The position numbers and the translations under genes are program-made. This document shows, piece by piece, positions 1 through 64,000 of a stretch of 64,000 bases of DNA (its first letter is position 1; each line of letters opens with the position of its first letter). Below the pieces are notes generated by a model that did no database searches, had not been told where the DNA came from, and worked only from the letters and a program-made list of their open reading frames with translations. The DNA comes from Corallococcus coralloides DSM 2259 (GTDB lineage: Bacteria; Myxococcota; Myxococcia; Myxococcales; Myxococcaceae): positions 9,956,328 to 10,020,327 of the forward strand of contig NC_017030.1 of the NCBI RefSeq assembly GCF_000255295.1, written 5' to 3'.

Positions 1-1309
1 GGAGCACGTGCACCTTGGCCATGCGCTCGTCCAACGCGCGCCCGTACATGCGGGGGAACCAGAAGTAGAGCCCCGCGAACACCGCGAGGAAGCTGGCCGC
101 GCCCATCGTCAGGTGGAAGTGGCCCACCACCCACATCGTCCCGTGCAGCGGCACGTCCGTCGCCACCGCGCCCAGCGCCAGCCCCGTGATGCCGCCCAGG
201 CCGAAGACCACCATCGTCGCCAGGGCCGCGAGCATCGGCGACGTGAGCCGCACGCTGCCCCGCCACAGCGTCATCAGCCAGTTGAGGAACATCACCTGCG
301 CCGGCAAGGAAATCAGCAGCGTCAGCACCATGAACGTGCGCCCCAGCACCGGCGCCATCCCGCTGGTGAACAGGTGGTGCGCGTACACCGCGCCGCTCAG
401 CGCCGTCACCACGCCCATGGCCCCCGCCGTCAGCCGGTAGCCGTGCGCGGGCTTGCGGCTGAAGAAGGCCACGAAGTCCCCCACCATGCCCCACGCGGGC
501 AGGATGAGGATGTAGACCTCCGGGTGGCCGAACAGCCAGAACAGGTGCTGGTACACCACCGGGTCGCCGCCCCCGCCCACCGCCGCCGCGCCCGCGATGA
601 AGAACTGCGTGCCCGCCACCCGGTCCAGCAGCAAGAGCACCGTGGCCGCCGCCAGCACCGGCACGAACAGCACGTTGAGCACCGCGCCGTAGAACAGCCC
701 CCACACCACCAGCGGCATCCGGTCCCACGTCATCCCCGGCGCGCGGCAGCGCACCACCGTGACGACGAAGTTGAGCCCGTACAGGAACGCGGACACGCCC
801 ACGCACAGCACCGCCACCGTCACCAGCGTCTGCCCCAGCCCCGGCGTGAACGCGGGCGTCGCCAGCGGCGGATACGACGTCCACCCCGCGCTCGCCGGCC
901 CCAGCCGCACCCCGAACGACACCAGCATCAGCGCGCCGCCCACCGCGTAGGCCCAGAAGCCGAACGGCGACAGCCGGGGGAACGCCATCTGCTTCGACCC
1001 GATGGCCAGCGGCAACACGAAGTGCCCCAGCGCACCGAAGAGCAGCGGCGTCACCGCGAAGAAGATCATCAGGAGGCCGTGCATCGTGAACACGGCCGTG
1101 TACGTGGGCGGCGTCAGGGCGCCCTTCGACTCGGGCAGCACCCACGCGAGCCCCGGCACCGGCTGCCCGGGCCACGCCCACTGGAAGCGGATGAGCATGG
1201 CCAGCAGGCCACCTATCAGCAGGAACAGGAACCCGCCCCACAGGTACTGCCGCGCCACGCGCTGGGGGTCCGTCGTCCAGAGCGACTTCAGCACCGCCCC
1301 CGCCTTCAT
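1..1309 (-). CDS. coxA: Cytochrome c oxidase subunit I (A1-type), 3' end cut off by window
   Basis: Catalytic subunit of a haem-copper terminal oxidase in the inner membrane; it reduces oxygen to water and pumps protons. The first 436 codons are visible and the C-terminus lies outside the window. The protein begins MKAGAVLKSLWTTDPQRVAR and is a chain of transmembrane helices. It carries FGHPEVY, with the copper-B histidine, the cross-linked tyrosine and the glutamate that ends the D-channel, so it is A1-type. VVGHFHLTMG holds the haem a and haem a3 histidines. Its ATG overlaps the coxB stop (ATGA). Family assignment is firm. It differs from the A2-type oxidase encoded near 27 kb. Confidence 0.96.
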   Translation of the reverse strand, partial: MKAGAVLKSLWTTDPQRVARQYLWGGFLFLLIGGLLAMLIRFQWAWPGQPVPGLAWVLPESKGALTPPTYTAVFTMHGLLMIFFAVTPLLFGALGHFVLPLAIGSKQMAFPRLSPFGFWAYAVGGALMLVSFGVRLGPASAGWTSYPPLATPAFTPGLGQTLVTVAVLCVGVSAFLYGLNFVVTVVRCRAPGMTWDRMPLVVWGLFYGAVLNVLFVPVLAAATVLLLLDRVAGTQFFIAGAAAVGGGGDPVVYQHLFWLFGHPEVYILILPAWGMVGDFVAFFSRKPAHGYRLTAGAMGVVTALSGAVYAHHLFTSGMAPVLGRTFMVLTLLISLPAQVMFLNWLMTLWRGSVRLTSPMLAALATMVVFGLGGITGLALGAVATDVPLHGTMWVVGHFHLTMGAASFLAVFAGLYFWFPRMYGRALDERMAKVHVL

Positions 1310-2142
1310 GGCGTCCTCCACACCCAGCCCCAGTGGGCCGCCATGTCATCCGGGTCGTAGGCGTGCACCGCCTTGAGGCTCGCCTCGCGCAGCCACGCCG
1401 CGTACGCCTCCGGGGACAGCGCCGTCAGCATGCCGCGCATCCGGTAGTGGCTGGTGCCGCAGTGCTGGTAGCAGGCCACCTCCCACGCGCCCTCGCGAGC
1501 GGCCTGGAACCACGTCTGGTTCACGCGGCCCGGGATGGCGTCCAGCTTCACGCGGAAGGCCGGCAGCGCGAACCCGTGCACCACGTCCGTGGAGACCAGC
1601 TGCACCCAGACGGGCACGTCCGCCGGCACGCGCAGGTCGTTCCACGTCACCACGTCGTCCTTCGTGCCGAAGGCCCCGTCCGAGCCCGCGTACCGCGCCT
1701 CCCACGACCACTGGTGCGCGTTGATCTGGATGCGCACCGTGCGCGGATCCTCCGTGGGGACGCGGAAGTTCCAGAGCACGTCGTCCAGGTAGCCCTGGGA
1801 GCCCAGGAACAGCGTCCCGTCCACCACGCCGAACACGCCCACGGCCAGCCCCAGCACCCACGCCCGCGAGCGCCGCGTGCCTCCGTCCGGCGCCACCTTC
1901 CGGGCGCCCCGGAAGCGCACCACCGCCAGCAACATCCACCCGAGCATCACCGCCGCCAGCGCCACGTCGAAGCCATGGCTCGTGGCCAGCAGCGCGTCGA
2001 TGCGGTCGCCCGTCGCGCTCGCGTTCTCCGGCGGCGCCAGGCTCCAGGCGCCACGCGCGGGCGGCACCGCCAGGGGCGCCTGCGCATCCGGCGGAGCGAC
2101 GTCGCTCGCGGACGACGGGGACAACGCCGGGGACTCCGCCAT
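1306..2142 (-). CDS. coxB: Cytochrome c oxidase subunit II (CuA subunit)
   Basis: Accepts electrons from cytochrome c through the binuclear CuA centre and passes them to subunit I. The 278-residue protein has two transmembrane segments near residues 50-70 and 95-115, then a periplasmic cupredoxin domain. The CuA motif reads CYQHCGTSHYRM. Both cysteines, the histidine and the methionine are kept, but the usual glutamate is a glutamine; that ligand binds through its backbone carbonyl, so function is probably retained. The aromatic segment HQWSWEARY is the electron-entry region. There is no fused haem c domain. The chosen start MAESPAL overlaps the upstream stop (TGATG); the frame is open further upstream, but that part overlaps another gene. 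Confidence 0.93.
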   Translation of the reverse strand: MAESPALSPSSASDVAPPDAQAPLAVPPARGAWSLAPPENASATGDRIDALLATSHGFDVALAAVMLGWMLLAVVRFRGARKVAPDGGTRRSRAWVLGLAVGVFGVVDGTLFLGSQGYLDDVLWNFRVPTEDPRTVRIQINAHQWSWEARYAGSDGAFGTKDDVVTWNDLRVPADVPVWVQLVSTDVVHGFALPAFRVKLDAIPGRVNQTWFQAAREGAWEVACYQHCGTSHYRMRGMLTALSPEAYAAWLREASLKAVHAYDPDDMAAHWGWVWRTP

Positions 2143-2456
2143 CACGGATGCTCCTGTTCCACGGGGGCCGAAGCCCGCTCCACCCGCCCCGCCCGCCAGG
2201 CCGCCCAGAGCCCCACGCCCACCAGCGCGAAGGGCACCAGCATCAGCGCCAGCAGCAGCTCGCTCGCCCCTCCCGGAGATTCCGGCGCCCGGGCCGTGCA
2301 CGAGGGGCACGCCAGCGCCGCCGCCGGCACCAGCCCCCCGACGAGCCCGAGCCACGGCCCGGACCTCCGGAAGGGCCGCCCCGCCAGCGACCGGAAGCCT
2401 CCCCACCCGCCCGGCGAAGCGCGTCCACCCAGGGGCTGGAAGAGGGCATGGGCCAT
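2142..2456 (-). CDS. Small membrane protein of the cox operon, unknown function
   Basis: A protein of about 104 residues directly upstream of coxB, whose stop overlaps the coxB start, so the two are probably co-translated. It shows a hydrophobic signal-like stretch ending near ALACPSC and a second hydrophobic segment, LLLALMLVPFALVGVGLW. The CPSC pair right after the first segment would lie outside the membrane and could bind metal or form a disulfide; that is inference. The frame is open up to 2522. The start at MAHALFQP was chosen because upstream residues look non-coding. No family recognised. A role in oxidase assembly is suggested only by position. Confidence 0.55.
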   Translation of the reverse strand: MAHALFQPLGGRASPGGWGGFRSLAGRPFRRSGPWLGLVGGLVPAAALACPSCTARAPESPGGASELLLALMLVPFALVGVGLWAAWRAGRVERASAPVEQEHP

Positions 2457-2609
2457 GGCCTCCGGGCTAGCACGCACCCAACGCCCCCTCAAGGAGCACC
2501 CCTCCGCCGCCGAAGCGGCCACTCTCCCTCATGCCTCGCATGCGGCCAGCCCCTACCCCGGCAGGCCCGGCGCTTGTGCGCCCCCCGCCAATGCCGTACG
2601 TGCCGACGC

Positions 2610-3275
2610 ATGTCCGTCGAATCACCCACCACTCCGTCCGCCCCCCGCTCCCGTCCCGTCCGCCGCTCGTGGGTCTGGGCGGGCATCGCCGTGGCGTCGC
2701 TCGGCTTCATGGGGGTGGCGGTCCACGACATGGTGAAGGACCGCTCCCAGCCGCCGCCCCGCCTGGGCGCGCTGCCGGACTTCACCTTCACGCGGCAGGA
2801 CGGACAGCCCTTCGGGTTGAAGCAGCTCCGCGGCCACCCGTTCATCGCCAACTTCATCTTCACCCGCTGCCCCACCGTCTGCCCTGTCTTCACGCAGAAG
2901 ATGGCGCGCGTGCAGGAGAACACCGCGAAGCTGGGGACGGATCTCCAGCTGGTGTCCTTCTCCGTGGATCCGGCCTACGACACCCCGGAGCGGCTGGCCG
3001 AGTACGGGACGAAGTACAAGGCGGACTTCACCCGCTGGAACTTCCTCACCGGCGACTACGCCACCCTCAAGGACACCATCGTCCAGGGTTTCAAGATCAG
3101 CATGGGCCGCGAGGCCGGCGCCCCCGAGGACGACCTGCTCTCCATCTTCCACGGCACCCACTTCGTGCTGGTGGACGGCACCGGGGAGATCCGCGGCTAC
3201 TACGACAGCGCGGACCCCGAGGCGACCCGGAAGCTGGAGACCGACGCCTTCCACATCACCCGCGAAGAGGGCTGA
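2610..3275 (+). CDS. SCO1/SenC family copper chaperone
   Basis: Thioredoxin-fold, membrane-anchored protein that delivers copper to the CuA site of cytochrome oxidase subunit II and may keep its cysteines reduced. The 221-residue protein has one N-terminal transmembrane anchor (VWAGIAVASLGFMGVAV) followed by the SCO domain. The copper ligands are visible: FTRCPTVCPVF (CxxxC) and the distal histidine in HGTHFVLVDG. The fold motif PDFTFTRQDGQPF is typical of the family. It is transcribed divergently from the cox operon across about 150 bases, which fits a shared control region. The start at MSVESPTT gives a short cytoplasmic tail. Confidence 0.93.
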   Translation: MSVESPTTPSAPRSRPVRRSWVWAGIAVASLGFMGVAVHDMVKDRSQPPPRLGALPDFTFTRQDGQPFGLKQLRGHPFIANFIFTRCPTVCPVFTQKMARVQENTAKLGTDLQLVSFSVDPAYDTPERLAEYGTKYKADFTRWNFLTGDYATLKDTIVQGFKISMGREAGAPEDDLLSIFHGTHFVLVDGTGEIRGYYDSADPEATRKLETDAFHITREEG

Positions 3276-3373
3276 GCCCCGCCCCTTCCTGATCGCGCCC
3301 GCACTCCGGGTGCGATGTCCCGGGTCATATCCCACCCGGCCTCCAAAGCCCGATTCGAAGCCCGCAAAGCCGA

Positions 3374-3409
3374 AGGGCCGGCCCCCACCTCGCGGTGAGT
3401 ACCGGCCCT
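3374..3409. terminator. GC-rich hairpin between convergent genes
   Basis: An inverted repeat AGGGCCGG / CCGGCCCT with a 20-base loop lies between the convergent SCO gene (ends 3275) and the minus-strand gene ending at 3443. There is no T-tract. It could act as a bidirectional terminator, but this rests on position and symmetry only. Confidence 0.3.
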
Positions 3410-3442
3410 CGCGCCTGAGTCACGCCAGCTTCAGCGGGGAAC

Positions 3443-3859
3443 TCAGTTGATGAGCTGCGCCTGACCGTACGCCATCAGGTTCTGGAAGTTCTGCTGCGCG
3501 GGCTGCGAGGCCAGCGCGCCGACCTTGTCCGCGCCCTGCTTCACGGTGGTCGCGATGTCCGCGATGGACTTCACGGTGGGGGCGAACTGGGTCAGCTTGT
3601 TCAGGCCGGCCAGGGGGCCCTGGGACAGCATGGACGCGCCGGAGTCGATGAACTTGTCCACGAACGGCTTCGCCAGGTTGCCCAGGCCGAACGGGAGCTT
3701 GTCCAGGAGGCCGCCCGCGATGCCCTTCAGGCCACCGGCCAGGGCGCCCACGGGGTTCTGAACGAAGTTCAGCGCCTTGCCCGCGATGTTCGCGACGCCG
3801 CCAGCGATGTTGGAGACCGTCTTCGCGACGCTGCTGACAATCTTGCCGATGCCGCCCAT
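3443..3859 (-). CDS. Glycine/alanine-rich amphipathic protein, unknown function
   Basis: A 138-residue protein starting MGGIGKIVSS. The start is supported by an AGGGGG ribosome-binding site eight bases upstream; the open frame before it looks non-coding. It is rich in Gly, Ala, Val and Lys and shows a loose repeat of short amphipathic segments (KIVSSVAKTVSNIAGGVANI, PVGALAGGLKGIAGGLLDKL) followed by a helical C-terminus ending AQLIN. There is no signal peptide, no cysteine and no recognised domain. The pattern resembles small secreted or membrane-active proteins, but no function can be assigned. It is a single gene with its own upstream region. Confidence 0.75.
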   Translation of the reverse strand: MGGIGKIVSSVAKTVSNIAGGVANIAGKALNFVQNPVGALAGGLKGIAGGLLDKLPFGLGNLAKPFVDKFIDSGASMLSQGPLAGLNKLTQFAPTVKSIADIATTVKQGADKVGALASQPAQQNFQNLMAYGQAQLIN

Positions 3860-3990
3860 GGTGAAACCCCCTACTGAATTTGGTTTGGAGAGTGTGAGCC
3901 GGAGTGAAGCTTCAAAAGGATTCTCGGAGGGGGGAGGAAAATGTTTCCTCCCCATTTTCCGATCTATTTCACGGAGATTCCGGGCGGGCT

Positions 3991-4446
3991 TCAGCCGCGG
4001 GTTCCGCCTCCGCCCTTCTTCAGCTGGTCCATCAGCTCCTGGCGCTTCGCCTCGTCCTGGGGCGCCTTGGGGGCCTCGCCCGTGGGGTTCAGCGCGGGCT
4101 TGCCGGCGGCGCCGCCACCCTTGCCGGCCTCGAACTCGGACTTGGCGAAGGGGTTGCCCTGGCCGGGCAGCTCACCCTTGGCGCCCGCGACCAGGAACTC
4201 GCCGACCTCCTCCACCGTGTGCACGGGGAAGCCGTTCGCCTTCAGCTCCTCGTCGGACACGACGTTGAGCATGGGCTCCTTGTCCTTGTCCTGCGCGTAC
4301 TCGAGCACCAGCTCGACGTAGTCCTCCAGCTTCATGCCCACGGCGTCCGCGATGCGCTTCGTCTCGGGATCCTTGAGGAGCTCGGCGCGGACGACTTCCA
4401 CGGGACGGGACAGACCACGCTTCTTGCCAGGGGCTTGCTGGGACAT
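3991..4446 (-). CDS. Conserved hypothetical soluble protein
   Basis: A 151-residue hydrophilic protein starting MSQQAPGKKRGLSRP. It has a helical N-terminal half (VEVVRAELLKDPETKRIADA, then KLEDYVELVLEYAQD) and a low-complexity Gly/Pro/Ala-rich tail ending KKGGGGTRG. No membrane segment, signal or catalytic motif is visible. The frame is open upstream to 4527, but that extension reads like non-coding sequence. It lies between two other genes of unknown function on the same strand with gaps above 100 bases, so it is probably transcribed alone. No function can be assigned. Confidence 0.7.
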   Translation of the reverse strand: MSQQAPGKKRGLSRPVEVVRAELLKDPETKRIADAVGMKLEDYVELVLEYAQDKDKEPMLNVVSDEELKANGFPVHTVEEVGEFLVAGAKGELPGQGNPFAKSEFEAGKGGGAAGKPALNPTGEAPKAPQDEAKRQELMDQLKKGGGGTRG

Positions 4447-4565
4447 TGCGGTTTCGCTCCGGAGAGGAGAGGAAAGACGGCTGGGAACAACTCTAGCCCA
4501 TCTTTCCAGTAGTACCCATTCCCCCACCCGGACCGCCCCCGCCCCCTCTCAAGAAGCCCCGGGGT

Positions 4566-5147
4566 TCAGCGGACCGCGTTGCGGGGCGTGCCCTTGCGCA
4601 CGGGGGCCGCGGCCTTGCGCTTGGGCAGGATGCGGGTGACGGAGCCGGGGCGGCGGGCCGCGGCGGCGGCGCGCTCCTTCTCCTCGGCGGCCTTCAGCGC
4701 CGCGGCGCGCACGGCCAGGGCTTCCGCCTGCTGCGCCCAGCGGCGCTTGAGCGCGTCCCGCAGGCCGTCCGTCTGCAGGTCCACCTGCGCCTGGTGGAGC
4801 CGGTAGTGCAGGTCCTCGCGCAGCGTGCCCCGGGTGAGGGCCGCCATCGCCGTGCCGGACACGCCCACCACCACCTTGGGCCGCTCCTCCTGCATCTGAA
4901 GGCAGCGCAGGATGAGGCCCTGGGCGTCCAGCGGCAGCTTCCCCGCGTCCGCGATGAACACCACGCCGTTGGGCTGACGGAGCGCTCCGGCCAGCTCCTG
5001 GGCCTGGCGCACCTCCGTGAGCGGGACGCCGAAGTTGCGCGCGGCTTCCTCCGCCCAGGCCCTGCGCTCATCCTCGGTGCCTCCGTGGATGAGCAGCGAC
5101 GCACGGTTGGAGACGAGGTCCTCTTCTCGATAACCGCGAAGAGCCAC
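4566..5147 (-). CDS. Degenerate sigma-54 activator AAA-like domain protein
   Basis: A protein of about 193 residues resembling a shrunken NtrC-type AAA+ domain. FIADAGKLPLDAQGLILRCLQ (64-84) aligns with the Walker B region FLDEIGELPL.LQ.KLLRVLQ, and REDLHYRL (110-117) with REDLYYRL of sigma-54 activators. The Walker A region is replaced by LLIHGGTEDERRAW (18-31) without the GxxGxGK lysine. The GAFTGA loop that contacts sigma-54 is missing, and the catalytic DE of Walker B is DA. ATP hydrolysis and sigma-54 remodelling are therefore unlikely. The C-terminal third is a basic Ala/Lys/Arg-rich helix. The GTG start was chosen for an AGGG site six bases upstream; a TTG at 5216 is the alternative. 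Confidence 0.72.
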   Translation of the reverse strand: MALRGYREEDLVSNRASLLIHGGTEDERRAWAEEAARNFGVPLTEVRQAQELAGALRQPNGVVFIADAGKLPLDAQGLILRCLQMQEERPKVVVGVSGTAMAALTRGTLREDLHYRLHQAQVDLQTDGLRDALKRRWAQQAEALAVRAAALKAAEEKERAAAAARRPGSVTRILPKRKAAAPVRKGTPRNAVR

Positions 5148-5286
5148 GGGATGCCCTACCCTTCTGGGAAAGCGGGTCCTCCCAAAGTCTAACGCCCTCC
5201 AGGGTCGCCTGTTCAATCCCTTACGTGCGGGAAAAAAACAGGGACCCGTTCCGCGAGGAGCCCTGCACTGGACGCCCGTTCCCGGG

Positions 5287-6645
5287 TCAAATGGAAGGCA
5301 CCACCATCACGGGCCGGCGGCAGCGCAGCACCAGCTCGCGCGCCACCGCCTCCTCCAGCACGTCCGGGACCACCTCGCGATGGGCGGACGTGCCCACGCA
5401 GACCAGGTCCACGCCCTCGCGCTCCGTGGCCTGGCAGATGGCGATGGCGACGTCGTCCCCGCTGACGCCCTCCACGCTCCAGTGCACCGCCTGCGCGACC
5501 GTGTCCCCGGGCACCTGCGCCCAGAGCCGCTTCAGCACCCGGTCCCGCTCACCGTTGGGCTCCGGGAGCACGCCGTGGAAGTCCCGGGGGCCCCGCTCGC
5601 GGCCCCGGAGCCGGTGCACGTGCAGGAGGTGCACGCGGCCGCCCGGCCCCACCAGCGAGCACGCCTGCGCGATGGCCTGTCCGGAGGCCAGCGTGAAGTC
5701 CACCGGCACCAGCGCGCTCCGGGGCGGAGGAAGCCGGCGCGGCTCGCGCGCTCCGGGCGGGATGCACGCCACGGAGCGCTCCGCGTGGCGCAGCACCCCT
5801 TCCGACACGGAGCCGTGCCACAGCCGCTGCACGCCGCCGCGCAGGTGCATGCCCACCACCGTCAGCTCCGCGCTGCGCGCATGGGCCACGTGCAGCAGGT
5901 GGTCCGCCGGGCGGCCATAGCCGGGCTCCAGCACCACCTCCACGCTGCCCTCGCCCTCCAGGTCGCCCAGGCGCTCGCGCACCTCGCGATGGAGCACGCG
6001 CTCCACCAGCGGCTCCAGCCCCTCCATGGTGCGCTCCCGCGCGTCCAGCCGCTCCACGTGCACGGGGGTGTGGATGCCCAGCCGCTCGCGCTCCTCCAGC
6101 GGCGAGCACACGTACGCGGCCAGCACGTCGCATCCGCCCACGCGCCGCAGCTCCCGCAGGAAGGTGATGGCCGCGTCGGAGGTGGAGGAGCGGGGGTCCA
6201 CCCCCACCAGCACCAGCAGCCGGCGCCGGCCGCGGGCCCAGTCCAGGAGCGCCGAGTCCCGGCGCACCGCCAGCACCGGGGCGCAGCCGTGGCGGGCCAG
6301 GCGCTCCGCCAGGGACGTCTTGCGCCAGGGGGACGTGCGCCAGCCCTCGGCGGCCACCACCACCAGCCGGGCGCTGCGGCACTCCTCGTCCCCCAGCAGC
6401 GTCTCCACGGAGGAGCCCCGCTGCATGCGCGGCTCCACCCTGCCCGCGAACGCCCTCAGGCGCGCGGCCTCCGCGGCCAGGCCTCCCTCCGCGGCGGACA
6501 GGGCGTCCGGAGCCTCCGCGTCCGGCACTTCGTCATCCACCCCCAGGAGCAGCAGGGGCTCTCCCAGGCGGCCGGCGAGCGTCGCCGCGACGGTGGCCGC
6601 GTGCGCGGCGTCGGCGGACAGGTTGGTTGCGCAGATGATGGCCAT
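5287..6645 (-). CDS. Triple-domain universal stress protein
   Basis: A 452-residue protein made of three consecutive UspA-like alpha/beta domains: about 1-138 (starting MAIICATNLS, ending APVLAVRRD), 145-315 (LVLVGVDPRSS to SVACIPPGA) and 325-452 (ALVPVDFTLAS to PVMVVPSI). Domain ends show the Usp pattern of a hydrophobic strand after a basic residue. The G-2x-G-9x-G(S/T) ATP loop is best preserved in domain 2 (VVGMHLRGG.QRLWHGSVSE). Such proteins help survival under starvation or stress and sometimes bind nucleotides. Most bacterial versions have one or two domains. No membrane segment is present. The start at 6645 follows the domain boundary; the open frame continues upstream but is out of character. 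Confidence 0.85.
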   Translation of the reverse strand: MAIICATNLSADAAHAATVAATLAGRLGEPLLLLGVDDEVPDAEAPDALSAAEGGLAAEAARLRAFAGRVEPRMQRGSSVETLLGDEECRSARLVVVAAEGWRTSPWRKTSLAERLARHGCAPVLAVRRDSALLDWARGRRRLLVLVGVDPRSSTSDAAITFLRELRRVGGCDVLAAYVCSPLEERERLGIHTPVHVERLDARERTMEGLEPLVERVLHREVRERLGDLEGEGSVEVVLEPGYGRPADHLLHVAHARSAELTVVGMHLRGGVQRLWHGSVSEGVLRHAERSVACIPPGAREPRRLPPPRSALVPVDFTLASGQAIAQACSLVGPGGRVHLLHVHRLRGRERGPRDFHGVLPEPNGERDRVLKRLWAQVPGDTVAQAVHWSVEGVSGDDVAIAICQATEREGVDLVCVGTSAHREVVPDVLEEAVARELVLRCRRPVMVVPSI

Positions 6646-6787
6646 GGCGGGGCCCCCCGGGGAGGCGATGCCCGCTGGAGCCTCCCCCGCCACCAAGGAT
6701 GCGCACGCCGGACGCCGGTGACGCGCGGCCCAGGCATGCCGGCCTGCCTGCCCACCAGGGTGGGGCGGCCCGGCGGCGCGGCCCTCC

Positions 6788-7207
6788 CTAGCGCAAGAGC
6801 TGCTGGTGCCCGTCGTGGTTGGTGTGGTCCTGGTTGTCGCCCGTGCCGCCGCGCTGGTTCTCACGGCCGAAGCTGGACAGGAACACGCCCTGGTCGTTGC
6901 TCGCGTAATGGTAGGGCCGGCCCCAGGGGTCCAGGGGCACCGCGTGGAGGTAGCGGGGCACCAGCAGCGCGTCCAGGTTCCCCTCCTCCGGCAGCTTCCC
7001 CTCGTGGTCCGCGCGGTAGCGCTCCAGCGCGTCCAGGATGAGGGTGAAGTCGGAGTGGATGCGCTGGGCCTGCTCGGGGTCGCGGCGGCGGAAGGCCGTG
7101 AGCACCAGGGCCACGACGAGCGCCACCGCGAACACCACCGCCACCCAGGGCAGCGGGGAGCGGCGGGACTTCTCGGGGACGGCGGACGAGGAGGAGGTGG
7201 CGGACAT
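6788..7207 (-). CDS. Type II secretion pseudopilin GspG-like protein
   Basis: A 139-residue protein with one N-terminal transmembrane helix (VAVVFAVALVVALVLTAF) and a C-terminal domain like the GspG major pseudopilin. YLHAVPLDPWGRPYHY matches the conserved DPWG.PY motif, followed by a calcium-site-like SSFGRENQRGGTGDNQDHTN. It lacks the prepilin peptidase motif (G-[FML]TLxE), so it is not a canonical pseudopilin and is probably simply anchored in the inner membrane. No other type II secretion genes are nearby. The 20-base gap to the upstream cyclase gene suggests co-transcription. Confidence 0.75.
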   Translation of the reverse strand: MSATSSSSAVPEKSRRSPLPWVAVVFAVALVVALVLTAFRRRDPEQAQRIHSDFTLILDALERYRADHEGKLPEEGNLDALLVPRYLHAVPLDPWGRPYHYASNDQGVFLSSFGRENQRGGTGDNQDHTNHDGHQQLLR

Positions 7208-7227
7208 GGCCCGCTCACCCTACCGCG

Positions 7228-8688
7228 TCAGAGGGCGCGGTAAAGCGGCACCGGCTGCTGCTTGCCCTTCAGGCGCACCGGCGGCAGGTCCTCGAAGGCG
7301 GTCTCGTTCGCGTCCACCAGCTCGCGCGTGCGCTCGCCCACCAGGATTTCCCCCGGCCCGGCCAGCGCGCACAGCCGCGCGGCCACGTTCACCGCGTCGC
7401 CGATGCAGGTGTACTCGGCCCGCATCGCGCTGCCGATGTTGCCGGACACCACCACGCCCGAGTTCAACCCCACGCCCAGCTCCAGCACCAGGGGCCGGCC
7501 CTCGCGGCCGTGGGCCACCCACTCGGCCTCCGCCACGGCGCGCAGCTCCGCCACGGCCTCCATCATCATCTTCGCGCACTGCAGGCCCCGGAGCGCGTCG
7601 TCCGGGCGGCCCACCGGCGCGCCGAAGACGGCCATCAGCCCGTCCCCCAGGAACTTGTCCAGCGTGCCGCCGCAGGTGAGCACCGCGTCCGACAGCCGGC
7701 CCAGCACCTGGTTGAGCACCGCCACCACCTGTTCGGGAGGCAGGCTCTCCGCCAGCCCGGTGAAGTTGCGGATGTCCGCGAACAGCACCGTCACCTCGCG
7801 CTTCTCGCCGGCGAGCACCGCCGCGTCCGCGCTCTTGAGGATCTCCTCCACCACCGCGTCGGACGTGTAGCGCGCGAACAGCTTGCGCATGCGCTCCGTC
7901 TCGTCCGTGCGGCGCACCACGCTCTCGATGCGCGCCGCCAGCTCGTCCATGGACGCGGACTTGTTCACGTAGTCGTCCGCGCCCGCGCGCAGGCCGCGCA
8001 CGCGCTCCGCTTCCCGGTCGTTGGCGGTGAGCATGATGACGGGGATGGCGCTGCGAGGGCCCTCCTTCAGCCGCCGGCACAGCTCCACGCCGTCCAGCCC
8101 CGGCATCTCCAGGTCGCTCAGCACGATGGCCGGCTGAAGCCGCCCCATGCCCTCCAGGGCCTCGTACGGGTCCTGGAAGCAGAGGACCTCGTAGCCCAGG
8201 GCCACCAGCCCCTCCTGCACAAACGCGCACGCCAGGGGGCTGTCGTCCACCACCACCACGCGGCGGCGCCCTTCCGTCGCGGGACGTGGCAGGTCCTGCC
8301 GGCCGACGATGCGGTTCTGCACGCCCAGCGCTTCGTAGATCTGCTTGTACGTGCAGTGCCCCAGCTCGACGAGGATTTCGCCCAGCCGCCGCCCGTCGCG
8401 CCGCTGCCGCGCCAGCGCCTCGTCCAGCTGCGCGAGCGTCACGTACTTGAGCCCCACCAGCAGCTCGCCCAGGGGCGGCTGCGCGGGCCCCTTCTCGTGG
8501 TTCAAGCCCAGGGCCTCTCCCAATGCGTCCTGAATCTGCTCGCGCGACACGTAGCCCAGGGAGATGAGCGCCTCTCCCACGCGCTGGCCGGTGAGCGCTT
8601 GCAGCGCGAGCGCCTCCTGCACCTGTCCTGGCGAGACGACGCCCAGCTTGAGCAACAAATCACCGAAGAGGGGGTTTGATGCACTCAC
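7228..8688 (-). CDS. Receiver-class III adenylate/guanylate cyclase with MshEN-like N-terminus
   Basis: A 486-residue signalling protein. Residues 1-120 hold two copies of an MshEN/GspE-N-like helical motif ([40 protein letters not shown]), a fold that binds c-di-GMP in some ATPases. Residues about 145-265 are a receiver domain (VVVVDDSP, phospho-acceptor in LSDLEMPG, lysine in VNKSAS). The C-terminal cyclase domain has the metal-binding aspartate in [10 protein letters not shown], the lysine in LDKFLGDG and [11 protein letters not shown], so it should be active. It probably makes cAMP under phosphorylation control. The GTG start is supported by GGAGG nine bases upstream. Confidence 0.9.
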
Positions 8689-8741
8689 AAAGGAAGCCTC
8701 CGTCACACGCCGGTCCGACAAGTGTAGCGCAACCGTGGCCG

Positions 8742-9869
8742 TCAGTGCTCGAACACGCGGCTGAAGGCCATGACGATCTCCAGGATGATCAACGCGACGA
8801 TCATCACCTCCAGGACGTGCGAGCGGTCGATGTCCACCTCGCCCTTGAGCAGGCCATAGGTCTGCGCGAGCAGCTGCTGCTTGCGCGTGACGGAGGCCTG
8901 CCACGCGGGGATGCGCAGGCGGCGCACGGCGCCCTCGTAGACCTTGGCCAGATAGAAGTCGCCAATGATTTTCAGGCTGTTCTCCACCCGCTCCACGAAC
9001 TCGTTGAGGTCCACGAGCGTGCCCAGCGTCTCTCGGGCGAGGTTGCGGTACGGGCTGCGGAACAGCGTGAGCCAGCCGGGCTTGCGCGCCTGCACCTCGT
9101 CGTGGATGCGCGCGATGTGCTTGTCCAACCGCTCGTCGTAGTAGCGGAACTCCAAGAGCTGCGCGTTGGCGATCTCCAACAGGTCCGGGATGTCGCGCGA
9201 GCCGGACGGCTCGTAGACGAACGCGCTGTTCCAGTCCACGACGACCAGGTCATGGGCGGTGTAGCTGAAGCGCACCTGGGTGACGGCCTCGCGCTCGCGC
9301 GGCGCGAGCGGCGCGGCGGTGCTCTCTCCCAGGAGGAGCCGCGCGATGTCCGCGCTCTGGAACAGCTCCTCCGCGGAAGGGTTGCCCTGGATGCGCTCGG
9401 CGAAGATGACGGTGTAGCTCTCGCTCTGGTCCCAGAGGTGCGGCCCCTGCACGGCGGAGGCGATGGTGCGGCGCACGCCCTCCACCAGCTCCCGCGCCAG
9501 GTCCTCCAGGGCCTGGCTGTCATAGAGCTCATCCGCGACCTGGGTGAGCGTCTCCCAGGTGGTGCCGGGAGCCACGGGGACGCGCAGGATGATGGACGCG
9601 GCGCCGTGGTCGAACAGGCGCGCGGTGGCATCCACCGTGACGGGACCGCCGCGCAGCGCGAGCGGCCTGCGGCCCAGCTCATAGGCCACGGGCGGGTTGG
9701 GCAATTGGATGTACTGGCTGTTCTCGCGCGACAGCTTCAACCGGCGCGAGTCCTCCGTGAGCGCCTTGCGCGCGCGCTCCAGGTCGATCTCCTCCGCGAT
9801 GTCGAACGTGCGGTAGCAGAGGATGTGGGCCTGTTCGAAGAGCAGCGTCATTCCGGCGGGCGCGGACAT
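8742..9869 (-). CDS. RMD1/DUF155-like C-terminally anchored membrane protein
   Basis: A 375-residue protein, mostly soluble with a long helical C-terminal half and one terminal transmembrane helix ([18 protein letters not shown]). The order of features, helix-rich region, a segment like [17 protein letters not shown], then an acidic stretch and the terminal anchor, resembles the RMD1/YagE (DUF155) family; sequence similarity is weak by eye. In eukaryotes the family is mitochondrial; the bacterial role is unknown. The gene overlaps nothing and is followed 53 bases later by the cyclase gene. The assignment is tentative. Confidence 0.7.
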
Positions 9870-9882
9870 GGTGAGGAGAAGC

Positions 9883-10443
9883 CTACTCCGCGATGTCCTC
9901 CCACAAGACGCGAAGTTCCAGCGCGAGCGCCTCGAATGGCTCCGCGTGGACGGTCTCCTCGCCTACGTAGGTCCCCAGCAGCAGGTAGTGACCACCGTCC
10001 AGCCGGAAGACGTCCAGCGTGTGCTCGAGCGGGTCCACCAACCAGACGTGTTTGACCCCTTCGCGGGCGTAGATGGGCAGCTTGCGAGAGCGGTCCAGCC
10101 GGGACGTGGACGGGGACAGCACTTCGCACAGCCAATCCGGCGCCATCTGGATGCCCACGACGTCGGGCATCCAGGAGACCCTCTCCCGGCGCCAACCCCC
10201 GATGTCTGGGACCAGGACGTCCCTGCCCAGATGCAGCTCCGGCTCGGTGTGAAAGACCCACCCTCCGGGTCCACCCCGGCCCCTACCAAAGGGAACGTTC
10301 AGCTCGGTGATGATCTGCACTGCGGCGAAGGAATGCCGCGAAGCCGGCCGGGGGCTCGCGTGCAGCTCCCCGTTGACGATCTCCCCCACCTGATTCGAGG
10401 GGAGCGCTTCCAGGTCGGCGTAGGTGGCGGGCTTTCGGGTCAT
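9883..10443 (-). CDS. Uma2-family (DUF820) putative endonuclease
   Basis: A 186-residue protein starting MTRKPATYADLEALP, the usual opening of Uma2 proteins. It carries the PD-(D/E)xK-like core: GEIVNGELHASPRP, LVPDIGGWRRER (acidic residue), APDWLCEVLSPSTSRLDRSRK (E and K) and YAREGVKHVWLVDP. Many genomes carry several paralogs of unknown biological function; structural similarity to restriction endonucleases is the basis of the name. An earlier start at 10476 is possible. The gene is followed closely by the RMD1-like gene on the same strand. Confidence 0.85.
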   Translation of the reverse strand: MTRKPATYADLEALPSNQVGEIVNGELHASPRPASRHSFAAVQIITELNVPFGRGRGGPGGWVFHTEPELHLGRDVLVPDIGGWRRERVSWMPDVVGIQMAPDWLCEVLSPSTSRLDRSRKLPIYAREGVKHVWLVDPLEHTLDVFRLDGGHYLLLGTYVGEETVHAEPFEALALELRVLWEDIAE

Positions 10444-10546
10444 CTCTGGAAGGGGTAACCTAGCAGGTAGGGACATGCCCGGACACTCTCATGCCCGTCT
10501 GACACGTGTACCCCGGTGGCCGGGAGCCCCGGAAGGGCCCCGGGCC

Positions 10547-10568
10547 TGAAACATTTCCGGATGTTTCA
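10547..10568 (-). terminator. Hairpin just after the small gene at 10570
   Basis: A perfect inverted repeat TGAAACAT-6-ATGTTTCA begins two bases downstream of the stop of the 58-residue gene. It is followed by GC-rich sequence rather than T residues, so termination is plausible but not certain. Confidence 0.35.
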
Positions 10569-10569
10569 C

Positions 10570-10746
10570 TCAGTCGCCGCCGCCCTCGGGCAGCTTGATG
10601 CCAATGCCACCCGGGCCCTCGCCGTTGTCCGGCAGGTTGCCAATGTGGCCGGGCGTGGGGACGGGGCGGTCCCCCGCCTGACGCTTGTTCTTCTGTTCAT
10701 CTTCCGGAAGCTGCGGTTCCTTCCGGGGGCTTTCGTGCTCACCCAT
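10570..10746 (-). CDS. Small hydrophilic protein, 58 residues, unknown function
   Basis: A short gene encoding MGEHESPRKEPQLPEDEQKN, a basic/acidic middle, then a Gly/Pro-rich end finishing IGIKLPEGGGD. A strong ribosome-binding site (AAGGAG) sits six bases before the ATG, which is the main support. There are no hydrophobic segments or cysteines; the protein is probably intrinsically disordered. It lies alone between the Uma2 gene and tryptophan dioxygenase, with a possible hairpin terminator right after the stop. Similar small charged proteins are common in myxobacteria, but no function is known. Confidence 0.6.
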   Translation of the reverse strand: MGEHESPRKEPQLPEDEQKNKRQAGDRPVPTPGHIGNLPDNGEGPGGIGIKLPEGGGD

Positions 10747-10871
10747 GGTGGCTCCTTCGCACGTTGAGAGGGTTTGACCTCTCCCAAGCTAGGGAGCCCG
10801 TGCCCCGGCTGGCACCCCGCCCCTGCCGGTCCGCGGAGCATGCGGGGGCACGAGCGGGACCCATGAGGAGC

Positions 10872-11750
10872 TCAGACGCCCCGGGGCTTCGCGGGCGGCG
10901 TCAGCGCCGTGCGCACGTCCCACAGCTCCGGGAAGAAGCGCAGGTCCAGCGCCTTGCGCAGGAAGCCCACGCCCGACGAGCCGCCCGTGCCCTGCTTGAA
11001 GCCGATGATGCGCATCACCGTCATCATGTGCCGGTAGCGCCAGAGCTGGAACCGCTCCTCCGTGTCCACCAGCTTCTCGCACATCTCATACGCGTCCCAG
11101 TGCTTCTCGGTGTCCTCGTAGATGCGCCGGAACACCTCCATCACCTGGGGGCTCCTCTCATACGGCTGACGCCAGTCGCGCTCCACGTGGCTTCTGGGAA
11201 TGTCGTGGCCCATGCGCGCCAGGTGGCGCAGGAATTCGTCGTAGATGCCAGGCGACTCCAGCAGGCGCTCCAGCTCCGCGTGCACGCCCTGCACGTGCTT
11301 GAAGGGCCCCAGCGCCGCGTCGTCCTTGTTGCCCAAAAGGAACTCCAGCGCCCGGTACTGGAAGCTCTGGAAGCCTGACGCATGTCCCAGCGTGTCGCGG
11401 AACTCCAGGTACTCGTTGGGCGTGAGCGTCTCCAGCACGCTCCACTGCTCGAAGAGCATCCGCTGGATGTGCGCGACGCGCGCGAAGATCTTGAACGACG
11501 GCTCCAGCCGGTCCGCCTGGATGTAACGGATGCAGGCGGACAGCTCGTGGATGAGCAGCTTCATCCACAGCTCGCTCGTCTGGTGCTGGACGATGAACAA
11601 CAACTCGTCGTGATGGGGAGGCTGGGAACGGGGCACCTGCGCGGACAGAAGGCGGTCCAACTGCAGGTAATCGCCATAGGTCGTCCGGCCCGCGAGGTCC
11701 GTGACGATTCCAGGCTCCAGGTCGCGTTTGTTCATGGCCCGGGCACTCAT
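10872..11750 (-). CDS. kynA: Tryptophan 2,3-dioxygenase
   Basis: Haem enzyme that opens the indole ring of L-tryptophan to N-formylkynurenine, the first step of the kynurenine pathway. The 292-residue length is normal. Family motifs are clear: [31 protein letters not shown] (active-site region), [17 protein letters not shown], and [20 protein letters not shown] with the proximal haem histidine, followed by [12 protein letters not shown]. The start MSARAMNK was chosen because GAGGGGG precedes it by nine bases; MNKRDLEP at 11735 is an alternative. No other kynurenine genes are adjacent. Confidence 0.96.
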
Positions 11751-11872
11751 GCACACCAACCCCCTCGCGGCGCAAGCACATCCTCCGCGCGGTCAATCCA
11801 GCCACATGCTTCCAGACGGAAGAATGGGGTCCACCTCTGCCCGGGCCGGGGCGAACTGATACTGCGGAAGAG

Positions 11873-11898
11873 CTTAAGCGTTCTTCTTAAGCGTTCTT
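11873..11898. repeat. 13-bp perfect tandem duplication at a gene end
   Basis: CTTAAGCGTTCTT occurs twice back to back. On the minus strand the first copy contains the last codons and TAA stop of the gene ending at 11887; the second copy repeats the same codons and stop in the 3' untranslated region. It looks like a replication slippage duplication. Confidence 0.85.
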
Positions 11899-12411
11899 CT
11901 GGGCGGCTTCCGCGAGCGCCTTGGAGGCAGCGCGGCCACGGGGCAGCTTGATGTCCTCCACGCTGTTGGGGTTGGCGTAGTCCGACCACTCGGAAGGACG
12001 GCGGTTGGTCTTCTCCAGCATGCGCAGCTTCTGGTAGTGCGCCGCGCAGTAGCCCTTGGTGCGGCTGGGCTTGCCGCAGCCCTTGATGGCGCACTCACGG
12101 GCGCCGCCTTCCGCCGCCGCCGGCTTGCGGCCCCGGCGCTTGCCACCCGCCGCCGCCACGGGCGCGCTCACCGCCGCGCGGCCCGCGGGACGACCCACGG
12201 GACGACGACCGGGCTTGCCAGCCGCGGGCGCGTTCGCGCCGAAGAGGGGGCCCACCACCTGAGCCAGGGGCGCCAGCCGCTCGGCCACGCTGCGCAGCGC
12301 ATCCAGGTCCGCCGTGCCCGACTCCAGACGAGACACCACGTCGCGCAGGGGCTTGAGCTGCACTTCAATCTCGTTGCGAATCATCTCGCGGAACGCCTTG
12401 TCAACTGACAT
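11887..12411 (-). CDS. Basic DNA-binding-like protein with a Cys/His finger
   Basis: A 174-residue protein in three parts. Residues 1-55 are helical (MSVDKAFREMIRNEIEVQLK, RLESGTADLDALRSVAERLA). Residues about 70-115 are Ala/Gly/Pro/Arg-rich with AT-hook-like elements (GKPGRRPVGRPAGR, GKRRGRKPAA). Residues about 120-150 hold a putative zinc finger CAIKGCGKPSRTKGYCAAHY with three cysteines and a histidine. The arrangement suggests a nucleic-acid-binding protein, perhaps nucleoid-associated; this is inference. The start is supported by an AGGAT site. It is a single gene with a long upstream region. Confidence 0.75.
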   Translation of the reverse strand: MSVDKAFREMIRNEIEVQLKPLRDVVSRLESGTADLDALRSVAERLAPLAQVVGPLFGANAPAAGKPGRRPVGRPAGRAAVSAPVAAAGGKRRGRKPAAAEGGARECAIKGCGKPSRTKGYCAAHYQKLRMLEKTNRRPSEWSDYANPNSVEDIKLPRGRAASKALAEAAQKNA

Positions 12412-12591
12412 TTCGACCAATCCTCGGTTTAAGGGGGGAGCATTGCCTTGGCGTGAACCGGCACGCCGGACTACCAATACCTTCCAGAAAGGCAATTGTC
12501 GAAGGAAGCGATAAAAAGTTGTGACGCCACTGCGTATCAGCAGGCGAGAAAGGCCCGGGAAATGGGGCTCGGCGACGCTTTCAGGCGCTTC

Positions 12592-13101
12592 TCACGCATC
12601 CCAATGCAGGGGTTCCAACAACGCTCCGCGACCGGGGGCGGGGGGGTGCTGCGAGCGATCCAGCAGTTCCTCGTACGTCAGTGCGAGGTCGTGTCCCAGT
12701 TCTTCCAATTCATCAGCGTCTAGAGACGCGGACAGGCGGGGGAGCACCCCGTGCTCCGTGGCCTGCACATGCGCCACGACCTGATCCTCCAGCGTGAAGA
12801 GGCGCGCCTGCCACTCGACGCCGCGAGGCGTCAGCTCCTGCAATTCCTCCATCAGCTCACGCAGGGTGAGGTGGTCTTCGGCCTCCTCCCGGGCGCGGGC
12901 GCGGCCCTCCACGCGTGTCAGCAGCGGCTGGACGCAGCGCTCCTCCAGCCGGGAGTGCAGGCGCAGGAGGCGGGCCAGGGCCTCCTGACCGTGAGTCATT
13001 TCTTCTGTATCCGACTCTGAAGCCAGCCGCTCCAGCAGCTCCTCCAGCTCGCGGTGTTGGTGATGGAGGATGTCGAACGGGCCGGCCATGCCCCCAAGCA
13101 T
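12592..13101 (-). CDS. Hemerythrin HHE domain protein
   Basis: A 169-residue soluble protein with an HHE-type cation-binding fold. Iron-ligand-like residues are visible: FDILHHQHRELEELLERL (HxxxE), RLHSRLEERCVQPLL, and HVQATEHGVLPRL. Such proteins bind a di-iron centre and handle oxygen, nitric oxide or iron stress. The start MLGGMAGPFD is supported by GGAG eight bases upstream; ATG at 13089 is an alternative but has no well-spaced site. It is divergent from the acyltransferase gene across about 160 bases. Pairing with the respiratory genes of the window is not implied by position. Confidence 0.85.
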   Translation of the reverse strand: MLGGMAGPFDILHHQHRELEELLERLASESDTEEMTHGQEALARLLRLHSRLEERCVQPLLTRVEGRARAREEAEDHLTLRELMEELQELTPRGVEWQARLFTLEDQVVAHVQATEHGVLPRLSASLDADELEELGHDLALTYEELLDRSQHPPAPGRGALLEPLHWDA

Positions 13102-13263
13102 CAGCACGGCTCCGGGAGCAGACAACCGCACCCATTCGCCCGGCGCGAAAGGCAGCCTGCTGGCGTGCATGCCCTTTTCCGGTGATTGCGGCGATGGAGC
13201 CCCTGCCCGGCCGCCTGGTGCCGGGGTGCCGGCATATGAGGGCGGTTGCATCTTGGGTCGACC

Positions 13264-13986
13264 GTGGAAAACCCACTCACCAGCGTCCGGCAGGCCGTCT
13301 TCCGTTTCGCGGAGGGCGGCGCCGCCCTGTCCGCGCGCTACCACCGCGCCCGTCTGGTGGGAGCTGAACATTTGCCCAGACATGGGCCGTTGCTGCTCGT
13401 GGGCAATCACGGTGTCTGGGGATACGAGACCCCCGCCTTCTTCCACCTCCTGCACCGGGCCACGGGGCGCTATCCGCTGGGGCTCGCGGAGCGTGGGTTC
13501 TTCAAGATTCCCCTCGTACGCACGGTGTTGCCCTGGCTGGGCGGGGTGGAGGGGACGCGGGAGAACGCGCTCCGGTCGCTCCAGGAGGGGCAGCTGGTCG
13601 TTTGTTATCCGGGCGGCGCGCGGGAGACCTTCAAACGCAGTCAGGGCCGCTACCGGCTGCGGTGGGAGCACGCGCTGGGCTTCGTCCGGCTGGCCATGCA
13701 GGCGGGGGTACCGGTGGTGCCCTTCGCCGGCTTCGGGGTGGATGACACCTTCTTCTGGCCTCCGGACGAGGACCGGTGGTGTGTGCGCCTGGCCGCGGAG
13801 GACAAATACCGCATGCCGTTGGTGATGGGATTGGGCCCCCTGCCGCTGCCAGTTCAATTAACCTTCGCCGTGGGTGAACCCCATGAACCGCCGCCGTCGG
13901 GTGCATCGGAGTCACGCGTGCGAGCCTTCCGCGACCGCGTGGCCGCCAGCGTCCGGCGCCTGCTGCTGAGGGCCTGCCATGCTTGA
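13264..13986 (+). CDS. Lysophospholipid/diacylglycerol acyltransferase family protein
   Basis: A 240-residue acyltransferase of the PlsC-like superfamily, closest by eye to the TMEM68/DGAT2-like branch: VVCYPGGARETFKRSQGRYR, RLAMQAGVPVVPFAGFGVDD. The catalytic block reads VGNHGVWGYETPAF, where the usual NHxxxxD spacing is altered (histidine followed by glutamate at +6 rather than aspartate at +5). It probably moves acyl chains onto a lipid acceptor at the membrane. It heads a plus-strand cluster and overlaps the next gene by eight bases. The start is uncertain: GTG at 13264 or TTG at 13246. Confidence 0.85.
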   Translation: MENPLTSVRQAVFRFAEGGAALSARYHRARLVGAEHLPRHGPLLLVGNHGVWGYETPAFFHLLHRATGRYPLGLAERGFFKIPLVRTVLPWLGGVEGTRENALRSLQEGQLVVCYPGGARETFKRSQGRYRLRWEHALGFVRLAMQAGVPVVPFAGFGVDDTFFWPPDEDRWCVRLAAEDKYRMPLVMGLGPLPLPVQLTFAVGEPHEPPPSGASESRVRAFRDRVAASVRRLLLRACHA

Positions 13987-14860
13987 TACCGCCTCCGCTC
14001 CCGTCCCCTCCCCGCCCCGTCCGCCGCCGCTGGTGCCGGACGTGGAAGACATCCAGCGCGGCTATGAACGGCTGGACTGCGAGGAGCGCGCCGTCCGGGG
14101 CACGGCGGTGCGGCTGTTCACCTTTCCCGGGGGCAACAGGGATGTATCACGCACGGTGGTCTGTCTTCCGGGGCTGGGCGCCAGTGGCCGGTCCTTCGCG
14201 CCCATGGAGCCGCTGGCCCAGGCGTGGAACCTGCTGTTGTGGACGCCGCCGCTGAAGACACCCGCGACGCATACCCCGCTGCAGTGGAACCTGTCGGTGC
14301 TCAACCACCCGGAGGCGGGGCTGCCGGAGCGCTTCGCGTTGATGGGGTCCTCCTACGGCAGCCTGCTGTCCATCGCATATGCGTTGGAGCACCCCCAGCG
14401 GGTGAAGGCGCTGGTGCTGGTGTCGCCGGTGGCCAGCGTGCGCAAGGTGCGGCGGCTGGCGTTGTCGCTGTCCACGCTGGTGAGGGCGCCCCGGCCGCTG
14501 GCGTATGTGTTCGCGCCCACGGTGGCGCGGGTCATGGGAGGCCGGTGGCTGCCGGCGGAGGGGCGGGCCGAGATTGTCCGCGAGGCCCGGCGCATTTCGC
14601 CGCTGGAGCTGATGCGGCGGCTGCGGGACATCCTGGCCGCGGACTTCCTGCACCGGCTGCGGGAGCTGCGCGTGCCCACGCTCATCATCGAGGGCGGCCG
14701 GGACCTGCTGGTGCCGCCCGCCGCCGCGCGCGATGTCGCGGCGCACGTGCCGGGCGCCCGGCTGGAGTTCCTGGAGACGGCCAGTCACCTGCCGTACATG
14801 AGCCACCCGGAAGCGTTCAATGAACGCGTGTCCGACTTCCTCTCGCGGCACCCCGACTGA
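13979..14860 (+). CDS. Alpha/beta-fold hydrolase
   Basis: A 293-residue serine hydrolase. The nucleophile elbow is GSSYGS near residue 124, the oxyanion region is CLPGLGASGRSF, the acid is probably the aspartate in IIEGGRDLLVPP, and the histidine is in ETASHLPYMSHPE. A Pro-rich N-terminus precedes the fold. It overlaps the acyltransferase gene by eight bases and is followed by proline dehydrogenase, so these are one transcription unit. Acyl-ester or lipid hydrolysis would fit its partner, but the substrate cannot be read from sequence. Confidence 0.88.
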   Translation: MLDTASAPVPSPPRPPPLVPDVEDIQRGYERLDCEERAVRGTAVRLFTFPGGNRDVSRTVVCLPGLGASGRSFAPMEPLAQAWNLLLWTPPLKTPATHTPLQWNLSVLNHPEAGLPERFALMGSSYGSLLSIAYALEHPQRVKALVLVSPVASVRKVRRLALSLSTLVRAPRPLAYVFAPTVARVMGGRWLPAEGRAEIVREARRISPLELMRRLRDILAADFLHRLRELRVPTLIIEGGRDLLVPPAAARDVAAHVPGARLEFLETASHLPYMSHPEAFNERVSDFLSRHPD

Positions 14861-14897
14861 ACAGGCGTTATCTCTAGCTGTGGGGGAACACATCCAC

Positions 14898-15836
14898 ATG
14901 ACCACGGCCGCAGACCAGCTGTCCCGCTCCGCGCTGTTGTTCCTGTCGCGTCAGTCCAACCTGAAGGACGTGGCCACGCGGCTCAAACCCTTTCGCCAGC
15001 TGGCCTCCCGCTTCATCGCGGGAGAGACGCTGGAGGAGGCGGTGGACGCGGTGAAGGCCCTCACGGCGAAGGGGCTGATGGCCAGCTTCGACCACCTCAA
15101 CGAAGCGGTGCGCTCCCCTCCGGAGACTCGCGACGAGGTGAAACAGTACCTGCGGCTGTTGGCGCGCATCGACCAGGTGGGCGTGCGGGCCAACGTGTCG
15201 CTGAAGCTCACGCAGTGCGGTCTGTTGTTCGACCGGAACCTGGCGCTACAGAACGCGCGGGCGGTGGTGGCGGACGCGACGGCGCGGGACTCGTTCGTGC
15301 GCGTGGACATGGAGGAGAGCGCCGTCACGCAGGTGACCCTGGACATCGTGCGCGACCTGCACTCGGAGTTTGGCGAGCGGCACGTGGGCGCGGTGCTCCA
15401 GAGCTACCTCAAGCGCACGGAGGAGGACGCGAAGGCCCTGTGCGCCGAGCGCATCCGCATCCGGCTGTGCAAGGGGGCCTACCTGGAGGGTCCCGACGTG
15501 GCCTTTCCGGCCAAGACGGACGTGGACGCGAACTTCGTGCGCTGCATGCGCATCCTCCTGGACAGCGGCGTGTATCACGGCATCGCCACGCATGATGAGC
15601 GGATGATTGACGCCACGCTCGCGTACGCCGCGCGTCAGCATCTGCCCAAGGGCGCCTTCGAATTCCAGATGTTGTATGGCATCCGGCGCGACCTGCAGGA
15701 GCAGCTGGCGAAGGATGGCCATCCGGTGCGTGTCTATGTCCCGTATGGGAAGCACTGGTATCCCTATTTCATGCGCCGGCTGGCGGAGCGTCCGGCCAAC
15801 CTGTGGTTCGTGATGCGCAACCTGATGAAGGGGTAG
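14898..15836 (+). CDS. Proline dehydrogenase (monofunctional)
   Basis: FAD enzyme that oxidises L-proline to pyrroline-5-carboxylate and passes electrons to the quinone pool. The 312-residue protein is a short, single-domain form. Motifs along the TIM barrel are clear: ANVSLKLTQCGLLFD, VRVDMEESAVT, IRIRLCKGAYLEGP, IATHDERMI, FEFQMLYGIRRDL and RVYVPYGKHWYPYFMRRLAERPAN. The start MTTAADQL has GGGGGAAC about ten bases upstream. It lies 37 bases after the hydrolase gene and three bases before the next gene. The P5C dehydrogenase partner is not in the window. Confidence 0.93.
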   Translation: MTTAADQLSRSALLFLSRQSNLKDVATRLKPFRQLASRFIAGETLEEAVDAVKALTAKGLMASFDHLNEAVRSPPETRDEVKQYLRLLARIDQVGVRANVSLKLTQCGLLFDRNLALQNARAVVADATARDSFVRVDMEESAVTQVTLDIVRDLHSEFGERHVGAVLQSYLKRTEEDAKALCAERIRIRLCKGAYLEGPDVAFPAKTDVDANFVRCMRILLDSGVYHGIATHDERMIDATLAYAARQHLPKGAFEFQMLYGIRRDLQEQLAKDGHPVRVYVPYGKHWYPYFMRRLAERPANLWFVMRNLMKG

Positions 15837-15839
15837 CCC

Positions 15840-16322
15840 ATGAGGAATCCATACGCCGCCGCGTATGTCGCCGGGGCCGTGGGCACTGGCGCCCTGGGAG
15901 TGCTGGTCACCGTGCGCAATGCCTGGCTGGGCCATCCGCCGCCCTACGCCGCGCGCAACATCGCGCGGCACGTGCTGAGCCGGCTGTTCCGCCGGAAGCT
16001 CTCCCGGCACGAGGCGTCGCAGTGGGCCTTCGCGCTGCGCGCGGGCTATGGGCCCCTCCTGGGGATGGGCTGGGGCCTGGTGCGGGTGCGCACGGCGAAG
16101 TGGACCCTGCTGCACAGCGGCGTGCTGCTGGGCCTGGGCGTGCTGGCGTTCGAGCGAGCGGCCTTCCCCGTGTTCAAGGCGACGGCGCTCGCGAACACCT
16201 GGTCACGCGCGGAGCACGTCTGGCTGTTCGCGCAGACGGCCCTGTTCGGCGTGGTCACCGAGGCGACGATGCGCTGGCTGGTGAAGGAGGAGGAGCCCGC
16301 GACCCAGGGGAGCGCGGGCTGA
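15840..16322 (+). CDS. Small integral membrane protein, unknown function
   Basis: A 160-residue protein with an N-terminal membrane segment (AAYVAGAVGTGALGVLVTV), a basic middle (RLFRRKLSRHEASQ) and hydrophobic segments at about 70-85, 95-115 and 130-145. It begins three bases after the proline dehydrogenase stop, so it is almost certainly co-transcribed and possibly co-translated. No family recognised. The basic loop after the first helix suggests a cytoplasmic face there. A role tied to proline oxidation is conjecture. Confidence 0.7.
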   Translation: MRNPYAAAYVAGAVGTGALGVLVTVRNAWLGHPPPYAARNIARHVLSRLFRRKLSRHEASQWAFALRAGYGPLLGMGWGLVRVRTAKWTLLHSGVLLGLGVLAFERAAFPVFKATALANTWSRAEHVWLFAQTALFGVVTEATMRWLVKEEEPATQGSAG

Positions 16323-16332
16323 GGGCCTCCAG

Positions 16333-18126
16333 TCAGGGCTTGTTGCCCTTGTGGGGGAGCAGGGTCTCCACCACTTCCTTCATGGACTGCTTGAGGAAGC
16401 CGCCCGCGTCCGCGTCGCCCTTCACCACGGCGGAGGCGAACATCTTCGCCTGCTCCACGGTGATGTGCGGCGGCAGGGGCGGCACGTCCGGGTCCACGTA
16501 GGCCTCGAAGACGACGGGCCGGTCCGAGCTCAACGCTTCATCCCACGCGGCGGCGACACGATCTGGCCGGTCCACGCGGAGGCCCTTGAGGCCCAGGGAC
16601 TCGGCGTACTTCGCGTAGGGGAAGTCCGGCAGGTCCTGCGACGCGGCGTACTTCGGGTCGCCCGCCATCGCTCGCTGCTCCCAGGTCACCTGGCCCAGGT
16701 CGCGGTTGTTGAGCACCAGGACGATGAGGCGCGGGTCCTTCCACTCCTTCCAGTACTTCGCCACGGTGATGAGCTCCGCGTTGCCATTCATCTGCATGGC
16801 GCCGTCGCCCACCACCGCGAGCACCGGGCGGTGCGGGAACGCGAACTTCGCGCCCAGGGCGTACGGCACGCCGCAGCCCATGGTGGCCAGGTTGCCGGAC
16901 AGGGACGCCATCATCCCCTGACGCACCTTCAGGTCGCGCGCGAACCAGTGGGTGGAGCTGCCCGAGTCCGCCGTGAGGATGGCGTCCGCGGGCAGCTTCG
17001 GGGACAGCTCCCAGAACACGCGCTGCGGGTTGAGGGGGTTCGCGTCCGTCATGGCGCGCGCCTCCAGCACCTTCCACCAGCGCGCCACGCCCTTCTCCAC
17101 GCCCTCGCGCCAGCCGCGGTCCTCCTTGCGCTTCAGCTGGGGGATGAGCGCGCGCAGCGTCTCCTTCGCGTCTCCCACCAGCCCCACCTCCATGGGATGG
17201 CGGAGGGAGAGCATCCGGCCATCCAGGTCGACTTGAACGCCGCGCGCCTGGCCCTCCGGCGGCAGGAACTCCGAGTAGGGGAAGCTGGACCCCACCATCA
17301 GCAGCGTGTCGCACTCCTGCATCAGGTCCCAGCTGGGCTTCGTGCCCAAGAGGCCGATGGAGCCCGTCACGAAGGGCAGCGCGTCCGGCAGCACCGCCTT
17401 GCCCAGGAGCGCCTTGGCGACGCCCGCGCCCAGCCGGTCCGCGACCTCCAGCACCTCGTCCGCGGCGTTCATCGCGCCCGCGCCCACCAGCATCGCCACC
17501 TTCTTGCCGGCGTTGAGGACATCCGCGGCGCGGCGCAGGTCCGCGTCCTGGGGAATCACTCGCGGGGACGCATAGCCCACGCTGGAGTGCACGGTGCCAT
17601 GCTTGCGCGCGGGCGGCTCGTAGGGCAGCTCCTGCACGTCGTTGGGCAACACCAGACACGTCACGGTGCGCTCGCACCGGGCGATGCGCACGGCGCGGTC
17701 CAGCGCGTGGCGGGCGGCGGAGGGCGCCGTCACCATGGTGACGTACTCGCTGGCCACGTCCTTGAAGAGCGTGGTGAGGTCCACCTCCTGCTGGTAGTGC
17801 CCGCCCAGGGCCGTGCGCGCCTGCTGGCCGACGATGGCCACCACGGGCTGGTGGTCCAGCTTCGCGTCGTAGAGGCCGTTGAGCAGGTGGATGGCGCCCG
17901 GACCGGAGGTGGCCATGCACACGCCCACCTCGCCGGTGAACTTCGCGTGCGCGCAGGCAGCGAAGGCGGCCATCTCCTCGTGGCGGACCTGCACGAACTT
18001 CATCTCGGAGTTGCGCCCCAGCGCGCCCATCACGCCGTTGATGCCGTCGCCCGGGTAGCCATAGATGCGGCGCACGCCCCACTGGATGAGGCGATAGACG
18101 AGGTAGTCGCTGACGGTGGCGCTCAT
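16333..18126 (-). CDS. Thiamine-pyrophosphate-dependent pyruvate oxidase/dehydrogenase-like enzyme
   Basis: A 597-residue member of the acetolactate synthase/pyruvate oxidase family. The N-terminal TPP pyrimidine domain has GYPGDGINGVMGAL and the catalytic glutamate in VRHEEMAAFAA. The central domain (about 190-330) is Rossmann-like. The C-terminal TPP pyrophosphate domain has VVGDGAMQMNGNAEL to LVLNNRDLGQVTWEQR (GDG...NN). By similarity it most resembles PoxB-type pyruvate:quinone oxidoreductases, which give acetate, CO2 and reduced quinone at the membrane. The exact substrate is not settled. It follows the mrp operon by about 130 bases on the same strand. Confidence 0.88.
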   Translation of the reverse strand: MSATVSDYLVYRLIQWGVRRIYGYPGDGINGVMGALGRNSEMKFVQVRHEEMAAFAACAHAKFTGEVGVCMATSGPGAIHLLNGLYDAKLDHQPVVAIVGQQARTALGGHYQQEVDLTTLFKDVASEYVTMVTAPSAARHALDRAVRIARCERTVTCLVLPNDVQELPYEPPARKHGTVHSSVGYASPRVIPQDADLRRAADVLNAGKKVAMLVGAGAMNAADEVLEVADRLGAGVAKALLGKAVLPDALPFVTGSIGLLGTKPSWDLMQECDTLLMVGSSFPYSEFLPPEGQARGVQVDLDGRMLSLRHPMEVGLVGDAKETLRALIPQLKRKEDRGWREGVEKGVARWWKVLEARAMTDANPLNPQRVFWELSPKLPADAILTADSGSSTHWFARDLKVRQGMMASLSGNLATMGCGVPYALGAKFAFPHRPVLAVVGDGAMQMNGNAELITVAKYWKEWKDPRLIVLVLNNRDLGQVTWEQRAMAGDPKYAASQDLPDFPYAKYAESLGLKGLRVDRPDRVAAAWDEALSSDRPVVFEAYVDPDVPPLPPHITVEQAKMFASAVVKGDADAGGFLKQSMKEVVETLLPHKGNKP

Positions 18127-18219
18127 GCGCGAGGCTCCTGGACAGGGGTGGAGGTCCCTCGCGCATCAAGCTAGTGACCGGGGCGTGCCCTGGAGCCCGG
18201 GGACATCCGGGTGCCCGTT

Positions 18220-18237
18220 CCGCCCTCCCGTGGGCGG
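18220..18237 (-). terminator. Short GC hairpin downstream of mrpG
   Basis: CCGCCC-6-GGGCGG lies about 17 bases after the mrpG stop, before the TPP-enzyme gene. There is no T-tract, so evidence for termination is weak; read-through into the TPP-enzyme gene is equally possible. Confidence 0.25.
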
Positions 18238-18253
18238 GCCTGCGTGCAGGCGG

Positions 18254-18598
18254 CTACTGCCGCTCGGAGCCCTCCGGCCCGTGCTGGCGCCGCCGGGCCT
18301 TGTCGTGGGCGAGCTCCGGCCGTTTCTCCGACAGCCAGGCGATGGCGTGGGCGGAGCTGGGGATGGTGAGCATCAGGAACGCGGCGACGAGCAGCCCCCG
18401 CAGGAGGAGCCAGCCATCCTCCGTCGCCAGCGTGGCGCCGATGATGACCAGCGCCCCGCCGAAGGGCACCGCGCCCGCCGCGTGCACGCGCGTGAGCACC
18501 GAGGGCAGCCGGTACATGCCGATGATGGCGGCGGTGATGAAGAGCAGGCCCAGCGCCACCAGCCCGTTGGAGACCCACTGCACCCCGGTGGACATCAT
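18254..18598 (-). CDS. mrpG: Na+/H+ antiporter subunit MrpG/MnhG
   Basis: A 114-residue membrane protein with three transmembrane helices, the last subunit of the Mrp cation/proton antiporter. The family signature is in LLFITAAIIGMYRLPSVLTRVHAAG, followed by GGALVIIGATLATEDGWLL. The hydrophilic tail ending PEGSERQ faces the cytoplasm. Its ATG overlaps the mrpF stop (ATGA), showing translational coupling. The subunit is needed for complex assembly; it does not carry ions itself according to family knowledge. Confidence 0.92.
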   Translation of the reverse strand: MMSTGVQWVSNGLVALGLLFITAAIIGMYRLPSVLTRVHAAGAVPFGGALVIIGATLATEDGWLLLRGLLVAAFLMLTIPSSAHAIAWLSEKRPELAHDKARRRQHGPEGSERQ

Positions 18599-18882
18599 CG
18601 GGTGTCCTCCTCGTCGTGGAAGGTGCGGCCATGGTGCAGGAAGCGGGCGCCGGCCACGGTCTGCACGTAGGAGAGCAGGGCCAGCACCAGGGCCGCGTCC
18701 AGGTAGCCGGCCTCGCCGCGGATGGCGCCGTACAGCCCCAGCACCGCGCAGATGACCAGGCCCAGGGTGTCCACGGACATGAGCATGTCCGCCGAGGAGC
18801 GCTGGCGCGAGGCCAGCAGCACCATGGCGCCCAGCAGGCCCACCATCCACACGATGGCCAGGGTGAAGAAGGTCTCGTGCAT
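18595..18882 (-). CDS. mrpF: Na+/H+ antiporter subunit MrpF/MnhF
   Basis: A 95-residue protein with three transmembrane helices: FTLAIVWMVGLLGAMVLLAS, the family core DMLMSVDTLGLVICAVLGLYGAI, and AALVLALLSYVQTVAGARFL. It lies between mrpE, 13 bases upstream, and mrpG, whose start overlaps its stop. It is a structural subunit of the hetero-oligomeric antiporter, needed for ion transport as part of the complex. Confidence 0.92.
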   Translation of the reverse strand: MHETFFTLAIVWMVGLLGAMVLLASRQRSSADMLMSVDTLGLVICAVLGLYGAIRGEAGYLDAALVLALLSYVQTVAGARFLHHGRTFHDEEDTR

Positions 18883-18895
18883 CGCCGGCCGCCTC

Positions 18896-19393
18896 CTACG
18901 GAAACACCGCGCGCTGGTAGCGCTGGTAGAAGTTGTCCTGCTGTTGGATCAGCTTGTCCGGATCCGACGCGTCCAGCGCGTGCATGCGCATCACGCGCTT
19001 CTCCCAGTCCAGCTCCAGCAGCACCGTGCCCGGGGCCAGGGACATGGCCCACGAGGACACCTGCACGCCGCGCGCGGTGCGCTCGCCCATGGGGACCTCC
19101 ACCACGCCCGCGTGGTTCGCCCGGTCCGCGGGGCCGAAGATGATCGTGAGCACATGGAAGCAGCTGCGCGTCACCAGCACGACCAGGGCCCAGCCGAAGC
19201 GGGGCAGGTGCAGCGTGCGGCGCCAGCGCTCGCGAGCCTCCAGGGCCGGCGGACGGGCGCCCAAGGGGAACAGGCGCATCACGCCCAGGGCCAGCACCGC
19301 CCCCAGCGCGAGGTCCACCGGGTGGAAGCTGCCCACCATCAGCGCGTACAGCAGCGCCAGGGACAGCATGTGCACCAGGGTGCGCGGCTTCAT
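18896..19393 (-). CDS. mrpE: Na+/H+ antiporter subunit MrpE/MnhE
   Basis: A 165-residue protein with N-terminal membrane segments and a soluble C-terminal domain. The MnhE motif is visible in MSLAPGTVLLELDWEKRVMRMHALD (P-G-T followed by the strand and His), with VLVTRSCFHVLTIIFGP before it. The start overlaps the mrpD stop by four bases. In Mrp complexes MrpE supports assembly and activity of the ion-conducting MrpA and MrpD subunits. Confidence 0.93.
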   Translation of the reverse strand: MKPRTLVHMLSLALLYALMVGSFHPVDLALGAVLALGVMRLFPLGARPPALEARERWRRTLHLPRFGWALVVLVTRSCFHVLTIIFGPADRANHAGVVEVPMGERTARGVQVSSWAMSLAPGTVLLELDWEKRVMRMHALDASDPDKLIQQQDNFYQRYQRAVFP

Positions 19394-20757
19394 GGCAGCG
19401 TCCCCAGGCCCTGGATGGCGTCACGTCCGGCGCGCAAGAGCGGCTCCGGCCAGAGCCCCACGACGATGAGCGCCAGGGACAGCGCGTACACCACGGCTCC
19501 CGTCCCCCGGTGCAGGGCCGCGCCCTCCCTCAACCACCGCTCGCGCTGGTAGGCGCGGAAGAGGGCCAGCAGCGACAGGGCGCTCGCCAGCACCACCAGC
19601 CCCGCGAGCCAGGCATGCCCCTGCTCCAGCGCCGCTCGCAAGAGCCAGGCCTTGGACCAGAAGCCCGCGGTGGGTGGCACTCCCGCCGTGCTGAAGGCCG
19701 CCACCGAGTAGGCGCGGCGCGCCCGCTCGCCACCCCGGTCCTGCGCCAGGAACAGCGCCGTCTTGTCCACGGAGCCCGCCAGCGCCAGCGCCACCGCCGC
19801 GCACAGGCCCTCGCGGCCCTCCAGGCTCAGCGCGGCGATGATGAGCCCCGCCTGCGAGATGGACGCGTACGCGAGCACCTCGCGCGTGTCCCGCCGGGAG
19901 AGCGCGAGAATGGAGCCGTAGAGGATGCTCGTCGCGCCCAATATCTCCAGCAGCGGCCGGGCCTGCTCCAGCACCTGCGGCAGCACGTCCACGCCGAAGC
20001 GCAAGAGCCCATAGCTGCCGATGTTCGCCAGCGCTCCCGCGAGCAGCGCCGCCACCGTGGGGCCCGCGTCCCGGTACACCGCGGGCGCCCAGAAGTGGAA
20101 CGGGAAGAAGCCCAGCTTCACGCCGAACGCGCAGAGCAGCAGCGTGCCCGGCACCAGCAGCGCGAACGGTTCCCCCGCCTGGCCCCACGCGATGATGGAC
20201 AGCATGTCCAGCGTGCCGGTGGTCAGGTACAGCATCACCACCGCCGTGAGGAACAGCGTGGACCCCATCAGGTTCACCACCACGAAGGTGAACGCCGCGC
20301 GCAGGTTCCGGGGCTTCTCGCCATACGACGCCAGCCCGAACGCGGCCGTCATCGCCAGCTCGAAGAAGACGTAGAAGTTGAACGCGTCCGACGTGAAGAA
20401 CACCCCCGTGAGCCCCGCGCCCATGAAGACCACCAGCGCGGGGAAGCTGCGCGACGTGATGCCTCCCGCCACGTGCTCGTACACGAGCGTGCCCAGCAGC
20501 ACCGACGTGGACACCAGCGCGAACACGATGGACAGCTGATCCGCGCGCAGGCGGATGCCCACGCCCACGGGCCAGTCCCCCGTGACGAACTGGGGCGCCT
20601 GCGCGCTCCAGGCCTGGGGCAACAGCCACACCGTGCACACGAGCGTGCCCGCGAGCCCCGCGATGGCCAGCCACGCCACCCACGCGCGGCGTCCGTCCAG
20701 GAACGCGAGCACCGTGCCCAGCACCCACGGCAGGAGCAGCGGCCCCCAGAGCGGCAT
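19390..20757 (-). CDS. mrpD: Na+/H+ antiporter subunit MrpD (NuoN/M-like)
   Basis: A 455-residue polytopic protein related to the proton-pumping subunits of complex I. Conserved proton-path residues are present: the glutamate in YVFFELAMTAAFGLASYGEKP, the lysine in GVKLGFFPFHFWAPAVYRDAGP, and the serine-rich helix YASISQAGLI. It conducts ions together with MrpA. The start MPLWGPLLLPWVLG meets the end of mrpC by one base. C-terminal helices are slightly shorter than in typical members of about 490 residues. Confidence 0.94.
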   Translation of the reverse strand: MPLWGPLLLPWVLGTVLAFLDGRRAWVAWLAIAGLAGTLVCTVWLLPQAWSAQAPQFVTGDWPVGVGIRLRADQLSIVFALVSTSVLLGTLVYEHVAGGITSRSFPALVVFMGAGLTGVFFTSDAFNFYVFFELAMTAAFGLASYGEKPRNLRAAFTFVVVNLMGSTLFLTAVVMLYLTTGTLDMLSIIAWGQAGEPFALLVPGTLLLCAFGVKLGFFPFHFWAPAVYRDAGPTVAALLAGALANIGSYGLLRFGVDVLPQVLEQARPLLEILGATSILYGSILALSRRDTREVLAYASISQAGLIIAALSLEGREGLCAAVALALAGSVDKTALFLAQDRGGERARRAYSVAAFSTAGVPPTAGFWSKAWLLRAALEQGHAWLAGLVVLASALSLLALFRAYQRERWLREGAALHRGTGAVVYALSLALIVVGLWPEPLLRAGRDAIQGLGTLP

Positions 20758-21125
20758 CAGTGGTCCTCCTCCTTCTCCGTGGCGTGCACGCGCTTGAGCT
20801 CCGCTTCCACCAGCCGGTCCGTGCGCAACGAGCCGTGCGCCCGCTGCGTTCGGTGCACCAGCGTGAGCAGCAGCGCGGACACCGCGAAGCCGATGACGAT
20901 GGCCGTGAGCGCCAGCGACTGGAGCACCGGGTCCGTCACCGGCCAGCCATCATGCACGCTCAGCGCCTCGCCCCGCTCCTGGAAGGAGCCCGCGAGGATG
21001 AGCAGGACGCTGGAGTTGGTGATGAGCACCGTGCCGCACGCCACGCGCACCAGCTCGCGCTCCAGCACCATGCGCACGCCGCACGCGAACAGCAGGCCCA
21101 CCACCAGGGACGCGATGAGGATCAT
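20757..21125 (-). CDS. mrpC: Na+/H+ antiporter subunit MrpC (NuoK-like)
   Basis: A 122-residue protein with three transmembrane helices, homologous to NuoK. Helix 1 (LIASLVVGLLFACGVRMVLE) is followed by GTVLITNSSVLLILAGS and ALTAIVIGFAVSALLLTLVH. TDPVLQSLALTAIVIGF is the best-conserved block. The ATG overlaps the mrpB stop (ATGA). The charged C-terminus ending EKEEDH is cytoplasmic. The subunit packs against MrpD in the membrane arm. Confidence 0.93.
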   Translation of the reverse strand: MILIASLVVGLLFACGVRMVLERELVRVACGTVLITNSSVLLILAGSFQERGEALSVHDGWPVTDPVLQSLALTAIVIGFAVSALLLTLVHRTQRAHGSLRTDRLVEAELKRVHATEKEEDH

Positions 21126-21565
21126 GGCCCGGACTCCTCCTCCGAACCGGTGCGCAGGGCGAAGCGGTCGATGACGGTGACCACCAGCCCGAAGACGATG
21201 AGCATCAGTCCTCCCTCGAAGATGAGCGCGGTGTGCAGGTGGAGCCCGCCCACGCCCAGCTCCGGCTGGTCCGGGCGGGGGAAGAGGCTCATGGGCGTGT
21301 AGCCCGCGAGCACGGGCAGGAACGCGGTGCCCACCACGAGCAAGAGCCCCACGCCCGCCAGCGGCGCCGCGTACCGCACCGCCACGTAGCGCCGGGCCTG
21401 GTCTCGCCCCGCCGTCACGTACTGGAGCAGCACCGCCAGCCCGGCGAGCGCCCCGGCCGGGAAGCCGCCGCCCACCGACGCGCCGCCCTTCAGCCAGAGC
21501 GAGAGCGCGATGATCAACGACGGCCACAAGAGCAGGCGCGACAGGGATGGGACGAAGGAGATCAT
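21122..21565 (-). CDS. mrpB: Na+/H+ antiporter subunit MrpB/MnhB
   Basis: A 147-residue protein with four transmembrane helices. The MnhB signature GGASVGGGFPAGALAGLAVLLQY is clear, with HTALIFEGGLMLIVFGLVVTVID at the end. It overlaps mrpA upstream and mrpC downstream by four bases each. The glycine-rich G-G-G-F-P-G-G segment is typical of the subunit that lies near the cation path in Mrp structures. Confidence 0.94.
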   Translation of the reverse strand: MISFVPSLSRLLLWPSLIIALSLWLKGGASVGGGFPAGALAGLAVLLQYVTAGRDQARRYVAVRYAAPLAGVGLLLVVGTAFLPVLAGYTPMSLFPRPDQPELGVGGLHLHTALIFEGGLMLIVFGLVVTVIDRFALRTGSEEESGP

Positions 21566-23841
21566 CGCTTCCCTCTCAGGCTCAAGAGGCTGGTGACGCC
21601 CAAGAGCGCCGCGACCACCACGGTCATCTCACCCACGGTGTCCAGGCCCCGGAAGTCCGTGAGCACCGCGGCGACGACGTTGGGCGAGTGCGCGGCCTCC
21701 GCCAGCTGCACCGTGAGCGCGCCCACGCGCTCGGTATGGAGATGGGACAGGGCGCTCCAGCTCAGGAGGAAGGCGCTCGCGCCCGCGACGCCCGCGGCCA
21801 GGCGGTCGCGTCCGCGGGGTTTCTGGGCCTCGTGCTGGGCGCGCTCGAGGCGGTCGCGAGGGAGGAGGGCCAGCAGGCCCGCGAAGAGCAGCGTGAAGGT
21901 GGTCTCCACCAGCACGGAGGTGAGGGCCACGTCGGGCGCGGCGGCGAAGGCGAACACCATGGCCAGGCTGAAGCCCACGCAGGAGATGAGCAGCACCAGC
22001 CGCAGGTGGCCCTTCGCGCGCAGCGTGGCCAGCGCGGCGGCGGACGCGAAGGCGAGCGCCATCACCAGCGTCACGTCCGCCCAGCCCACGGCGCCCACCT
22101 TGAAGCGGTCGCGCAGCGGCGTCACGCCCAGCACCGCCAGGCCCAGGAGGCCCGTGGGCACCAGCACGGACGCCACGCGGTCGCGCAGGTCGCGCACCTC
22201 CTTCTCGTGCAGCCACGTGGACAGCCGGTCCAGCTGGTGCAGCAGCAGGCGGTAGCCTCGCTCGGCGCCCACGCGGGACGCGCCCTCCAGCACGCGGGAG
22301 AGTGCGGGCGTCCAGGCGCGGCGGGTGGCGAACAGCGCCGCGCCCAGCACCCAGGCCCCCACGGCGAGCAGGTTCTCCGCGCGCGCGTCCAGGTGGTACG
22401 CGAGCTCCAGCGTGGAGGGCTCGCCGCGCATCGCCTCCGCGGCGGCGCGGGAGGGCGCGACCAGGAGCCCCGGCAGCACGCCGCCCAGGAGGATGGCCGC
22501 GGCGAGCACGACCACGGGGGCCACGAGCAGGCGCGGGGCCGCGGGCACGTCCTGGCGCGGTCCTCCGAAGAGGCCCCACCACAGGCGCAGGGTGTACGCG
22601 AGCGTCATGCCCGCGCCCACGAGCCCTGCCGCCATGAACGCGGGGCCCTCCTTCGCGAGCGCGTGGAAGAAGACCTCGTCCTTGAAGAAGCCCATGGTGA
22701 GGGGCAGCGCGGCGAGCCCCGCCGCCGCGACGGCGCTGGCGCTCGCGAGCACGGGGAGCGAGTGGCGCAGGCCTCCGACCTCGGACAGCTTCTTCTTCCC
22801 GGTGACCTGGGTGACGGCGCCCGCGGTGAGGAAGAGGGCGGCCTTGCACGGCGCGTGGGCGGCCACGTAGAGCGGCGCGCCTTCGGAGCCCAGCGCCACC
22901 AGCACCAGCGCGTAGCCGTACTGCGCGATGGTGGAGTACGCGAGCACGCGCTTGAACGGATCCGCCACCAGGGCCATCAGGCTGCCCATGCCCATGGACA
23001 GGAAGCCGATGGCGAGCAGGCCGTGGCGCACGTCCGTGGCGGGGGCGAACAGGGGGTAGAGGCGCTGGAGGAGGAAGACGCCCGCGGCGACCATCGCGGC
23101 CGAGTGCAGGTACGAGGACACGGGCGTGGGCGCGGCCATGGCGCGCGGCAGCCAGAAGTGGAACGGCACCTGCGCGCTCTTGCCCAGCGCGCCCACGGCC
23201 AGACACACCAGGGCGCCGGTGGACGCGGGGGACTGCGCGGCGCGCTCGAAGACGAGCGGCAGGGAGAAGGTGCCGTACTGGAGGCCCAGCGTCATGGCGC
23301 CCGCGAAGAAGACGACGGACGTGGCGCCGGTGAGCACGAGCGACAGGAGCGCGGCGGCGCGCGACTCGGGGTCCTCGCGGTCGAAGCCGATGAGCAGGTA
23401 GGAGATGATGGTGGTGAGGTCCAGCGCCACGAAGAGCAGCAGCAGGTCATCCACGGTGACGAGCAGCACCATGGCGGCCATGAACGCGAGCAGGAGCCCC
23501 TGGAAGCGCACCTCGTCGCGCGCGGGGCGGCCCTCCTCGTGGAGGTGGTGCGGCATGTACGCGCGCGAGTACAGGACCACGAGCGCGCCGATGCCGAGCG
23601 CCATCGCGGCATAGAGGCCGGACAGGCCGTCGCGCGTGAACTCCAGCGACAGGCCCCAGGAGGGGGCCCAGGGGAGCACGAGGCGGGTGGTCCCCTGCAT
23701 CCATTCGTAGACCAGCGCCCCCATCGCGGCGAGCGCGCCCACGGCGCCCATCCACGCCGCGGCGCCCGGACGCCACCGGCCCGCGACATAGGCGAGGGGC
23801 GCGCACGCCAGGGCCAGGAGGATGGGCAGGAGGAGGGGCAT
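21562..23841 (-). CDS. mrpA: Na+/H+ antiporter subunit MrpA (NuoL-like)
   Basis: Largest subunit, 759 residues, with an N-terminal NuoL-like antiporter domain and a C-terminal MrpB-like extension, as usual for MrpA. Key motifs are GLLLAFMAAMVLLVTVDDLL, ALGKSAQVPFHFWLPRAMAAPTPVSSYLHSA (proton path lysine and histidine) and AYSTIAQYGYALV. The tail ends in VLTDFRGLDTVGEMTVVVAALLGVTSLL, the signature of the fused domain. It exchanges Na+ (or K+) for H+ with MrpD. It is first in the operon; the start MPLLLPILL was chosen because an earlier in-frame start adds a poorly hydrophobic leader. A GC-rich gap of about 145 bases lies upstream. Confidence 0.94.
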   Translation of the reverse strand: MPLLLPILLALACAPLAYVAGRWRPGAAAWMGAVGALAAMGALVYEWMQGTTRLVLPWAPSWGLSLEFTRDGLSGLYAAMALGIGALVVLYSRAYMPHHLHEEGRPARDEVRFQGLLLAFMAAMVLLVTVDDLLLLFVALDLTTIISYLLIGFDREDPESRAAALLSLVLTGATSVVFFAGAMTLGLQYGTFSLPLVFERAAQSPASTGALVCLAVGALGKSAQVPFHFWLPRAMAAPTPVSSYLHSAAMVAAGVFLLQRLYPLFAPATDVRHGLLAIGFLSMGMGSLMALVADPFKRVLAYSTIAQYGYALVLVALGSEGAPLYVAAHAPCKAALFLTAGAVTQVTGKKKLSEVGGLRHSLPVLASASAVAAAGLAALPLTMGFFKDEVFFHALAKEGPAFMAAGLVGAGMTLAYTLRLWWGLFGGPRQDVPAAPRLLVAPVVVLAAAILLGGVLPGLLVAPSRAAAEAMRGEPSTLELAYHLDARAENLLAVGAWVLGAALFATRRAWTPALSRVLEGASRVGAERGYRLLLHQLDRLSTWLHEKEVRDLRDRVASVLVPTGLLGLAVLGVTPLRDRFKVGAVGWADVTLVMALAFASAAALATLRAKGHLRLVLLISCVGFSLAMVFAFAAAPDVALTSVLVETTFTLLFAGLLALLPRDRLERAQHEAQKPRGRDRLAAGVAGASAFLLSWSALSHLHTERVGALTVQLAEAAHSPNVVAAVLTDFRGLDTVGEMTVVVAALLGVTSLLSLRGKR

Positions 23842-23986
23842 GGGCGAAGAGGCCCACGTTAGGAGTGGCCCGCCGACGCAGGCACACAACCGTCAGCCCT
23901 CCGCGCGGAGCGTCACCCCGAGGTCACTCGTGGAGCCGGGGCCGTGCGCTGGTGGACACAGCCCGGCCTGTCACGAGGGCCCGGTG

Positions 23987-24925
23987 CTACAGCGTGTCCA
24001 GCAGCTCCCGGCACTCGCGCCGCCAGTGGAGCGCGGTGGCGGGCACGGGGCTCACGCGCACGGAGCCGTCCGTGGGCTCTCGCGACAGGAGGCGCACCTC
24101 TTCCGGGCGCACGTGCTCCAGCAGGTCCGGCGAGTGCGTGGCCAGCACCACCTGCACCGGCGTGCCTCCCGTGGACTCGCCTCGCGTCATGGCGCGCAGC
24201 AGCTCCAGCACCTCGCGCACCAGGCCCGGGTGCAGGGCGCGCTCCGGCTCGTCCAGCGTGAGCAGCTCCGGCAACGGGCGCTGGTAGGGCAGCACCAGGA
24301 ACGCGAGCAGCCACAGCACCCCATCCGACACGTAGTCGGGGCCGAACCAGACGTCCGGACTCCAGCGGTCGCGGAAGCGCAGCCGGAAGGAGCGGTCCTC
24401 CAGGTCGCGCGCCACGTCCACCTCCGACAGCGACGGCACCCGCCGGGCCAGCTCCTTGGAGATGACCTCCCGCGTGGACATGGGCAGCGCCGCGAAGACG
24501 CTCGCGAGGTTGCCGCCCTTGCGCTCCAGCCACGTCGCCTTCGCGGACGAGCCTCCTCCGCGCAGCGCCTCCATGCTCAGCGACAGCTGCTGCGTGGAGT
24601 GCCCCTGGCCGGGCAAGGTGTCCATCACGCTGAATGGATACTCCACTCGCGTGCGGTCGCCGTGCACGTACGTCCATTCGATGGAGAGCGGACGGGACTC
24701 ATCCCGCCGCCAGAAGTCCGAAGGCTCGTACGCGAGCTGGTGCTGGAGCCCCTCCAACACGGCGGTCTTCCCCGACGCGGAGGGTCCCACCAGGACGGTC
24801 AGTGGATCCAAGGCGAGCTGCACGCGAAGCAGGCACCGGTAGTGCTCGAAGCGGACGGAGGCAATCACAGCCGGAAGCCTAACGGCCTCCCCCCAGGGGC
24901 CGTCCATGGCTCCGGTCGGACCCAT
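23987..24925 (-). CDS. AAA family ATPase (RecF/OLD-like P-loop protein)
   Basis: A 312-residue soluble ATPase of the SMC/OLD-like group. Walker A is VGPSASGKT near residue 47, the signature region is VSDGVLWLLAFL, Walker B is LLTLDEPERALHP, and the switch histidine is in VVLATHSPDLLEHV. It lacks a long coiled coil and any TOPRIM domain. Proteins like this are common single genes in bacterial genomes and occur in defence or nucleic-acid contexts. No partner gene is adjacent here, so no role is assigned. The start could be ATG at 24925 or 24907. Confidence 0.82.
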   Translation of the reverse strand: MGPTGAMDGPWGEAVRLPAVIASVRFEHYRCLLRVQLALDPLTVLVGPSASGKTAVLEGLQHQLAYEPSDFWRRDESRPLSIEWTYVHGDRTRVEYPFSVMDTLPGQGHSTQQLSLSMEALRGGGSSAKATWLERKGGNLASVFAALPMSTREVISKELARRVPSLSEVDVARDLEDRSFRLRFRDRWSPDVWFGPDYVSDGVLWLLAFLVLPYQRPLPELLTLDEPERALHPGLVREVLELLRAMTRGESTGGTPVQVVLATHSPDLLEHVRPEEVRLLSREPTDGSVRVSPVPATALHWRRECRELLDTL

Positions 24926-25055
24926 GTCCCAATCGAGGGTGTGCGCCAGGCCCTCCAGCCGGTCAGGCCCTTCCCTGGCGCGGCCTTCGCCACGAGTGAA
25001 CCGGGTCCCCTCTCCGAGTGGCCGTTCCTACCCTCGACGGTGAAGGGAGTGCGGA

Positions 25056-25604
25056 ATGCGGATGCGCGGACGGATCCAGGCCGTGGACCGCGCGGTGGCG
25101 CCGTGGAACCTCCCGCGAGATATCGTGCTCCCCGGAGCGCTCGCGGGAACGCTGGGCGCCTTCGCGATGGCGGTGCTCGCCTGCGCGTTCGCGGCCGTGC
25201 TGCAAGGCGAGCCCTGGAGGCCAGCGCTCCTCGTGGCGGGTCTGTTCTTCCGCGATGGCACGGCCCAGGGACCAGGCGGGGTGCTGCTCGGGTTGTTCAT
25301 CCACTTCGCCGTGGCGGGCGGACTGGCCACGGGCTTCGCGCTCCTGTTGCCACGCCAGGGAACGGCCGTCGCGGCGCTCTGCCTGGGAATGCTCTACAGC
25401 CTGGGCCTGTGGGCCATCATGACCCGGCTGATGATTCCCTTCGCTTCGCCACCGCTCGCGCGCGAAGCCCCTTCCGCGATGATGTTCCTCCTGCACATCG
25501 CATTCGGCGCGGCGCTCGGAACGGTGCCCGCCGCACGCGACGTCCTCACCCGCATGGACCGGCTGCGACGCCAACTCCAGCTCTTGAAGGCCGCCCCACC
25601 CTGA
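25056..25604 (+). CDS. Membrane protein of unknown function
   Basis: A 182-residue protein with about four transmembrane helices (ALAGTLGAFAMAVLACAFAA, GVLLGLFIHFAVAGGLATGF, AVAALCLGMLYSLGLWAIM, MMFLLHIAFGAALGTV) and a basic C-terminus. Histidines in GLFIHFAV and FLLHIAFG lie inside helices. An AAGGGAG site precedes the start. It is convergent with the cox operon, ending three bases before coxD ends. The helix pattern resembles small membrane proteins annotated as hypothetical in respiratory regions. No function assigned. Confidence 0.72.
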   Translation: MRMRGRIQAVDRAVAPWNLPRDIVLPGALAGTLGAFAMAVLACAFAAVLQGEPWRPALLVAGLFFRDGTAQGPGGVLLGLFIHFAVAGGLATGFALLLPRQGTAVAALCLGMLYSLGLWAIMTRLMIPFASPPLAREAPSAMMFLLHIAFGAALGTVPAARDVLTRMDRLRRQLQLLKAAPP

Positions 25605-25607
25605 CGC

Positions 25608-26027
25608 TCAAGGCTCCCGGGGCCCCGCGGGCTCCGGTGGCCTCGCGCTCCTCGGGTCCTCCATCGCTCCTGGCAGGGCCTCCACCGCGAACGGCCCCGG
25701 TGGAATCGTGGGCCGGAAGCGCGTGCGCGTCTCCAAGATGCACACCGCCAGCAGCACCGCCACGAACACCACCGACGTGAGCAGCACCAGCCCGTTGCTC
25801 GCGCTCTGCTCGCGCAGGTGCATGTAGAACAGGGCAATCAGCAGCCCCTTCGCTCCCGCGATGAGCAGCGCCACCGGCAGCGACCAGGCTCCGTGCGGCA
25901 ACTTGTGCAGCCCGTACGTCAGCGCCGTCAACGCGAGCAGCACCGCGCCCACGACCAGCACGCCGGCCACCCCCAACTGACGCTCCGGCTTCTCCACCGC
26001 GTCCTCGGTCACGGGCCCACTCCTCAT
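25608..26027 (-). CDS. coxD: Cytochrome c oxidase subunit IV
   Basis: A 139-residue protein with three transmembrane helices: VLVVGAVLLALTALTYGL, SLPVALLIAGAKGLLIALFYMHLREQ and GLVLLTSVVFVAVLLAVCIL. The segment AGAKGLLIALFYMHLR is the signature of the prokaryotic caa3/bo3 subunit IV family. Its ATG overlaps the coxC stop. It stabilises the oxidase. It ends the long ACIII-caa3 operon, three bases from the convergent gene. The proline-rich C-terminal tail, ending PAGPREP, is longer than usual. Confidence 0.9.
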   Translation of the reverse strand: MRSGPVTEDAVEKPERQLGVAGVLVVGAVLLALTALTYGLHKLPHGAWSLPVALLIAGAKGLLIALFYMHLREQSASNGLVLLTSVVFVAVLLAVCILETRTRFRPTIPPGPFAVEALPGAMEDPRSARPPEPAGPREP

Positions 26028-26653
26028 GACAGGTACAGGATGGGATAGACGAACAGCCAGACGACATCCACCAGGTGCCAGTACATGCCGCCCAGCTCCA
26101 CTGGCGTCGCGTACCCCGCGCCGAACGTCCCCGCCGCGGACCGCACGCCCAGCACCGTCAACACCCCCACGCCCACCGTCACGTGCAGCGCGTGGATGCC
26201 CGTCAACAGGTAGTACAGCGTGAAGAAGAGGCTCGCGCCCACGCGCGGCACCTCCGTGAACCGGTACGCGTCTCCCGGCAACCCGCCCTCCTTCACGTGG
26301 TGCGCGTACTCCACGCCCTTCACCGCCAGGAACACGACGCCCAATAACGCCGCCGCCAGCAGCAAGGCCCCGCCCAGCCCTGGCCTGTCGCCCCGCACCG
26401 CGTGCACCGCGAGCGCCACCACGATGCTGCTCGTCACCAGGATGAACGTGTTCAGCGTGCCCAACCCCACGTCCATCGTGAGCTGCGCCGCCCGAAACAC
26501 CTCCGGGTACACCGAGCGATACACGCCATAGGCCGTGAACAACCCCGCGAACAGCAACACCTCCGTCGCGATGAAGACCCACATGCCCAGGTACGCCGCC
26601 TGCCGGCGCGCACCCTCGGAGCCCCAGTGCTCCGTCACGGCCTCAGGCGGCAT
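26024..26653 (-). CDS. coxC: Cytochrome c oxidase subunit III
   Basis: A 209-residue subunit with five transmembrane helices, which is the short form lacking the first two helices of mitochondrial COX3. Signature regions are LGMWVFIATEVLLFAGLFTAY, LNTFILVTSSIVVALAVHA, YLLTGIHALHVTVGVGVL and MYWHLVDVVWLFVYPILYL. The glutamate in IATEVLLF is the conserved proton-antenna residue. It overlaps coxA by eleven bases and coxD by four. An in-frame extension to 26794 reads as non-coding and was left out. Confidence 0.95.
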   Translation of the reverse strand: MPPEAVTEHWGSEGARRQAAYLGMWVFIATEVLLFAGLFTAYGVYRSVYPEVFRAAQLTMDVGLGTLNTFILVTSSIVVALAVHAVRGDRPGLGGALLLAAALLGVVFLAVKGVEYAHHVKEGGLPGDAYRFTEVPRVGASLFFTLYYLLTGIHALHVTVGVGVLTVLGVRSAAGTFGAGYATPVELGGMYWHLVDVVWLFVYPILYLS

Positions 26654-28250
26654 GCGGCACCTCCTCGCTCGCGTACTCGTGCGGACCGGTGGGGTACTCG
26701 GGCGGTGTGGAGAAGTTGTGTGTGGGCGGCGGGGAGGCACTCCTCCACTCGAAGCCCTCGCTGCCCCAGGGGTTGGCTCCCGCGACGGCGCCATACCGCA
26801 GGCTCCACGCCAGATAGCCCGCGATGGCCAGGAACCCGAACGCCAGCAGTGACGCGCCCGCCGTGGACGCCACGTGCAGCGACTGGAAGTGCGGCGGATA
26901 GTCCGCGTACCGCCTGGGCATCCCCAGGTTCCCCAGGAGGAACTGCGGCACGAACGTGGCGATGAAGCCGAAGATGATCAACACCGCCGCGCCGTTGGCC
27001 AGCTTCGCCGGGAAGCACCTCCCGGACATCTTCGGGAACCAGTAGTGCAGCGCCGCCAGGAACGCCATCACCGTCGCCCCCACCATGATGAAGTGGAAGT
27101 GCGCCACCACCGAGTACGTGTCGTGCCAGTGCAGGTTCAACGACGTGGTCGAGTACGCCACGCCAATCATCCCCCCGAAGAAGAGGAAGAACATGAACCC
27201 CAACGTGTAGAGGAGCGGCGACTCCAGCGCGATGGAGCCCCGGTAGAGCGTGCCCAGCCAGGAGAAGATTTTTATCGCCGTGAAGATGGCCACCAGCATC
27301 GACATCGCGCCGAACGCGCCGGAGCCGAAGGTCGACTGGCCGGACGCGAACATGTGGTGGCCCCAGGTGAAGAACCCCACGAACGCGATGCCCAGCGTGG
27401 AATACACAATCATCCGGTAGCTGAAGGCGTTCTTGCGGCTGAAGGCACACACCGCCTCGCTGATGACGCCCATGGACGGCAGCACCATGATGTAGACGGC
27501 CGGGTGGCTGTAGAACCAGAACAGGTGCTGGAAGAGCAGCGGGTCGCCTCCTCGCGCGGGGTCGAAGATGCCCGCGCCCACCACCCGCTCCAGCGCCACC
27601 AGCAGCAGCACCATGCCCAGCACCGGCGTCGCCAGCACCTGGATGATGGACGTGCCGTAGATGGCCCAGACGAACAGCGGCAGCTTCATCCACGTCAGGC
27701 CCGGCGCGCGCAGCGTGTGCACCGTGGCGATGAAGTTGAGCCCGGTGAGGATGGTGGAGAACCCGATGATGAACACGCCCATCAGCACCGGCAGCACCGC
27801 CGTGCCCGTGGTCGTGCTGTAGGGCGTGTAGAAGGTCCAGCCCGTGTCCGCGCCACCCTCGAACATGCCCCACAGCGCGACGCTGGCCCCCAGCACATAG
27901 AGATACACGGACGCCAGGTTGAGCCGGGGGAAGGCCACGTCCCTGGCGCCAATCATCAGCGGCACCAGGAAGTTGCCGAAGGCGGACGGGATGGCCGGAA
28001 TCATGAACAGCCACACCATGGTGACGCCGTGGAGCGTGAACATCCGGTTGTACGCCAGGTGCCCCATGAGGGTGCGGCCGGGCGTGAGCAGCTCGATGCG
28101 CAGCGCCAGCGCGAACACGCCGCCCACGAGGAAGAAGAAGAGCGTCAGCCCGAGGAACATCACCCCGATGCGCTTGTGGTCGTGCGTCGTGAGCCACGAC
28201 CACACGGTGCGTCCGTCCGTCAGGTAGGACTCAGCGGCCGGTGGGGACAT
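26643..28250 (-). CDS. coxA: Cytochrome c oxidase subunit I (A2-type, caa3)
   Basis: Catalytic subunit of the caa3 oxidase, 535 residues with 12 or more helices. The copper-B region reads [13 protein letters not shown]: the D-channel glutamate of A1-type enzymes is absent and replaced by the Tyr-Ser pair that defines A2-type oxidases. HHMFASGQ gives two copper-B histidines, and [11 protein letters not shown] holds the haem ligands. [22 protein letters not shown] contains the low-spin haem histidine. It overlaps coxB by 20 bases and coxC by 11. It probably receives electrons from the upstream ACIII through the fused cytochrome c of subunit II. Confidence 0.97.
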
Positions 28251-29241
28251 AGACGGGCTCCTCGGCCGCGGTGACTCCCGGGCGCGTGGGACGCAGGGAC
28301 TTGATGAACTCCACGAGCGCTCCGGAGTCCTCCGCGCTCAGCCGGCCGTGGTAGCCCGGCATCACGGGCGCGTAGCCGGCCACCACCTTCGCCAGGGGAT
28401 CCATCATGGACTCGGTGAGGTACGCCTCGTCCGCGAGCACCGCGCCCCCGCCCTCCAGCGGCTCCTGCCTGCCGTACAGCCCCAACCACGTGGGCCCGAT
28501 GTGCGGCGCGCCCGTCACCGTGTGGCATTGCAGGCAACCCTGCGCGGCGGCGATGCGCTCGCCCCGGACGGCCATGGGCTCCGCGGCCACGGGGAGGTTG
28601 CGGCGCTGCGCGTCCTGCCATGCCTCGAAGTCCGAGTGCGGCAGCACCACCACCTCGCCGCGCATCTGCGAGTGGTCCAGCCCGCAGTACTCCGCGCACA
28701 GCACCTGATGGCGGCCGGGTTTCGGGGCTTCGAACCAGAGGTCGGTGTAGCGGCCGGGGATCGCGTCCCGCTTCATGCGGAAGTCCGGCACGTAGAAGGA
28801 ATGGATGACGTCCCGCGACGTGAGCAGCAGCCGCACGGGCCGGCCCGCGGGCACCACCAGCGTGTCGATGGCGCTCGGGCCTCCGGGATAGGTGAACTTC
28901 CACATCCACTGCTTGCCGGTGACGTACACGTCCAGCGCGTCCTGGGGCGGGCTCATCACCCAGACGAACTGCTTGAAGCCCAGGACGAACCAGAGCAGGA
29001 ACAGCGACAGCGGCACGCCGATGAACAGCGCCTCCAGCCATGTGGGCGCCAACACTCGGGGCGTGGGGTCCGACGCCGTACGCCGGCGGTAGCGCACGAG
29101 GAAGACAAGGCCGACAGCGCCAATGCCCGCCCCCACCGCCAGCGTGGTGAGCAGCAGGACGTAGTGCAGATGGTCCACCTTCACGGCGAAGGTAGAGCCC
29201 TGCTCCGGGAGGAAGAAGAGGCGGCGCAGCAGCTCGTTCAT
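28231..29241 (-). CDS. coxB: Cytochrome c oxidase subunit II with fused cytochrome c (caa3)
   Basis: A 336-residue subunit with two N-terminal transmembrane helices, a cupredoxin domain and a C-terminal haem c domain. CuA ligands are complete in [12 protein letters not shown]. The electron-entry tryptophan region is [13 protein letters not shown]. The haem motif is CLQCH near residue 250 with a likely axial methionine in [11 protein letters not shown] fused cytochrome defines the caa3 type and removes the need for a soluble cytochrome c. It overlaps the upstream small gene by four bases and coxA by 20. Confidence 0.96.
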
Positions 29242-29597
29242 CGCGCGCCCCCTTCACTTTCGAAGAGCAGCTGCCGCATGGCCGCGTCGATGGGCTGGTG
29301 GATGACGCCCGCGTCCACGTCCACCCAGCCGTAGCCGTCCAGCCGCTCGCGCTGCCGCGCCTTCAGTTCATCCGCGCGCCGGTCCAGCGCGAAGGGGGCC
29401 TGGTCGAGCATGCCCACCTGCAGGGTGCTCGGGGGCATGGGGAGGGGGCGCTCGGAGTCGGGACGCCAGAGGATCCACAGGCCCCACGCCACGACGCTGG
29501 CCGCCGCGAGCAGCGCCAGCGCCACGGCCCCGACGCGCAGCAGCCACGCGGTGGGCAGCCGCTCCAGCTCCGGAGGCGGTGGACGGGCTTCGCTCAC
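29238..29597 (-). CDS. ACIII/cox-associated single-pass membrane protein
   Basis: A 119-residue protein with one transmembrane helix ([25 protein letters not shown]) and a C-terminal periplasmic tail. The tail has [23 protein letters not shown], a motif that recurs in small proteins encoded between Alternative Complex III and cytochrome oxidase genes in many bacteria. The GTG start overlaps the actF stop (GTGA) and the gene overlaps coxB by four bases, so all are tightly coupled. A role in joining or assembling the ACIII-oxidase supercomplex is a reasonable inference. Confidence 0.78.
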
Positions 29598-30784
29598 GGC
29601 GGGCGCACCTGGAGCGAGTGGACGAGGAAGGGATCCGCCACGGGCACGGGGTAGCTGCCGCGCGCGCGCCAGAGGACCGCCGCCACGGACAGCCCTCCCA
29701 CGCCCAGCCACGCGGTGAGCGCCGTCCAGGGGATGAAGACGCGCTCCGGTGAGAGCGAGGGGAACAGCAGCCACGCCACGTCCACGGCGTGCATCGCGAG
29801 CAGCCACAGCGCCACGGCCCCCAGCACCCGTGGGCGCGACTTGAGCTCGCGCGACAGGAGCAGGGCGAACGGGATGACGAAGTGGCCCAGCACCAGCACG
29901 AGCGACAGCGCGCCCCAGCCGTCCTCCAGGCGGACGCGGTACCAGCCCACCTCTTCGGGCAGGGCGGCGATCCACATGAGCATGAACTGCGAATAGGCGA
30001 TGTAGGCCCAGAAGCAGACGAAGGCGAACAGCAGCGTGCCCAGCCGGTGGTAGTGGCCGGGGGACAGCAGGCTGCCGAAGTGCTGGGTTTCGCGAGTGGC
30101 CGCGCCCGCGATGATCATCAAGGCCAGCGCGCCCACGAACGCGCCGGAGAAGACGTGGACGGCATAGACGGTGGACTGCCACGTCGCCTCCAGCGACATC
30201 ATCCAGTCCAGCGTCATGAAGGAGAACGTGAGGCCCAGCGCGGGCAACGAGCCCCCGCCCAGCCGCCGCTGCCACAACGTCCAGCGCACGTCGCCCGTCG
30301 CGTCCTGGCGCACGGACCAGCGGTGCAGCAGGTGGCTCACGAGCCCCCACGTGAGGAAGTACAGCGCCGCGCGCACCAGGAAGAAGGGCACGTTGTTGTA
30401 GCGCCGCCGGTGTTCGAGCACCTGCAGCGCGTGCTCGCCCAGGTCCGCGGACGGCGAGACCCACGGGTACAGGTGCCGCATTCCCAGCGCGAGGGGCACG
30501 AACAGCACGAGGAACAGCGGCGCGGAGGCCGCGCAGACCTCCAGCGCGCGGCGCAGCACCACGGGCCAGCGCGCCTTCGCCGCGTGGAACGTGGCGAGCA
30601 GCAGCAGCGCGCCCAGGCACAGGCCCAGCCAGTAGGTGAAGCCGAAGAGGTAGCCCGCCAGGGCCTGGCGCACGTCGAGGAAGGCACCGATGGCGGTAGC
30701 CACGAGGCCCAGGACACCGAGCACCGCGCTGATGCCCAGCGCGCGCTGTCCGCCCTCGAAGCGTGGGAGCACGGGAGGCGTCAT
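29594..30784 (-). CDS. actF: Alternative Complex III membrane subunit ActF
   Basis: A 396-residue, ten-helix protein related to NrfD/PsrC and to ActC. It starts MTPPVLPRFEGG and shows the ActF-type regions FGFTYWLGLCLGALLLL, RRRYNNVPFFLVRAALYFLTW, LTFSFMTLDWMMSLEATWQS and CFWAYIAYSQFMLMWIAALPEE. By family knowledge it forms half of the membrane part of the quinol:cytochrome c oxidoreductase and may conduct protons. In most genomes actF follows actE directly; here a 500-base repeat segment separates them. Its start is ATGA-coupled to the frame within that segment. Confidence 0.92.
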   Translation of the reverse strand: MTPPVLPRFEGGQRALGISAVLGVLGLVATAIGAFLDVRQALAGYLFGFTYWLGLCLGALLLLATFHAAKARWPVVLRRALEVCAASAPLFLVLFVPLALGMRHLYPWVSPSADLGEHALQVLEHRRRYNNVPFFLVRAALYFLTWGLVSHLLHRWSVRQDATGDVRWTLWQRRLGGGSLPALGLTFSFMTLDWMMSLEATWQSTVYAVHVFSGAFVGALALMIIAGAATRETQHFGSLLSPGHYHRLGTLLFAFVCFWAYIAYSQFMLMWIAALPEEVGWYRVRLEDGWGALSLVLVLGHFVIPFALLLSRELKSRPRVLGAVALWLLAMHAVDVAWLLFPSLSPERVFIPWTALTAWLGVGGLSVAAVLWRARGSYPVPVADPFLVHSLQVRPP

Positions 30785-31284
30785 CGCGCGCGGACCTCTT
30801 CATGGCCGCACTGCACACGGAGGGTGGCGCGTACAGAGGCCGAGGCCGCCAGGCCTTCCGACCTGAAGCCAATCTTCATGAGTGAGAAGGTGAGAGCCCC
30901 ACGAGGGCTCCCGTCCGGCGACGCGCTTCTAAAACCTGTCCGACTGTCGGACAGGTTTGCCTGCTCGTGTCGAACGGGAGCTGTCGCTCCGCTCGGGCCG
31001 CGAAAACCTGTCCGACCGTCCGACGGGTTTGGCCTCTCGGGTCGAATGAGGGCCGCCAATCCATTGGGGCCACGAAAACCTGTCCGACTGTCGGACAAGT
31101 TTGGCCCGCCGTGCTGGACGGGGGCTGCCGCTCCACCAGGGCCTCCAGAACCTGTCCGACTGTCCGACAGGTTTGGACAGCCGTGGCCGCAGGGGCTGCG
31201 GATCCACTCGGGTCGCGGAGACCTGTCCGACTGTCCGACAGGTTGGGACCGCTGTGTCGGACAGGGGGTGTAGAGCATCGTCAT
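30781..31284 (-). CDS. Repeat-encoded open frame inside the act operon (uncertain gene)
   Basis: A 167-codon frame exactly fills the actE-actF gap: its ATG overlaps the actE stop (ATGA) and its TGA overlaps the actF ATG. Four 24-residue units of the form NLSDSRTGFRGP plus variable residues come from the 72-bp DNA repeats; a fifth unit is read in another frame because one period is 71 bases. Third-position GC is clearly lower than in neighbours (codons AGT, ACA, GGT, TTT, AAT). Other frames across the array are also open, so openness is weak evidence. It may be a real coupled gene, or an insertion that happens to stay open. Confidence 0.35.
   Translation of the reverse strand: MTMLYTPCPTQRSQPVGQSDRSPRPEWIRSPCGHGCPNLSDSRTGSGGPGGAAAPVQHGGPNLSDSRTGFRGPNGLAALIRPERPNPSDGRTGFRGPSGATAPVRHEQANLSDSRTGFRSASPDGSPRGALTFSLMKIGFRSEGLAASASVRATLRVQCGHEEVRAR
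30932..31245. repeat. Five tandem 72-bp repeats, each with a 27-bp palindrome
   Basis: Palindromic cores start at 30932, 31004, 31076, 31148 and about 31219, giving periods 72, 72, 72 and 71. The first core is a perfect inverted repeat, AAACCTGTCCGAC-T-GTCGGACAGGTTT; units 2 and 3 carry few changes. Units 4 and 5 keep CCTGTC...GACAGG but have an inner direct repeat GTCCGAC. The roughly 45-base linkers are also alike (pattern GGGGCTGCCGCTCCA.T.GGG). A further TGTCGGACAGG fragment follows near 31254. The array lies between actE and actF on otherwise packed coding DNA. Confidence 0.95.
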
Positions 31285-32207
31285 GGTGCTCCGACCTCCT
31301 GGCGCAGCCGCGCCTGCACTTCAGGCGGTGCGGCTGTGAGCGGTGCGCGCTGGCTGCGGCCCAGGGCCCGCAGGTAGGCGATCACAGCCCAGCGTTCGTG
31401 GGGCGTGAGCTGTGGCCCGTATGCGGGCATCACGCCGAAGCCCTGAGAGATGACCGCGAAGTAGAAACCCGGCGGGTGCGGCAGGTCTCCCGTCGTCGAG
31501 GGCTCGTTGAGCCGCCCTTCCATCGCGAGGCCTCGTGGCCCCACGAGCGCCGCCTGCCGGGCCCTCACCGCGTCCGCGTCGCTTACCGTCACGCGCCCAC
31601 TCCCGGATCCAGGCTCCACACGGGACGCCGCCCATGCTCGGGGCCAGCCCGCGTCGCTCGTCCAGGGGACCGAAGCTCGGGGCCGCCCCGCATCGGCCGT
31701 GTCCCTCACGGCGCCCCACCCGTCCACCCGCTGGGGCAGCGGGAATGCTCCGGGCCCCACCCTCGCGGTCACGGCCTGCGTTCCCGTGTACGGGGCTTCG
31801 CCCTCCACGACGCCGTAGACGACTTGCGTCGCATGGTCGTGCGGCACGAACAGTCCGGGCGGCCGGCGCTGCGGCATCTTCCTGGCCACGACGGCATCCC
31901 CGTCTCCCGTCAGCCCGTGGCACACCGCGCACCAGGTCTCATAGGCCGTGCGCCCCTCCTCCAGCAGCTGCCGGGTCAACGGCACCGGCACGGCCTGGAG
32001 CCAGCCTCCGTCCGCCGTGAGCCCCTGCTCCTCCCGCGTGCGCCACTCCCGCGCCACCGTCCCCGGCACCAGGGGCCGCATGGCACGGCCGTCCTCGAAG
32101 AACCCGCTCGCACCGAACGCCTCCGCTCGCGGCTGTGACGCCATCGGGTCCGTGTCGTCGCACGCGGCCATGCCGCCCAGCAGCGCCAGGAGCGTCCAAC
32201 GCTTCAT
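31281..32207 (-). CDS. actE: Alternative Complex III monohaem cytochrome c subunit ActE (lipoprotein)
   Basis: A 308-residue periplasmic cytochrome c anchored by lipid: the signal [16 protein letters not shown] ends in a lipobox with the cysteine at 16. One haem site, CAVCH, lies near residue 94, and the axial methionine is probably in GFGVMPAYG near 265. Normal ActE proteins have these two points much closer; here about 170 residues, rich in Gly, Pro and Arg, separate them (for example VEPGSGSGRVTV). ERWAVIAYLRALGRSQ is the usual family end. The start overlaps the actD stop (ATGA). It passes electrons from ActA to the oxidase. Confidence 0.9.
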   Translation of the reverse strand: MKRWTLLALLGGMAACDDTDPMASQPRAEAFGASGFFEDGRAMRPLVPGTVAREWRTREEQGLTADGGWLQAVPVPLTRQLLEEGRTAYETWCAVCHGLTGDGDAVVARKMPQRRPPGLFVPHDHATQVVYGVVEGEAPYTGTQAVTARVGPGAFPLPQRVDGWGAVRDTADAGRPRASVPWTSDAGWPRAWAASRVEPGSGSGRVTVSDADAVRARQAALVGPRGLAMEGRLNEPSTTGDLPHPPGFYFAVISQGFGVMPAYGPQLTPHERWAVIAYLRALGRSQRAPLTAAPPEVQARLRQEVGAP

Positions 32208-32734
32208 CGCGCCCCCTCCGCCACCACCGACACCTGCCGCGCTCCCAGCTCGCGCAGCGCCGCCTCCACCTTCGGCGCGTCCTCCCCGTCCACCGCCACG
32301 CTCGCCCAGAAGCCATCCACGGACGCGCTGCGGAAGGACTCCACGTCGAACACCGGGTGCGTCACGTGCGGGAAGCCGAAGAGCACCATCAACGCGCCGA
32401 ACACCGTCAGCGCCGCGCTCAGCACGCCCAGCTCGAACGTGATGGGCAGGTTCGTGGGCACGCTGTGCAGCGGCCGGCCTCCCACGTCCAACGGATAGTC
32501 CACCGCGTTCGTGAACCACTGCGCCACGTACGCGAACGCCGCGCCTCCCAACCCCGCCCCCAGGGTCAGCAATGGCAGCCACGAGCGCTTCAGTCCCAGC
32601 GCCTCGAACGTCTCCTCCACCGGGAGCGGCGTGTGCGCGTCCAGCTGCTCGAAGCCCTTCGCGCGCAGGTCCTTCAGCGCGGCCACCAGCGCGTCACTGG
32701 ACGCGAACTCCCCCAGCACCCAGTGGCGGCTCAT
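32204..32734 (-). CDS. actD: Alternative Complex III subunit ActD (DUF3341)
   Basis: A 176-residue membrane protein with the DUF3341 pattern: an N-terminal soluble ferredoxin-like part ([34 protein letters not shown]), two transmembrane helices ([20 protein letters not shown] and [20 protein letters not shown]) and a short C-terminal domain ([20 protein letters not shown]). It has no cofactor motif. It overlaps actC and actE by four bases each. In ACIII structures ActD anchors the membrane and peripheral parts to each other. Confidence 0.93.
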
Positions 32735-34155
32735 GGCGCACCGCCTGGCCGAGTGCCCTGCTCACGCCGGAATTGGAGCGACGCGTCCACCTCGCGCTGG
32801 AGCTCCTTCATCTCGCTCACCGACACGGCCGGCACGAACTTCAGGAACAACAGGAACGCCGTGCCGAAGAACGCCACCGTGCCGCCCAGCAGGCTCCAGT
32901 CCACCCACGTGGGCCGGTACGCCGCCCAGGACGACGGCAGGAAGTCCATGCTCAACGACGCCACCACGATGAGGAAGCGCTCCGTCCACATCCCCACGTT
33001 GATGAACAGCGCCGCCACCCACAGCACCCCCACGTTCGTGCGCAGCCGCGGGAACCAGAACAGCTGCGGCACCAGCACGTTGCAGAACACCTGCATCCAG
33101 AACAGCGGCGCGTACGGCCCGAAGAACTCCGCCTCCGTGGCGTGCATCTCGAAGGGGTTCCCGCTGAACCAGGCGAAGAAGTGCTCCTGGATGTAGCCGT
33201 AGGTCACCATCCATCCCGTGGCCAGCAGCACCTTCGCCATGTTGTCCAGGTGCAGCGGCGTCACCACGTGCTCGATGCCCAGCGCCTTGCGCGCCGGAAT
33301 CAACAGCGTGAGCACCAGCGCGAAGCCGCTGAACACCGCGCCCGCGACGAAGTACGGCGGGAAGATGGTCGTGTGCCAGCCCGGCAGCTGCGCCACCGCG
33401 AAGTCGAAGGACACGATGGTGTGCACGCTCACCACCAGCGGCGTGGCCAGCCCCGCCAGCAGCAGGTAGCCCGTGCGCCACTGCCGCCAGTGCCTCGCCG
33501 AGCCCCGCCACCCCAGGCTCGCCAGCCCGTACCAGAAGCGCGCCCGGGGCGTCCTCGCCGTGTCGCGCGCCGTGGCCAGGTCTGGAATCAGCCCTACGTA
33601 CCAGAACAGCAGCGACACCGTGAGGTACGTCCCCACCGCCGCGATGTCCCACGTGAGCGGCGAGCGGAACTGCGGCCAGGCCCTCAGGCTGCTGGGATAC
33701 GGCACCAGCCAGTAGAACTTCCACGGCCGCCCCAGGTGCAGCAGCGGAAAGAGCCCCGCGCACGTCACCGCGAAGAGCGTCATCGCCTCCGCGAAGCGGT
33801 TGATGGACCCGCGCCACTTCTCCTGGAACAGCAGCAGGATGGCGCTGATGAGCGTCCCCGCGTGGCCGATACCGATCCACCACACGAAGTTCGTGATGCC
33901 GAACGCCCACGCCACCGGGATGTTGTTGCCCCACGTCCCCACGCCCACGAAGAGCGTGACGCCCATCGCCACCGCCAGCACCGCGGTCCCGGCCAGCCCC
34001 AGCCCCAGCAGCGCCCACCAGGTCCGGCCCGCGGGGCGGTGCACGAAGGCCAGCAGGGACTCGCTGTAGGCGCGGTCGGAGTGGCGCCCCTCCAGCAGCG
34101 GGTGCTCGGTGAGCGGATCTCCGGGCGCGGGCACCTGCGGGTCGGCCGTGCTCAT
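32731..34155 (-). CDS. actC: Alternative Complex III quinol-binding membrane subunit ActC (NrfD-like)
   Basis: A 474-residue polytopic protein of the NrfD/PsrC family with about ten helices. NrfD-type signatures include [59 protein letters not shown] and [16 protein letters not shown]. The histidines and acidic residues in these helices form the menaquinol site and proton route by family knowledge. A cytoplasmic N-terminus of about 50 residues precedes the first helix. The start overlaps the actB stop (ATGA). Confidence 0.94.
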
Positions 34156-37100
34156 GCGCCTCCCTTCGGCGCCGGGTTCTTCAGGCGCACCAGGTGCACC
34201 GTGCGCGGCCGGGTGCCCAGGGTGTTGAGCAGCTTGTAGTGCCTGGGGTCCTCGTGCTTCCGGCGCACCTCGGACTCCGGCACGCGCAGGTCCCCGAAGG
34301 TGATGGCCTCCGTGGGACAGGCCTGCTGGCAGGCGGTGCGGACCTCGCCTTCACGCACGTCCCGGTGCGCCGAGCGCGCGACGGTCCTCGCCCGTTCGAT
34401 GCGCTGCACGCAGTACGTGCACTTCTCCATCACCCCGCGCGAGCGCACCGTCACGTCCGGGTTCTGGCGCAGGCGCGTAAGGGGCTCGCGCTGCTGGTAC
34501 TCCAGGTAGTTGAAGCGGCGGACCTTGTAGGGACAGTTGTTGGAGCAGTACCGCGTGCCGATGCAGCGGTTGTAGACCATCTGGTTGAGGCCCTCGTCCG
34601 AGTGGACGGTGGCGTTCACCGGGCACACGTATTCGCAGGGCGCGGCCTCGCAGTGCACGCATGCCACGGGCTGGGTGATGAAGCCCGGGTCGTCCGGGTC
34701 GCCCAGGAAGTACCGGTCGATGCGCAGCCAGTGCATCTCCCGGCTCTTGAGCACGCCCTCGCGCCCCACCACCGGCACGTTGTTCTCCGCCTGGCAGGCC
34801 ACCATGCACGCGCTGCACCCCGTGCACCGGTGCAGGTCGATGGCCATGGCCCACTGGTGGCGGTTGCTCTTCAGGAGCGCGTTGGGCGGGTAGAGCCGCT
34901 CGCCGTCCTCCTGGAGGGAGTGGAGCGCCTGGGGCTTCGCGCGGAAGGACGCCTGCGGGAGCTGGAGCGCCAGCTGGCGGCCCTCCATGCTCCAGTGCTC
35001 CTGCGTGAGCGCCAGTGCGTGATGGCGGCCCGTGCGGGTGATGCTCACGGTGGTGCCGCCCCACGGCCAGTCCTGGAGCCGCAGCGCATTCGCGTTGACG
35101 CCCACGCCCTGGCCTACGGGCCCGACGCGCTCGCGGCCATGGCCCAGCGCCAACGTCACCGTGTCGTCCGGCTGACCGGGGAGCACCAGCACGGGCACCT
35201 CCACCGCCCGACCCAGCAGCTCGATGCGCGCGACGTCCCCCTTCTCCAGCGACAGGGCCCGCGCGGTGGCTGGGGAGAGCAGCGCCGCGTTGTCCCAGGT
35301 GAGCTTCGTCACCGGGTCGGGCAGCTCCTGGAGCCACGCGTTGCCCGCGAAGCGGCCGTCATACAGCCGTGAGTCCAGCACCAGGGACAGCTCCAGGCCC
35401 TCGGGTGCTTCCCGCAGGTGGCTCGCGCGGGCATCCGCGCGGAGGTCCGGCGCATCGCCGATGGCCCGGGGAGGCCCCAACCTCGCGACCTCCCGCGCGT
35501 CGCGCATCACCTCGGCTTCATTCAGCACGACTCGCGCGGGTGAGGCCTGGGTGCCGGAGATGACGCCGTCCGCGAGCCACGTCTCCCAGCGCGCCTCGAA
35601 GTCTGGCGGTGAGCCCGTGCGTTCCCGCCACAGGGACTTGAGCAGGTCGTAAGGGCTCCGCGACTCCACGCCCGCGAAGACAGACAGGAGCTCCACCTCG
35701 GAGACCGCTCCAGGGAACAGGGGCGCGATGAGGGGTTGCAGCACGGACGCGGTGCCGTCGGGTGCGCGGCCGTCGCGCCAGGACTCGAAGGGGTGCGTCG
35801 CGGGGACGAAGGTGGGGCAGAGCGCCGCCGTCTCGTCCTCGTGGAGGCCGTGGTACAGGCGGAAGGGGACACGTTCCAGATGGCGCGCGAAGTCCGGTTC
35901 CACCATCGCGGTCCAGGCCGGGTTCCACGCAGTGATGATCAGCGTGTCCACCCGCCCATTGAACATCTCCCCCATGAGCGAGCTCAGCGCTTCCGGATCC
36001 CCATCCGGGAGCGCCACGGGCTCGATCAGCCGGGGCGTGTTGCCCAGCGCCTCGTCCATCGCGAACGCCAGCTCATGCACCAGCGGCGGCTGGCGCGGGC
36101 CCACCGTCACCCGGCCCTGCCCCCGATGCGCGACCAGGTCCCGCGCCGCGCCACGCACCCAGGCGCGTTGTGCATCCGTGAGCGCGGTCGGTGGTACGCG
36201 CAGGCTCGCGAGCCCCGAGGCCAACGCGCTCCCGCCCAATCCCGTCCCCACCGCCTCCGCCAGCGCGAGCATCAACGCGACCCCCTGCGACGGCCGCATG
36301 CGCAGCCGCTCGTCGGCGAAGCCGCCCGTGACGGTCAGCGTGCTCTCCGCGACCCACAGCCGGTTCATCGCCTCCGGCTTGCGTGCGTTCACGAAGTCCC
36401 GCGCCGCGCGCAGGTGCCCGGGTTGCGTGGTCGCGAGGAAGTCGTCGTCCACAGCGACCACCACCGCGCGCCCCACGTCGTGCACCACGTCCAGCACCCT
36501 GCCGTACGCCAACCGCGTGCCTTCGCGGCGTCCGTCCTCCAGGGCCGCGCCACAGGGGATGATCCGCGCGGACGGGAAGCGCTGCTGGATGCGCGCGTAC
36601 AGCGCCTGCACCAGCGGACTGCTCGTGGGCTCCACCAGGAAGCGCAGCCCCGCGCCCTGGTCGTCGCGCTCGGCCTGCTTCCGCAGCGCGTCCCTCACGG
36701 TGCTCCACGCGGCCTCCACGCCTTGCAGCCGCGCGGTCTTCGCTCTCGCGGGGTCATAGAGCCCCAGCAGCGCCGCCTGTTCGAAGACGCCCGCCGCGCC
36801 CAGACTCGCCGGATGCAGCGGGTTGCCCTCCACCTTCGTGGGCCGCCCCTCGTGGCTCTCCACCACCAGCCCCACCGTGCGCCCGTTCCACTCCAGCCCC
36901 GTGGCGAAGTGCAGAGGCACCCCGGGCGTCAGTCCCTCCGGCGGCGTCGAGTACGGGAGGATCTTCTCCGGCGGCTGACGGAAGCACCCGCTGAAGCCCG
37001 CGGCCGCCAGTGACGCCGTCGCGAGTTGGAGGAAGGTGCGCCGCGCCACGCCCTCGGGCGGCAGCATCGCGCCGGGGGGATGCTCGCGAGACAGGGCTTC

Positions 37101-37220
37101 GCGTCCGGGCCCTCCCGCGTGCCACTCCTCCAGGCTCCGCCACGCGCGCACCGGCTCCGTCCCGTCAGCGCCGGGCGCGTCGCGGTCATCCGTCCGTGCG
37201 GGGTCGGTCAGAAGTGGCAT
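34152..37220 (-). CDS. actB: Alternative Complex III iron-sulfur/molybdopterin-like subunit ActB
   Basis: A 1022-residue protein combining a molybdopterin-oxidoreductase-like N-terminal part with a four-cluster ferredoxin domain. A Tat-type signal with [20 protein letters not shown] (residues 60-79) also ends in a lipobox cysteine, so it is exported and may be lipid-anchored. Residues about 80-740 follow the molybdopterin fold but lack the cofactor ligands, as is usual in ActB. Cluster motifs follow: [35 protein letters not shown] and CTYC...CQQACP. It relays electrons between quinol and the haem subunits. It overlaps actA by 13 bases. Confidence 0.95.
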
Positions 37221-37858
37221 GTGTTGCAATCCGTGCGAGGGGACACACCGAGCGCGGCCTGCACCGCGCGGCCCGTCTCCCTCGGGTCTCCGGGTGGATG
37301 CCACGTGAGGTTCGCGACCTCGGACACGGGGCGCAGCCATGGCGTCGGGTCGCGGTGACAGTCGAGGCACCAGCCCATGGTGAGCGGCGCCACCTGCTGC
37401 ACCGCTGGCATGGTGTCCACGCGTCCGTGGCAGGTGACGCAGCCCACGCCCTTGTTCACGTGGATCTGATGGCTGAACCAGACGTAGTCCGGCAGCGCGT
37501 GCACCCGGTTCCACGGAAGCGCCGTGCCGTCGAAGCCGCTGGCGCGCACCGGCTCCAGCCGGGCACTCCCGTTCCACACCTGCGCATGGCACCCCAGGCA
37601 GCGCTGCGTGGGCGGCACTCCCGCCACCGGCGAGCGCCACGCGCCCTCATGGCAGTAGCCGCACGGGATGCCCTCGTCGCCCACGTGGTGGCGGTGGTCG
37701 AACGGGAGCGGCTGCTCGCGAGGCGTGAACGAGCCCCGACCCAGCGGGTTGCGCGCGAGGAGCAGCAGGCCCGCCAGAGCCACCGCGGGCACACCCAGGG
37801 CCAGGGCGATGACCGCCCGCAGCACCGAGTCGGTCCCCGGGCGGAACAGCGGAGCCAT
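37208..37858 (-). CDS. actA: Alternative Complex III pentahaem cytochrome c subunit ActA
   Basis: A 216-residue periplasmic cytochrome with one N-terminal transmembrane anchor (AVIALALGVPAVALAGLLLL) and five haem motifs: CGYCH, CLGCH, CVTCH, CLDCH and CNTCH, the last right at the C-terminus. Extra histidines such as FDHRHHVG and FSHQIHVNKG serve as axial ligands. It begins the operon that runs to 25608. A GGAAGG site precedes the ATG. It accepts electrons from ActB and hands them to ActE or the oxidase. Confidence 0.95.
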   Translation of the reverse strand: MAPLFRPGTDSVLRAVIALALGVPAVALAGLLLLARNPLGRGSFTPREQPLPFDHRHHVGDEGIPCGYCHEGAWRSPVAGVPPTQRCLGCHAQVWNGSARLEPVRASGFDGTALPWNRVHALPDYVWFSHQIHVNKGVGCVTCHGRVDTMPAVQQVAPLTMGWCLDCHRDPTPWLRPVSEVANLTWHPPGDPRETGRAVQAALGVSPRTDCNTCHF

Positions 37859-38153
37859 GGCCTTCCCCCCAGCGTGAAGCCTCCGCGGGCCTGATCGCCA
37901 GAGGCGGACGCGACTGTGGGCGTGGCCTTACGGCGACCACCAGCCTCCGGTTCACGTCCCGTCGCGTTTCACACGGCCAGGACGCACGACGTCCGCCAGC
38001 CCACAGGGATGTCGCCCACCCGTGCAGTCCGTGAACGCGCGATGCACGACGTCAGCACGCGCTGGCATCCACGACGGAGCCACGCGCGCGCGGCACAATC
38101 ACCCGCGCGCCCCTTCGCTCAGCGCCTTGTCGCGAAGCCCGGGGCCCCGCGCA
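37859..38153. promoter_or_regulatory. Control region upstream of the ACIII-caa3 operon
   Basis: About 295 bases without a gene lie between actA and the end of the kinase-like gene on the same strand. The operon promoter must lie here or further upstream. No convincing -35/-10 or sigma-54 pair was seen; the segment contains several short near-repeats of GCACGACGTC (about 37982 and 38043) that could be operators. This is weak. Confidence 0.35.
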
Positions 38154-39113
38154 TCAGGACGGCAGCGTGCGCCCGCGCATGGACACGGAGGCCGTCATCA
38201 CCGACGCCGCGCCCACGTACACGTCCACCGGCGACAGCGGCCCCGAGCCCGGCAGCGCCGCCAGCTCGCGCACCACCGACTCCGGCCCGTTGCCCTCCAC
38301 GCCGCGCCCCATGCAGTCGCGCAGCGCCGCCTGGAGCCCCGCGGCGGTGTCCGCCCCGCGCGCCTCCAGCAGCATCCCGCGCAGCACGTCCCGCAGCGCG
38401 GGCGACACTCCCCCCAGCGCCGCGTCCACCCCGGCCGCGTCCTCCGGAACCACCGTGTTCCCGGAGACCAGCTCCAACAACACCCGCCCCAGCGCGCGCA
38501 GGTCCTCCCGCGCCTCCACCGGCGAGTCCACCGCGTCCTCGCACACGGGCAGCTCCACCACGTCCGGCCGCGACGGCGACGTGAACCGGCGCAGCAGCGG
38601 ACGCGCGGGCCTGAGCCCGAAGTCCGTCAGCGTCACCTCGCCCCGAGGCCCCACGCGGATGCGGTGCGCATGCACGTCTCCGTGCACCACGCGCGCGTCA
38701 TGCGCGGCCTGCAGCGCTCCCGCCACCTCCGCGCCCACGTGACACACGAACGCTTCCGACGGCCGCCCGCACCGCCCCAGCACCCGCCTGCGCGCCGTGG
38801 CCAGCGAACAGCCCGGGACGTAGTCCGACACCACCGTCAGCGTGTCGCGCACGTCCACCTGGAAGCCGTGGAGCCTCGCGATGCCCGGATGCCTCAGCGG
38901 CACCGCCCGCGTCAGCGCCTCCTCCAGCGGGCGCCGCGTCTCCGGCGCCAGGCCCGACGCCAGGAGGAACGTCTTCACCACCAGCGGGCGCGCGTCCGCC
39001 GCGTCCTGCTCCAGCGGCCACACCAGGGACACCCACTCGCCCAACGGGCCTCTCCCCAGCGGATGCAGGGGGGCGAACGCGGGCAGCCGGGATGCGAACG
39101 GAAGCACGGACAT
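38154..39113 (-). CDS. Ser/Thr protein kinase-like protein with altered catalytic loop
   Basis: A 319-residue protein with the eukaryotic-like kinase fold. The ATP lysine is in LVVKTFLL (K47), the glycine loop is LGRGPLGEWV, and DFG is kept (TDFGL, D164). The catalytic loop reads HGDVHAHRI: the aspartate (D146) is present, but HRD is HGD and the metal-binding asparagine is arginine (R151). Activity is therefore doubtful and it may be a pseudokinase. A C-terminal helical part follows with no transmembrane segment. The start MSVLPFAS was preferred over an earlier TTG that would run into the upstream inverted repeats. Confidence 0.82.
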   Translation of the reverse strand: MSVLPFASRLPAFAPLHPLGRGPLGEWVSLVWPLEQDAADARPLVVKTFLLASGLAPETRRPLEEALTRAVPLRHPGIARLHGFQVDVRDTLTVVSDYVPGCSLATARRRVLGRCGRPSEAFVCHVGAEVAGALQAAHDARVVHGDVHAHRIRVGPRGEVTLTDFGLRPARPLLRRFTSPSRPDVVELPVCEDAVDSPVEAREDLRALGRVLLELVSGNTVVPEDAAGVDAALGGVSPALRDVLRGMLLEARGADTAAGLQAALRDCMGRGVEGNGPESVVRELAALPGSGPLSPVDVYVGAASVMTASVSMRGRTLPS

Positions 39114-39138
39114 GGCACCCTCCAACCCAACACATCCA

Positions 39139-39176
39139 ACCCGTGACGTCAATGCACGGGTTCCTACGTCACGGGT
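39139..39176. promoter_or_regulatory. Inverted-repeat operator-like sequence upstream of the kinase-like gene
   Basis: A perfect 11-bp inverted repeat, ACCCGTGACGT / ACGTCACGGGT, with 16 bases between arms. Inside the spacer a further CACGGGTT pairs with the left arm, giving three copies of the CACGGGT half site. It lies 26-63 bases before the kinase-like gene start, where a regulator would bind. Confidence 0.5.
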
Positions 39177-39180
39177 CCTG

Positions 39181-39224
39181 CCTTCCCCGACACCCGGGCA
39201 CGAAGCCCAGGGTGCCGGGGAAGG
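39181..39224 (-). terminator. Strong hairpin downstream of the outer-membrane protein gene
   Basis: CCTTCCCCGACACCC pairs with GGGTGCCGGGGAAGG (14 of 15 positions) around a 14-base loop, starting seven bases after the stop at 39232. No T-run follows on the minus strand, but stability is high, so this is a likely terminator. Confidence 0.6.
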
Positions 39225-39231
39225 CCCGAGG

Positions 39232-39831
39232 CTAGAAGTAGCCGCCGACCGTGGTGGTGATGCCCAGCGTCACGTCGTTGCCGGCGAAGTAGCCCTGCTC
39301 CGAGCCCAGGCTGCCCACGTCCTGGCTGATGACCGCGCGCACCTGCGGACCCGCGCCGATGAAGAAGTGCGGCGTGAGGTGGAACAGCACGGGGGCGTTG
39401 AAATCCAGGACGAAGTTCACGTCGCTGGCGCCCGGCACGTGGGCGAACTGCACGCCGAAGCCCGCCTTGGGCCACAGCGACACGCGCTCGCCCAGCGGCA
39501 GGTGGTAGCCCACGCGGCCCAGCACGCCCAGGCCCACGACGGTGCTGTCACCGAAGCCGAAGGCCACCAGCGCGGACGCGCCCACCGACAGGTTCTGCTG
39601 GAGGAAGTAGTCCGCGGACGGCTCCAGGCGGATCAGGAACACTTCCGAGGCGGTGTTGTAGCCCAGGAAGCCGTTGAGGTCCTGGCTGATGACCATCTGG
39701 CCTGCCTGGCCGAACGACGACGACCGGCCCGGGTCCGCGTTCAGGTCCGGCTGCTCCGCCGCCACCGCCTGCGCCGACACCGCGAGGCCCGCCACCAGCG
39801 CCAGGCCCGTCCAATTGTTGCTTCCACGCAT
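39232..39831 (-). CDS. Outer-membrane beta-barrel protein
   Basis: A 199-residue protein with a Sec signal peptide (MRGSNNWTGLALVAGLAVSA, cleavage after AVAA) and alternating beta-strands ending in the typical aromatic C-terminus TTTVGGYF, the signal for BAM insertion. Strands such as YFLQQNLSVGASALVAFGFG and FIGAGPQVRAVISQD fit a small eight-stranded barrel. It resembles OmpW/OmpA-like hypothetical proteins; no specific function can be read. The start is supported by GGGAG nine bases upstream. A strong hairpin follows the stop. Confidence 0.82.
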   Translation of the reverse strand: MRGSNNWTGLALVAGLAVSAQAVAAEQPDLNADPGRSSSFGQAGQMVISQDLNGFLGYNTASEVFLIRLEPSADYFLQQNLSVGASALVAFGFGDSTVVGLGVLGRVGYHLPLGERVSLWPKAGFGVQFAHVPGASDVNFVLDFNAPVLFHLTPHFFIGAGPQVRAVISQDVGSLGSEQGYFAGNDVTLGITTTVGGYF

Positions 39832-40031
39832 CGATGTTTCTCCCCTCGTTGGCGCCCGGCCGACCCTACCCGGAGCGCTTGCGGGGCCCCTTCTAGCCAA
39901 AGAGCGCCGTAACGCGAGGATGTTTTCCGACCCACCCAACACTTCGTTGACACCCCACCATCAGCGCCGCGAACGGAAAAATCCTGATCGCGGCCTCCTC
40001 GGCGCCGGTGTCGTCGGGTGGCGCCGTCGCT

Positions 40032-41030
40032 TCAGCGCGCCGCGCGCAGCAGGCCGCGCGCGCCCAGCACCGCGCCGCCCACCACACCGCCCGTGAGCGC
40101 GGCCAGTCCCAGCGTCGCGGTGAAGCGCTTCCACGCGGGCGTCGGCGGCACGCTGCCCCGGGGGCCCACGCCTTCCTCCACGGGGATGAAGAGGTTGCCC
40201 TCGGGCCTGTCCAGCGGCATGTCCGTCGTCTGCATCTGGACGCCGAAGCGGGAGAGCACCGCCTTGCCCACGGACGGCGCCAGGCCGTTGAGCCACAGCA
40301 TCAGCCGCCCCTGGAGGAACGCCGGCACCGACGTGCGGCCCGGCCGCTTCGCCAGCCGCACCACCGCGCGGGCCACCAGGTCCACGTCGTACGTGGGCGG
40401 CACCGGCACGGGCCTCCACCCCAGCATCGTGGGCGCGTGGTCGAACATGGGCGTGGACACGGACGGCACCATCACGTTGGACACGTGGATGCCCGTGCCG
40501 GCCAGCTCCAGCTCCAGGGACTGCGCCCACCCCAGCGTCGCGTGCTTCGCGGAGGCGTACGCGGACAACAGCGGCGCGGACCCCGCGGCCAGCATGGACT
40601 GCACGTTGAGCAGGTGGCCATGGCCCTGCCTGCGGAAGTGCGGCAGCACCGCGCGCGCGAAGCGGAAGTAGCCGAAGCACGCCACGTCGAACACGCGCGT
40701 GATGTGCTCCCAGGGCAGCTGGTCGAAGTAGCCGTAGGACTGCACCGCCGCCGCGTTCACCAGGAGGTCCACGCGGCCGTAGTGCGCCACGCACTCGCGC
40801 ACCACGCGCTCCACGTCCTCGGCCACCGTGACGTCGCCGTCACTCACCAGGCACTCGCCGCCGCGCTGGAGCACCTCCACTCGCAGCCGCTCCAGGGCCG
40901 CCTGGCGCCGAGCGGTGACACACAGCCGCACGCCGGCCTCCGCCAGCCGCAGCGCGGACTGCCAGCCCACGCCGCTCGACGCGCCCGTGACGATGGCCAC
41001 CTGTCCCCTCAAGTCCTCGTGACGCGCCAT
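40032..41030 (-). CDS. Short-chain dehydrogenase/reductase with C-terminal membrane anchor
   Basis: A 332-residue NAD(P)-dependent oxidoreductase. The Rossmann motif TGASSGVG sits near residue 15, NAAAV near 93, and the catalytic YASAK near 160 preceded by the serine in VQSMLAAGS. The arginine pair after strand 2 (TARRQ) suggests NADPH. The core is about 250 residues and is followed by a linker and a C-terminal transmembrane helix (LGLAALTGGVVGGAVLGARGLL), so it acts at the membrane. The substrate is unknown. ATG at 41030 was chosen because the protein then begins just before the Rossmann strand. Confidence 0.87.
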   Translation of the reverse strand: MARHEDLRGQVAIVTGASSGVGWQSALRLAEAGVRLCVTARRQAALERLRVEVLQRGGECLVSDGDVTVAEDVERVVRECVAHYGRVDLLVNAAAVQSYGYFDQLPWEHITRVFDVACFGYFRFARAVLPHFRRQGHGHLLNVQSMLAAGSAPLLSAYASAKHATLGWAQSLELELAGTGIHVSNVMVPSVSTPMFDHAPTMLGWRPVPVPPTYDVDLVARAVVRLAKRPGRTSVPAFLQGRLMLWLNGLAPSVGKAVLSRFGVQMQTTDMPLDRPEGNLFIPVEEGVGPRGSVPPTPAWKRFTATLGLAALTGGVVGGAVLGARGLLRAAR

Positions 41031-41173
41031 GCGCTTTCGCCCCTCCTCGCCCTGAGGTGGGCCTTCCGCCCGGGCTTCGCACGAGGCAAGCCCCCGGAAT
41101 CCTGCGTACGGCGCCCGCTCGCCTGTCCGTCGCCCAGGCGGGAGGGCAGGCCGGAGAGCAGGCGGCGCGCGCC

Positions 41174-41785
41174 TTACGACCAGCTGACGTCGTAGATGGC
41201 GTCCACCAGCGACTGGGCCTGCCCGCGCACCTGCACGTCCTGCACGCCCGCCACTTCCAGCGCGGACTGGATGATGCCCTCGTTGTAGGGCACCGGCATC
41301 AGCGAGCGCTTCATGATGACCCGGCCCGCCTTGGGGCCCAGCCACTCCACGGAGCGCTCGCCGAAGTTCAGCGCCGTGCGGTAGCCGGAGTGCATCAGCT
41401 CCAGGAGCCGCCTCGGGTCGCCCCCCGTCTGCTGCACGAAGTCGCGCGCGAACATGGAGTTGAGGAAGTCCACCATCGCCTGCGTGCCAATCTGCCGCTG
41501 CGCCGCCGCATGGCCGCCGACGAGCGGCGAGAGCTGCTCCGCCGCCACATAGGACAGCCGCAGGAAGCGCGGGAACGGATAGGTCTGCATGGGCATGAAG
41601 TCCGCGGTCTCACCCACCAGCTCCAGACAGCGCTTCACCGCGTCCGCTCCGCCCAGAAAGCGCACCGCGTCCAGCACGCCCAGGAAGAACAGGCCCCGGC
41701 TCGTATCCTCCGGTGTCGTCGCGGCCAGGCGGGCTTCCAGATCACGAGCGACGTCCTCGGGTAGATTCAGCATGCCAGCCGGCAT
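41174..41785 (-). CDS. TIGR02265/DUF2378 Myxococcus paralogous family protein
   Basis: A 203-residue protein of the family that is expanded in Myxococcales and rare elsewhere. Features seen: DTSRGLFFLGVLDAVRFLGG, FPRFLRLSYVAAEQLSP, and RTALNFGERSVEWLGPKAGR. No catalytic residues are known for it. Some members occur with regulators. The start is supported by AAGGA eight bases upstream. It is a single gene, separated by 125 bases from the receiver protein upstream. Its presence supports the myxobacterial origin of the window. Confidence 0.85.
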   Translation of the reverse strand: MPAGMLNLPEDVARDLEARLAATTPEDTSRGLFFLGVLDAVRFLGGADAVKRCLELVGETADFMPMQTYPFPRFLRLSYVAAEQLSPLVGGHAAAQRQIGTQAMVDFLNSMFARDFVQQTGGDPRRLLELMHSGYRTALNFGERSVEWLGPKAGRVIMKRSLMPVPYNEGIIQSALEVAGVQDVQVRGQAQSLVDAIYDVSWS

Positions 41786-41910
41786 CTGCGCCGTCCTTTG
41801 AGTGAGGGGGGAATGGACCAGGCGGGGACCTGACGGGGCGCGAGGATTCCACAGGTCCCCTCCCATCGCGAGTCCTCGATGCGCACGCGCTGCGCCATGC
41901 GACACATGTT

Positions 41911-42303
41911 TCACGACGTGTGAGGTCCTTCCGAGCCTTCCCCGGATGACGGAAGGAAGTGACGCACCACCTCCATCAGGGACCCCACCGCCACCGGCTT
42001 GCGCAGGTAGGCCACCGCGCCCGGTGGATGGAAGGGGCTGCCGGACAGCACGATGATGGGCACGCCTTCCAACATGCGCTCCCGTGACAGCCGCGCGAGG
42101 AAGGCCTGTCCGTCCATCACCGGCATCATCAGGTCCAGCAGCACCAGTCCCGGACGGGGATGGGACTTCAGCCAGTTCAAGGCATCCGCGCCGTGGACGC
42201 ACTGTGCGACGCGATAGCCCTCCATCTCCAACAGCGTCGCGACCGCTTCCCGGAGGTCTTCCTCGTCCTCGATCAACAGGATGAGAGGGGCACTGTCCGT
42301 CAT
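41911..42303 (-). CDS. Single-domain response regulator
   Basis: A 130-residue receiver domain with no output domain. The acidic pocket is EDEED, the phosphorylated aspartate is in VLLDLMMPVMDG, the threonine/serine is in IIVLSGSP, and the lysine is in AYLRKPVAV. It begins MTDSAPLILL with GGAG upstream. Such lone receivers work by phosphotransfer or by binding partner proteins; no kinase is adjacent. It is divergent from the formate dehydrogenase operon, but no functional link is implied. Confidence 0.9.
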   Translation of the reverse strand: MTDSAPLILLIEDEEDLREAVATLLEMEGYRVAQCVHGADALNWLKSHPRPGLVLLDLMMPVMDGQAFLARLSRERMLEGVPIIVLSGSPFHPPGAVAYLRKPVAVGSLMEVVRHFLPSSGEGSEGPHTS

Positions 42304-42610
42304 GCAGGTTCTCCACTCGCTCTCCGCGACGTGTCCGGCCGACACGTGGCTGTGGGTCTTCCTGCTCCGCCGAAAAGGCCATGAGGCTCACGGGGGAGGG
42401 AGGAGCAGGACGAGGCGTTGGCACCGTGGAGAAATAACGACTCGAACCCCCCACCCTGATTTCGGGCGCCGCGCATTTCCGTGCCTGCCCGCCTGCTTTC
42501 TCGCGTCCGCTGCCGGACGTGGGCACTGGACCCACGGCACTGGTCCGCCCCGCGGCGCGTCTCCATCTTGAGAACTGGATTGCACGTGCGCGTCCAGGGG
42601 AGGAGCGGCC
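42304..42610. promoter_or_regulatory. Divergent control region before formate dehydrogenase
   Basis: About 307 bases between the lone receiver gene and fdnG. It must hold the fdnG promoter. No clear sigma-70 or sigma-54 pair was found; TTGGCACCGTGGAG at 42418 resembles only half of a -24/-12 element. A tRNA T-loop-like string near 42439 does not fold (see rejected items). AGGGG about ten bases before 42611 is a plausible ribosome-binding site. Confidence 0.35.
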
Positions 42611-45600
42611 TTGAAGTTCCGCGACCTGATGAAGGGTTGGCCCGTGCTGCGGCAGTTCGCGCGGGGAGACAGCCGGGCCCTGGGCGATACGGCGATGTCG
42701 GCGCGAAGCCGCTCGCTGGCGCCGCGCACGAAGACCGCTGATGCGGTCGTGAAGTCCATCTGTCCGTACTGCGCGGTGGGCTGCGGGCAGGAGGTGCACG
42801 TGCGTGACGGGCGCATCCTCGACATCGAGGGTGACCCGCATTCCCCCATCTCGCGCGGACGGCTGTGTCCCAAGGGCGCCGCGACCTTCCAGCTGGTCAC
42901 GGGAACGCAACGCGTGCAGCAGGTCCTCTACCGCCGCCCTGGCGGTACGGAGTGGGAGCCCATTCCGCTGGAAGAGGCGATGACCCAGGTGGCCGAGCGC
43001 GTGAAGCGCACGCGCGACGCGACGTTCGAGGTGACGGACGCGCAGGGCCGGTGGGTGAACCGGACGCTGGGGCTGGCGCACCTGGGTGGGGCGACGCTGG
43101 ACAACGAGGAGAACTACCTCCTCAAGAAGCTCTTCAGCGCGCTGGGCGTCGTGCAGGTGGAGAACCAGGCTCGAATATGACACGCGTCCACGGTGCCCGG
43201 TCTGGGCATCACGTTCGGCCGCGGTGGAGCCACGACGTTCCAGCAGGACCTGCAGCACTCGGACTGCATCCTCATCCAGGGGTCCAACATGGCCGAGTGC
43301 CATCCGGTGGGCTTCCAGTGGGTGATGGAGGCGAAGGCCCGGGGCGCGAAGGTCATCCACGTGGACCCGCGCTACACGCGCACCAGCGCGGTGGCGGACG
43401 TGTACGCGCCCATCCGCGTGGGCACGGACATCGCGTTCCTGGGCGGGCTCATCCACTACGTGCTGGAGCACGAGCGGTACTTCCGTGACTACGTGGTGCA
43501 GTACACCAACGCGGCCACGCTCATCCGCGAGGGCTTCCAGGACACGGAGGACCTGGAGGGGCTCTTCAGCGGCTACCAGCCGAAGGACAACCGCTACGAC
43601 ATCCACACCTGGCAGTACCAGGGCGCGGCGGGCGCCATCCCCGCGGCGGGCCACAAGGAGCTGACGGACGAGCCGGGCGCGGGCGGCGGCGGGCACGACC
43701 ACCGCGTGGACGTGCACGACGAGCACCGCGACGAGACGCTCCAGCATCCCCGGTGCGTGTTCCAGCTCTTGAAGCGCCACTTCTCCCGCTACACGCCGAA
43801 GGTGGTGTCGCAGGTGTGCGGCGTGGACGAGGCGCTGTTCCTCCAGGTGGCCCAAACGCTGTGTGACAACTCCAACCCGGAGCGCACCAGCGCGTTCTGC
43901 TACGCGGTGGGGTGGACGCAGCACTCGGTGGGCGTGCAGTACATCCGCACGGCGGCCATCCTCCAGCTCTTGCTGGGCAACATCGGCCGGCCCGGCGGCG
44001 GCATCCTCGCGCTGCGCGGGCACGCGTCCATCCAGGGCTCCACGGACATCCCCACGCTCTACAACCTGCTGCCGGGCTACCTGCCCATGCCGCACGCGCA
44101 TGCCACGACGGAGGGGCTGGAGCACTACATCCGGAACAACAAGTCCGGCAGCGGCTGGTGGTCGGAGTTCCCCAAGTACGCGGTGTCGCTGCTCAAGGCG
44201 TGGTTCGGGGACAAGGCCACGAAGGACAACGACTACCTGTTCCACCACCTGCCCCGGCTGACGGGCAATCACTCGCACATGCAGACGGTGGCGGACATGG
44301 CGGACGGGAAGCTCCAGGGCTACTTCGTCATGGGGGAGAACCCCGCCGTGGGCAGCATGAACGGGGCGCTCCAGCGCAAGGGCCTGCGCCAGCTGGACTG
44401 GCTGGTGGTGCGCGACTTCACGCTCATCGAGACGGCGGAGTTCTGGCGCACGGCGCCGGAGGTCCAGTCCGGGCAGGTGCGGCCAGAGGACATCCAGACC
44501 GAGGTGTTCTTCTTCCCGGCCGCCGCGCACACGGAGAAGGACGGCACGTTCACCAACACGCAGCGGCTGCTGCAATGGCATCACAAGGCGGTGGAGCCGG
44601 CGGGGGACACGCGCAGCGAGCTGCACTTCACCTATCATCTGGGGCGCAAGCTGCGGGAACTCTACGCGGACTCCACGGACCCGAAGGACGCGCCGCTCCT
44701 GGATTTGACGTGGGACTACCCCACGCACGGGCCGTACGCGGAGCCCTCCGCGGAGGCGGTGCTGAAGGAGATCAACGGCTACACGGTGGCGGATGGGAAG
44801 CCGGTGGACGGCTTCACGGCGCTGAAGGACGACGGCTCCACGGTGTGCGGCTGCTGGATCTACTCGGGCTGCTTCAAGGACGGCGTGAACCAGACGGCGC
44901 GGCGCAAGCCGGGGCAGGAGCAGACGTGGGTGGCGCCGGAGTGGGGCTGGGCGTGGCCCGCCAACCGGCGCATCCTCTACAACCGCGCGTCAGCGGACGC
45001 GAACGGCAAGCCCTGGAGCGAGCGCAAGCGCTACGTGTGGTGGGACGCGGGCGAGAAGAAGTGGACCGGCGAGGACGTGCCGGACTTCATCGCGGACCGG
45101 CCGCCGGAGTACCGGCCGCCCGAGGGCGCGACGGGGCTGGCGACCATCGCCGGCAATGATCCGTTCCTCCTGCAGGCGGACGGCAAGGGCTGGCTCTTCG
45201 CGCCCAGCGGGATGATGGACGGGCCGCTGCCCACGCACTACGAGCCCATGGAGTCGGTGGTGCCCAACCCGCTCTACGCGCAGCAGTGCAGCCCCACGCG
45301 CGAGGAGTGGAAGCGCAAGGACAACCCCTATCACCGGGCCTGGGGCGACCCGCGCTATCCGTACCTGGTCACGACCTACCGGCTCACCGAGCACCACACC
45401 GCGGGCGGAATGTCGCGCTGGCTGTCCTGGCTGAGCGAGCTGCAGCCGGAGATGTTCTGCGAGATCTCCCCGGAGCTGGCGCGCGAGAAGGGGCTGAACA
45501 ACGGGGACTGGTGCACCATCGCCACGGCGCGAGGGGATCTGGAGTGCCGGGCGCTCGTCACGGAGCGCATCCGCCCGCTGAAGGTGAAGGGAAGGCGGGT

Positions 45601-45871
45601 GCACCAGATTGGCCTGCCGTACCACTGGGGCGTCACGGGACGCGTGCGCGGCGAGGGGGCCAACGAGCTGACGGCGTTCGTGGCGGATCAGAACGTGGAC
45701 ATCCAGGAGTCGAAGGCGTTCACGGCGGACCTGCGGGTGGGGCGGATGCGCTCGGGGGAGCGGGCCGCGGCGGGAGCGGCGCCGCCCGCGCTGACGGTGC
45801 CGGAGGTGCCGCGCGACGTGACGCCCCACACGGACCACACGGAAGCGCAGGAACCCGAGGGGAAGGGATAG
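42611..45871 (+). CDS. fdnG: Formate dehydrogenase alpha subunit, selenoprotein (recoded TGA)
   Basis: A 1086-residue molybdopterin enzyme that oxidises formate to CO2. The codon at 43178-43180 is TGA in frame; the context NQARI-U-HASTVPGLG matches the selenocysteine of E. coli FdnG (ARI-U-H), so it is read as Sec190. A SECIS hairpin follows. The N-terminus has the [4Fe-4S] motif CPYCAVGCGQ plus the distal cysteine in RLCPKGAA; bis-MGD domains run to about residue 1050. No Tat motif is visible, unlike exported FdnG. An unusual Gly/His-rich insert (GHDHRVDVHDEHRD) lies near residue 363. Without recoding it would look like two truncated genes. Confidence 0.93.
43178..43217 (+). promoter_or_regulatory. 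SECIS element directing selenocysteine insertion
   Basis: After TGA (43178-43180) come 18 bases and then the apical loop GGTCT (43199-43203), closed by TGCCC (43194-43198) and GGGCA (43204-43208). The loop sequence and the 18-base distance from the stop are those of the E. coli fdhF SECIS, which binds SelB. Confidence 0.88.
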
Positions 45872-45875
45872 GCGC

Positions 45876-46676
45876 ATGGGGAGCCGCAAGGGGTTCTTCA
45901 CGGACACGACGCTCTGCATCGGCTGCAAGGCGTGCGAGGTCGCGTGCAAGCAGTGGAACCAGCTTCCGGACGACGGCTTCCACTTCACGGGGATGTCCTA
46001 CGACCAGACGGAACACCTGGGCGCATCGACGTGGCGGCATGTGGCGTTCGTGGAGCGGCCGGTGCCGTTGCAGGGGCAGACGTCGGGCGCGGGGGACTTC
46101 TCGTGGCTGATGATGTCGGACGTGTGCAAGCACTGCCAGCGCGCGGGGTGCCTGGAGGCGTGTCCCACGGGCGCCATCGTGCGCACGGAGTTCGACACGG
46201 TCTATGTGCAGCCGGACGTGTGCAACGGCTGCGGCTACTGCGTGTCGGCGTGTCCGTTCGGAGTGATTGACCGGCGCGAGGACGACGGGCGCGCGTGGAA
46301 GTGCACGCTCTGTTACGACCGAATCGGCGACGACCAGACGCCCGCGTGCGCGAAGGCGTGTCCCACGGCGTCCATCCAGTACGGCGACCTGGATGAGCTG
46401 CACGCGCGAGCGGAGTCGCGGGTGCGCGACCTGCATCAACGGGGCATGACGGACGCGTACCTGTACGGGAAGGACGCGGAGAACCAGCCGGGCACGGGTG
46501 GGCTCAACGCGTTCTTCCTGCTGCTGGACAAGCCGGAGGTCTACAACCTGCCGCCCGACCCGGTGGTGCCGACGAAGAAGGCACTGCGGTCGTGGGCCTC
46601 GGTGGCGATGGGCGCGGTGGGCATGGTGGCGGTGGCGCTGGGCGCGGTGGCGTTCGGCCGGGAGGGGCGCGGATGA
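45876..46676 (+). CDS. fdnH: Formate dehydrogenase iron-sulfur subunit
   Basis: A 266-residue electron-transfer subunit with four [4Fe-4S] motifs: CIGCKACEVAC, CKHCQRAGCLEACP, CNGCGYCVSACP and CTLC...CAKACP. One C-terminal transmembrane helix (SVAMGAVGMVAVALGAVAFG) anchors it, as in E. coli FdnH. It starts five bases after the fdnG stop, and its own stop overlaps the next gene. It passes electrons from FdnG to the membrane subunit. Confidence 0.94.
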   Translation: MGSRKGFFTDTTLCIGCKACEVACKQWNQLPDDGFHFTGMSYDQTEHLGASTWRHVAFVERPVPLQGQTSGAGDFSWLMMSDVCKHCQRAGCLEACPTGAIVRTEFDTVYVQPDVCNGCGYCVSACPFGVIDRREDDGRAWKCTLCYDRIGDDQTPACAKACPTASIQYGDLDELHARAESRVRDLHQRGMTDAYLYGKDAENQPGTGGLNAFFLLLDKPEVYNLPPDPVVPTKKALRSWASVAMGAVGMVAVALGAVAFGREGRG

Positions 46677-47866
46677 GCGACGACACGCTGTTGGATCGGC
46701 TCCAGCGCAAGGCGGACGGGCGGAACATCGACCCGCGCGCGGGCATCCTGGAGGGCGAGGGTTCCCAGCAGAAGGTGAAGGACCCGGAGCCCGCGCGGAG
46801 GGGGATGGACGTGCTGCCCACGGTGCCGTCGCGGTCCGGGCCGGACAGCGCGGAGGCGCCGAGCTACTACGGAATGCCGGTGTTGAAGGAGCCGCTGTGG
46901 ATCTGGACGGTCCCGGCGTACTTCTACGTGGGCGGAGTGGCGGGCGCGGCGAGCGTGCTCGGCGTGACGCTGGAGTATCTGGGGGGACGTCGGCTGGAGC
47001 GGCTGGCGGGGCGCTGTCACGCGCTGGCTACGGCGGGGGACATCGTGAGCGCGGGGCTGTTGATCCACGACCTGGGCCGACCGTCGCGCTTCCTGAACAT
47101 GCTGCGCGTGTTCCGGCCCACGTCCCCCATGAGCGTAGGGTCGTGGGTGCTGGCCGGTTCGGGCGCGGTGAATACGGCGGCGTTCGTGCTGCGACGGATG
47201 CCCGGGATGCTGGGCGGAGTGGGACGCGCGGCGGGCGTGATGGGCGCGGTGTTGGGGTTGCCGCTCGCGGGCTACACGGCGGTGCTGGTGAGCAACACGG
47301 CGGTGCCCCTGTGGCAGCAAGTGGGGCGCACGCTGCCGCTGTTCTTCATGAGCTCCGCGACGGCGAGCGCGGGGAGCCTGTTGTCGCTGTTCCCGCACAC
47401 GGACGCGGAGGAGCGAGTGCTGCGCCGCTTCCGCATCGCGGGAAAGGTGGCGGAGCTGTTCACGCGCGAGGCGGTGGAGCTGGAAGCGCGGCAGGTGGTG
47501 GAGGTGGGCAAGCCGCTGCGCACGGGAGCGTCAGGAGCGCTGTGGATGCTGTCCCGGACGTGCTCCATGGCCGGACTGGTGATGGACGTGCTGCCGGGAC
47601 GAGCGAGGTGGAAGCAGGTGACCGCGGATGTGCTGTCCACGGTGGGAGCAGTGGCCGCGCGATATGCCGTCATCCAGGCGGGCAAGACCTCCGCGAGGAA
47701 TCCGCAGGCCACGTTCCAGGGACAGCGCCAGGGACTGGGTGCCGCACAGGTGGAAGGGAACACGGAGGCATCGGACGGAAAGCCCCTGAGCTTCCCGTTG
47801 CCCGTGCTGGGCCAGGGCTCGGCACCACGGGCGGGCCTGCCCTACGCGCGGTTCATGGCAACGTGA
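46673..47866 (+). CDS. NrfD-type membrane subunit of formate dehydrogenase
   Basis: A 397-residue polytopic protein of the NrfD/PsrC family with about eight helices. Typical regions are WIWTVPAYFYVGGVAGAASV, DIVSAGLLIHDLGRPSRFLNM and PMSVGSWVLAGSGAVN. It holds no haem ligands of the FdnI cytochrome b type; so quinone reduction here uses an NrfD-like subunit. An 80-residue hydrophilic N-terminus precedes the helices. The ATG overlaps the fdnH stop (ATGA). Its last 14 bases overlap the end of mobA, which is convergent. Confidence 0.9.
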   Translation: MSDDTLLDRLQRKADGRNIDPRAGILEGEGSQQKVKDPEPARRGMDVLPTVPSRSGPDSAEAPSYYGMPVLKEPLWIWTVPAYFYVGGVAGAASVLGVTLEYLGGRRLERLAGRCHALATAGDIVSAGLLIHDLGRPSRFLNMLRVFRPTSPMSVGSWVLAGSGAVNTAAFVLRRMPGMLGGVGRAAGVMGAVLGLPLAGYTAVLVSNTAVPLWQQVGRTLPLFFMSSATASAGSLLSLFPHTDAEERVLRRFRIAGKVAELFTREAVELEARQVVEVGKPLRTGASGALWMLSRTCSMAGLVMDVLPGRARWKQVTADVLSTVGAVAARYAVIQAGKTSARNPQATFQGQRQGLGAAQVEGNTEASDGKPLSFPLPVLGQGSAPRAGLPYARFMAT

Positions 47867-48458
47867 CGCCATAGCGAACCAGGTCCTCCGGCGTGTTCAC
47901 GTTCGCCAGGGCACGCAGCTCCGGATCCACCGCGCGCAATGCTTCCACGGACAAGGTCCGCGTTCGGAACCGCATCAGCAGCTGCCGCAGAGACGGATCC
48001 TCCACCAACGCTTCACCCCAGCGTGACACCAGCTCCGTACGATAGGCCGCGAACAACGGCTCCCACCGTCCGTCCCGCTCGATGCACACCGCGTCCACGT
48101 CCCCACTCCGCGCGTCCAGCACCACTCGCGCCGCGGCCTCCGTCACGAACGGCATGTCGCATGCCACCGCGAACACCCACGGCGTGCGGGCTGCCCCCAG
48201 GGCCGCATGGACCCCTCCCGGCGCTCCCTTGCCCTTCACGGCGTCCGCCACCGTGCGGATCCCGAAGCGCTCGTACGGCTGCGAAACATTCGCCACCAAC
48301 AGCGTGTCCTCGAAATGCGACCCGAACGCCCGCAGCCGTTCCAAGGTTGTGAGCCCTTCCACGCTCAGCAGCCCCTTGGCCACGCCTCCCAACCGGGTCC
48401 CCTGCCCCCCTGCCAGGATGGCCAGCGTCACGTCGGGAAAGGTCGCGGATCCGTCCAT
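47853..48458 (-). CDS. mobA: Molybdenum cofactor guanylyltransferase MobA
   Basis: Transfers GMP from GTP to molybdopterin, giving the bis-MGD cofactor needed by the adjacent formate dehydrogenase. The 201-residue protein has the nucleotide-binding motif LAGGQGTRLGGVAKGLL, the Mg-binding ACDMPFV and the C-terminal NVNTPEDL. The third arginine-methionine position is RL rather than RM, and the usual aspartate before lysine is alanine; a minor change. The start MDGSATF avoids an N-terminal extension. Its end overlaps the end of the membrane subunit by 14 bases (convergent). Confidence 0.93.
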   Translation of the reverse strand: MDGSATFPDVTLAILAGGQGTRLGGVAKGLLSVEGLTTLERLRAFGSHFEDTLLVANVSQPYERFGIRTVADAVKGKGAPGGVHAALGAARTPWVFAVACDMPFVTEAAARVVLDARSGDVDAVCIERDGRWEPLFAAYRTELVSRWGEALVEDPSLRQLLMRFRTRTLSVEALRAVDPELRALANVNTPEDLVRYGVTLP

Positions 48459-48614
48459 GTCCGCCGACCCTACACACCTCTCATCCACCCAGAAAACGCT
48501 TCATCTCGCGGATTTCGCCAAGCCCCAGAGGGAGGGAGCAACCGCTCATCCCATGCCCCCCGTGGACAAGGCACGCGCACCCCGTCGTAGAGTCCTGCTC
48601 CCCCTCCCTGACGC

Positions 48615-49868
48615 ATGCCGCTGACTCCCCTCCCCGCCGCGCGACTGGCCGCGCTCGATGCCATCGTGCCCGCGGCTCCCGCTCGACTTCCCTTGATGGA
48701 AGCCCATGGCCGGTTCCTCGCCGCTGGCATCGTCGCGTCACGCGCGCTGCCTGGCTGCGACAACTCCGCCATGGACGGGTGGGCCGTGCGCGCCGAGGAG
48801 ACCCGGGGCGCCAACCGCGACCGCCCCGCGCGCCTGCGCATCGTCGACACCGTCTACGCCGGCCACCTCCCGCGCCGCGCCCTCCAGCCCGGCGAGGCCG
48901 CGCGCGTCTTCACCGGCGCCCCCCTCTCCCCCGGCGCCGACGCCGTCGTCCGCCAGGAGGCCGCGCGCCCCACTGACGACGGCACCCACGTGGACCTCTT
49001 CGTCTCCGTCGACCCCGGCCATGACCTGCGCCGCGCTGGCGAAGAGGTGATGCCCGGCACGCCGCTGTTCCCCGCAGGCCAGCGCGTGGACGCCACCGTG
49101 CTCGGCGTGCTCGCGTCGCTGGGCGAAGCCACCGCGCTCGTGCGCCCCGCGCCGCGCGTCGCGGTCATCGCCACCGGGGATGAGCTCGTTCCCCCTGGCC
49201 AGCCCGCGGCCCCCCACCAGGTCTTCGAGAGCAACCGCCTCCTCGTGGCCGCCCTGGCCCGCGAGGCCGGCGCGGACATCACCCAGCTGGCCCGCTCGCG
49301 CGACGACGAGGCGGAGCTGCACGCGCGGCTGGAGCAGCTGGCGCCCCAGGTCGACGTGCTCATCACCACCGGCGGCGCGTCCGTGGGCGACAAGGACTGC
49401 GTGAAGCGCGTCCTCACCCGCATGGGCGCGCGCTTCCTCGTGGACGGCGTCGCGCTCAAGCCCGGCAAGCCCGTGGCCGTGGCCCGCCTGGGCTCCACCG
49501 CCGTCGTCGTGCTGCCCGGCAACCCCGGCGCCGCCACCGTCGCCTTCGACCAGTTCGCGCGGCCCCTCCTCTTCAAGCACCAGGGCGTCATCGAACAGCG
49601 CCGCGTCACCCGCGCCCGCCTCTCCGAACCCCGCCACAAGCAGGCCGGCCTCACCTACCTGGTCACCGTCGCGGCGCTCGAGACGCGCGAGGACGGCGCC
49701 GAACCGTGGGCCCGCCTGCGTCCCCAGGGCGCCGGACAGATTCTCCAGAACGTGGCGGCCCGGGGCTGGGCCGTGCTCCCCGCCGGCCGCGCCGACTTCG
49801 CCCAGGGCGACTCCGTGGACGTGCAGCACTTCGACTCGCCGGACTTCCACGCCGTGGAGGCCGCGTGA
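48615..49868 (+). CDS. moeA: Molybdopterin molybdenumtransferase MoeA
   Basis: Inserts molybdate into adenylated molybdopterin. The 417-residue protein shows the expected domains: SAMDGWAVRAEETRG, the linker GDDGTHVDLF, VIATGDELVPPG, the active-site loop TTGGASVGDKDCVK, LPGNPGAATVAFDQF and a C-terminal beta domain. It starts MPLTPLPAARL and overlaps the next gene (GTGA). It is divergent from mobA across about 155 bases, so the cofactor genes likely share regulation with the formate dehydrogenase. Confidence 0.95.
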   Translation: MPLTPLPAARLAALDAIVPAAPARLPLMEAHGRFLAAGIVASRALPGCDNSAMDGWAVRAEETRGANRDRPARLRIVDTVYAGHLPRRALQPGEAARVFTGAPLSPGADAVVRQEAARPTDDGTHVDLFVSVDPGHDLRRAGEEVMPGTPLFPAGQRVDATVLGVLASLGEATALVRPAPRVAVIATGDELVPPGQPAAPHQVFESNRLLVAALAREAGADITQLARSRDDEAELHARLEQLAPQVDVLITTGGASVGDKDCVKRVLTRMGARFLVDGVALKPGKPVAVARLGSTAVVVLPGNPGAATVAFDQFARPLLFKHQGVIEQRRVTRARLSEPRHKQAGLTYLVTVAALETREDGAEPWARLRPQGAGQILQNVAARGWAVLPAGRADFAQGDSVDVQHFDSPDFHAVEAA

Positions 49869-51295
49869 AGCGGGCTCCCGCGCTCGCCCTCATCGGCCAC
49901 TCCGGCGCCGGCAAGACGACGCTCCTGGAGCGCCTGCTGCCGGAGCTGGCCTCTCGCGGACTGCGCGTCGCGTACGTGAAGCACTCCTCGGATGCGCACC
50001 CGATCCACCGCCCGGGCAGCGACACCGCGCGCCTGGACGCCGCGGGCGCGGTCCTCACCGGCTTCGCCACGCCGGACGGCACGCAGCTCACCACCCGGCA
50101 GCCCCTGTCCCCGGCGCTCCTCGCGCGCGACCCGGACCGCGTGGACCTGGTGCTCGTGGAGGGCTGGAAGGACGGCCCCCTCCCGAAGCTGGAGGTGTGG
50201 CGCGAGGGCCTGGAAGCCCCGCTCGCGTCCTCGCGCCCCGACGTGCTCGCCCTGGTGACGGACGCTCCCGTGCTTCCGTTCACTTCAGACCTGCGTCCGC
50301 GCGTGCCGGCCACCGTCTGTGCGGTCGCGGACTTCCTCACCACGTGGCTGCGTGATCAATCCGCGCCGCCGAAGGTCTTCCGCCCGGAACCGCGCGGCGT
50401 CACCCACCGCGCCGTGCGCCGCTTCGACGGAGACACACTCCGTGCGGCCGAGGATGACCGCGTGGCCGTGGAGGAGCCCCTGGAGATCCGCGTGAATGGC
50501 GACCCCGTCGCCACCACCATGCGGACCCCCGGCCATGATCGCGAGCTCGCGGTGGGCTTCCTCTTCGCCGAGGGCATCCTTAACGATGGGGACGACCTGG
50601 GCAGCCTCTTCCACTGCGGCCACCCCGGCGAGGAGGGGTACGGCAACGTGCTGGAGGTCGTCCCCGCCGCCGGTGCCGTGCTCGACCTGGAGCGCGTGGA
50701 GGCCACCCGCCGCGGCACCCTCACCACCTCCGCCTGCGGCGTGTGCGGCCGCCGCGACGTGGACGACCTGATGGCCACCTGCGAAAGCGTCGCTCCGGGC
50801 CCCGTCCTCTCCGCCCGCACCGTGGCCCTCGCCACCGAACGCCTGCGCGTCATCCAGCACACGTTCGAGCTCACCGGGGGCGTGCACGCCGCCGCCGCGC
50901 TGGACGCCCACGGCGAGCTGCTCGCCGCCCACGAGGACGTGGGCCGCCACAACGCCGTGGACAAGGTGGTGGGTGCGCTGGTCCTGGCCGGCGCGGTGCG
51001 CTCCCCGCGCCGGTTGCCCACACCGCCCTTCCCCGCCGCACCCACGGTCCTGGCGGTCAGCGGTCGCGCCAGCTTCGAAATCGTCCAGAAGGCCGCCCGC
51101 GCCCGCATCCCCGTCGTGGTCAGCGTGTCCGCCGCCAGCTCCCTGGCCATCGACCTGGCCCTGCGTGCTGGCGTGACGCTCGCCGCGTTCTCAAGGAACG
51201 GCCGCTGCAACGTCTACACCGCGACAGACCGCCTGGAGCCGCAACCCCAACCCTCGGGATTTCCTCATGACTTCCGCCATGACCCAGCCCGGTGA
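49865..51295 (+). CDS. MobB-FdhD fusion protein
   Basis: A 476-residue fusion of two cofactor proteins. Residues 1 to about 165 are MobB, the GTP-binding partner of MobA, with Walker A GHSGAGKTTLLERLL and VLVEGWKDGPLPKLEV. Residues about 185-465 are FdhD, the sulfurtransferase that moves sulfur from IscS to the Mo/bis-MGD centre of formate dehydrogenase; the sulfur-carrying pair is TSACGVCGR (C291, C294) and AHEDVGRHNAVDKVVG is the other signature. The GTG start overlaps the moeA stop (GTGA). In most bacteria these are separate genes; the fusion links cofactor guanylation to formate dehydrogenase activation. Confidence 0.93.
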   Translation: MKRAPALALIGHSGAGKTTLLERLLPELASRGLRVAYVKHSSDAHPIHRPGSDTARLDAAGAVLTGFATPDGTQLTTRQPLSPALLARDPDRVDLVLVEGWKDGPLPKLEVWREGLEAPLASSRPDVLALVTDAPVLPFTSDLRPRVPATVCAVADFLTTWLRDQSAPPKVFRPEPRGVTHRAVRRFDGDTLRAAEDDRVAVEEPLEIRVNGDPVATTMRTPGHDRELAVGFLFAEGILNDGDDLGSLFHCGHPGEEGYGNVLEVVPAAGAVLDLERVEATRRGTLTTSACGVCGRRDVDDLMATCESVAPGPVLSARTVALATERLRVIQHTFELTGGVHAAAALDAHGELLAAHEDVGRHNAVDKVVGALVLAGAVRSPRRLPTPPFPAAPTVLAVSGRASFEIVQKAARARIPVVVSVSAASSLAIDLALRAGVTLAAFSRNGRCNVYTATDRLEPQPQPSGFPHDFRHDPAR

Positions 51296-51597
51296 AGGGG
51301 CAGGCATCCGACTGTCAGACCGGCATCGTACATGCAGTCGGCGGCAGCACCGGGTCACATGGGAGCCCAGGTGGGATCCAATGACCCCGCCAGAGTTCAC
51401 TGTCCACGCAAGGGAACTCACACCCGACGGCTGGGATGGGTGTCCAAGTTTTCACCTGTTGTCATGTCTTGCTTGCTGAGCAGTGGTTGCGCCGCGACGC
51501 AGTATTTGGCAGTCTTGCATTTCCTCCTGGTTAAACTTTTCTAGTCTAGACGGTATCCTCTGCAAGAGCCGAACGTGAGCAGAGGGGGGTGGACACG
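51296..51597. promoter_or_regulatory. Intergenic region between fdhD and the eps locus
   Basis: A 302-base, relatively AT-rich segment. It contains possible stem-loops CCGACTG (51308) / CAGTCGG (51335) and ACACCC (51420) / GGGTGT (51438), which could end the fdh transcript, and a candidate promoter near 51531. No open frame of good codon quality was seen in it. Confidence 0.5.
51531..51559 (+). promoter_or_regulatory. Candidate sigma-70 promoter for epsZ
   Basis: TTAAAC at 51531 and TATCCT at 51554 are spaced by 17 bases, 39 bases before the epsZ start. The -35 is weak (3 of 6) and the -10 moderate (4 of 6). Part of an AT-rich patch; not confirmed. Confidence 0.3.
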
Positions 51598-53061
51598 ATG
51601 AGCAGTGCGACTGCAAGCGCCGAGGTCAAGGCACCCGAGGCGACGGGGGTGACGGCCGCGGCCGAGGTCACCGATCCGCCGCGCCTGGCTCCTGGGTTCG
51701 CGGCGAAGCTGAACCTCACCGTGGATGTGGCGCTGCTGGTGGCGGTGCTGCTGGGCTCCGCGTGGATGCGCGGCGGGCTGGCGGTCCCCATGAGCTGGGA
51801 GCTGCCCAGCATGGTGGTGACGGCGGTGCTGGTGTGGCTCATCACGGGCACGGCGCTGTGCCTGTATGACTCGCGCTTCGCCGAGCGCAGCAAGCTGGAC
51901 CACGTGGCGCTGGTGTCCGTCACCACGCTGGCGGTGGTGACCATCCAGGCGGTGCTGGAGCTGGCGATGCCCCTGTCGGCCCACGTGGGCCTGGCGCCGC
52001 TGCTCTTCATCTTCTGGCCGGTGGCGCTGCTCTTGCGCCTGGGCGTCTTCCGCCAGGTGGCCTCGCAGGAGGCCCCCACGGAGGAGGTGCTCATCGTGGG
52101 CACCGGCGCCATGGGCCGCTACACGGGCGAGGACCTGCTCAAGCGCGGCCGTCACAAGATCCTGGGCTACGTGCGCTTCCCGGAGGACCACGCCTCCGGC
52201 GACAGCCTGCCGGCGGACGTGCTGGGGCCCGCGGACGAGCTGGAGCGCCTCTTGCGCACGCTGCCCGTCAGCGAGGTCTACATCGCGGGCAACACGCTCA
52301 AGCAGGGCGAGTCCATGCAGGCGGCCATCAAGCTGGCGGAGCGCTTCGGCGTGCCGTTCGCGCTGCCGGCGCACTCGTTCCGCCTGGACCGCGCCCGCCC
52401 GGTGGACTCCCGCGCGGTGGCGGACGGCTACCTGCACTTCGCCGCGGTGGCGCCCAAGCCGCACCAGATGGCCATGAAGCGCCTGTTCGACATCGCCGTC
52501 TCCGCGGTGGCGCTGTGGGCGCTCCTGCCGCTGTTCGCGGTGGTGGCGGCGGCCATCAAGCTCACCTCGCGCGGCCCCATCTTCTTCAAGCAGCTGCGCA
52601 CCGGTCAGCACGGCAAGCCGTTCTACATGCTGAAGTTCCGCTCCATGGTGGTGAACGCGGAGGAGCTCAAGGAGCGGCTGGCCGCGCAGAACGAGCAGAC
52701 CGGCCCCGTCTTCAAGATGAAGAACGACCCGCGCATCACCGGCATCGGTCGGTTCATCCGCAAGTTCTCCATCGACGAGCTGCCCCAGTTCCTCAACGTG
52801 CTCCGCGGTGAGATGAGCATCGTGGGTCCGCGCCCGCCGGTGCCCAGCGAGGTGGCGAAGTACGAGACGTGGCAGCGCCGCCGCCTGTCCGTGCGTCCGG
52901 GTCTCACCTGCATCTGGCAGGTGTCCGGCCGCAACCAGATCTCCTTCGAGCAGTGGATGTACCTGGACATGCAGTACATCGACCACTGGAGCCTCACCGG
53001 CGACCTGCGGCTGCTCCTGCAGACGGTCCCGGTGGTCATCACCGGTCGCGGAGCAAGCTAG
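51598..53061 (+). CDS. epsZ: Polyisoprenyl-phosphate hexose-1-phosphate transferase EpsZ
   Basis: Starts the exopolysaccharide repeat unit by loading a hexose-1-phosphate on undecaprenyl phosphate at the inner membrane. The 487-residue protein has four N-terminal helices (about 35-150), a Rossmann-like CoA-binding domain (VLIVGTGAMGRYTGED) and the C-terminal bacterial sugar transferase domain, seen in KRLFDIAVSAVALWALLPLF, FYMLKFRSMVVNAEELKERL and DELPQFLNVLRGEMSIVGPRP. The gene order that follows matches the M. xanthus eps locus, so the symbol is used with fair confidence. A GAGGGGGG site precedes ATG. A strong terminator follows. Confidence 0.9.
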   Translation: MSSATASAEVKAPEATGVTAAAEVTDPPRLAPGFAAKLNLTVDVALLVAVLLGSAWMRGGLAVPMSWELPSMVVTAVLVWLITGTALCLYDSRFAERSKLDHVALVSVTTLAVVTIQAVLELAMPLSAHVGLAPLLFIFWPVALLLRLGVFRQVASQEAPTEEVLIVGTGAMGRYTGEDLLKRGRHKILGYVRFPEDHASGDSLPADVLGPADELERLLRTLPVSEVYIAGNTLKQGESMQAAIKLAERFGVPFALPAHSFRLDRARPVDSRAVADGYLHFAAVAPKPHQMAMKRLFDIAVSAVALWALLPLFAVVAAAIKLTSRGPIFFKQLRTGQHGKPFYMLKFRSMVVNAEELKERLAAQNEQTGPVFKMKNDPRITGIGRFIRKFSIDELPQFLNVLRGEMSIVGPRPPVPSEVAKYETWQRRRLSVRPGLTCIWQVSGRNQISFEQWMYLDMQYIDHWSLTGDLRLLLQTVPVVITGRGAS

Positions 53062-53079
53062 CAACCGGCGTGTCATTCC

Positions 53080-53116
53080 CGGGCCCGGCGTTGACGCGCC
53101 GGGCCCGTTCGTTTTT
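53080..53116 (+). terminator. Intrinsic terminator after epsZ
   Basis: CGGGCCCGGCG pairs perfectly with CGCCGGGCCCG (11 bp) around TTGACG, and the stem is followed by TTCGTTTTT. This is a textbook intrinsic terminator for the plus strand, 18 bases after the epsZ stop. Confidence 0.88.
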
Positions 53117-53175
53117 CCATGGGGCGGGCCTTCCTCCCCTTGGGTGCGCAGCAGCCCCGAAGGCCCGCATCATCC

Positions 53176-54729
53176 ATGACCGTGAACAGTCCGACCTCCC
53201 CCTCCGCTGAAGCCGACGACGGCGCCCGTGCGAACGAAGTGCGCGGCGCGGTCCGCAGCACCCTGCAGCTCGGTGGCTCGCTGATGGTGACGTACGCCAT
53301 CGCGCTGGGCATCCGCGCGCTGATGCCGCGCTACCTGGGTCCGGAGGCGTTCGGTTACTTCAACTGGTCGGAGGCGTTCGCCGCCACGTTCTTCGTGGCC
53401 ACGAACCTGGGCCTGGAGACGTACATCCGCAAAGAGGTCCCCGTCCGCCCGGAGCACGCGAGCGACTTCTTTGGCACCACGATGGTGCTGCGCCTGGCGA
53501 TGACGCTCATCCTGATGGTGGCGCTGGCGCTGGTGCTCCACCACACCGGCGAGCCCCCGGAGGTGCAGCACCTGGTGCAGTGGTTCGCGGTGGCCCAGTC
53601 GCTCATCGTCATCAACGCGTCCATGGCCGCGCTGCTGCACTCCAAGGGCAAGGTCGCGGGCCTGTCCGTCTCCAACGTCATCACCAAGATTGTGTGGGGC
53701 GGCGGCCTGGCGCTGATGGCCGCGTTCGGCGTGGGCCTGCAGTGGCTGGCCGTGCCCATGGTGCTGTCGGAGGCCGTGAAGCTCATCATCAGCTGGAAGC
53801 TGGCGAAGGAGCACCTGGGGCTGAAGTTCCGCATCGACCTGGGCGCGACGAAGAAGGTGATGAAGGCGTGCCTGCCGTTCTTCCTCACCGCGGCGGCGCT
53901 GGCGTGCAACGGCCGCACGGACATGTCGCTTTTGGGCAAGCTCGCTTCGAAGGAAGAGGTGGGCTGGTACGGCGGTGCGTTCAGCATCGCGGGGCTCACG
54001 TTCCTCATCTCCCCCATCTTCGGCTGGGTGCTGATGCCCATGATGTCGCGCGCGGCGGCCCGCTCCCCGGAGGAGCTGTCGAACCTGACGCGCCGCTCGC
54101 TGGAGGGCGTGCTCGCGTTCACCGTGCCGGTGATGATGGCCATGGTGCTGGGCGCGGACCTGTGGGTGCGCCTGATGTGCGGCCCCGGCTTCGAGCCCGC
54201 GGCGCTGCCCCTGCGCGTGTTGTCCCCCATCTTCGTGATGGCCTACGTCACCATGGTCAGCAGCATCTGGCTCACCATGTCCAACAAGGAGTGGTGGGTG
54301 ACGCTGGCGGCCACCATGGGCGCGGTGGTGAACCCCATCCTCAACCTGATGCTCATCCCGTCGCTGTACGGCCGCATCGGTCCGTCCGGCGGCGCCACCG
54401 CCACGGCGCTCTCCATGTTCCTCACGGAGGTCATCGTCACGGTGCTCTTCCTCAGCCGCATGGGGAGGAACTCCTTCGACCGGCGCTCCCTCGTCATGGT
54501 GGCCAAGACGGCCGCGGTGTGCGTGGGCTGCGTGGTCCTGGACCGGGTGCTCTCCGGAGCGGGCATGCAGGCGTGGCCCCGGCTGGGGCTGACGGCCACC
54601 GCCTACGTGGCGGGCGTGCTGGGCACCGGCGCCGTGCGCCCCGCGGAGCTGCTCCAGGTCGTGCGCATGGCGAAGCAGCGCGGTGGTAATGGTGCGGAAG
54701 TGGCCGTGCCGGCCGCCCCCGCCGCGTGA
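53176..54729 (+). CDS. wzx: Wzx-type polysaccharide flippase of the eps locus
   Basis: A 517-residue polytopic protein of the MOP superfamily, with about 14 helices. It carries the lipid-linked repeat unit across the inner membrane. Typical opening: LGGSLMVTYAIALGIRALMP, RYLGPEAFGYFNWSEAFAATF; then ETYIRKEVPVRPEHASDFFG and FLISPIFGWVLMPMMSRAAA. It follows the eps initiating enzyme and precedes wza, as in M. xanthus. ATG at 53176 was chosen because the protein then opens with a hydrophilic 30-residue lead before helix 1. Confidence 0.9.
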   Translation: MTVNSPTSPSAEADDGARANEVRGAVRSTLQLGGSLMVTYAIALGIRALMPRYLGPEAFGYFNWSEAFAATFFVATNLGLETYIRKEVPVRPEHASDFFGTTMVLRLAMTLILMVALALVLHHTGEPPEVQHLVQWFAVAQSLIVINASMAALLHSKGKVAGLSVSNVITKIVWGGGLALMAAFGVGLQWLAVPMVLSEAVKLIISWKLAKEHLGLKFRIDLGATKKVMKACLPFFLTAAALACNGRTDMSLLGKLASKEEVGWYGGAFSIAGLTFLISPIFGWVLMPMMSRAAARSPEELSNLTRRSLEGVLAFTVPVMMAMVLGADLWVRLMCGPGFEPAALPLRVLSPIFVMAYVTMVSSIWLTMSNKEWWVTLAATMGAVVNPILNLMLIPSLYGRIGPSGGATATALSMFLTEVIVTVLFLSRMGRNSFDRRSLVMVAKTAAVCVGCVVLDRVLSGAGMQAWPRLGLTATAYVAGVLGTGAVRPAELLQVVRMAKQRGGNGAEVAVPAAPAA

Positions 54730-54743
54730 GAAACTCCAGCGCC

Positions 54744-55379
54744 ATGCCTTCCCGCCCGTCCCGATTCCGCGGTCCCGTCTCCCGCGCGCTCGCGTGCGCC
54801 GGACTGCTGCTCCTGGCCCCCGCGTGCAGCGGCCTGGGCAAGTACACCTGGGTGAACGACTACCAGGAGAAGCCCACCGAGTCGGACGCGGCGTACCGCA
54901 TCGTCCCCGGCGACGTGCTCAACGTGAAGGTCTTCGGCCAGGAGGCGCTCACCACGCGCGCCAAGGTGCGCGAGGACGGCCACATCAGCCTCACCTTCCT
55001 GGATGACGTGGAGGCCGCGGGCCACACGCCGGCCCTGCTGGCGCAGCAGATCCAGACGCGGCTCAAGGACTTCATCAACCACCCCGTCGTCACGGTGTCG
55101 CTGGAGGAAGCGCGCCCCATGTCCGTGACGATGCTGGGGGAGGTGGCCAACGTGGGCGCACACGTGCTGGACCCGGGCGCGACGCTGCTCCAGGCGCTGG
55201 GCGCCGCCGGCAGCTTCACCGACTACGCCCACCGCGACCGCATCTTCGTGCTGCGCCGGGACGACCCGCAGGCGGAGCAGCCCACGCGCATCCGCGTGCG
55301 CTACGAGGACATCATCCGTGGCGAGGGCCGCGCGGCCGCCTTCCGCCTGCGCCCCGGCGACGTGGTGGTGGTGGAGTAG
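54744..55379 (+). CDS. epsY: Outer-membrane polysaccharide export lipoprotein EpsY (short Wza)
   Basis: A 211-residue export protein with a lipoprotein signal (ALACAGLLLLAPAC). It has a PES domain (IVPGDVLNVKVFGQEALTTR, FLDDVEAAGHTP) and one SLBB domain (SVTMLGEVANVGAHVLDPGA). It ends after the second domain and lacks the C-terminal helix that forms the outer-membrane pore in E. coli Wza. Such short OPX proteins need a separate beta-barrel porin, which is the next gene. A GTG at 54726 overlaps the wzx stop and is an alternative start. Confidence 0.9.
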   Translation: MPSRPSRFRGPVSRALACAGLLLLAPACSGLGKYTWVNDYQEKPTESDAAYRIVPGDVLNVKVFGQEALTTRAKVREDGHISLTFLDDVEAAGHTPALLAQQIQTRLKDFINHPVVTVSLEEARPMSVTMLGEVANVGAHVLDPGATLLQALGAAGSFTDYAHRDRIFVLRRDDPQAEQPTRIRVRYEDIIRGEGRAAAFRLRPGDVVVVE

Positions 55380-55383
55380 CCGG

Positions 55384-56706
55384 ATGCTGGACGCGGCCCT
55401 CGCGAGCCTGTGGCTGGAGGTGGCCTCCGCCTCCGTGACGTACGGCGCCGCGGCCCGCGTGGACACCCGCGCGCGCTCCATGGACGCCCAGGCCACGGGC
55501 CCGGCCGTGTCCCCCGTGGCGGCGGACATGGACATCGTCCCCACGGTGGGCCTGAAGTACGACGACGGCAGCGCGGTGGCGGAGGTGCAGTACGCGCCGC
55601 GCATCTCCTTCCGCGAGGCCACCACCCACCCGCGCACCGAGGTGCAGCACGTGGGGCGGCTCTTGGGGGACTGGCGCCCTTCGCGCGGGCTCACGTTGCA
55701 CGGCACCCAGGAGTTCGTGCTGGGCCAGGTGAACCTCTTCACCAACCTGCCCCTGGGCGGCAGCCTGGATGACGACCCGGCCGTGCCCGGGGACACGCCG
55801 GCCACCCCCATCCAGCCGCTGCCGGAGGGCGTGGACACGGTGTTCTTCCTGTCCTCGCTGACGACGCTGGCGGCGGAGACGGTGTGGCTGGGCCCGGGCT
55901 GGCGGCTGTCCGGCAGCGCGGGCTTCTCCGCCAGCGGCGGCCTGGACGACACGGCGAAGGAGGCCGTGCCCTTCCAGTACGGCCCTCGCTTGCAGCTGTC
56001 CCTGGGGAACTCCCCCGCGCCCCGGCACACCCTCTCCACCACGCTGGCCTACACGGACTCGCGCTTCTCCACCGGCGCGCGCGCCACGGTGACGACGCTC
56101 ACCGGCGCCTGGACGCACCGGCTGGACCGGCGCACGTCGGTGGAGGCCGGGATGGGCGTGGGCGTGGCGTACTCCGTGCGCGCCACCGAGGAGGACCCCA
56201 CGGATGACCCGGACGCGCCCGGGGTCACCCCGTCAGCCACCGCGTCAGGTCACCGACGGCTGAGGACCCTTCAGGTCGGGGGCACGCCCCTGGAGGACCC
56301 GCCGCAGCGCCTGGAGCTGCTGCCGGATTTGACGCTGGCGGTGTCCCACCGGGTGCCGTCGCGGATGGCGGACTTCAACGGCCGGCTCGCCGCGCGGGTG
56401 ACGCCCTTCGTGGACCGGCTGACGGGGCTCGTCTACCCGCGGGCCGACCTGACGTTGAACGGCACCTGGGCGCTGAGTCCGCGCTTCCGGTTCTCCGGGA
56501 CGGGGGGCGGCGCCTTCGCGGTGGGTGGGGCGGTGGGAGACCAGCAGGTGGTGGGCGGTGTGGGCGCGGGTTGGACAGTGAACCGGTGGATGACCCTGGA
56601 GGTGGACACCCGCGCGGCCTGGACTCGCTCGCCCGACGTGGAGGCGGCCCGCGCGGTGTGGTCCGCGACGCTGGGACTGACGGTCCAGAAAACGGGTATC
56701 CTCTGA
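55384..56706 (+). CDS. epsX: Outer-membrane beta-barrel porin EpsX for polysaccharide export
   Basis: A 440-residue protein with a long run of amphipathic beta-strands (for example VTYGAAARVDTRARSMD, RLSGSAGFSASGGLDDT, FRFSGTGGGAFAVGG). A hydrophobic start MLDAALASLWLEVAS may be a signal peptide with an untypical end. In M. xanthus the equivalent gene lies between wza and a small gene and gives the pore for the short Wza. The start is supported by GGAG seven bases upstream. The N-terminal signal is weak and the terminal residue is leucine, not aromatic. Confidence 0.82.
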   Translation: MLDAALASLWLEVASASVTYGAAARVDTRARSMDAQATGPAVSPVAADMDIVPTVGLKYDDGSAVAEVQYAPRISFREATTHPRTEVQHVGRLLGDWRPSRGLTLHGTQEFVLGQVNLFTNLPLGGSLDDDPAVPGDTPATPIQPLPEGVDTVFFLSSLTTLAAETVWLGPGWRLSGSAGFSASGGLDDTAKEAVPFQYGPRLQLSLGNSPAPRHTLSTTLAYTDSRFSTGARATVTTLTGAWTHRLDRRTSVEAGMGVGVAYSVRATEEDPTDDPDAPGVTPSATASGHRRLRTLQVGGTPLEDPPQRLELLPDLTLAVSHRVPSRMADFNGRLAARVTPFVDRLTGLVYPRADLTLNGTWALSPRFRFSGTGGGAFAVGGAVGDQQVVGGVGAGWTVNRWMTLEVDTRAAWTRSPDVEAARAVWSATLGLTVQKTGIL

Positions 56707-56716
56707 GCCTCCCGCC

Positions 56717-56893
56717 ATGGCGAAGCTCATCCTCCTGTCCGTCCTCGTTGCCACCATCGCGCTGCCCGGAGCGGCCGCGCGCGATGCGCATCCGTGGCGG
56801 GGGATGAAGAAGGCCATCCTGTGGGTGGCCCTCTTCAACATGGCGTACGCATATGGCGTGCTCGTCCTCGTGCCCAGGTACGGGTTCGGGTGA
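56717..56893 (+). CDS. 58-residue membrane protein inside the eps operon
   Basis: A short gene between epsX and the receiver gene. It reads MAKLILLSVLVATIALPGAA, a basic turn (RDAHPWRGMKKA), and a second hydrophobic segment (ILWVALFNMAYAYGVLVLV) ending PRYGFG. That gives two short transmembrane helices with a positive loop. M. xanthus has a small unnamed gene in the same place, which supports it being real; this comes from memory of the locus. It is ten bases after epsX and 23 before the receiver gene. Function unknown. Confidence 0.62.
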   Translation: MAKLILLSVLVATIALPGAAARDAHPWRGMKKAILWVALFNMAYAYGVLVLVPRYGFG

Positions 56894-56916
56894 GGGAAGG
56901 AAAGGCGTCAGACGTG

Positions 56917-57324
56917 ATGGAGCTCCAACAGCTCACCGTCCTCCTCGTGGAGGACTCTCCGATGTTCCGCGTCATGCTGCGTGACATGCTCCAGCAGATG
57001 GGCGTGAAGAACGTGGTGGAGCAGCCCAACGGCAAGGCCGCCATGGAGTACCTGAAGAGCGGCGAGCTCAAGCCGGACCTGGTGTGCCTGGACCTGACGT
57101 TGCCGGACGTGTCCGGCTACGACGTCTGCGAGCACATCCGCCGCACGCCCGCCATCGCGCACGTGCCGGTGCTGATGGTGTCCGCGCGCAACCTGCCGGA
57201 GGACAAGGCCTACGCGGAAGAGGCCGGCGCGAACGGCTACCTGGGCAAGCCCTTCACGCCCGAGGAGTTGGAGAAGCGCGTGCGCCAGGTGCTCAAGGCC
57301 GCGGCGCCCCGGGGCAGCGCGTGA
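56917..57324 (+). CDS. epsW: Single-domain response regulator EpsW
   Basis: A 135-residue receiver domain: acidic pocket VEDSP, phosphorylated aspartate in VCLDLTLPDVSGYD, serine in VLMVSARN, lysine in YLGKPFTPEEL. It has no output domain. It lies inside the exopolysaccharide operon in the M. xanthus order (epsX, small gene, epsW, epsV), so it may tune export or polymerisation through protein contact. ATG at 56917 is preceded by GGAAGG further upstream. Its stop overlaps the next start. Confidence 0.9.
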   Translation: MELQQLTVLLVEDSPMFRVMLRDMLQQMGVKNVVEQPNGKAAMEYLKSGELKPDLVCLDLTLPDVSGYDVCEHIRRTPAIAHVPVLMVSARNLPEDKAYAEEAGANGYLGKPFTPEELEKRVRQVLKAAAPRGSA

Positions 57325-58820
57325 CCACGCCCGCCCCTCGAACGCCGCGCTCCGCCCCGCCCCCGCCGTACGTCCCCGAGCGCGAGGAGACGAACGCGCC
57401 GGCGGACCTCATCGACTGGGGCTTCCTGTTCGACGGGCTGGGCTTCGTGCGCAGGGCCATCTTCCGGCACTGGTTCCTGGGGCTGTGCATCGTCGCGGTG
57501 ATGGCGGGGCTGGGTTCCGCGGCGGCGAAGCTGATGCCGCGCAAGTATCACGTCGAGACGCGGATGCTGACGTACCGCAACCTCATCATCTCCTCGCTGG
57601 TGAACCCGGGCCGGTCCATCCCGGTGGAGGCGGATCAGCCCACGCGCGCCGCGTGGGAGATGGTGCTCAGCCGCGGCAACCTCAAGTCCGTGGTGAAGAA
57701 CGCGAAGCTCATCGAGTACTGGGACCACATGCGCTCGCCCATCAGCCGCATGAAGGAGCAGTACCTGAAGAAGGCTCCGCCTCCCATGACGGACGAGGAG
57801 AAGGAGGAGGCGCTCATCGCGATGCTGGAGACCAGCCTCATCGTGATGGCGGAGGGCGGCAGCGGCACGGTCACCATCGGGGTGGACTGGAGCGACCCGC
57901 AGATGGCCTTCAACATCGTGGAGGCCGCGGCGCAGAACTTCCTGGACATGCGCCATGAGTCGGAGATGGGCGCCATCTCCGAGTCCGTGAACATCCTCCA
58001 GGGCCAGGTGGCCAACGAGGCCGCCAACATCAAGCAGGCCATCGCGGACCTGGAGCGCGCGGTGCGGGCCGCGGATGCGCGCCGCAAGAAGAAGGAAGCG
58101 GACCCCAAGCAGGCCAGCGCGCGGCAGGCGCTGCTCCAGACGGACCACGCGCTCGCGCAGCTGAAGTTCCTGGTGCAGGCCAAGCGCCGCGCCATCCGCG
58201 ACGTGGAGGAGTTCCGCGGCCGCCGGCTCACGGAGCTGCGCGCGCAGCTGGCCGAGCAGCGCGTCGTGTTCTCTCCGCAGCACCCGGTGATTGTCGATTT
58301 GGAGCAGCGCGTGGCGACGATGCAGGCGGACTCGCCGCAGCTGACGTCCCTGCGCTCCGAGGAGCAGTCGCTCATCCAGGAGTACCTGCGCATGGGCGGC
58401 ACGGACGTGGACTCCACGACCGAGGGCACGAGCCTGGCGGCGGGCTTCGGTGCGCCCATGGCGGGCGCGATGCTGGGCACGCCGGATGATCCGGAGGTGG
58501 CGGTGGCCACGGACCGGATGCGCATGGTGGTGATGCGGCACCAGGAGAAGCTGCGCCGGTTGGACCAGGCGCAGACGGAGCTGGAGATTTCGAAGGTCTC
58601 CATGAAGCACCGCTACAGCGTGCTGCTGCCGGCGCTCTTCCCGGAGAAGCCGTCCAAGCCGAACCCGAAGCTCATCGCCATCGCGGGCGTGGTGGGCGGG
58701 GTGGCGCTGGCGGTGTTCGCGGCGGTGGCGCTGGACATCCTGCGCCGCCGGGTCCTGGAGAAGTGGCAGGTGGAGCGGCTGCTCAAGTTGCCGGTGCTGG
58801 CGGAGCTGGAACGGCGCTGA
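57321..58820 (+). CDS. epsV: Chain-length/co-polymerase protein EpsV (Wzz/Wzc without kinase)
   Basis: A 499-residue polysaccharide co-polymerase with an N-terminal transmembrane helix (FLGLCIVAVMAGLGSAAAKL), a large periplasmic coiled coil (about 250-390, rich in ANIKQAIADLERAVRAADAR patterns) and a C-terminal helix (LIAIAGVVGGVALAVFAAVALD). The tyrosine-kinase domain of full Wzc is absent and no separate kinase gene is adjacent. The first 25 residues are Pro-rich. The GTG start overlaps the epsW stop (GTGA). It sets polymer length with the Wzy polymerase, which is not in the window. Confidence 0.88.
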   Translation: MTTPAPRTPRSAPPPPYVPEREETNAPADLIDWGFLFDGLGFVRRAIFRHWFLGLCIVAVMAGLGSAAAKLMPRKYHVETRMLTYRNLIISSLVNPGRSIPVEADQPTRAAWEMVLSRGNLKSVVKNAKLIEYWDHMRSPISRMKEQYLKKAPPPMTDEEKEEALIAMLETSLIVMAEGGSGTVTIGVDWSDPQMAFNIVEAAAQNFLDMRHESEMGAISESVNILQGQVANEAANIKQAIADLERAVRAADARRKKKEADPKQASARQALLQTDHALAQLKFLVQAKRRAIRDVEEFRGRRLTELRAQLAEQRVVFSPQHPVIVDLEQRVATMQADSPQLTSLRSEEQSLIQEYLRMGGTDVDSTTEGTSLAAGFGAPMAGAMLGTPDDPEVAVATDRMRMVVMRHQEKLRRLDQAQTELEISKVSMKHRYSVLLPALFPEKPSKPNPKLIAIAGVVGGVALAVFAAVALDILRRRVLEKWQVERLLKLPVLAELERR

Positions 58821-58874
58821 AGGTTCGTGCGCTCGGCCGTCCTGGGATGGCGCGAGCGCGGGGGTGACACTGTC

Positions 58875-60086
58875 GTGACGGTCTGGACCTGGGTGGACGT
58901 GGCGCTGTGCGTGGGACTGCTGCCGGTGGTGGTGGGCTGCGGCTACCTGCTGCTGCTGACGCTGTTGTCGGGGCGCAAGGCGGCGCCGGTGCCGCCGTCG
59001 CCGGCGGTGCGGAAGTTCGACGTCATCATCCCCTCGCACAACGAGGAGCTGGGCATTGCCCGGACGGTGGCGAACCTGTCCGCGGTGGACTACCCGGCGC
59101 ACCTGCGGCGCATCATCGTGGTGGCGGACAACTGCTCGGACGCGACGGCGCAGAAGGCGCGGGAAGCAGGCGCCACGGTGCTGGAGCGTCAGGACGCGGA
59201 GAAGCGCGGCAAGGGCTACGCGCTGGCGCACGCCTTCGAGCACAGCCAGCGTGACGGCTTCGCGGACGCGGTGGTGGTGGTGGACGCGGACACGGTGGTG
59301 TCCGCGAACCTGCTGCACGCCTTCGCCCGGCGGCTGGAGGACGGCGCGCACGGCGTGCAGGCGCACTACGGCGTGATGAACCCCACGGCGTCGTGGCGCA
59401 CGCGGCTGATGACCATCGCGCTGGGGATGTTCCACCGCGTGCGCTCCATGGGGCGCGAGCGGATGGGCGTGTCCTGCGGCCTGCGCGGCAACGGCATGTG
59501 CTTCACGCACGCGGTGCTGAAGCAGGTGCCGCACGACGCGTTCAGCGTGGTGGAGGACCTGGAGTACGGCATCCGCCTGGCGCGCGCGGGGCACCGCGTG
59601 CACTACGCCTGGGAGGCGGAGGTGCTGGGCGAGATGGTGACGGCGGAGAAGCAGAGCCGCTCGCAGCGCCAGCGTTGGGAGGGCGGACGCGCGCAGATGC
59701 GCAAGCTGCACGGGTGGCCGCTCTTGAGCGACGCGCTGAAGCAGAAGAGCGGGCTCCTGCTGGACCTGTCCATGGACGTGCTGGTGCCGCCCCTGAGCCA
59801 GCTGGTGCTGGCGACGGTGGCGGGCTCGGTGCTGGCGGCCGGCGTGGTGTGGCTGTCCGGCGGCACGGCGGTGGCGGCGTCCGCGCTGGCGTCGTTCGGA
59901 CTGACCTCGCTGGCGCTCTATGTGCTGCGCGGCTGGTGGGTGTCCGGCGTGGGCGCGCGTGGCCTGCTGGACCTGGCGTGGGCGCCCCTCTACGTGGTGT
60001 GGAAGGTGTGGCTGATGGTGCGTGGCCCCGGCGCGGAGAAGCGCGGCGAGTGGGTGCGCACCACGCGCGAGGCGGAGCGGCGGTAG
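58875..60086 (+). CDS. epsU: Family 2 glycosyltransferase EpsU
   Basis: A 403-residue membrane glycosyltransferase. An N-terminal helix (VGLLPVVVGCGYLLLLTLL) is followed by the GT-A domain: FDVIIPSHNEELGIARTVAN, VVADNCSDATA, the metal-binding DAD in VVVDADTVVS, and VVEDLEYGIRL. Then come QSRSQRQRWEGGRAQM (the QxxRW motif, here QRQRW) and two or more helices at the end. It adds a sugar to the growing eps repeat. The start is uncertain: GTG at 58875 or GTG at 58827. Confidence 0.87.
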   Translation: MTVWTWVDVALCVGLLPVVVGCGYLLLLTLLSGRKAAPVPPSPAVRKFDVIIPSHNEELGIARTVANLSAVDYPAHLRRIIVVADNCSDATAQKAREAGATVLERQDAEKRGKGYALAHAFEHSQRDGFADAVVVVDADTVVSANLLHAFARRLEDGAHGVQAHYGVMNPTASWRTRLMTIALGMFHRVRSMGRERMGVSCGLRGNGMCFTHAVLKQVPHDAFSVVEDLEYGIRLARAGHRVHYAWEAEVLGEMVTAEKQSRSQRQRWEGGRAQMRKLHGWPLLSDALKQKSGLLLDLSMDVLVPPLSQLVLATVAGSVLAAGVVWLSGGTAVAASALASFGLTSLALYVLRGWWVSGVGARGLLDLAWAPLYVVWKVWLMVRGPGAEKRGEWVRTTREAERR

Positions 60087-60089
60087 CGC

Positions 60090-60545
60090 TCAGGCGCGGG
60101 GCTTCCGCTTCGGCGGGGGCTTCTGTGCGCCCAGCGACGCCTGGATGGGGCACACGGTTTCCGGAGGGCAGAAGCCTTCGGCCATCAGGGTGGTGATGGC
60201 GCGGCGCATGCGGCGCAGGTCGTCGATGCGCGCGTCGATGGCCTGGACCTTCGCCTCGGCGAAGCGGGTCACGTCGCGGGTGGGGGTGCCGCGCCGGTCC
60301 GTGAGGGCGAGCACGGCGGACACCTCCTTCAGCGTGAAGCCCAGTTCCTGCGAGCGGCGGATGAAGCGCACGCGGATGGCGGCGTCCGGGCCATAGAGGC
60401 GCTGGCCGCTCTCGCTGCGGTCCATGGGCAGCAGCAGCTTGCGGCGCTCGTAGAAGCGCAGCGTGGACAGCTTCACGCCGGATTCACGGGCGAGCGCGCC
60501 AATGCGCAAGGGAGCTGCTTCAACGGGCCGTCGCGGGGATGCCAC
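60090..60545 (-). CDS. MerR-family transcriptional regulator
   Basis: A 151-residue regulator with the MerR DNA-binding domain (RIGALARESGVKLSTLRFYE, RSESGQRLYGPDAAIRVRFI) and a long dimerisation helix. The C-terminus has a cysteine pair (FCPPETVCPIQ) like those that bind metal in CueR/ZntR-type sensors, with unusual spacing; effector unknown. The GTG start is decided by a strong AGGAGG seven bases upstream. It overlaps the end of the membrane protein gene upstream, so it may be translationally coupled. Convergent with epsU, three bases apart. Confidence 0.88.
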   Translation of the reverse strand: MASPRRPVEAAPLRIGALARESGVKLSTLRFYERRKLLLPMDRSESGQRLYGPDAAIRVRFIRRSQELGFTLKEVSAVLALTDRRGTPTRDVTRFAEAKVQAIDARIDDLRRMRRAITTLMAEGFCPPETVCPIQASLGAQKPPPKRKPRA

Positions 60546-60960
60546 CACGCCACCTCCTGGCGCCGAGGATGACACCGCCCTGGGCGAACATCCACGCCAG
60601 CTCCAGCACGAGGAACACGACGAGCGCTCGCGTCGCGCCCTGGGTAAGCGACCACGCCATCCACGTGGAGAACAGCGCCCGGCCCGCGGTGTCCACGGCG
60701 CCGTTGAACGCGGTGGGATGGACGAGCCGCACGACGGACCACAGCGTCACGATGGTGCCGAACAGGGCCACGAAGAACAGGTGCGTGGGCGTGAACGCAG
60801 GGAGCGGTTCGCCGCTCAAGCCCAGTGCGTGGTGCACGGACTGGATGCTCGCGAGCACGGCCTCCGCGGTCCACGGCGTGGCGAAGGGAATGGTGACGAC
60901 GAAGTCGTACAGCGCGCTGGCGAAGACGACACGGCGAAGCAGGGACGGTTCGGGGTTCAT
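60520..60960 (-). CDS. Four-helix membrane protein, copy 1 of a tandem pair
   Basis: A 146-residue membrane protein with about four helices. It starts MNPEPSLLRRVVFASALYDF and includes HLFFVALFGTIVTLWSVVRL and TQGATRALVVFLVLELAWMF. It is clearly a paralog of the gene just upstream (61010-61429): both share LLRR.V...A.YD..VT.PFATPWTAE and PAFTP.H.FFVALFG. It overlaps the MerR gene, suggesting regulation by it. No family recognised. Confidence 0.72.
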   Translation of the reverse strand: MNPEPSLLRRVVFASALYDFVVTIPFATPWTAEAVLASIQSVHHALGLSGEPLPAFTPTHLFFVALFGTIVTLWSVVRLVHPTAFNGAVDTAGRALFSTWMAWSLTQGATRALVVFLVLELAWMFAQGGVILGARRWRGGIPATAR

Positions 60961-61009
60961 GCGAAGGACCGTAACCCCTGCACCCAGGTGCAGAGGCAAG
61001 GGCCCTTGT

Positions 61010-61429
61010 TCAAGCGGGAGCAGCGACCCGACGTGCACCGAGCAGGAGCACCCCCTGCACGAACATGCCCGCGGCCTCCATCACGATGAACGCGCCAAGC
61101 ACCTGCGATGCCCCCTGCGTGAGCGCCAGCACCATCCACGCGGAGACGACACCCCGGCCCACCGTGTCGATGGCGCCATGCAGCGCGGTGGGCTGAAGGA
61201 CACGGACCAGCGCCCAGATGACGGCGAGCACACCGAAGAGGGCGACGAAGAACACGTGCACGGGCGTGAAGGCCGGCACGGCCTCGCCTCCAAGCGCCAG
61301 GCCCTCGTGCACCTGGCGCATGACGCCCAGCATCGTCTCCGCCGTCCACGGTGTGGCGAACGGAAGCGTGACGCACAGGTCGTACACCGCGAAGCCACGG
61401 ACGGCGCGGCGAAGCAGGGAGGAGCTCAT
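61010..61429 (-). CDS. Four-helix membrane protein, copy 2 of a tandem pair
   Basis: A 139-residue membrane protein starting MSSSLLRRAVRGFAVYDLCV, paralogous to the next gene downstream. Conserved pieces are PFATPWTAETMLGVMRQVHE, PAFTPVHVFFVALFGVLAVI and GRGVVSAWMVLALTQGASQV. The two proteins look about half identical by eye, so this is a local duplication. About 50 bases separate them. Together with the MerR gene they form one small operon. Function unknown. Confidence 0.72.
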   Translation of the reverse strand: MSSSLLRRAVRGFAVYDLCVTLPFATPWTAETMLGVMRQVHEGLALGGEAVPAFTPVHVFFVALFGVLAVIWALVRVLQPTALHGAIDTVGRGVVSAWMVLALTQGASQVLGAFIVMEAAGMFVQGVLLLGARRVAAPA

Positions 61430-61439
61430 GGCTGGGACG

Positions 61440-62156
61440 CTATCCCCGGCCACCCACGGGAATCTCCTTGAAGAGGACATCCATGGGTCCCAGGCCGCGC
61501 GCCACCTCCACGAAACGCTCGGTCACGACAATCAACGTCACGGCATCCGTCAGCCGGAACACATCCAGGTCCGCTGGCAACGACGCGACCTCCAGCCGGC
61601 GCTCTTCTGGCATGGCTGCATCCACCCGTCCGCAGGCCCCACAGGGCGGCGGTCCCAATGGGAACAACCGCCCACGTGCCGTGAGTTCCAGTTCATGGAG
61701 CGCCGGAATCAATGCTCTGATTGGAGTCAGCTCCGCTCGCACCGGAACAAGGCCTTGAAGCCCGGCGGCTCGCAGTGCCTCCAGAGCATCCTCCCGCACC
61801 AGGAGCTTCCAGGGGTCCCGCAGGACGAGGGGGCCGAACGTCCCTTCAGCAGTCCCCACAAGTGGGCCGAAGGTCGTCCCGGGCTCCACCTGTGCCCCAG
61901 CTGGCAACAATGGCTTCACCTGATCCAAGAGCCGTGCGTAACGCTCGAAGGGTTCCAGGCGCGGTGTCTCAAGCTCCGCCCTCAGTGGGCTCTGAGCCAG
62001 GTCCACGGAGGGATACGCCAGTGCGATGCCGCTCCAGGTCTCACCGCAGGTAGGGCACTCCACGCCGGGCAGCATCCAACGGGCATCCGCCTGATAGGTC
62101 CCCGTCCAGACACGAGGCGCGTCGTAGTGCGGCGTGCTCAGCTCGAAGTAGCGCAT
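61440..62156 (-). CDS. SitI6-like double-CXXCG immunity protein
   Basis: A 238-residue soluble protein with two CXXCG motifs, CPTCG at 34-38 and CGACG near 180, the mark of the Myxococcus double-CXXCG paralogous family used as immunity proteins to SitA6 lipoprotein toxins. It starts MRYFELSTPHYDAPRVWTGT, the usual opening. Its ATG overlaps the toxin stop by one base (TGATG). It should bind and block the toxin inside kin cells. The zinc-finger-like cysteines probably hold metal. Confidence 0.88.
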   Translation of the reverse strand: MRYFELSTPHYDAPRVWTGTYQADARWMLPGVECPTCGETWSGIALAYPSVDLAQSPLRAELETPRLEPFERYARLLDQVKPLLPAGAQVEPGTTFGPLVGTAEGTFGPLVLRDPWKLLVREDALEALRAAGLQGLVPVRAELTPIRALIPALHELELTARGRLFPLGPPPCGACGRVDAAMPEERRLEVASLPADLDVFRLTDAVTLIVVTERFVEVARGLGPMDVLFKEIPVGGRG

Positions 62157-62851
62157 CAGTCGTCCCTGGCAAACGGCCCCAGCTCGATGCTCTGCCGGTA
62201 GGTCATCGTCAGCCCGAACAGACCGAACTGCTGGATCATCTTCGATGCCTGTTCGAAGTGCTGCGGCTTGGTGGCCCGGCCGTAGGTCCTCGAGAAGAAC
62301 ATGCGCCACTCGCCATTCCAGGGACCGCCATCAGTGCCCCGGTGGATCCGCGCATGCAGGTCCTTGTCGATGGCCATGACGTAGTCATGCACGTTGATGC
62401 CCTTGGAGAGGAAGTACGCCGTGTACTGCTGCGGAAAGAGGTGGTGCTTCTCCTTGGGACGCTGCGCCCATTCCTCCATGGCCTGCTGGCGGCGCACTTC
62501 GCTCGGGAGGCGCTCACGTGGATACCAGCGGAACACCATGACCGGCAGCCGGTCCCCCGGCAGCCCCTGCGCACTGCCCCAGTTCCGCTGTGCGGTGCCC
62601 CCAGGCGCCAAGAACACGGGAGCAGTCGCACGCGTGCGAACAATCCCGGGGGACGCGAGATCTTCACAAAAGAAAAGCGCGCATTCTGCCTCGGTGCAGA
62701 GCGTGGCGACGCAGCGGTCCTCCTCGTCCGGGTCGCAGCCCTGTCCGGCTTCCGCCCGCGCCCAGACCTGAAGCGGAGCCCCCACAGGGGGCGTCCCTGA
62801 AGACGCGCACCCCAGGACTCCCGCGATGAAGCCCAGCGCCCACCTTCGCAT
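62156..62851 (-). CDS. SitA6-like polymorphic toxin lipoprotein
   Basis: A 231-residue lipoprotein toxin candidate. The signal MRRWALGFIAGVLGC ends in a lipobox (cysteine 15), a Cys-rich middle follows (CDPDEEDRCVATLCTEAECALFFC), and the C-terminus has KHHLFPQQYTAYF, KDLHARIHRGTDGGPWNGEW and related residues, an HNH/nuclease-like region. SitA toxins of Myxococcus are passed between cells by TraA/TraB outer-membrane exchange and kill cells lacking the matching immunity gene. The gene pair order toxin-immunity is as expected; no sitB gene is seen next to it. Confidence 0.85.
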   Translation of the reverse strand: MRRWALGFIAGVLGCASSGTPPVGAPLQVWARAEAGQGCDPDEEDRCVATLCTEAECALFFCEDLASPGIVRTRATAPVFLAPGGTAQRNWGSAQGLPGDRLPVMVFRWYPRERLPSEVRRQQAMEEWAQRPKEKHHLFPQQYTAYFLSKGINVHDYVMAIDKDLHARIHRGTDGGPWNGEWRMFFSRTYGRATKPQHFEQASKMIQQFGLFGLTMTYRQSIELGPFARDD

Positions 62852-62871
62852 GGCGGACCCTTCCTGGGACT

Positions 62872-64000
62872 TCAGTCCGCCAGCGGCATGCCGAAGTCAG
62901 GCTGGCCGCGCTCGCCGGACACCCAGCGATACACTTCCAGCACCTGATCCGCCTTCGCCTTCCAGGTGAAGTGCTTGAAGATGCGCGCCCGCGCGCGCTC
63001 GCCCATCGGGCCAATCACGGACGGATCCGCGACCAGCTTCTCCAGGACGCCTCGCACGCGCTCGACGATCTCCTGCGGCGTGCCCATGGGAATGGCGAAG
63101 CCCGTGGTCGGACTGACGATTTCACCCGGACCGCCGTAGTCCATCACGATGGGCACCAGCCCCAGCGCCATCGCCTCCGCCACCACCGCGCCGCCGAACT
63201 CGCGCACGCTCGGGAAGCCGAAGATGTGGTTCTTCGACAGGCGGCCCTGCAGCTCCTGGTGCTTCACCCAGCCCGCGAACGTCACGCCGTTCTCCAGGCC
63301 GCCCCTCGCCACCTGCGCGCGCAGGTTCTGCATCTCCGCGCCGTCGCCGATGAGCTCCACCTGCACCTTGCCCTCGCGCACCAGCGGCGCCGCCGCGTCG
63401 ATGAGCATCGCCATGCCCTTGTACGGCACGAAGCGCCCCACGAACGCCACCCGCAGCGGCTCACCCGGCTTCGGCGGCTCCGCCTTCGCCGAACCGAAGC
63501 GCCGCACGTCGATGGCGTTCTCCGGGATGTAGACCACCTTGTCCTGGTACTCCCGCGACAGCTGCGCCCGCGTCGCCCGCGAGCCCATCATCAGCGCCGC
63601 CGCGTTCTTCCGCGTCGACTTGTAGAAGGGCATCAGCTTGTAGACGTCCCGGATGTAGCTCAGCCACTCGCGCTCACGCACGCGCGCGTCCCCGAAGCCC
63701 TTGGGCCACGGCAGGCCGCCGTTCATGGGGCCCATGATGAAGGGCACCCCCGCCTCCGCGCACCGCGCCGCCAGCGTGCTGGGCGTCGTGGGGCTGATGG
63801 GCGTGTAGCGGTGCACCACGTCGAATTCCTTCGCGCGGATGCGGTCCCCGAAGCGCCGCCAGAGCAGCTCCTCGAAGTAGTAGTACGGCAACACGCTCAG
63901 CGCCGTGGCCGTCGTCCAGCCCACGCCCGCCTTGCCGCGCAGCACCTCGCCCACCTTCTCCAGCGGGCGCTCCACCGGCGTGGAGTCCAGGGCCGTGAAG
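62872..64000 (-). CDS. Family 4 glycosyltransferase, 5' end cut off by window
   Basis: The N-terminal part lies outside the window; about 376 residues are visible, with stop at 62872. GT-B motifs are present: YIPENAIDVRRFG, RVAFVGRFVPYKGMAMLIDA, ELIGDGAEMQNLRAQ and the donor-site ExxxxxxxE in VREFGGAVVAEAMALGLVPI. GPGEIVSPTTGFAIP closes the domain. It transfers a nucleotide sugar, probably in cell-surface polysaccharide formation; it lies near but on the opposite strand to the eps core. The real start cannot be seen. Confidence 0.9.
   Translation of the reverse strand, partial: FTALDSTPVERPLEKVGEVLRGKAGVGWTTATALSVLPYYYFEELLWRRFGDRIRAKEFDVVHRYTPISPTTPSTLAARCAEAGVPFIMGPMNGGLPWPKGFGDARVREREWLSYIRDVYKLMPFYKSTRKNAAALMMGSRATRAQLSREYQDKVVYIPENAIDVRRFGSAKAEPPKPGEPLRVAFVGRFVPYKGMAMLIDAAAPLVREGKVQVELIGDGAEMQNLRAQVARGGLENGVTFAGWVKHQELQGRLSKNHIFGFPSVREFGGAVVAEAMALGLVPIVMDYGGPGEIVSPTTGFAIPMGTPQEIVERVRGVLEKLVADPSVIGPMGERARARIFKHFTWKAKADQVLEVYRWVSGERGQPDFGMPLAD

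Follow-up and report, generated by a model that had tools for sequence, protein, structure and literature searches.

An in-frame TGA in a formate dehydrogenase gene of Corallococcus coralloides: a predicted selenocysteine codon, its hairpin and its genomic setting

The formate dehydrogenase (FDH) gene of Corallococcus coralloides DSM 2259 raises the question of whether the TGA inside it marks a broken gene or is a codon that is read as selenocysteine (Sec). The gene lies in a window of 64,000 nucleotides, which is the whole stretch of DNA analysed here and to which all positions refer unless stated otherwise. Its frame is open from a TTG at 42611 to a TAG at 45869-45871 apart from one TGA at 43178-43180, whose context is NQARI-U-HASTVPGLG. 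A plain table-11 list of open reading frames (ORFs) cuts the gene in two, at 42611-43180 and 43193-45871. The sequence-only reading of this stretch had proposed a selenocysteine FDH hidden as a split gene, with a hairpin of the Escherichia coli type just after the TGA. The observation of a TGA at codon 190 and of a hairpin behind it is confirmed, and the selenocysteine interpretation is supported by the comparisons described below.

The interrupted formate dehydrogenase gene

The coding bias of the FDH frame continues across the TGA. The third-position GC is 0.884 upstream and 0.962 downstream, and such high values on both sides are seen in this frame only, whereas the other frames range from 0.47 to 0.70.

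The conceptual protein was compared with profiles and solved structures. NCBIfam NF041513 matches residues 7-1053 with 1859.9 bits (cut-off 1400) in one stretch across the Sec position, and TIGR01553 scores 1036.5 bits (cut-off 814.2). The N-terminal Fe4S4 domain (PF04879, 69.8 bits) and the dinucleotide-binding domain (PF01568, 52.1 bits) both exceed their cut-offs. The best matches in the PDB are 1h0h and entries named as 'selenocysteine-containing' FDH (6sdr, 8cm4). The non-standard residue X of 1h0h chain A, which we take to be Sec, aligns with residue 190, so that the Sec-His pair at 190-191, the metal-binding position, falls on the X-H of that chain. The profiles, the domains and the Sec-His pair agree with a Sec-containing FDH alpha subunit of the FDH-N-alpha type. 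Inspection of its N-terminus by eye (LKFRDLMKGWPVLRQFARGD) showed no twin-arginine signal. Among the best 80 of at least 590 homologous loci, the nearest named relatives belong to Corallococcus sp. AS-1-6 (95%) and C. carmarthensis (93%).

Table 1. Features of the FDH locus, with positions in the window
Feature	Position	Strand	Basis
FDH alpha gene, 1086 residues, predicted Sec at 190 (TGA), TTG start	42611..45871	+	NF041513, TIGR01553
GGAGGAG, likely ribosome binding site, 5 nt 5' of the TTG start	42599..42605	+	sequence; inferred role
AUA, rare codon immediately 5' of the UGA (codon 189)	43175..43177	+	A/U-ending in homologues
UGA, predicted to be read as selenocysteine (codon 190)	43178..43180	+	homologue codons; aligns with X of 1h0h chain A
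SECIS hairpin, stem 43193-43198 with 43204-43209, loop GGUCU 43199-43203	43193..43209	+	comparison, covariation, E. coli register
FDH beta subunit (ferredoxin-like Fe-S protein); by eye, the C-terminus has a hydrophobic stretch	45876..46676	+	TIGR01582 191.1 bits, below cut-off 334.7
NrfD-type membrane (gamma) subunit, start chosen by alignment to relatives	46673..47866	+	PF03916 44.9 bits (cut-off 25.8)
moeA-like molybdopterin molybdotransferase	48615..49868	+	profile matches
MobB-FdhD fusion (cofactor adaptor and FDH sulfurtransferase), start by eye	49865..51295	+	PF03205 119 bits, PF02634 212 bits, one frame

Genes for a beta and a gamma subunit and for cofactor handling follow on the same strand (Table 1). 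A beta homologue was found by tblastn (E 1e-8) at 61 of the 80 named loci and a gamma homologue at 57. Some of the loci without them are short contigs, and one full-length locus (L071) is without both. MobB and FdhD are fused in one frame 3' of moeA. On the minus strand, a DUF2378 domain (PF09536, 183 bits) extends from 41174 to about 41720 and forms the C-terminal end of an ORF of 1184 amino acids. This ORF overlaps part of the FDH gene in antisense and looks like a gene in its DUF2378 part only.

The hairpin and its conservation

The hairpin TGCCC-GGTCT-GGGCA is present as described by the sequence-only reading. Its 6-bp stem begins 12 nt after the TGA and its loop 18 nt after it. The spacing of 18 bases given there is correct when measured to the loop, but not when measured to the stem. 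In E. coli MG1655 fdhF, GGTCT starts exactly 18 nt after the TGA, which is the same register, and fdnG and fdoG have AGTCT at that place. The available part of PMC13188914 describes the bacterial SECIS as a hairpin just after the UGA, with an upper stem of 4-16 bp, an apical loop of 3-9 nt and a G within the first two loop positions. The Corallococcus element, with a 6-bp stem and the loop GGUCU 18 nt 3' of the UGA, agrees with this description.

As a single sequence, the element is not distinctive. Folding of the region, which had been suggested as a check, gave an ordinary stability, with z-scores of -0.26 and -0.53 that are no better than those of shuffled sequences. Rfam at its gathering threshold did not match the hairpin. 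The pattern CGGTCTG occurs 13-20 nt after a TGA at 114 places in the genome (100 of which were listed), compared with 76 for the reversed control. Because the single-sequence fold is weak and the motif with this spacing is common in the genome, the case for the hairpin rests on comparison. A covariance model built from these FDH genes gave E 4.8e-16 at this site, a score that arises by construction since the FDH sequence was in the model. Among the 150 of 12,171 candidates that were scored in the genome, it was the sole site below E 0.01 and nothing else was significant; the next match (L132), at E 0.48, lies about 10 kb from selB.

The comparison covered 110 homologous loci, of which 30 came from one search and 80 were the best-scoring among at least 590 loci of another. 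The codon at the Sec site is TGA in 98 of them, TAG in three and a Cys codon in nine (eight TGC, one TGT). According to the record titles, the TGA loci span myxobacteria, Geobacter relatives, actinomycetes and Terriglobia. The three TAG loci belong to two Blastococcus and one Geodermatophilus, and the accessible text of PMC5330540 reports, for the Geodermatophilaceae, TAG at the Sec site together with a tRNA-Sec with the anticodon CUA. These loci are therefore an independent sign that the FDH position is Sec. One locus titled Comamonas sp. KCTC 72670 (L057) carries a Myxococcus-like FDH (74% identity) with the same site segment as L044, and is probably a mislabelled assembly.

Removal of identical 213-nt segments left 101 sequences, of which 92 are Sec forms (TGA or TAG) and nine are Cys forms. 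All five core pairs of the stem occur in 91 of the 92 distinct Sec forms, as compared with none of the nine Cys forms. The search for Cys homologues, likewise proposed beforehand, thus yielded nine loci of 110 and no complete core stem among them. The altered stem of one TGA locus (L089; CCGAGTCTCGG) keeps four of the five core pairs. The predicted probability of the upper hairpin in the Sec loci averages 0.82, and the lowest locus has 0.002.

Covariation is seen in the Val3-Gly3 pair, formed by the third bases of a Val and a Gly codon, which is GC in 30 of the 92 Sec forms, CG in 30, TA in 21, TG in 10 and GG in one. Both bases change together (G-C/C-G/U-A), and the changes are silent in the protein. 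The two positions pair in 91 of 92 forms, compared with a mean of 44 after shuffling, and none of 20,000 shuffles reached this number. In a 51-sequence alignment, the covariation score was 0.301 against a shuffled mean of 0.128, which none of 500 shuffles reached, and the covariation was lost when the pairing partner was slid by 1-3 columns. These shuffles ignore the relatedness of the sequences; the pair types differ among myxobacteria, Geobacter relatives and actinomycetes, and therefore more than one change is involved. One of the single-sequence folds also had a lower stem, in which CGAAU on the 5' side of the UGA pairs with GUUCG on its 3' side. It was rejected as a conserved element, as the 51 sequences contained no compensatory change and scored no better than shuffles. 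This stem may still form in myxobacteria.

The conservation of silent sites, when normalised by residue, peaks at the same place. In 38 close homologues, the seven 8-codon windows that start at codons 190-196 rank 1-7 of 524, and across all 101 Sec loci, with near-duplicates kept in, four SECIS windows rank 1, 3, 5 and 6 of 350. Without residue normalisation, the SECIS is not lowest: windows at codons 164 and 639-640 are lower in the 38 close homologues, and several other windows are lower across all 101 Sec loci.

These comparisons bear on the other possible explanations. It might be supposed that a point mutation broke the FDH gene, which would make it a pseudogene with a true stop, and the lack of a significant single-sequence fold would suit this view. 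However, a TGA shared by loci of such different groups, the strong coding bias on both sides of it and the silent covariation of the hairpin speak strongly against it, and a pseudogene is regarded as highly improbable. Near-cognate suppression might also insert a different residue at the TGA, for instance Trp or Cys, with the hairpin doing no more than stimulate the readthrough. Hairpins are known to stimulate readthrough of stops, but the position here is the Sec/Cys site of solved FDHs, Cys codons are the only sense codons found at it, and the loop motif and its spacing equal those of the E. coli SECIS in a genome with a full Sec set; the chance that this explanation is right appears very slight. 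The idea of a split enzyme of two separately translated proteins (189 and about 892 residues), which the plain ORF list brings to mind, can hardly be sustained, as the second ORF would start inside the SECIS hairpin and be without the active-site residue, and the alignment is unbroken across the site at the nine Cys loci.

Selenocysteine machinery, a second candidate and the codon before the UGA

The sequence-only reading implied a complete SelA/B/C/D system and proposed a search of the genome for it. In the single contig of 10.08 Mb (completeness 100), all four components were found above their cut-offs: selA (569 bits, cut-off 268), selB (329 bits over the whole profile, cut-off 242), selD (388 bits, cut-off 125) and a tRNA-Sec with the anticodon UCA (70.5 bits). 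With this set, SelA and SelD would charge tRNA-Sec(UCA), and SelB would bind the GGUCU loop 18 nt past the UGA and deliver Sec-tRNA there. The ribosome would then read through the UGA and produce a single protein of 1086 residues. The preferred reading, to which we assign a probability of about 0.97, is that the locus encodes a membrane-linked molybdopterin-dependent FDH whose alpha subunit is predicted to carry Sec at the metal-binding active-site position. It is in keeping with the in-frame UGA, the conserved covarying hairpin and the full sel set, with the lack of a complete hairpin in the Cys forms, and with the neighbouring genes for the beta and gamma subunits and for cofactor handling. 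Sec insertion, SelB binding, enzyme activity and a cytoplasm-facing, quinone-linked role are what we infer from these features for the product.

The machinery is more widespread in the genus than this FDH. tRNA-Sec and selA are present in 16 of 16 genus genomes, while the Sec-FDH was found in nine. Some of the seven absences (G079, G081-G085, G089) may be assembly gaps, because six of these genomes are fragmented drafts of at least 800 contigs; the best case is G083, with 70 contigs and 99% completeness. One genome of 960 contigs (G077) carries the FDH. In the 2006 survey, as far as the available text of PMC1794560 goes, FdhA or SelD was a selenoprotein in every selenoprotein-containing organism. 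The SelD of C. coralloides is the Cys form (HCAGCAAK), for which reason the FDH-less members may be exceptions to this rule, SelD having been read in this genome alone. That the Sec machinery persists in genomes in which no copy of this FDH was found may be of interest to specialists.

Since tRNA-Sec and selA occur in all genus genomes, the FDH in nine of 16, and no other TIGR01591 match in these genomes, at E 1e-15 or better, carries an internal TGA, a second selenoprotein would be expected. A candidate is a UshA-like protein with a PCGU motif, encoded at C1:2835228-2836346 of the genome (L282:5228-6346) with a TGA at 2835360 and a signal-peptide-like start by eye. It was picked by eye from about 100 rows of a loose coding-bias scan, which covered 492,285 bases with overlaps counted (at most about 5% of the genome), and was checked afterwards. 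The GGUCU starts 18 nt after the UGA, the same register as in the FDH gene, and the codon before the UGA is GGT. The 8-bp hairpin CGUCUGGC-GGUCUG-GCCAGACG has a z-score of -1.82, and 8 of 200 shuffles were as good. The protein matches the NCBIfam UshA-like (seleno)protein profile NF041198 with E 4.6e-52 and 177 bits, below the curated cut-off of 275, and Pfam gave no match at E 0.1. The available parts of PMC13188914 and PMC2398784 give a CxU motif for the family. Further searches concerned individual families, and the two genes are not put forward as the full selenoproteome. Among 16 AhpC/TSA family matches in the genome, none has a stop inside the matched part, and of the TIGR01591 matches in the 16 genus genomes (E 1e-15 or better), this FDH is the only one with an internal TGA. 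A GrdB search gave no match, but its control likewise gave none, so that the result carries no weight. Another site (L234) was rejected as a selenoprotein, its TGA being out of frame inside an ORF of 204 residues that resembles a sigma factor by eye.

The codon immediately before the UGA also shows a strong bias. In the 101 Sec loci, which are related, are drawn in part from the best 80 of at least 590 and contain cases of a single gene entered under two ids, codon 189 is ATA in 58, ATT in 28, GTT in 12 and ATC in three, so that it ends in A or T in 98; on distinct segments, the number is 89 of 92. Across the whole Sec FDH genes, A/T-ending codons make up 7.6%; ATA accounts for 1.7% of the codons for Ile and GTT for 2.7% of those for Val. 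The nine Cys forms have GTC (six) or GTG (three) before the Cys site, and none ends in A or U. When the last base of codon 189 was changed to C in silico, the mean predicted probability of the UGA being unpaired was 0.59 instead of 0.72 for the shortest stretch (lower in 51 and higher in three of 89). Two longer stretches gave the same direction, and no consistent effect on the hairpin was seen. The preference is not a general rule, because the codon before the UGA is GTC in each of the three E. coli genes fdhF, fdnG and fdoG. A shallow check of the literature, including the available part of PMC4513850, found no description of it.

The rare codon may contribute to the recoding signal as an additional element that has received little notice. 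As a tentative proposal, rated somewhat below even odds, in these GC-rich bacteria the codon 5' of the Sec UGA would be held A/U-ending (usually AUA or AUU), against a strong bias to GC-ending codons, as part of the recoding signal. Such a codon would leave the UGA accessible in the decoding site or destabilise the P-site helix, and so favour Sec insertion over termination. The same proposal holds that the UshA-like selenoprotein, and not FDH or SelD, may be what maintains the Sec machinery of Corallococcus. The codon preference may interest specialists, its function being a suggestion from the comparisons. The existence of a single gene in UGA-Sec, UAG-Sec and Cys versions additionally provides a clean natural experiment on what a Sec codon needs besides the SECIS.

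Comparison with known systems

With the present locus, a genus of predatory soil bacteria is seen to have both a complete Sec-decoding system and a Sec-FDH. Its alpha subunit is similar to E. coli FdnG and FdoG in exceeding the TIGR01553 cut-off, in its NQAR-V/I-U-H site and in the SECIS loop at the +19 register. The E. coli proteins start with MDVSRRQFFK or MQVSRRQFFK, which contain the twin-arginine motif SRRQFFK, whereas the Corallococcus protein is without it. The neighbouring gamma gene is of the NrfD type (PF03916), unlike that of the canonical FdnGHI, in which FdnI is a cytochrome b. The identification as FdnG in the sequence-only reading is therefore correct as to an FDH-N-alpha-like protein with the NQARI-U-H site, but not as to FdnG itself. 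Judged from the encoded proteins, the locus is not a canonical periplasmic FdnGHI.

The FDHs of 1h0h, 6sdr and 8cm4, presumably from Desulfovibrio, are the best structural matches, and 1h0h shares the Sec position as described above. Their alpha chains are shorter (977-1013 residues as against 1086), and residues 339-370 of the Corallococcus protein have almost no counterpart in 1h0h. The profile NF041513 (formate_DH_Act) matches across Sec, yet its name suggests actinomycetes; the present protein is myxobacterial, and the actinomycete forms among the 80 top-scoring loci (of at least 590) share about 60-68% identity with it.

None of the titles and abstract beginnings retrieved on myxobacterial selenoproteins treats this gene. 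Sec-FDH in myxobacteria is already known, because Anaeromyxobacter dehalogenans is listed with 11 selenoproteins, three of them FdhA, in the available part of Zhang 2006 (PMC1794560). The earlier statement that selenoproteins in myxobacteria are few is doubtful in view of this listing and of the tRNA-Sec in 87 of 96 genomes of the family Myxococcaceae. Both A. dehalogenans and Corallococcus have a Sec-containing FdhA; the former is anaerobic and has three, as given in the same portion of PMC1794560, whereas one Sec-FDH was found in the Corallococcus genome. The Corallococcus gene is an ordinary Sec-FDH of a well-known kind.
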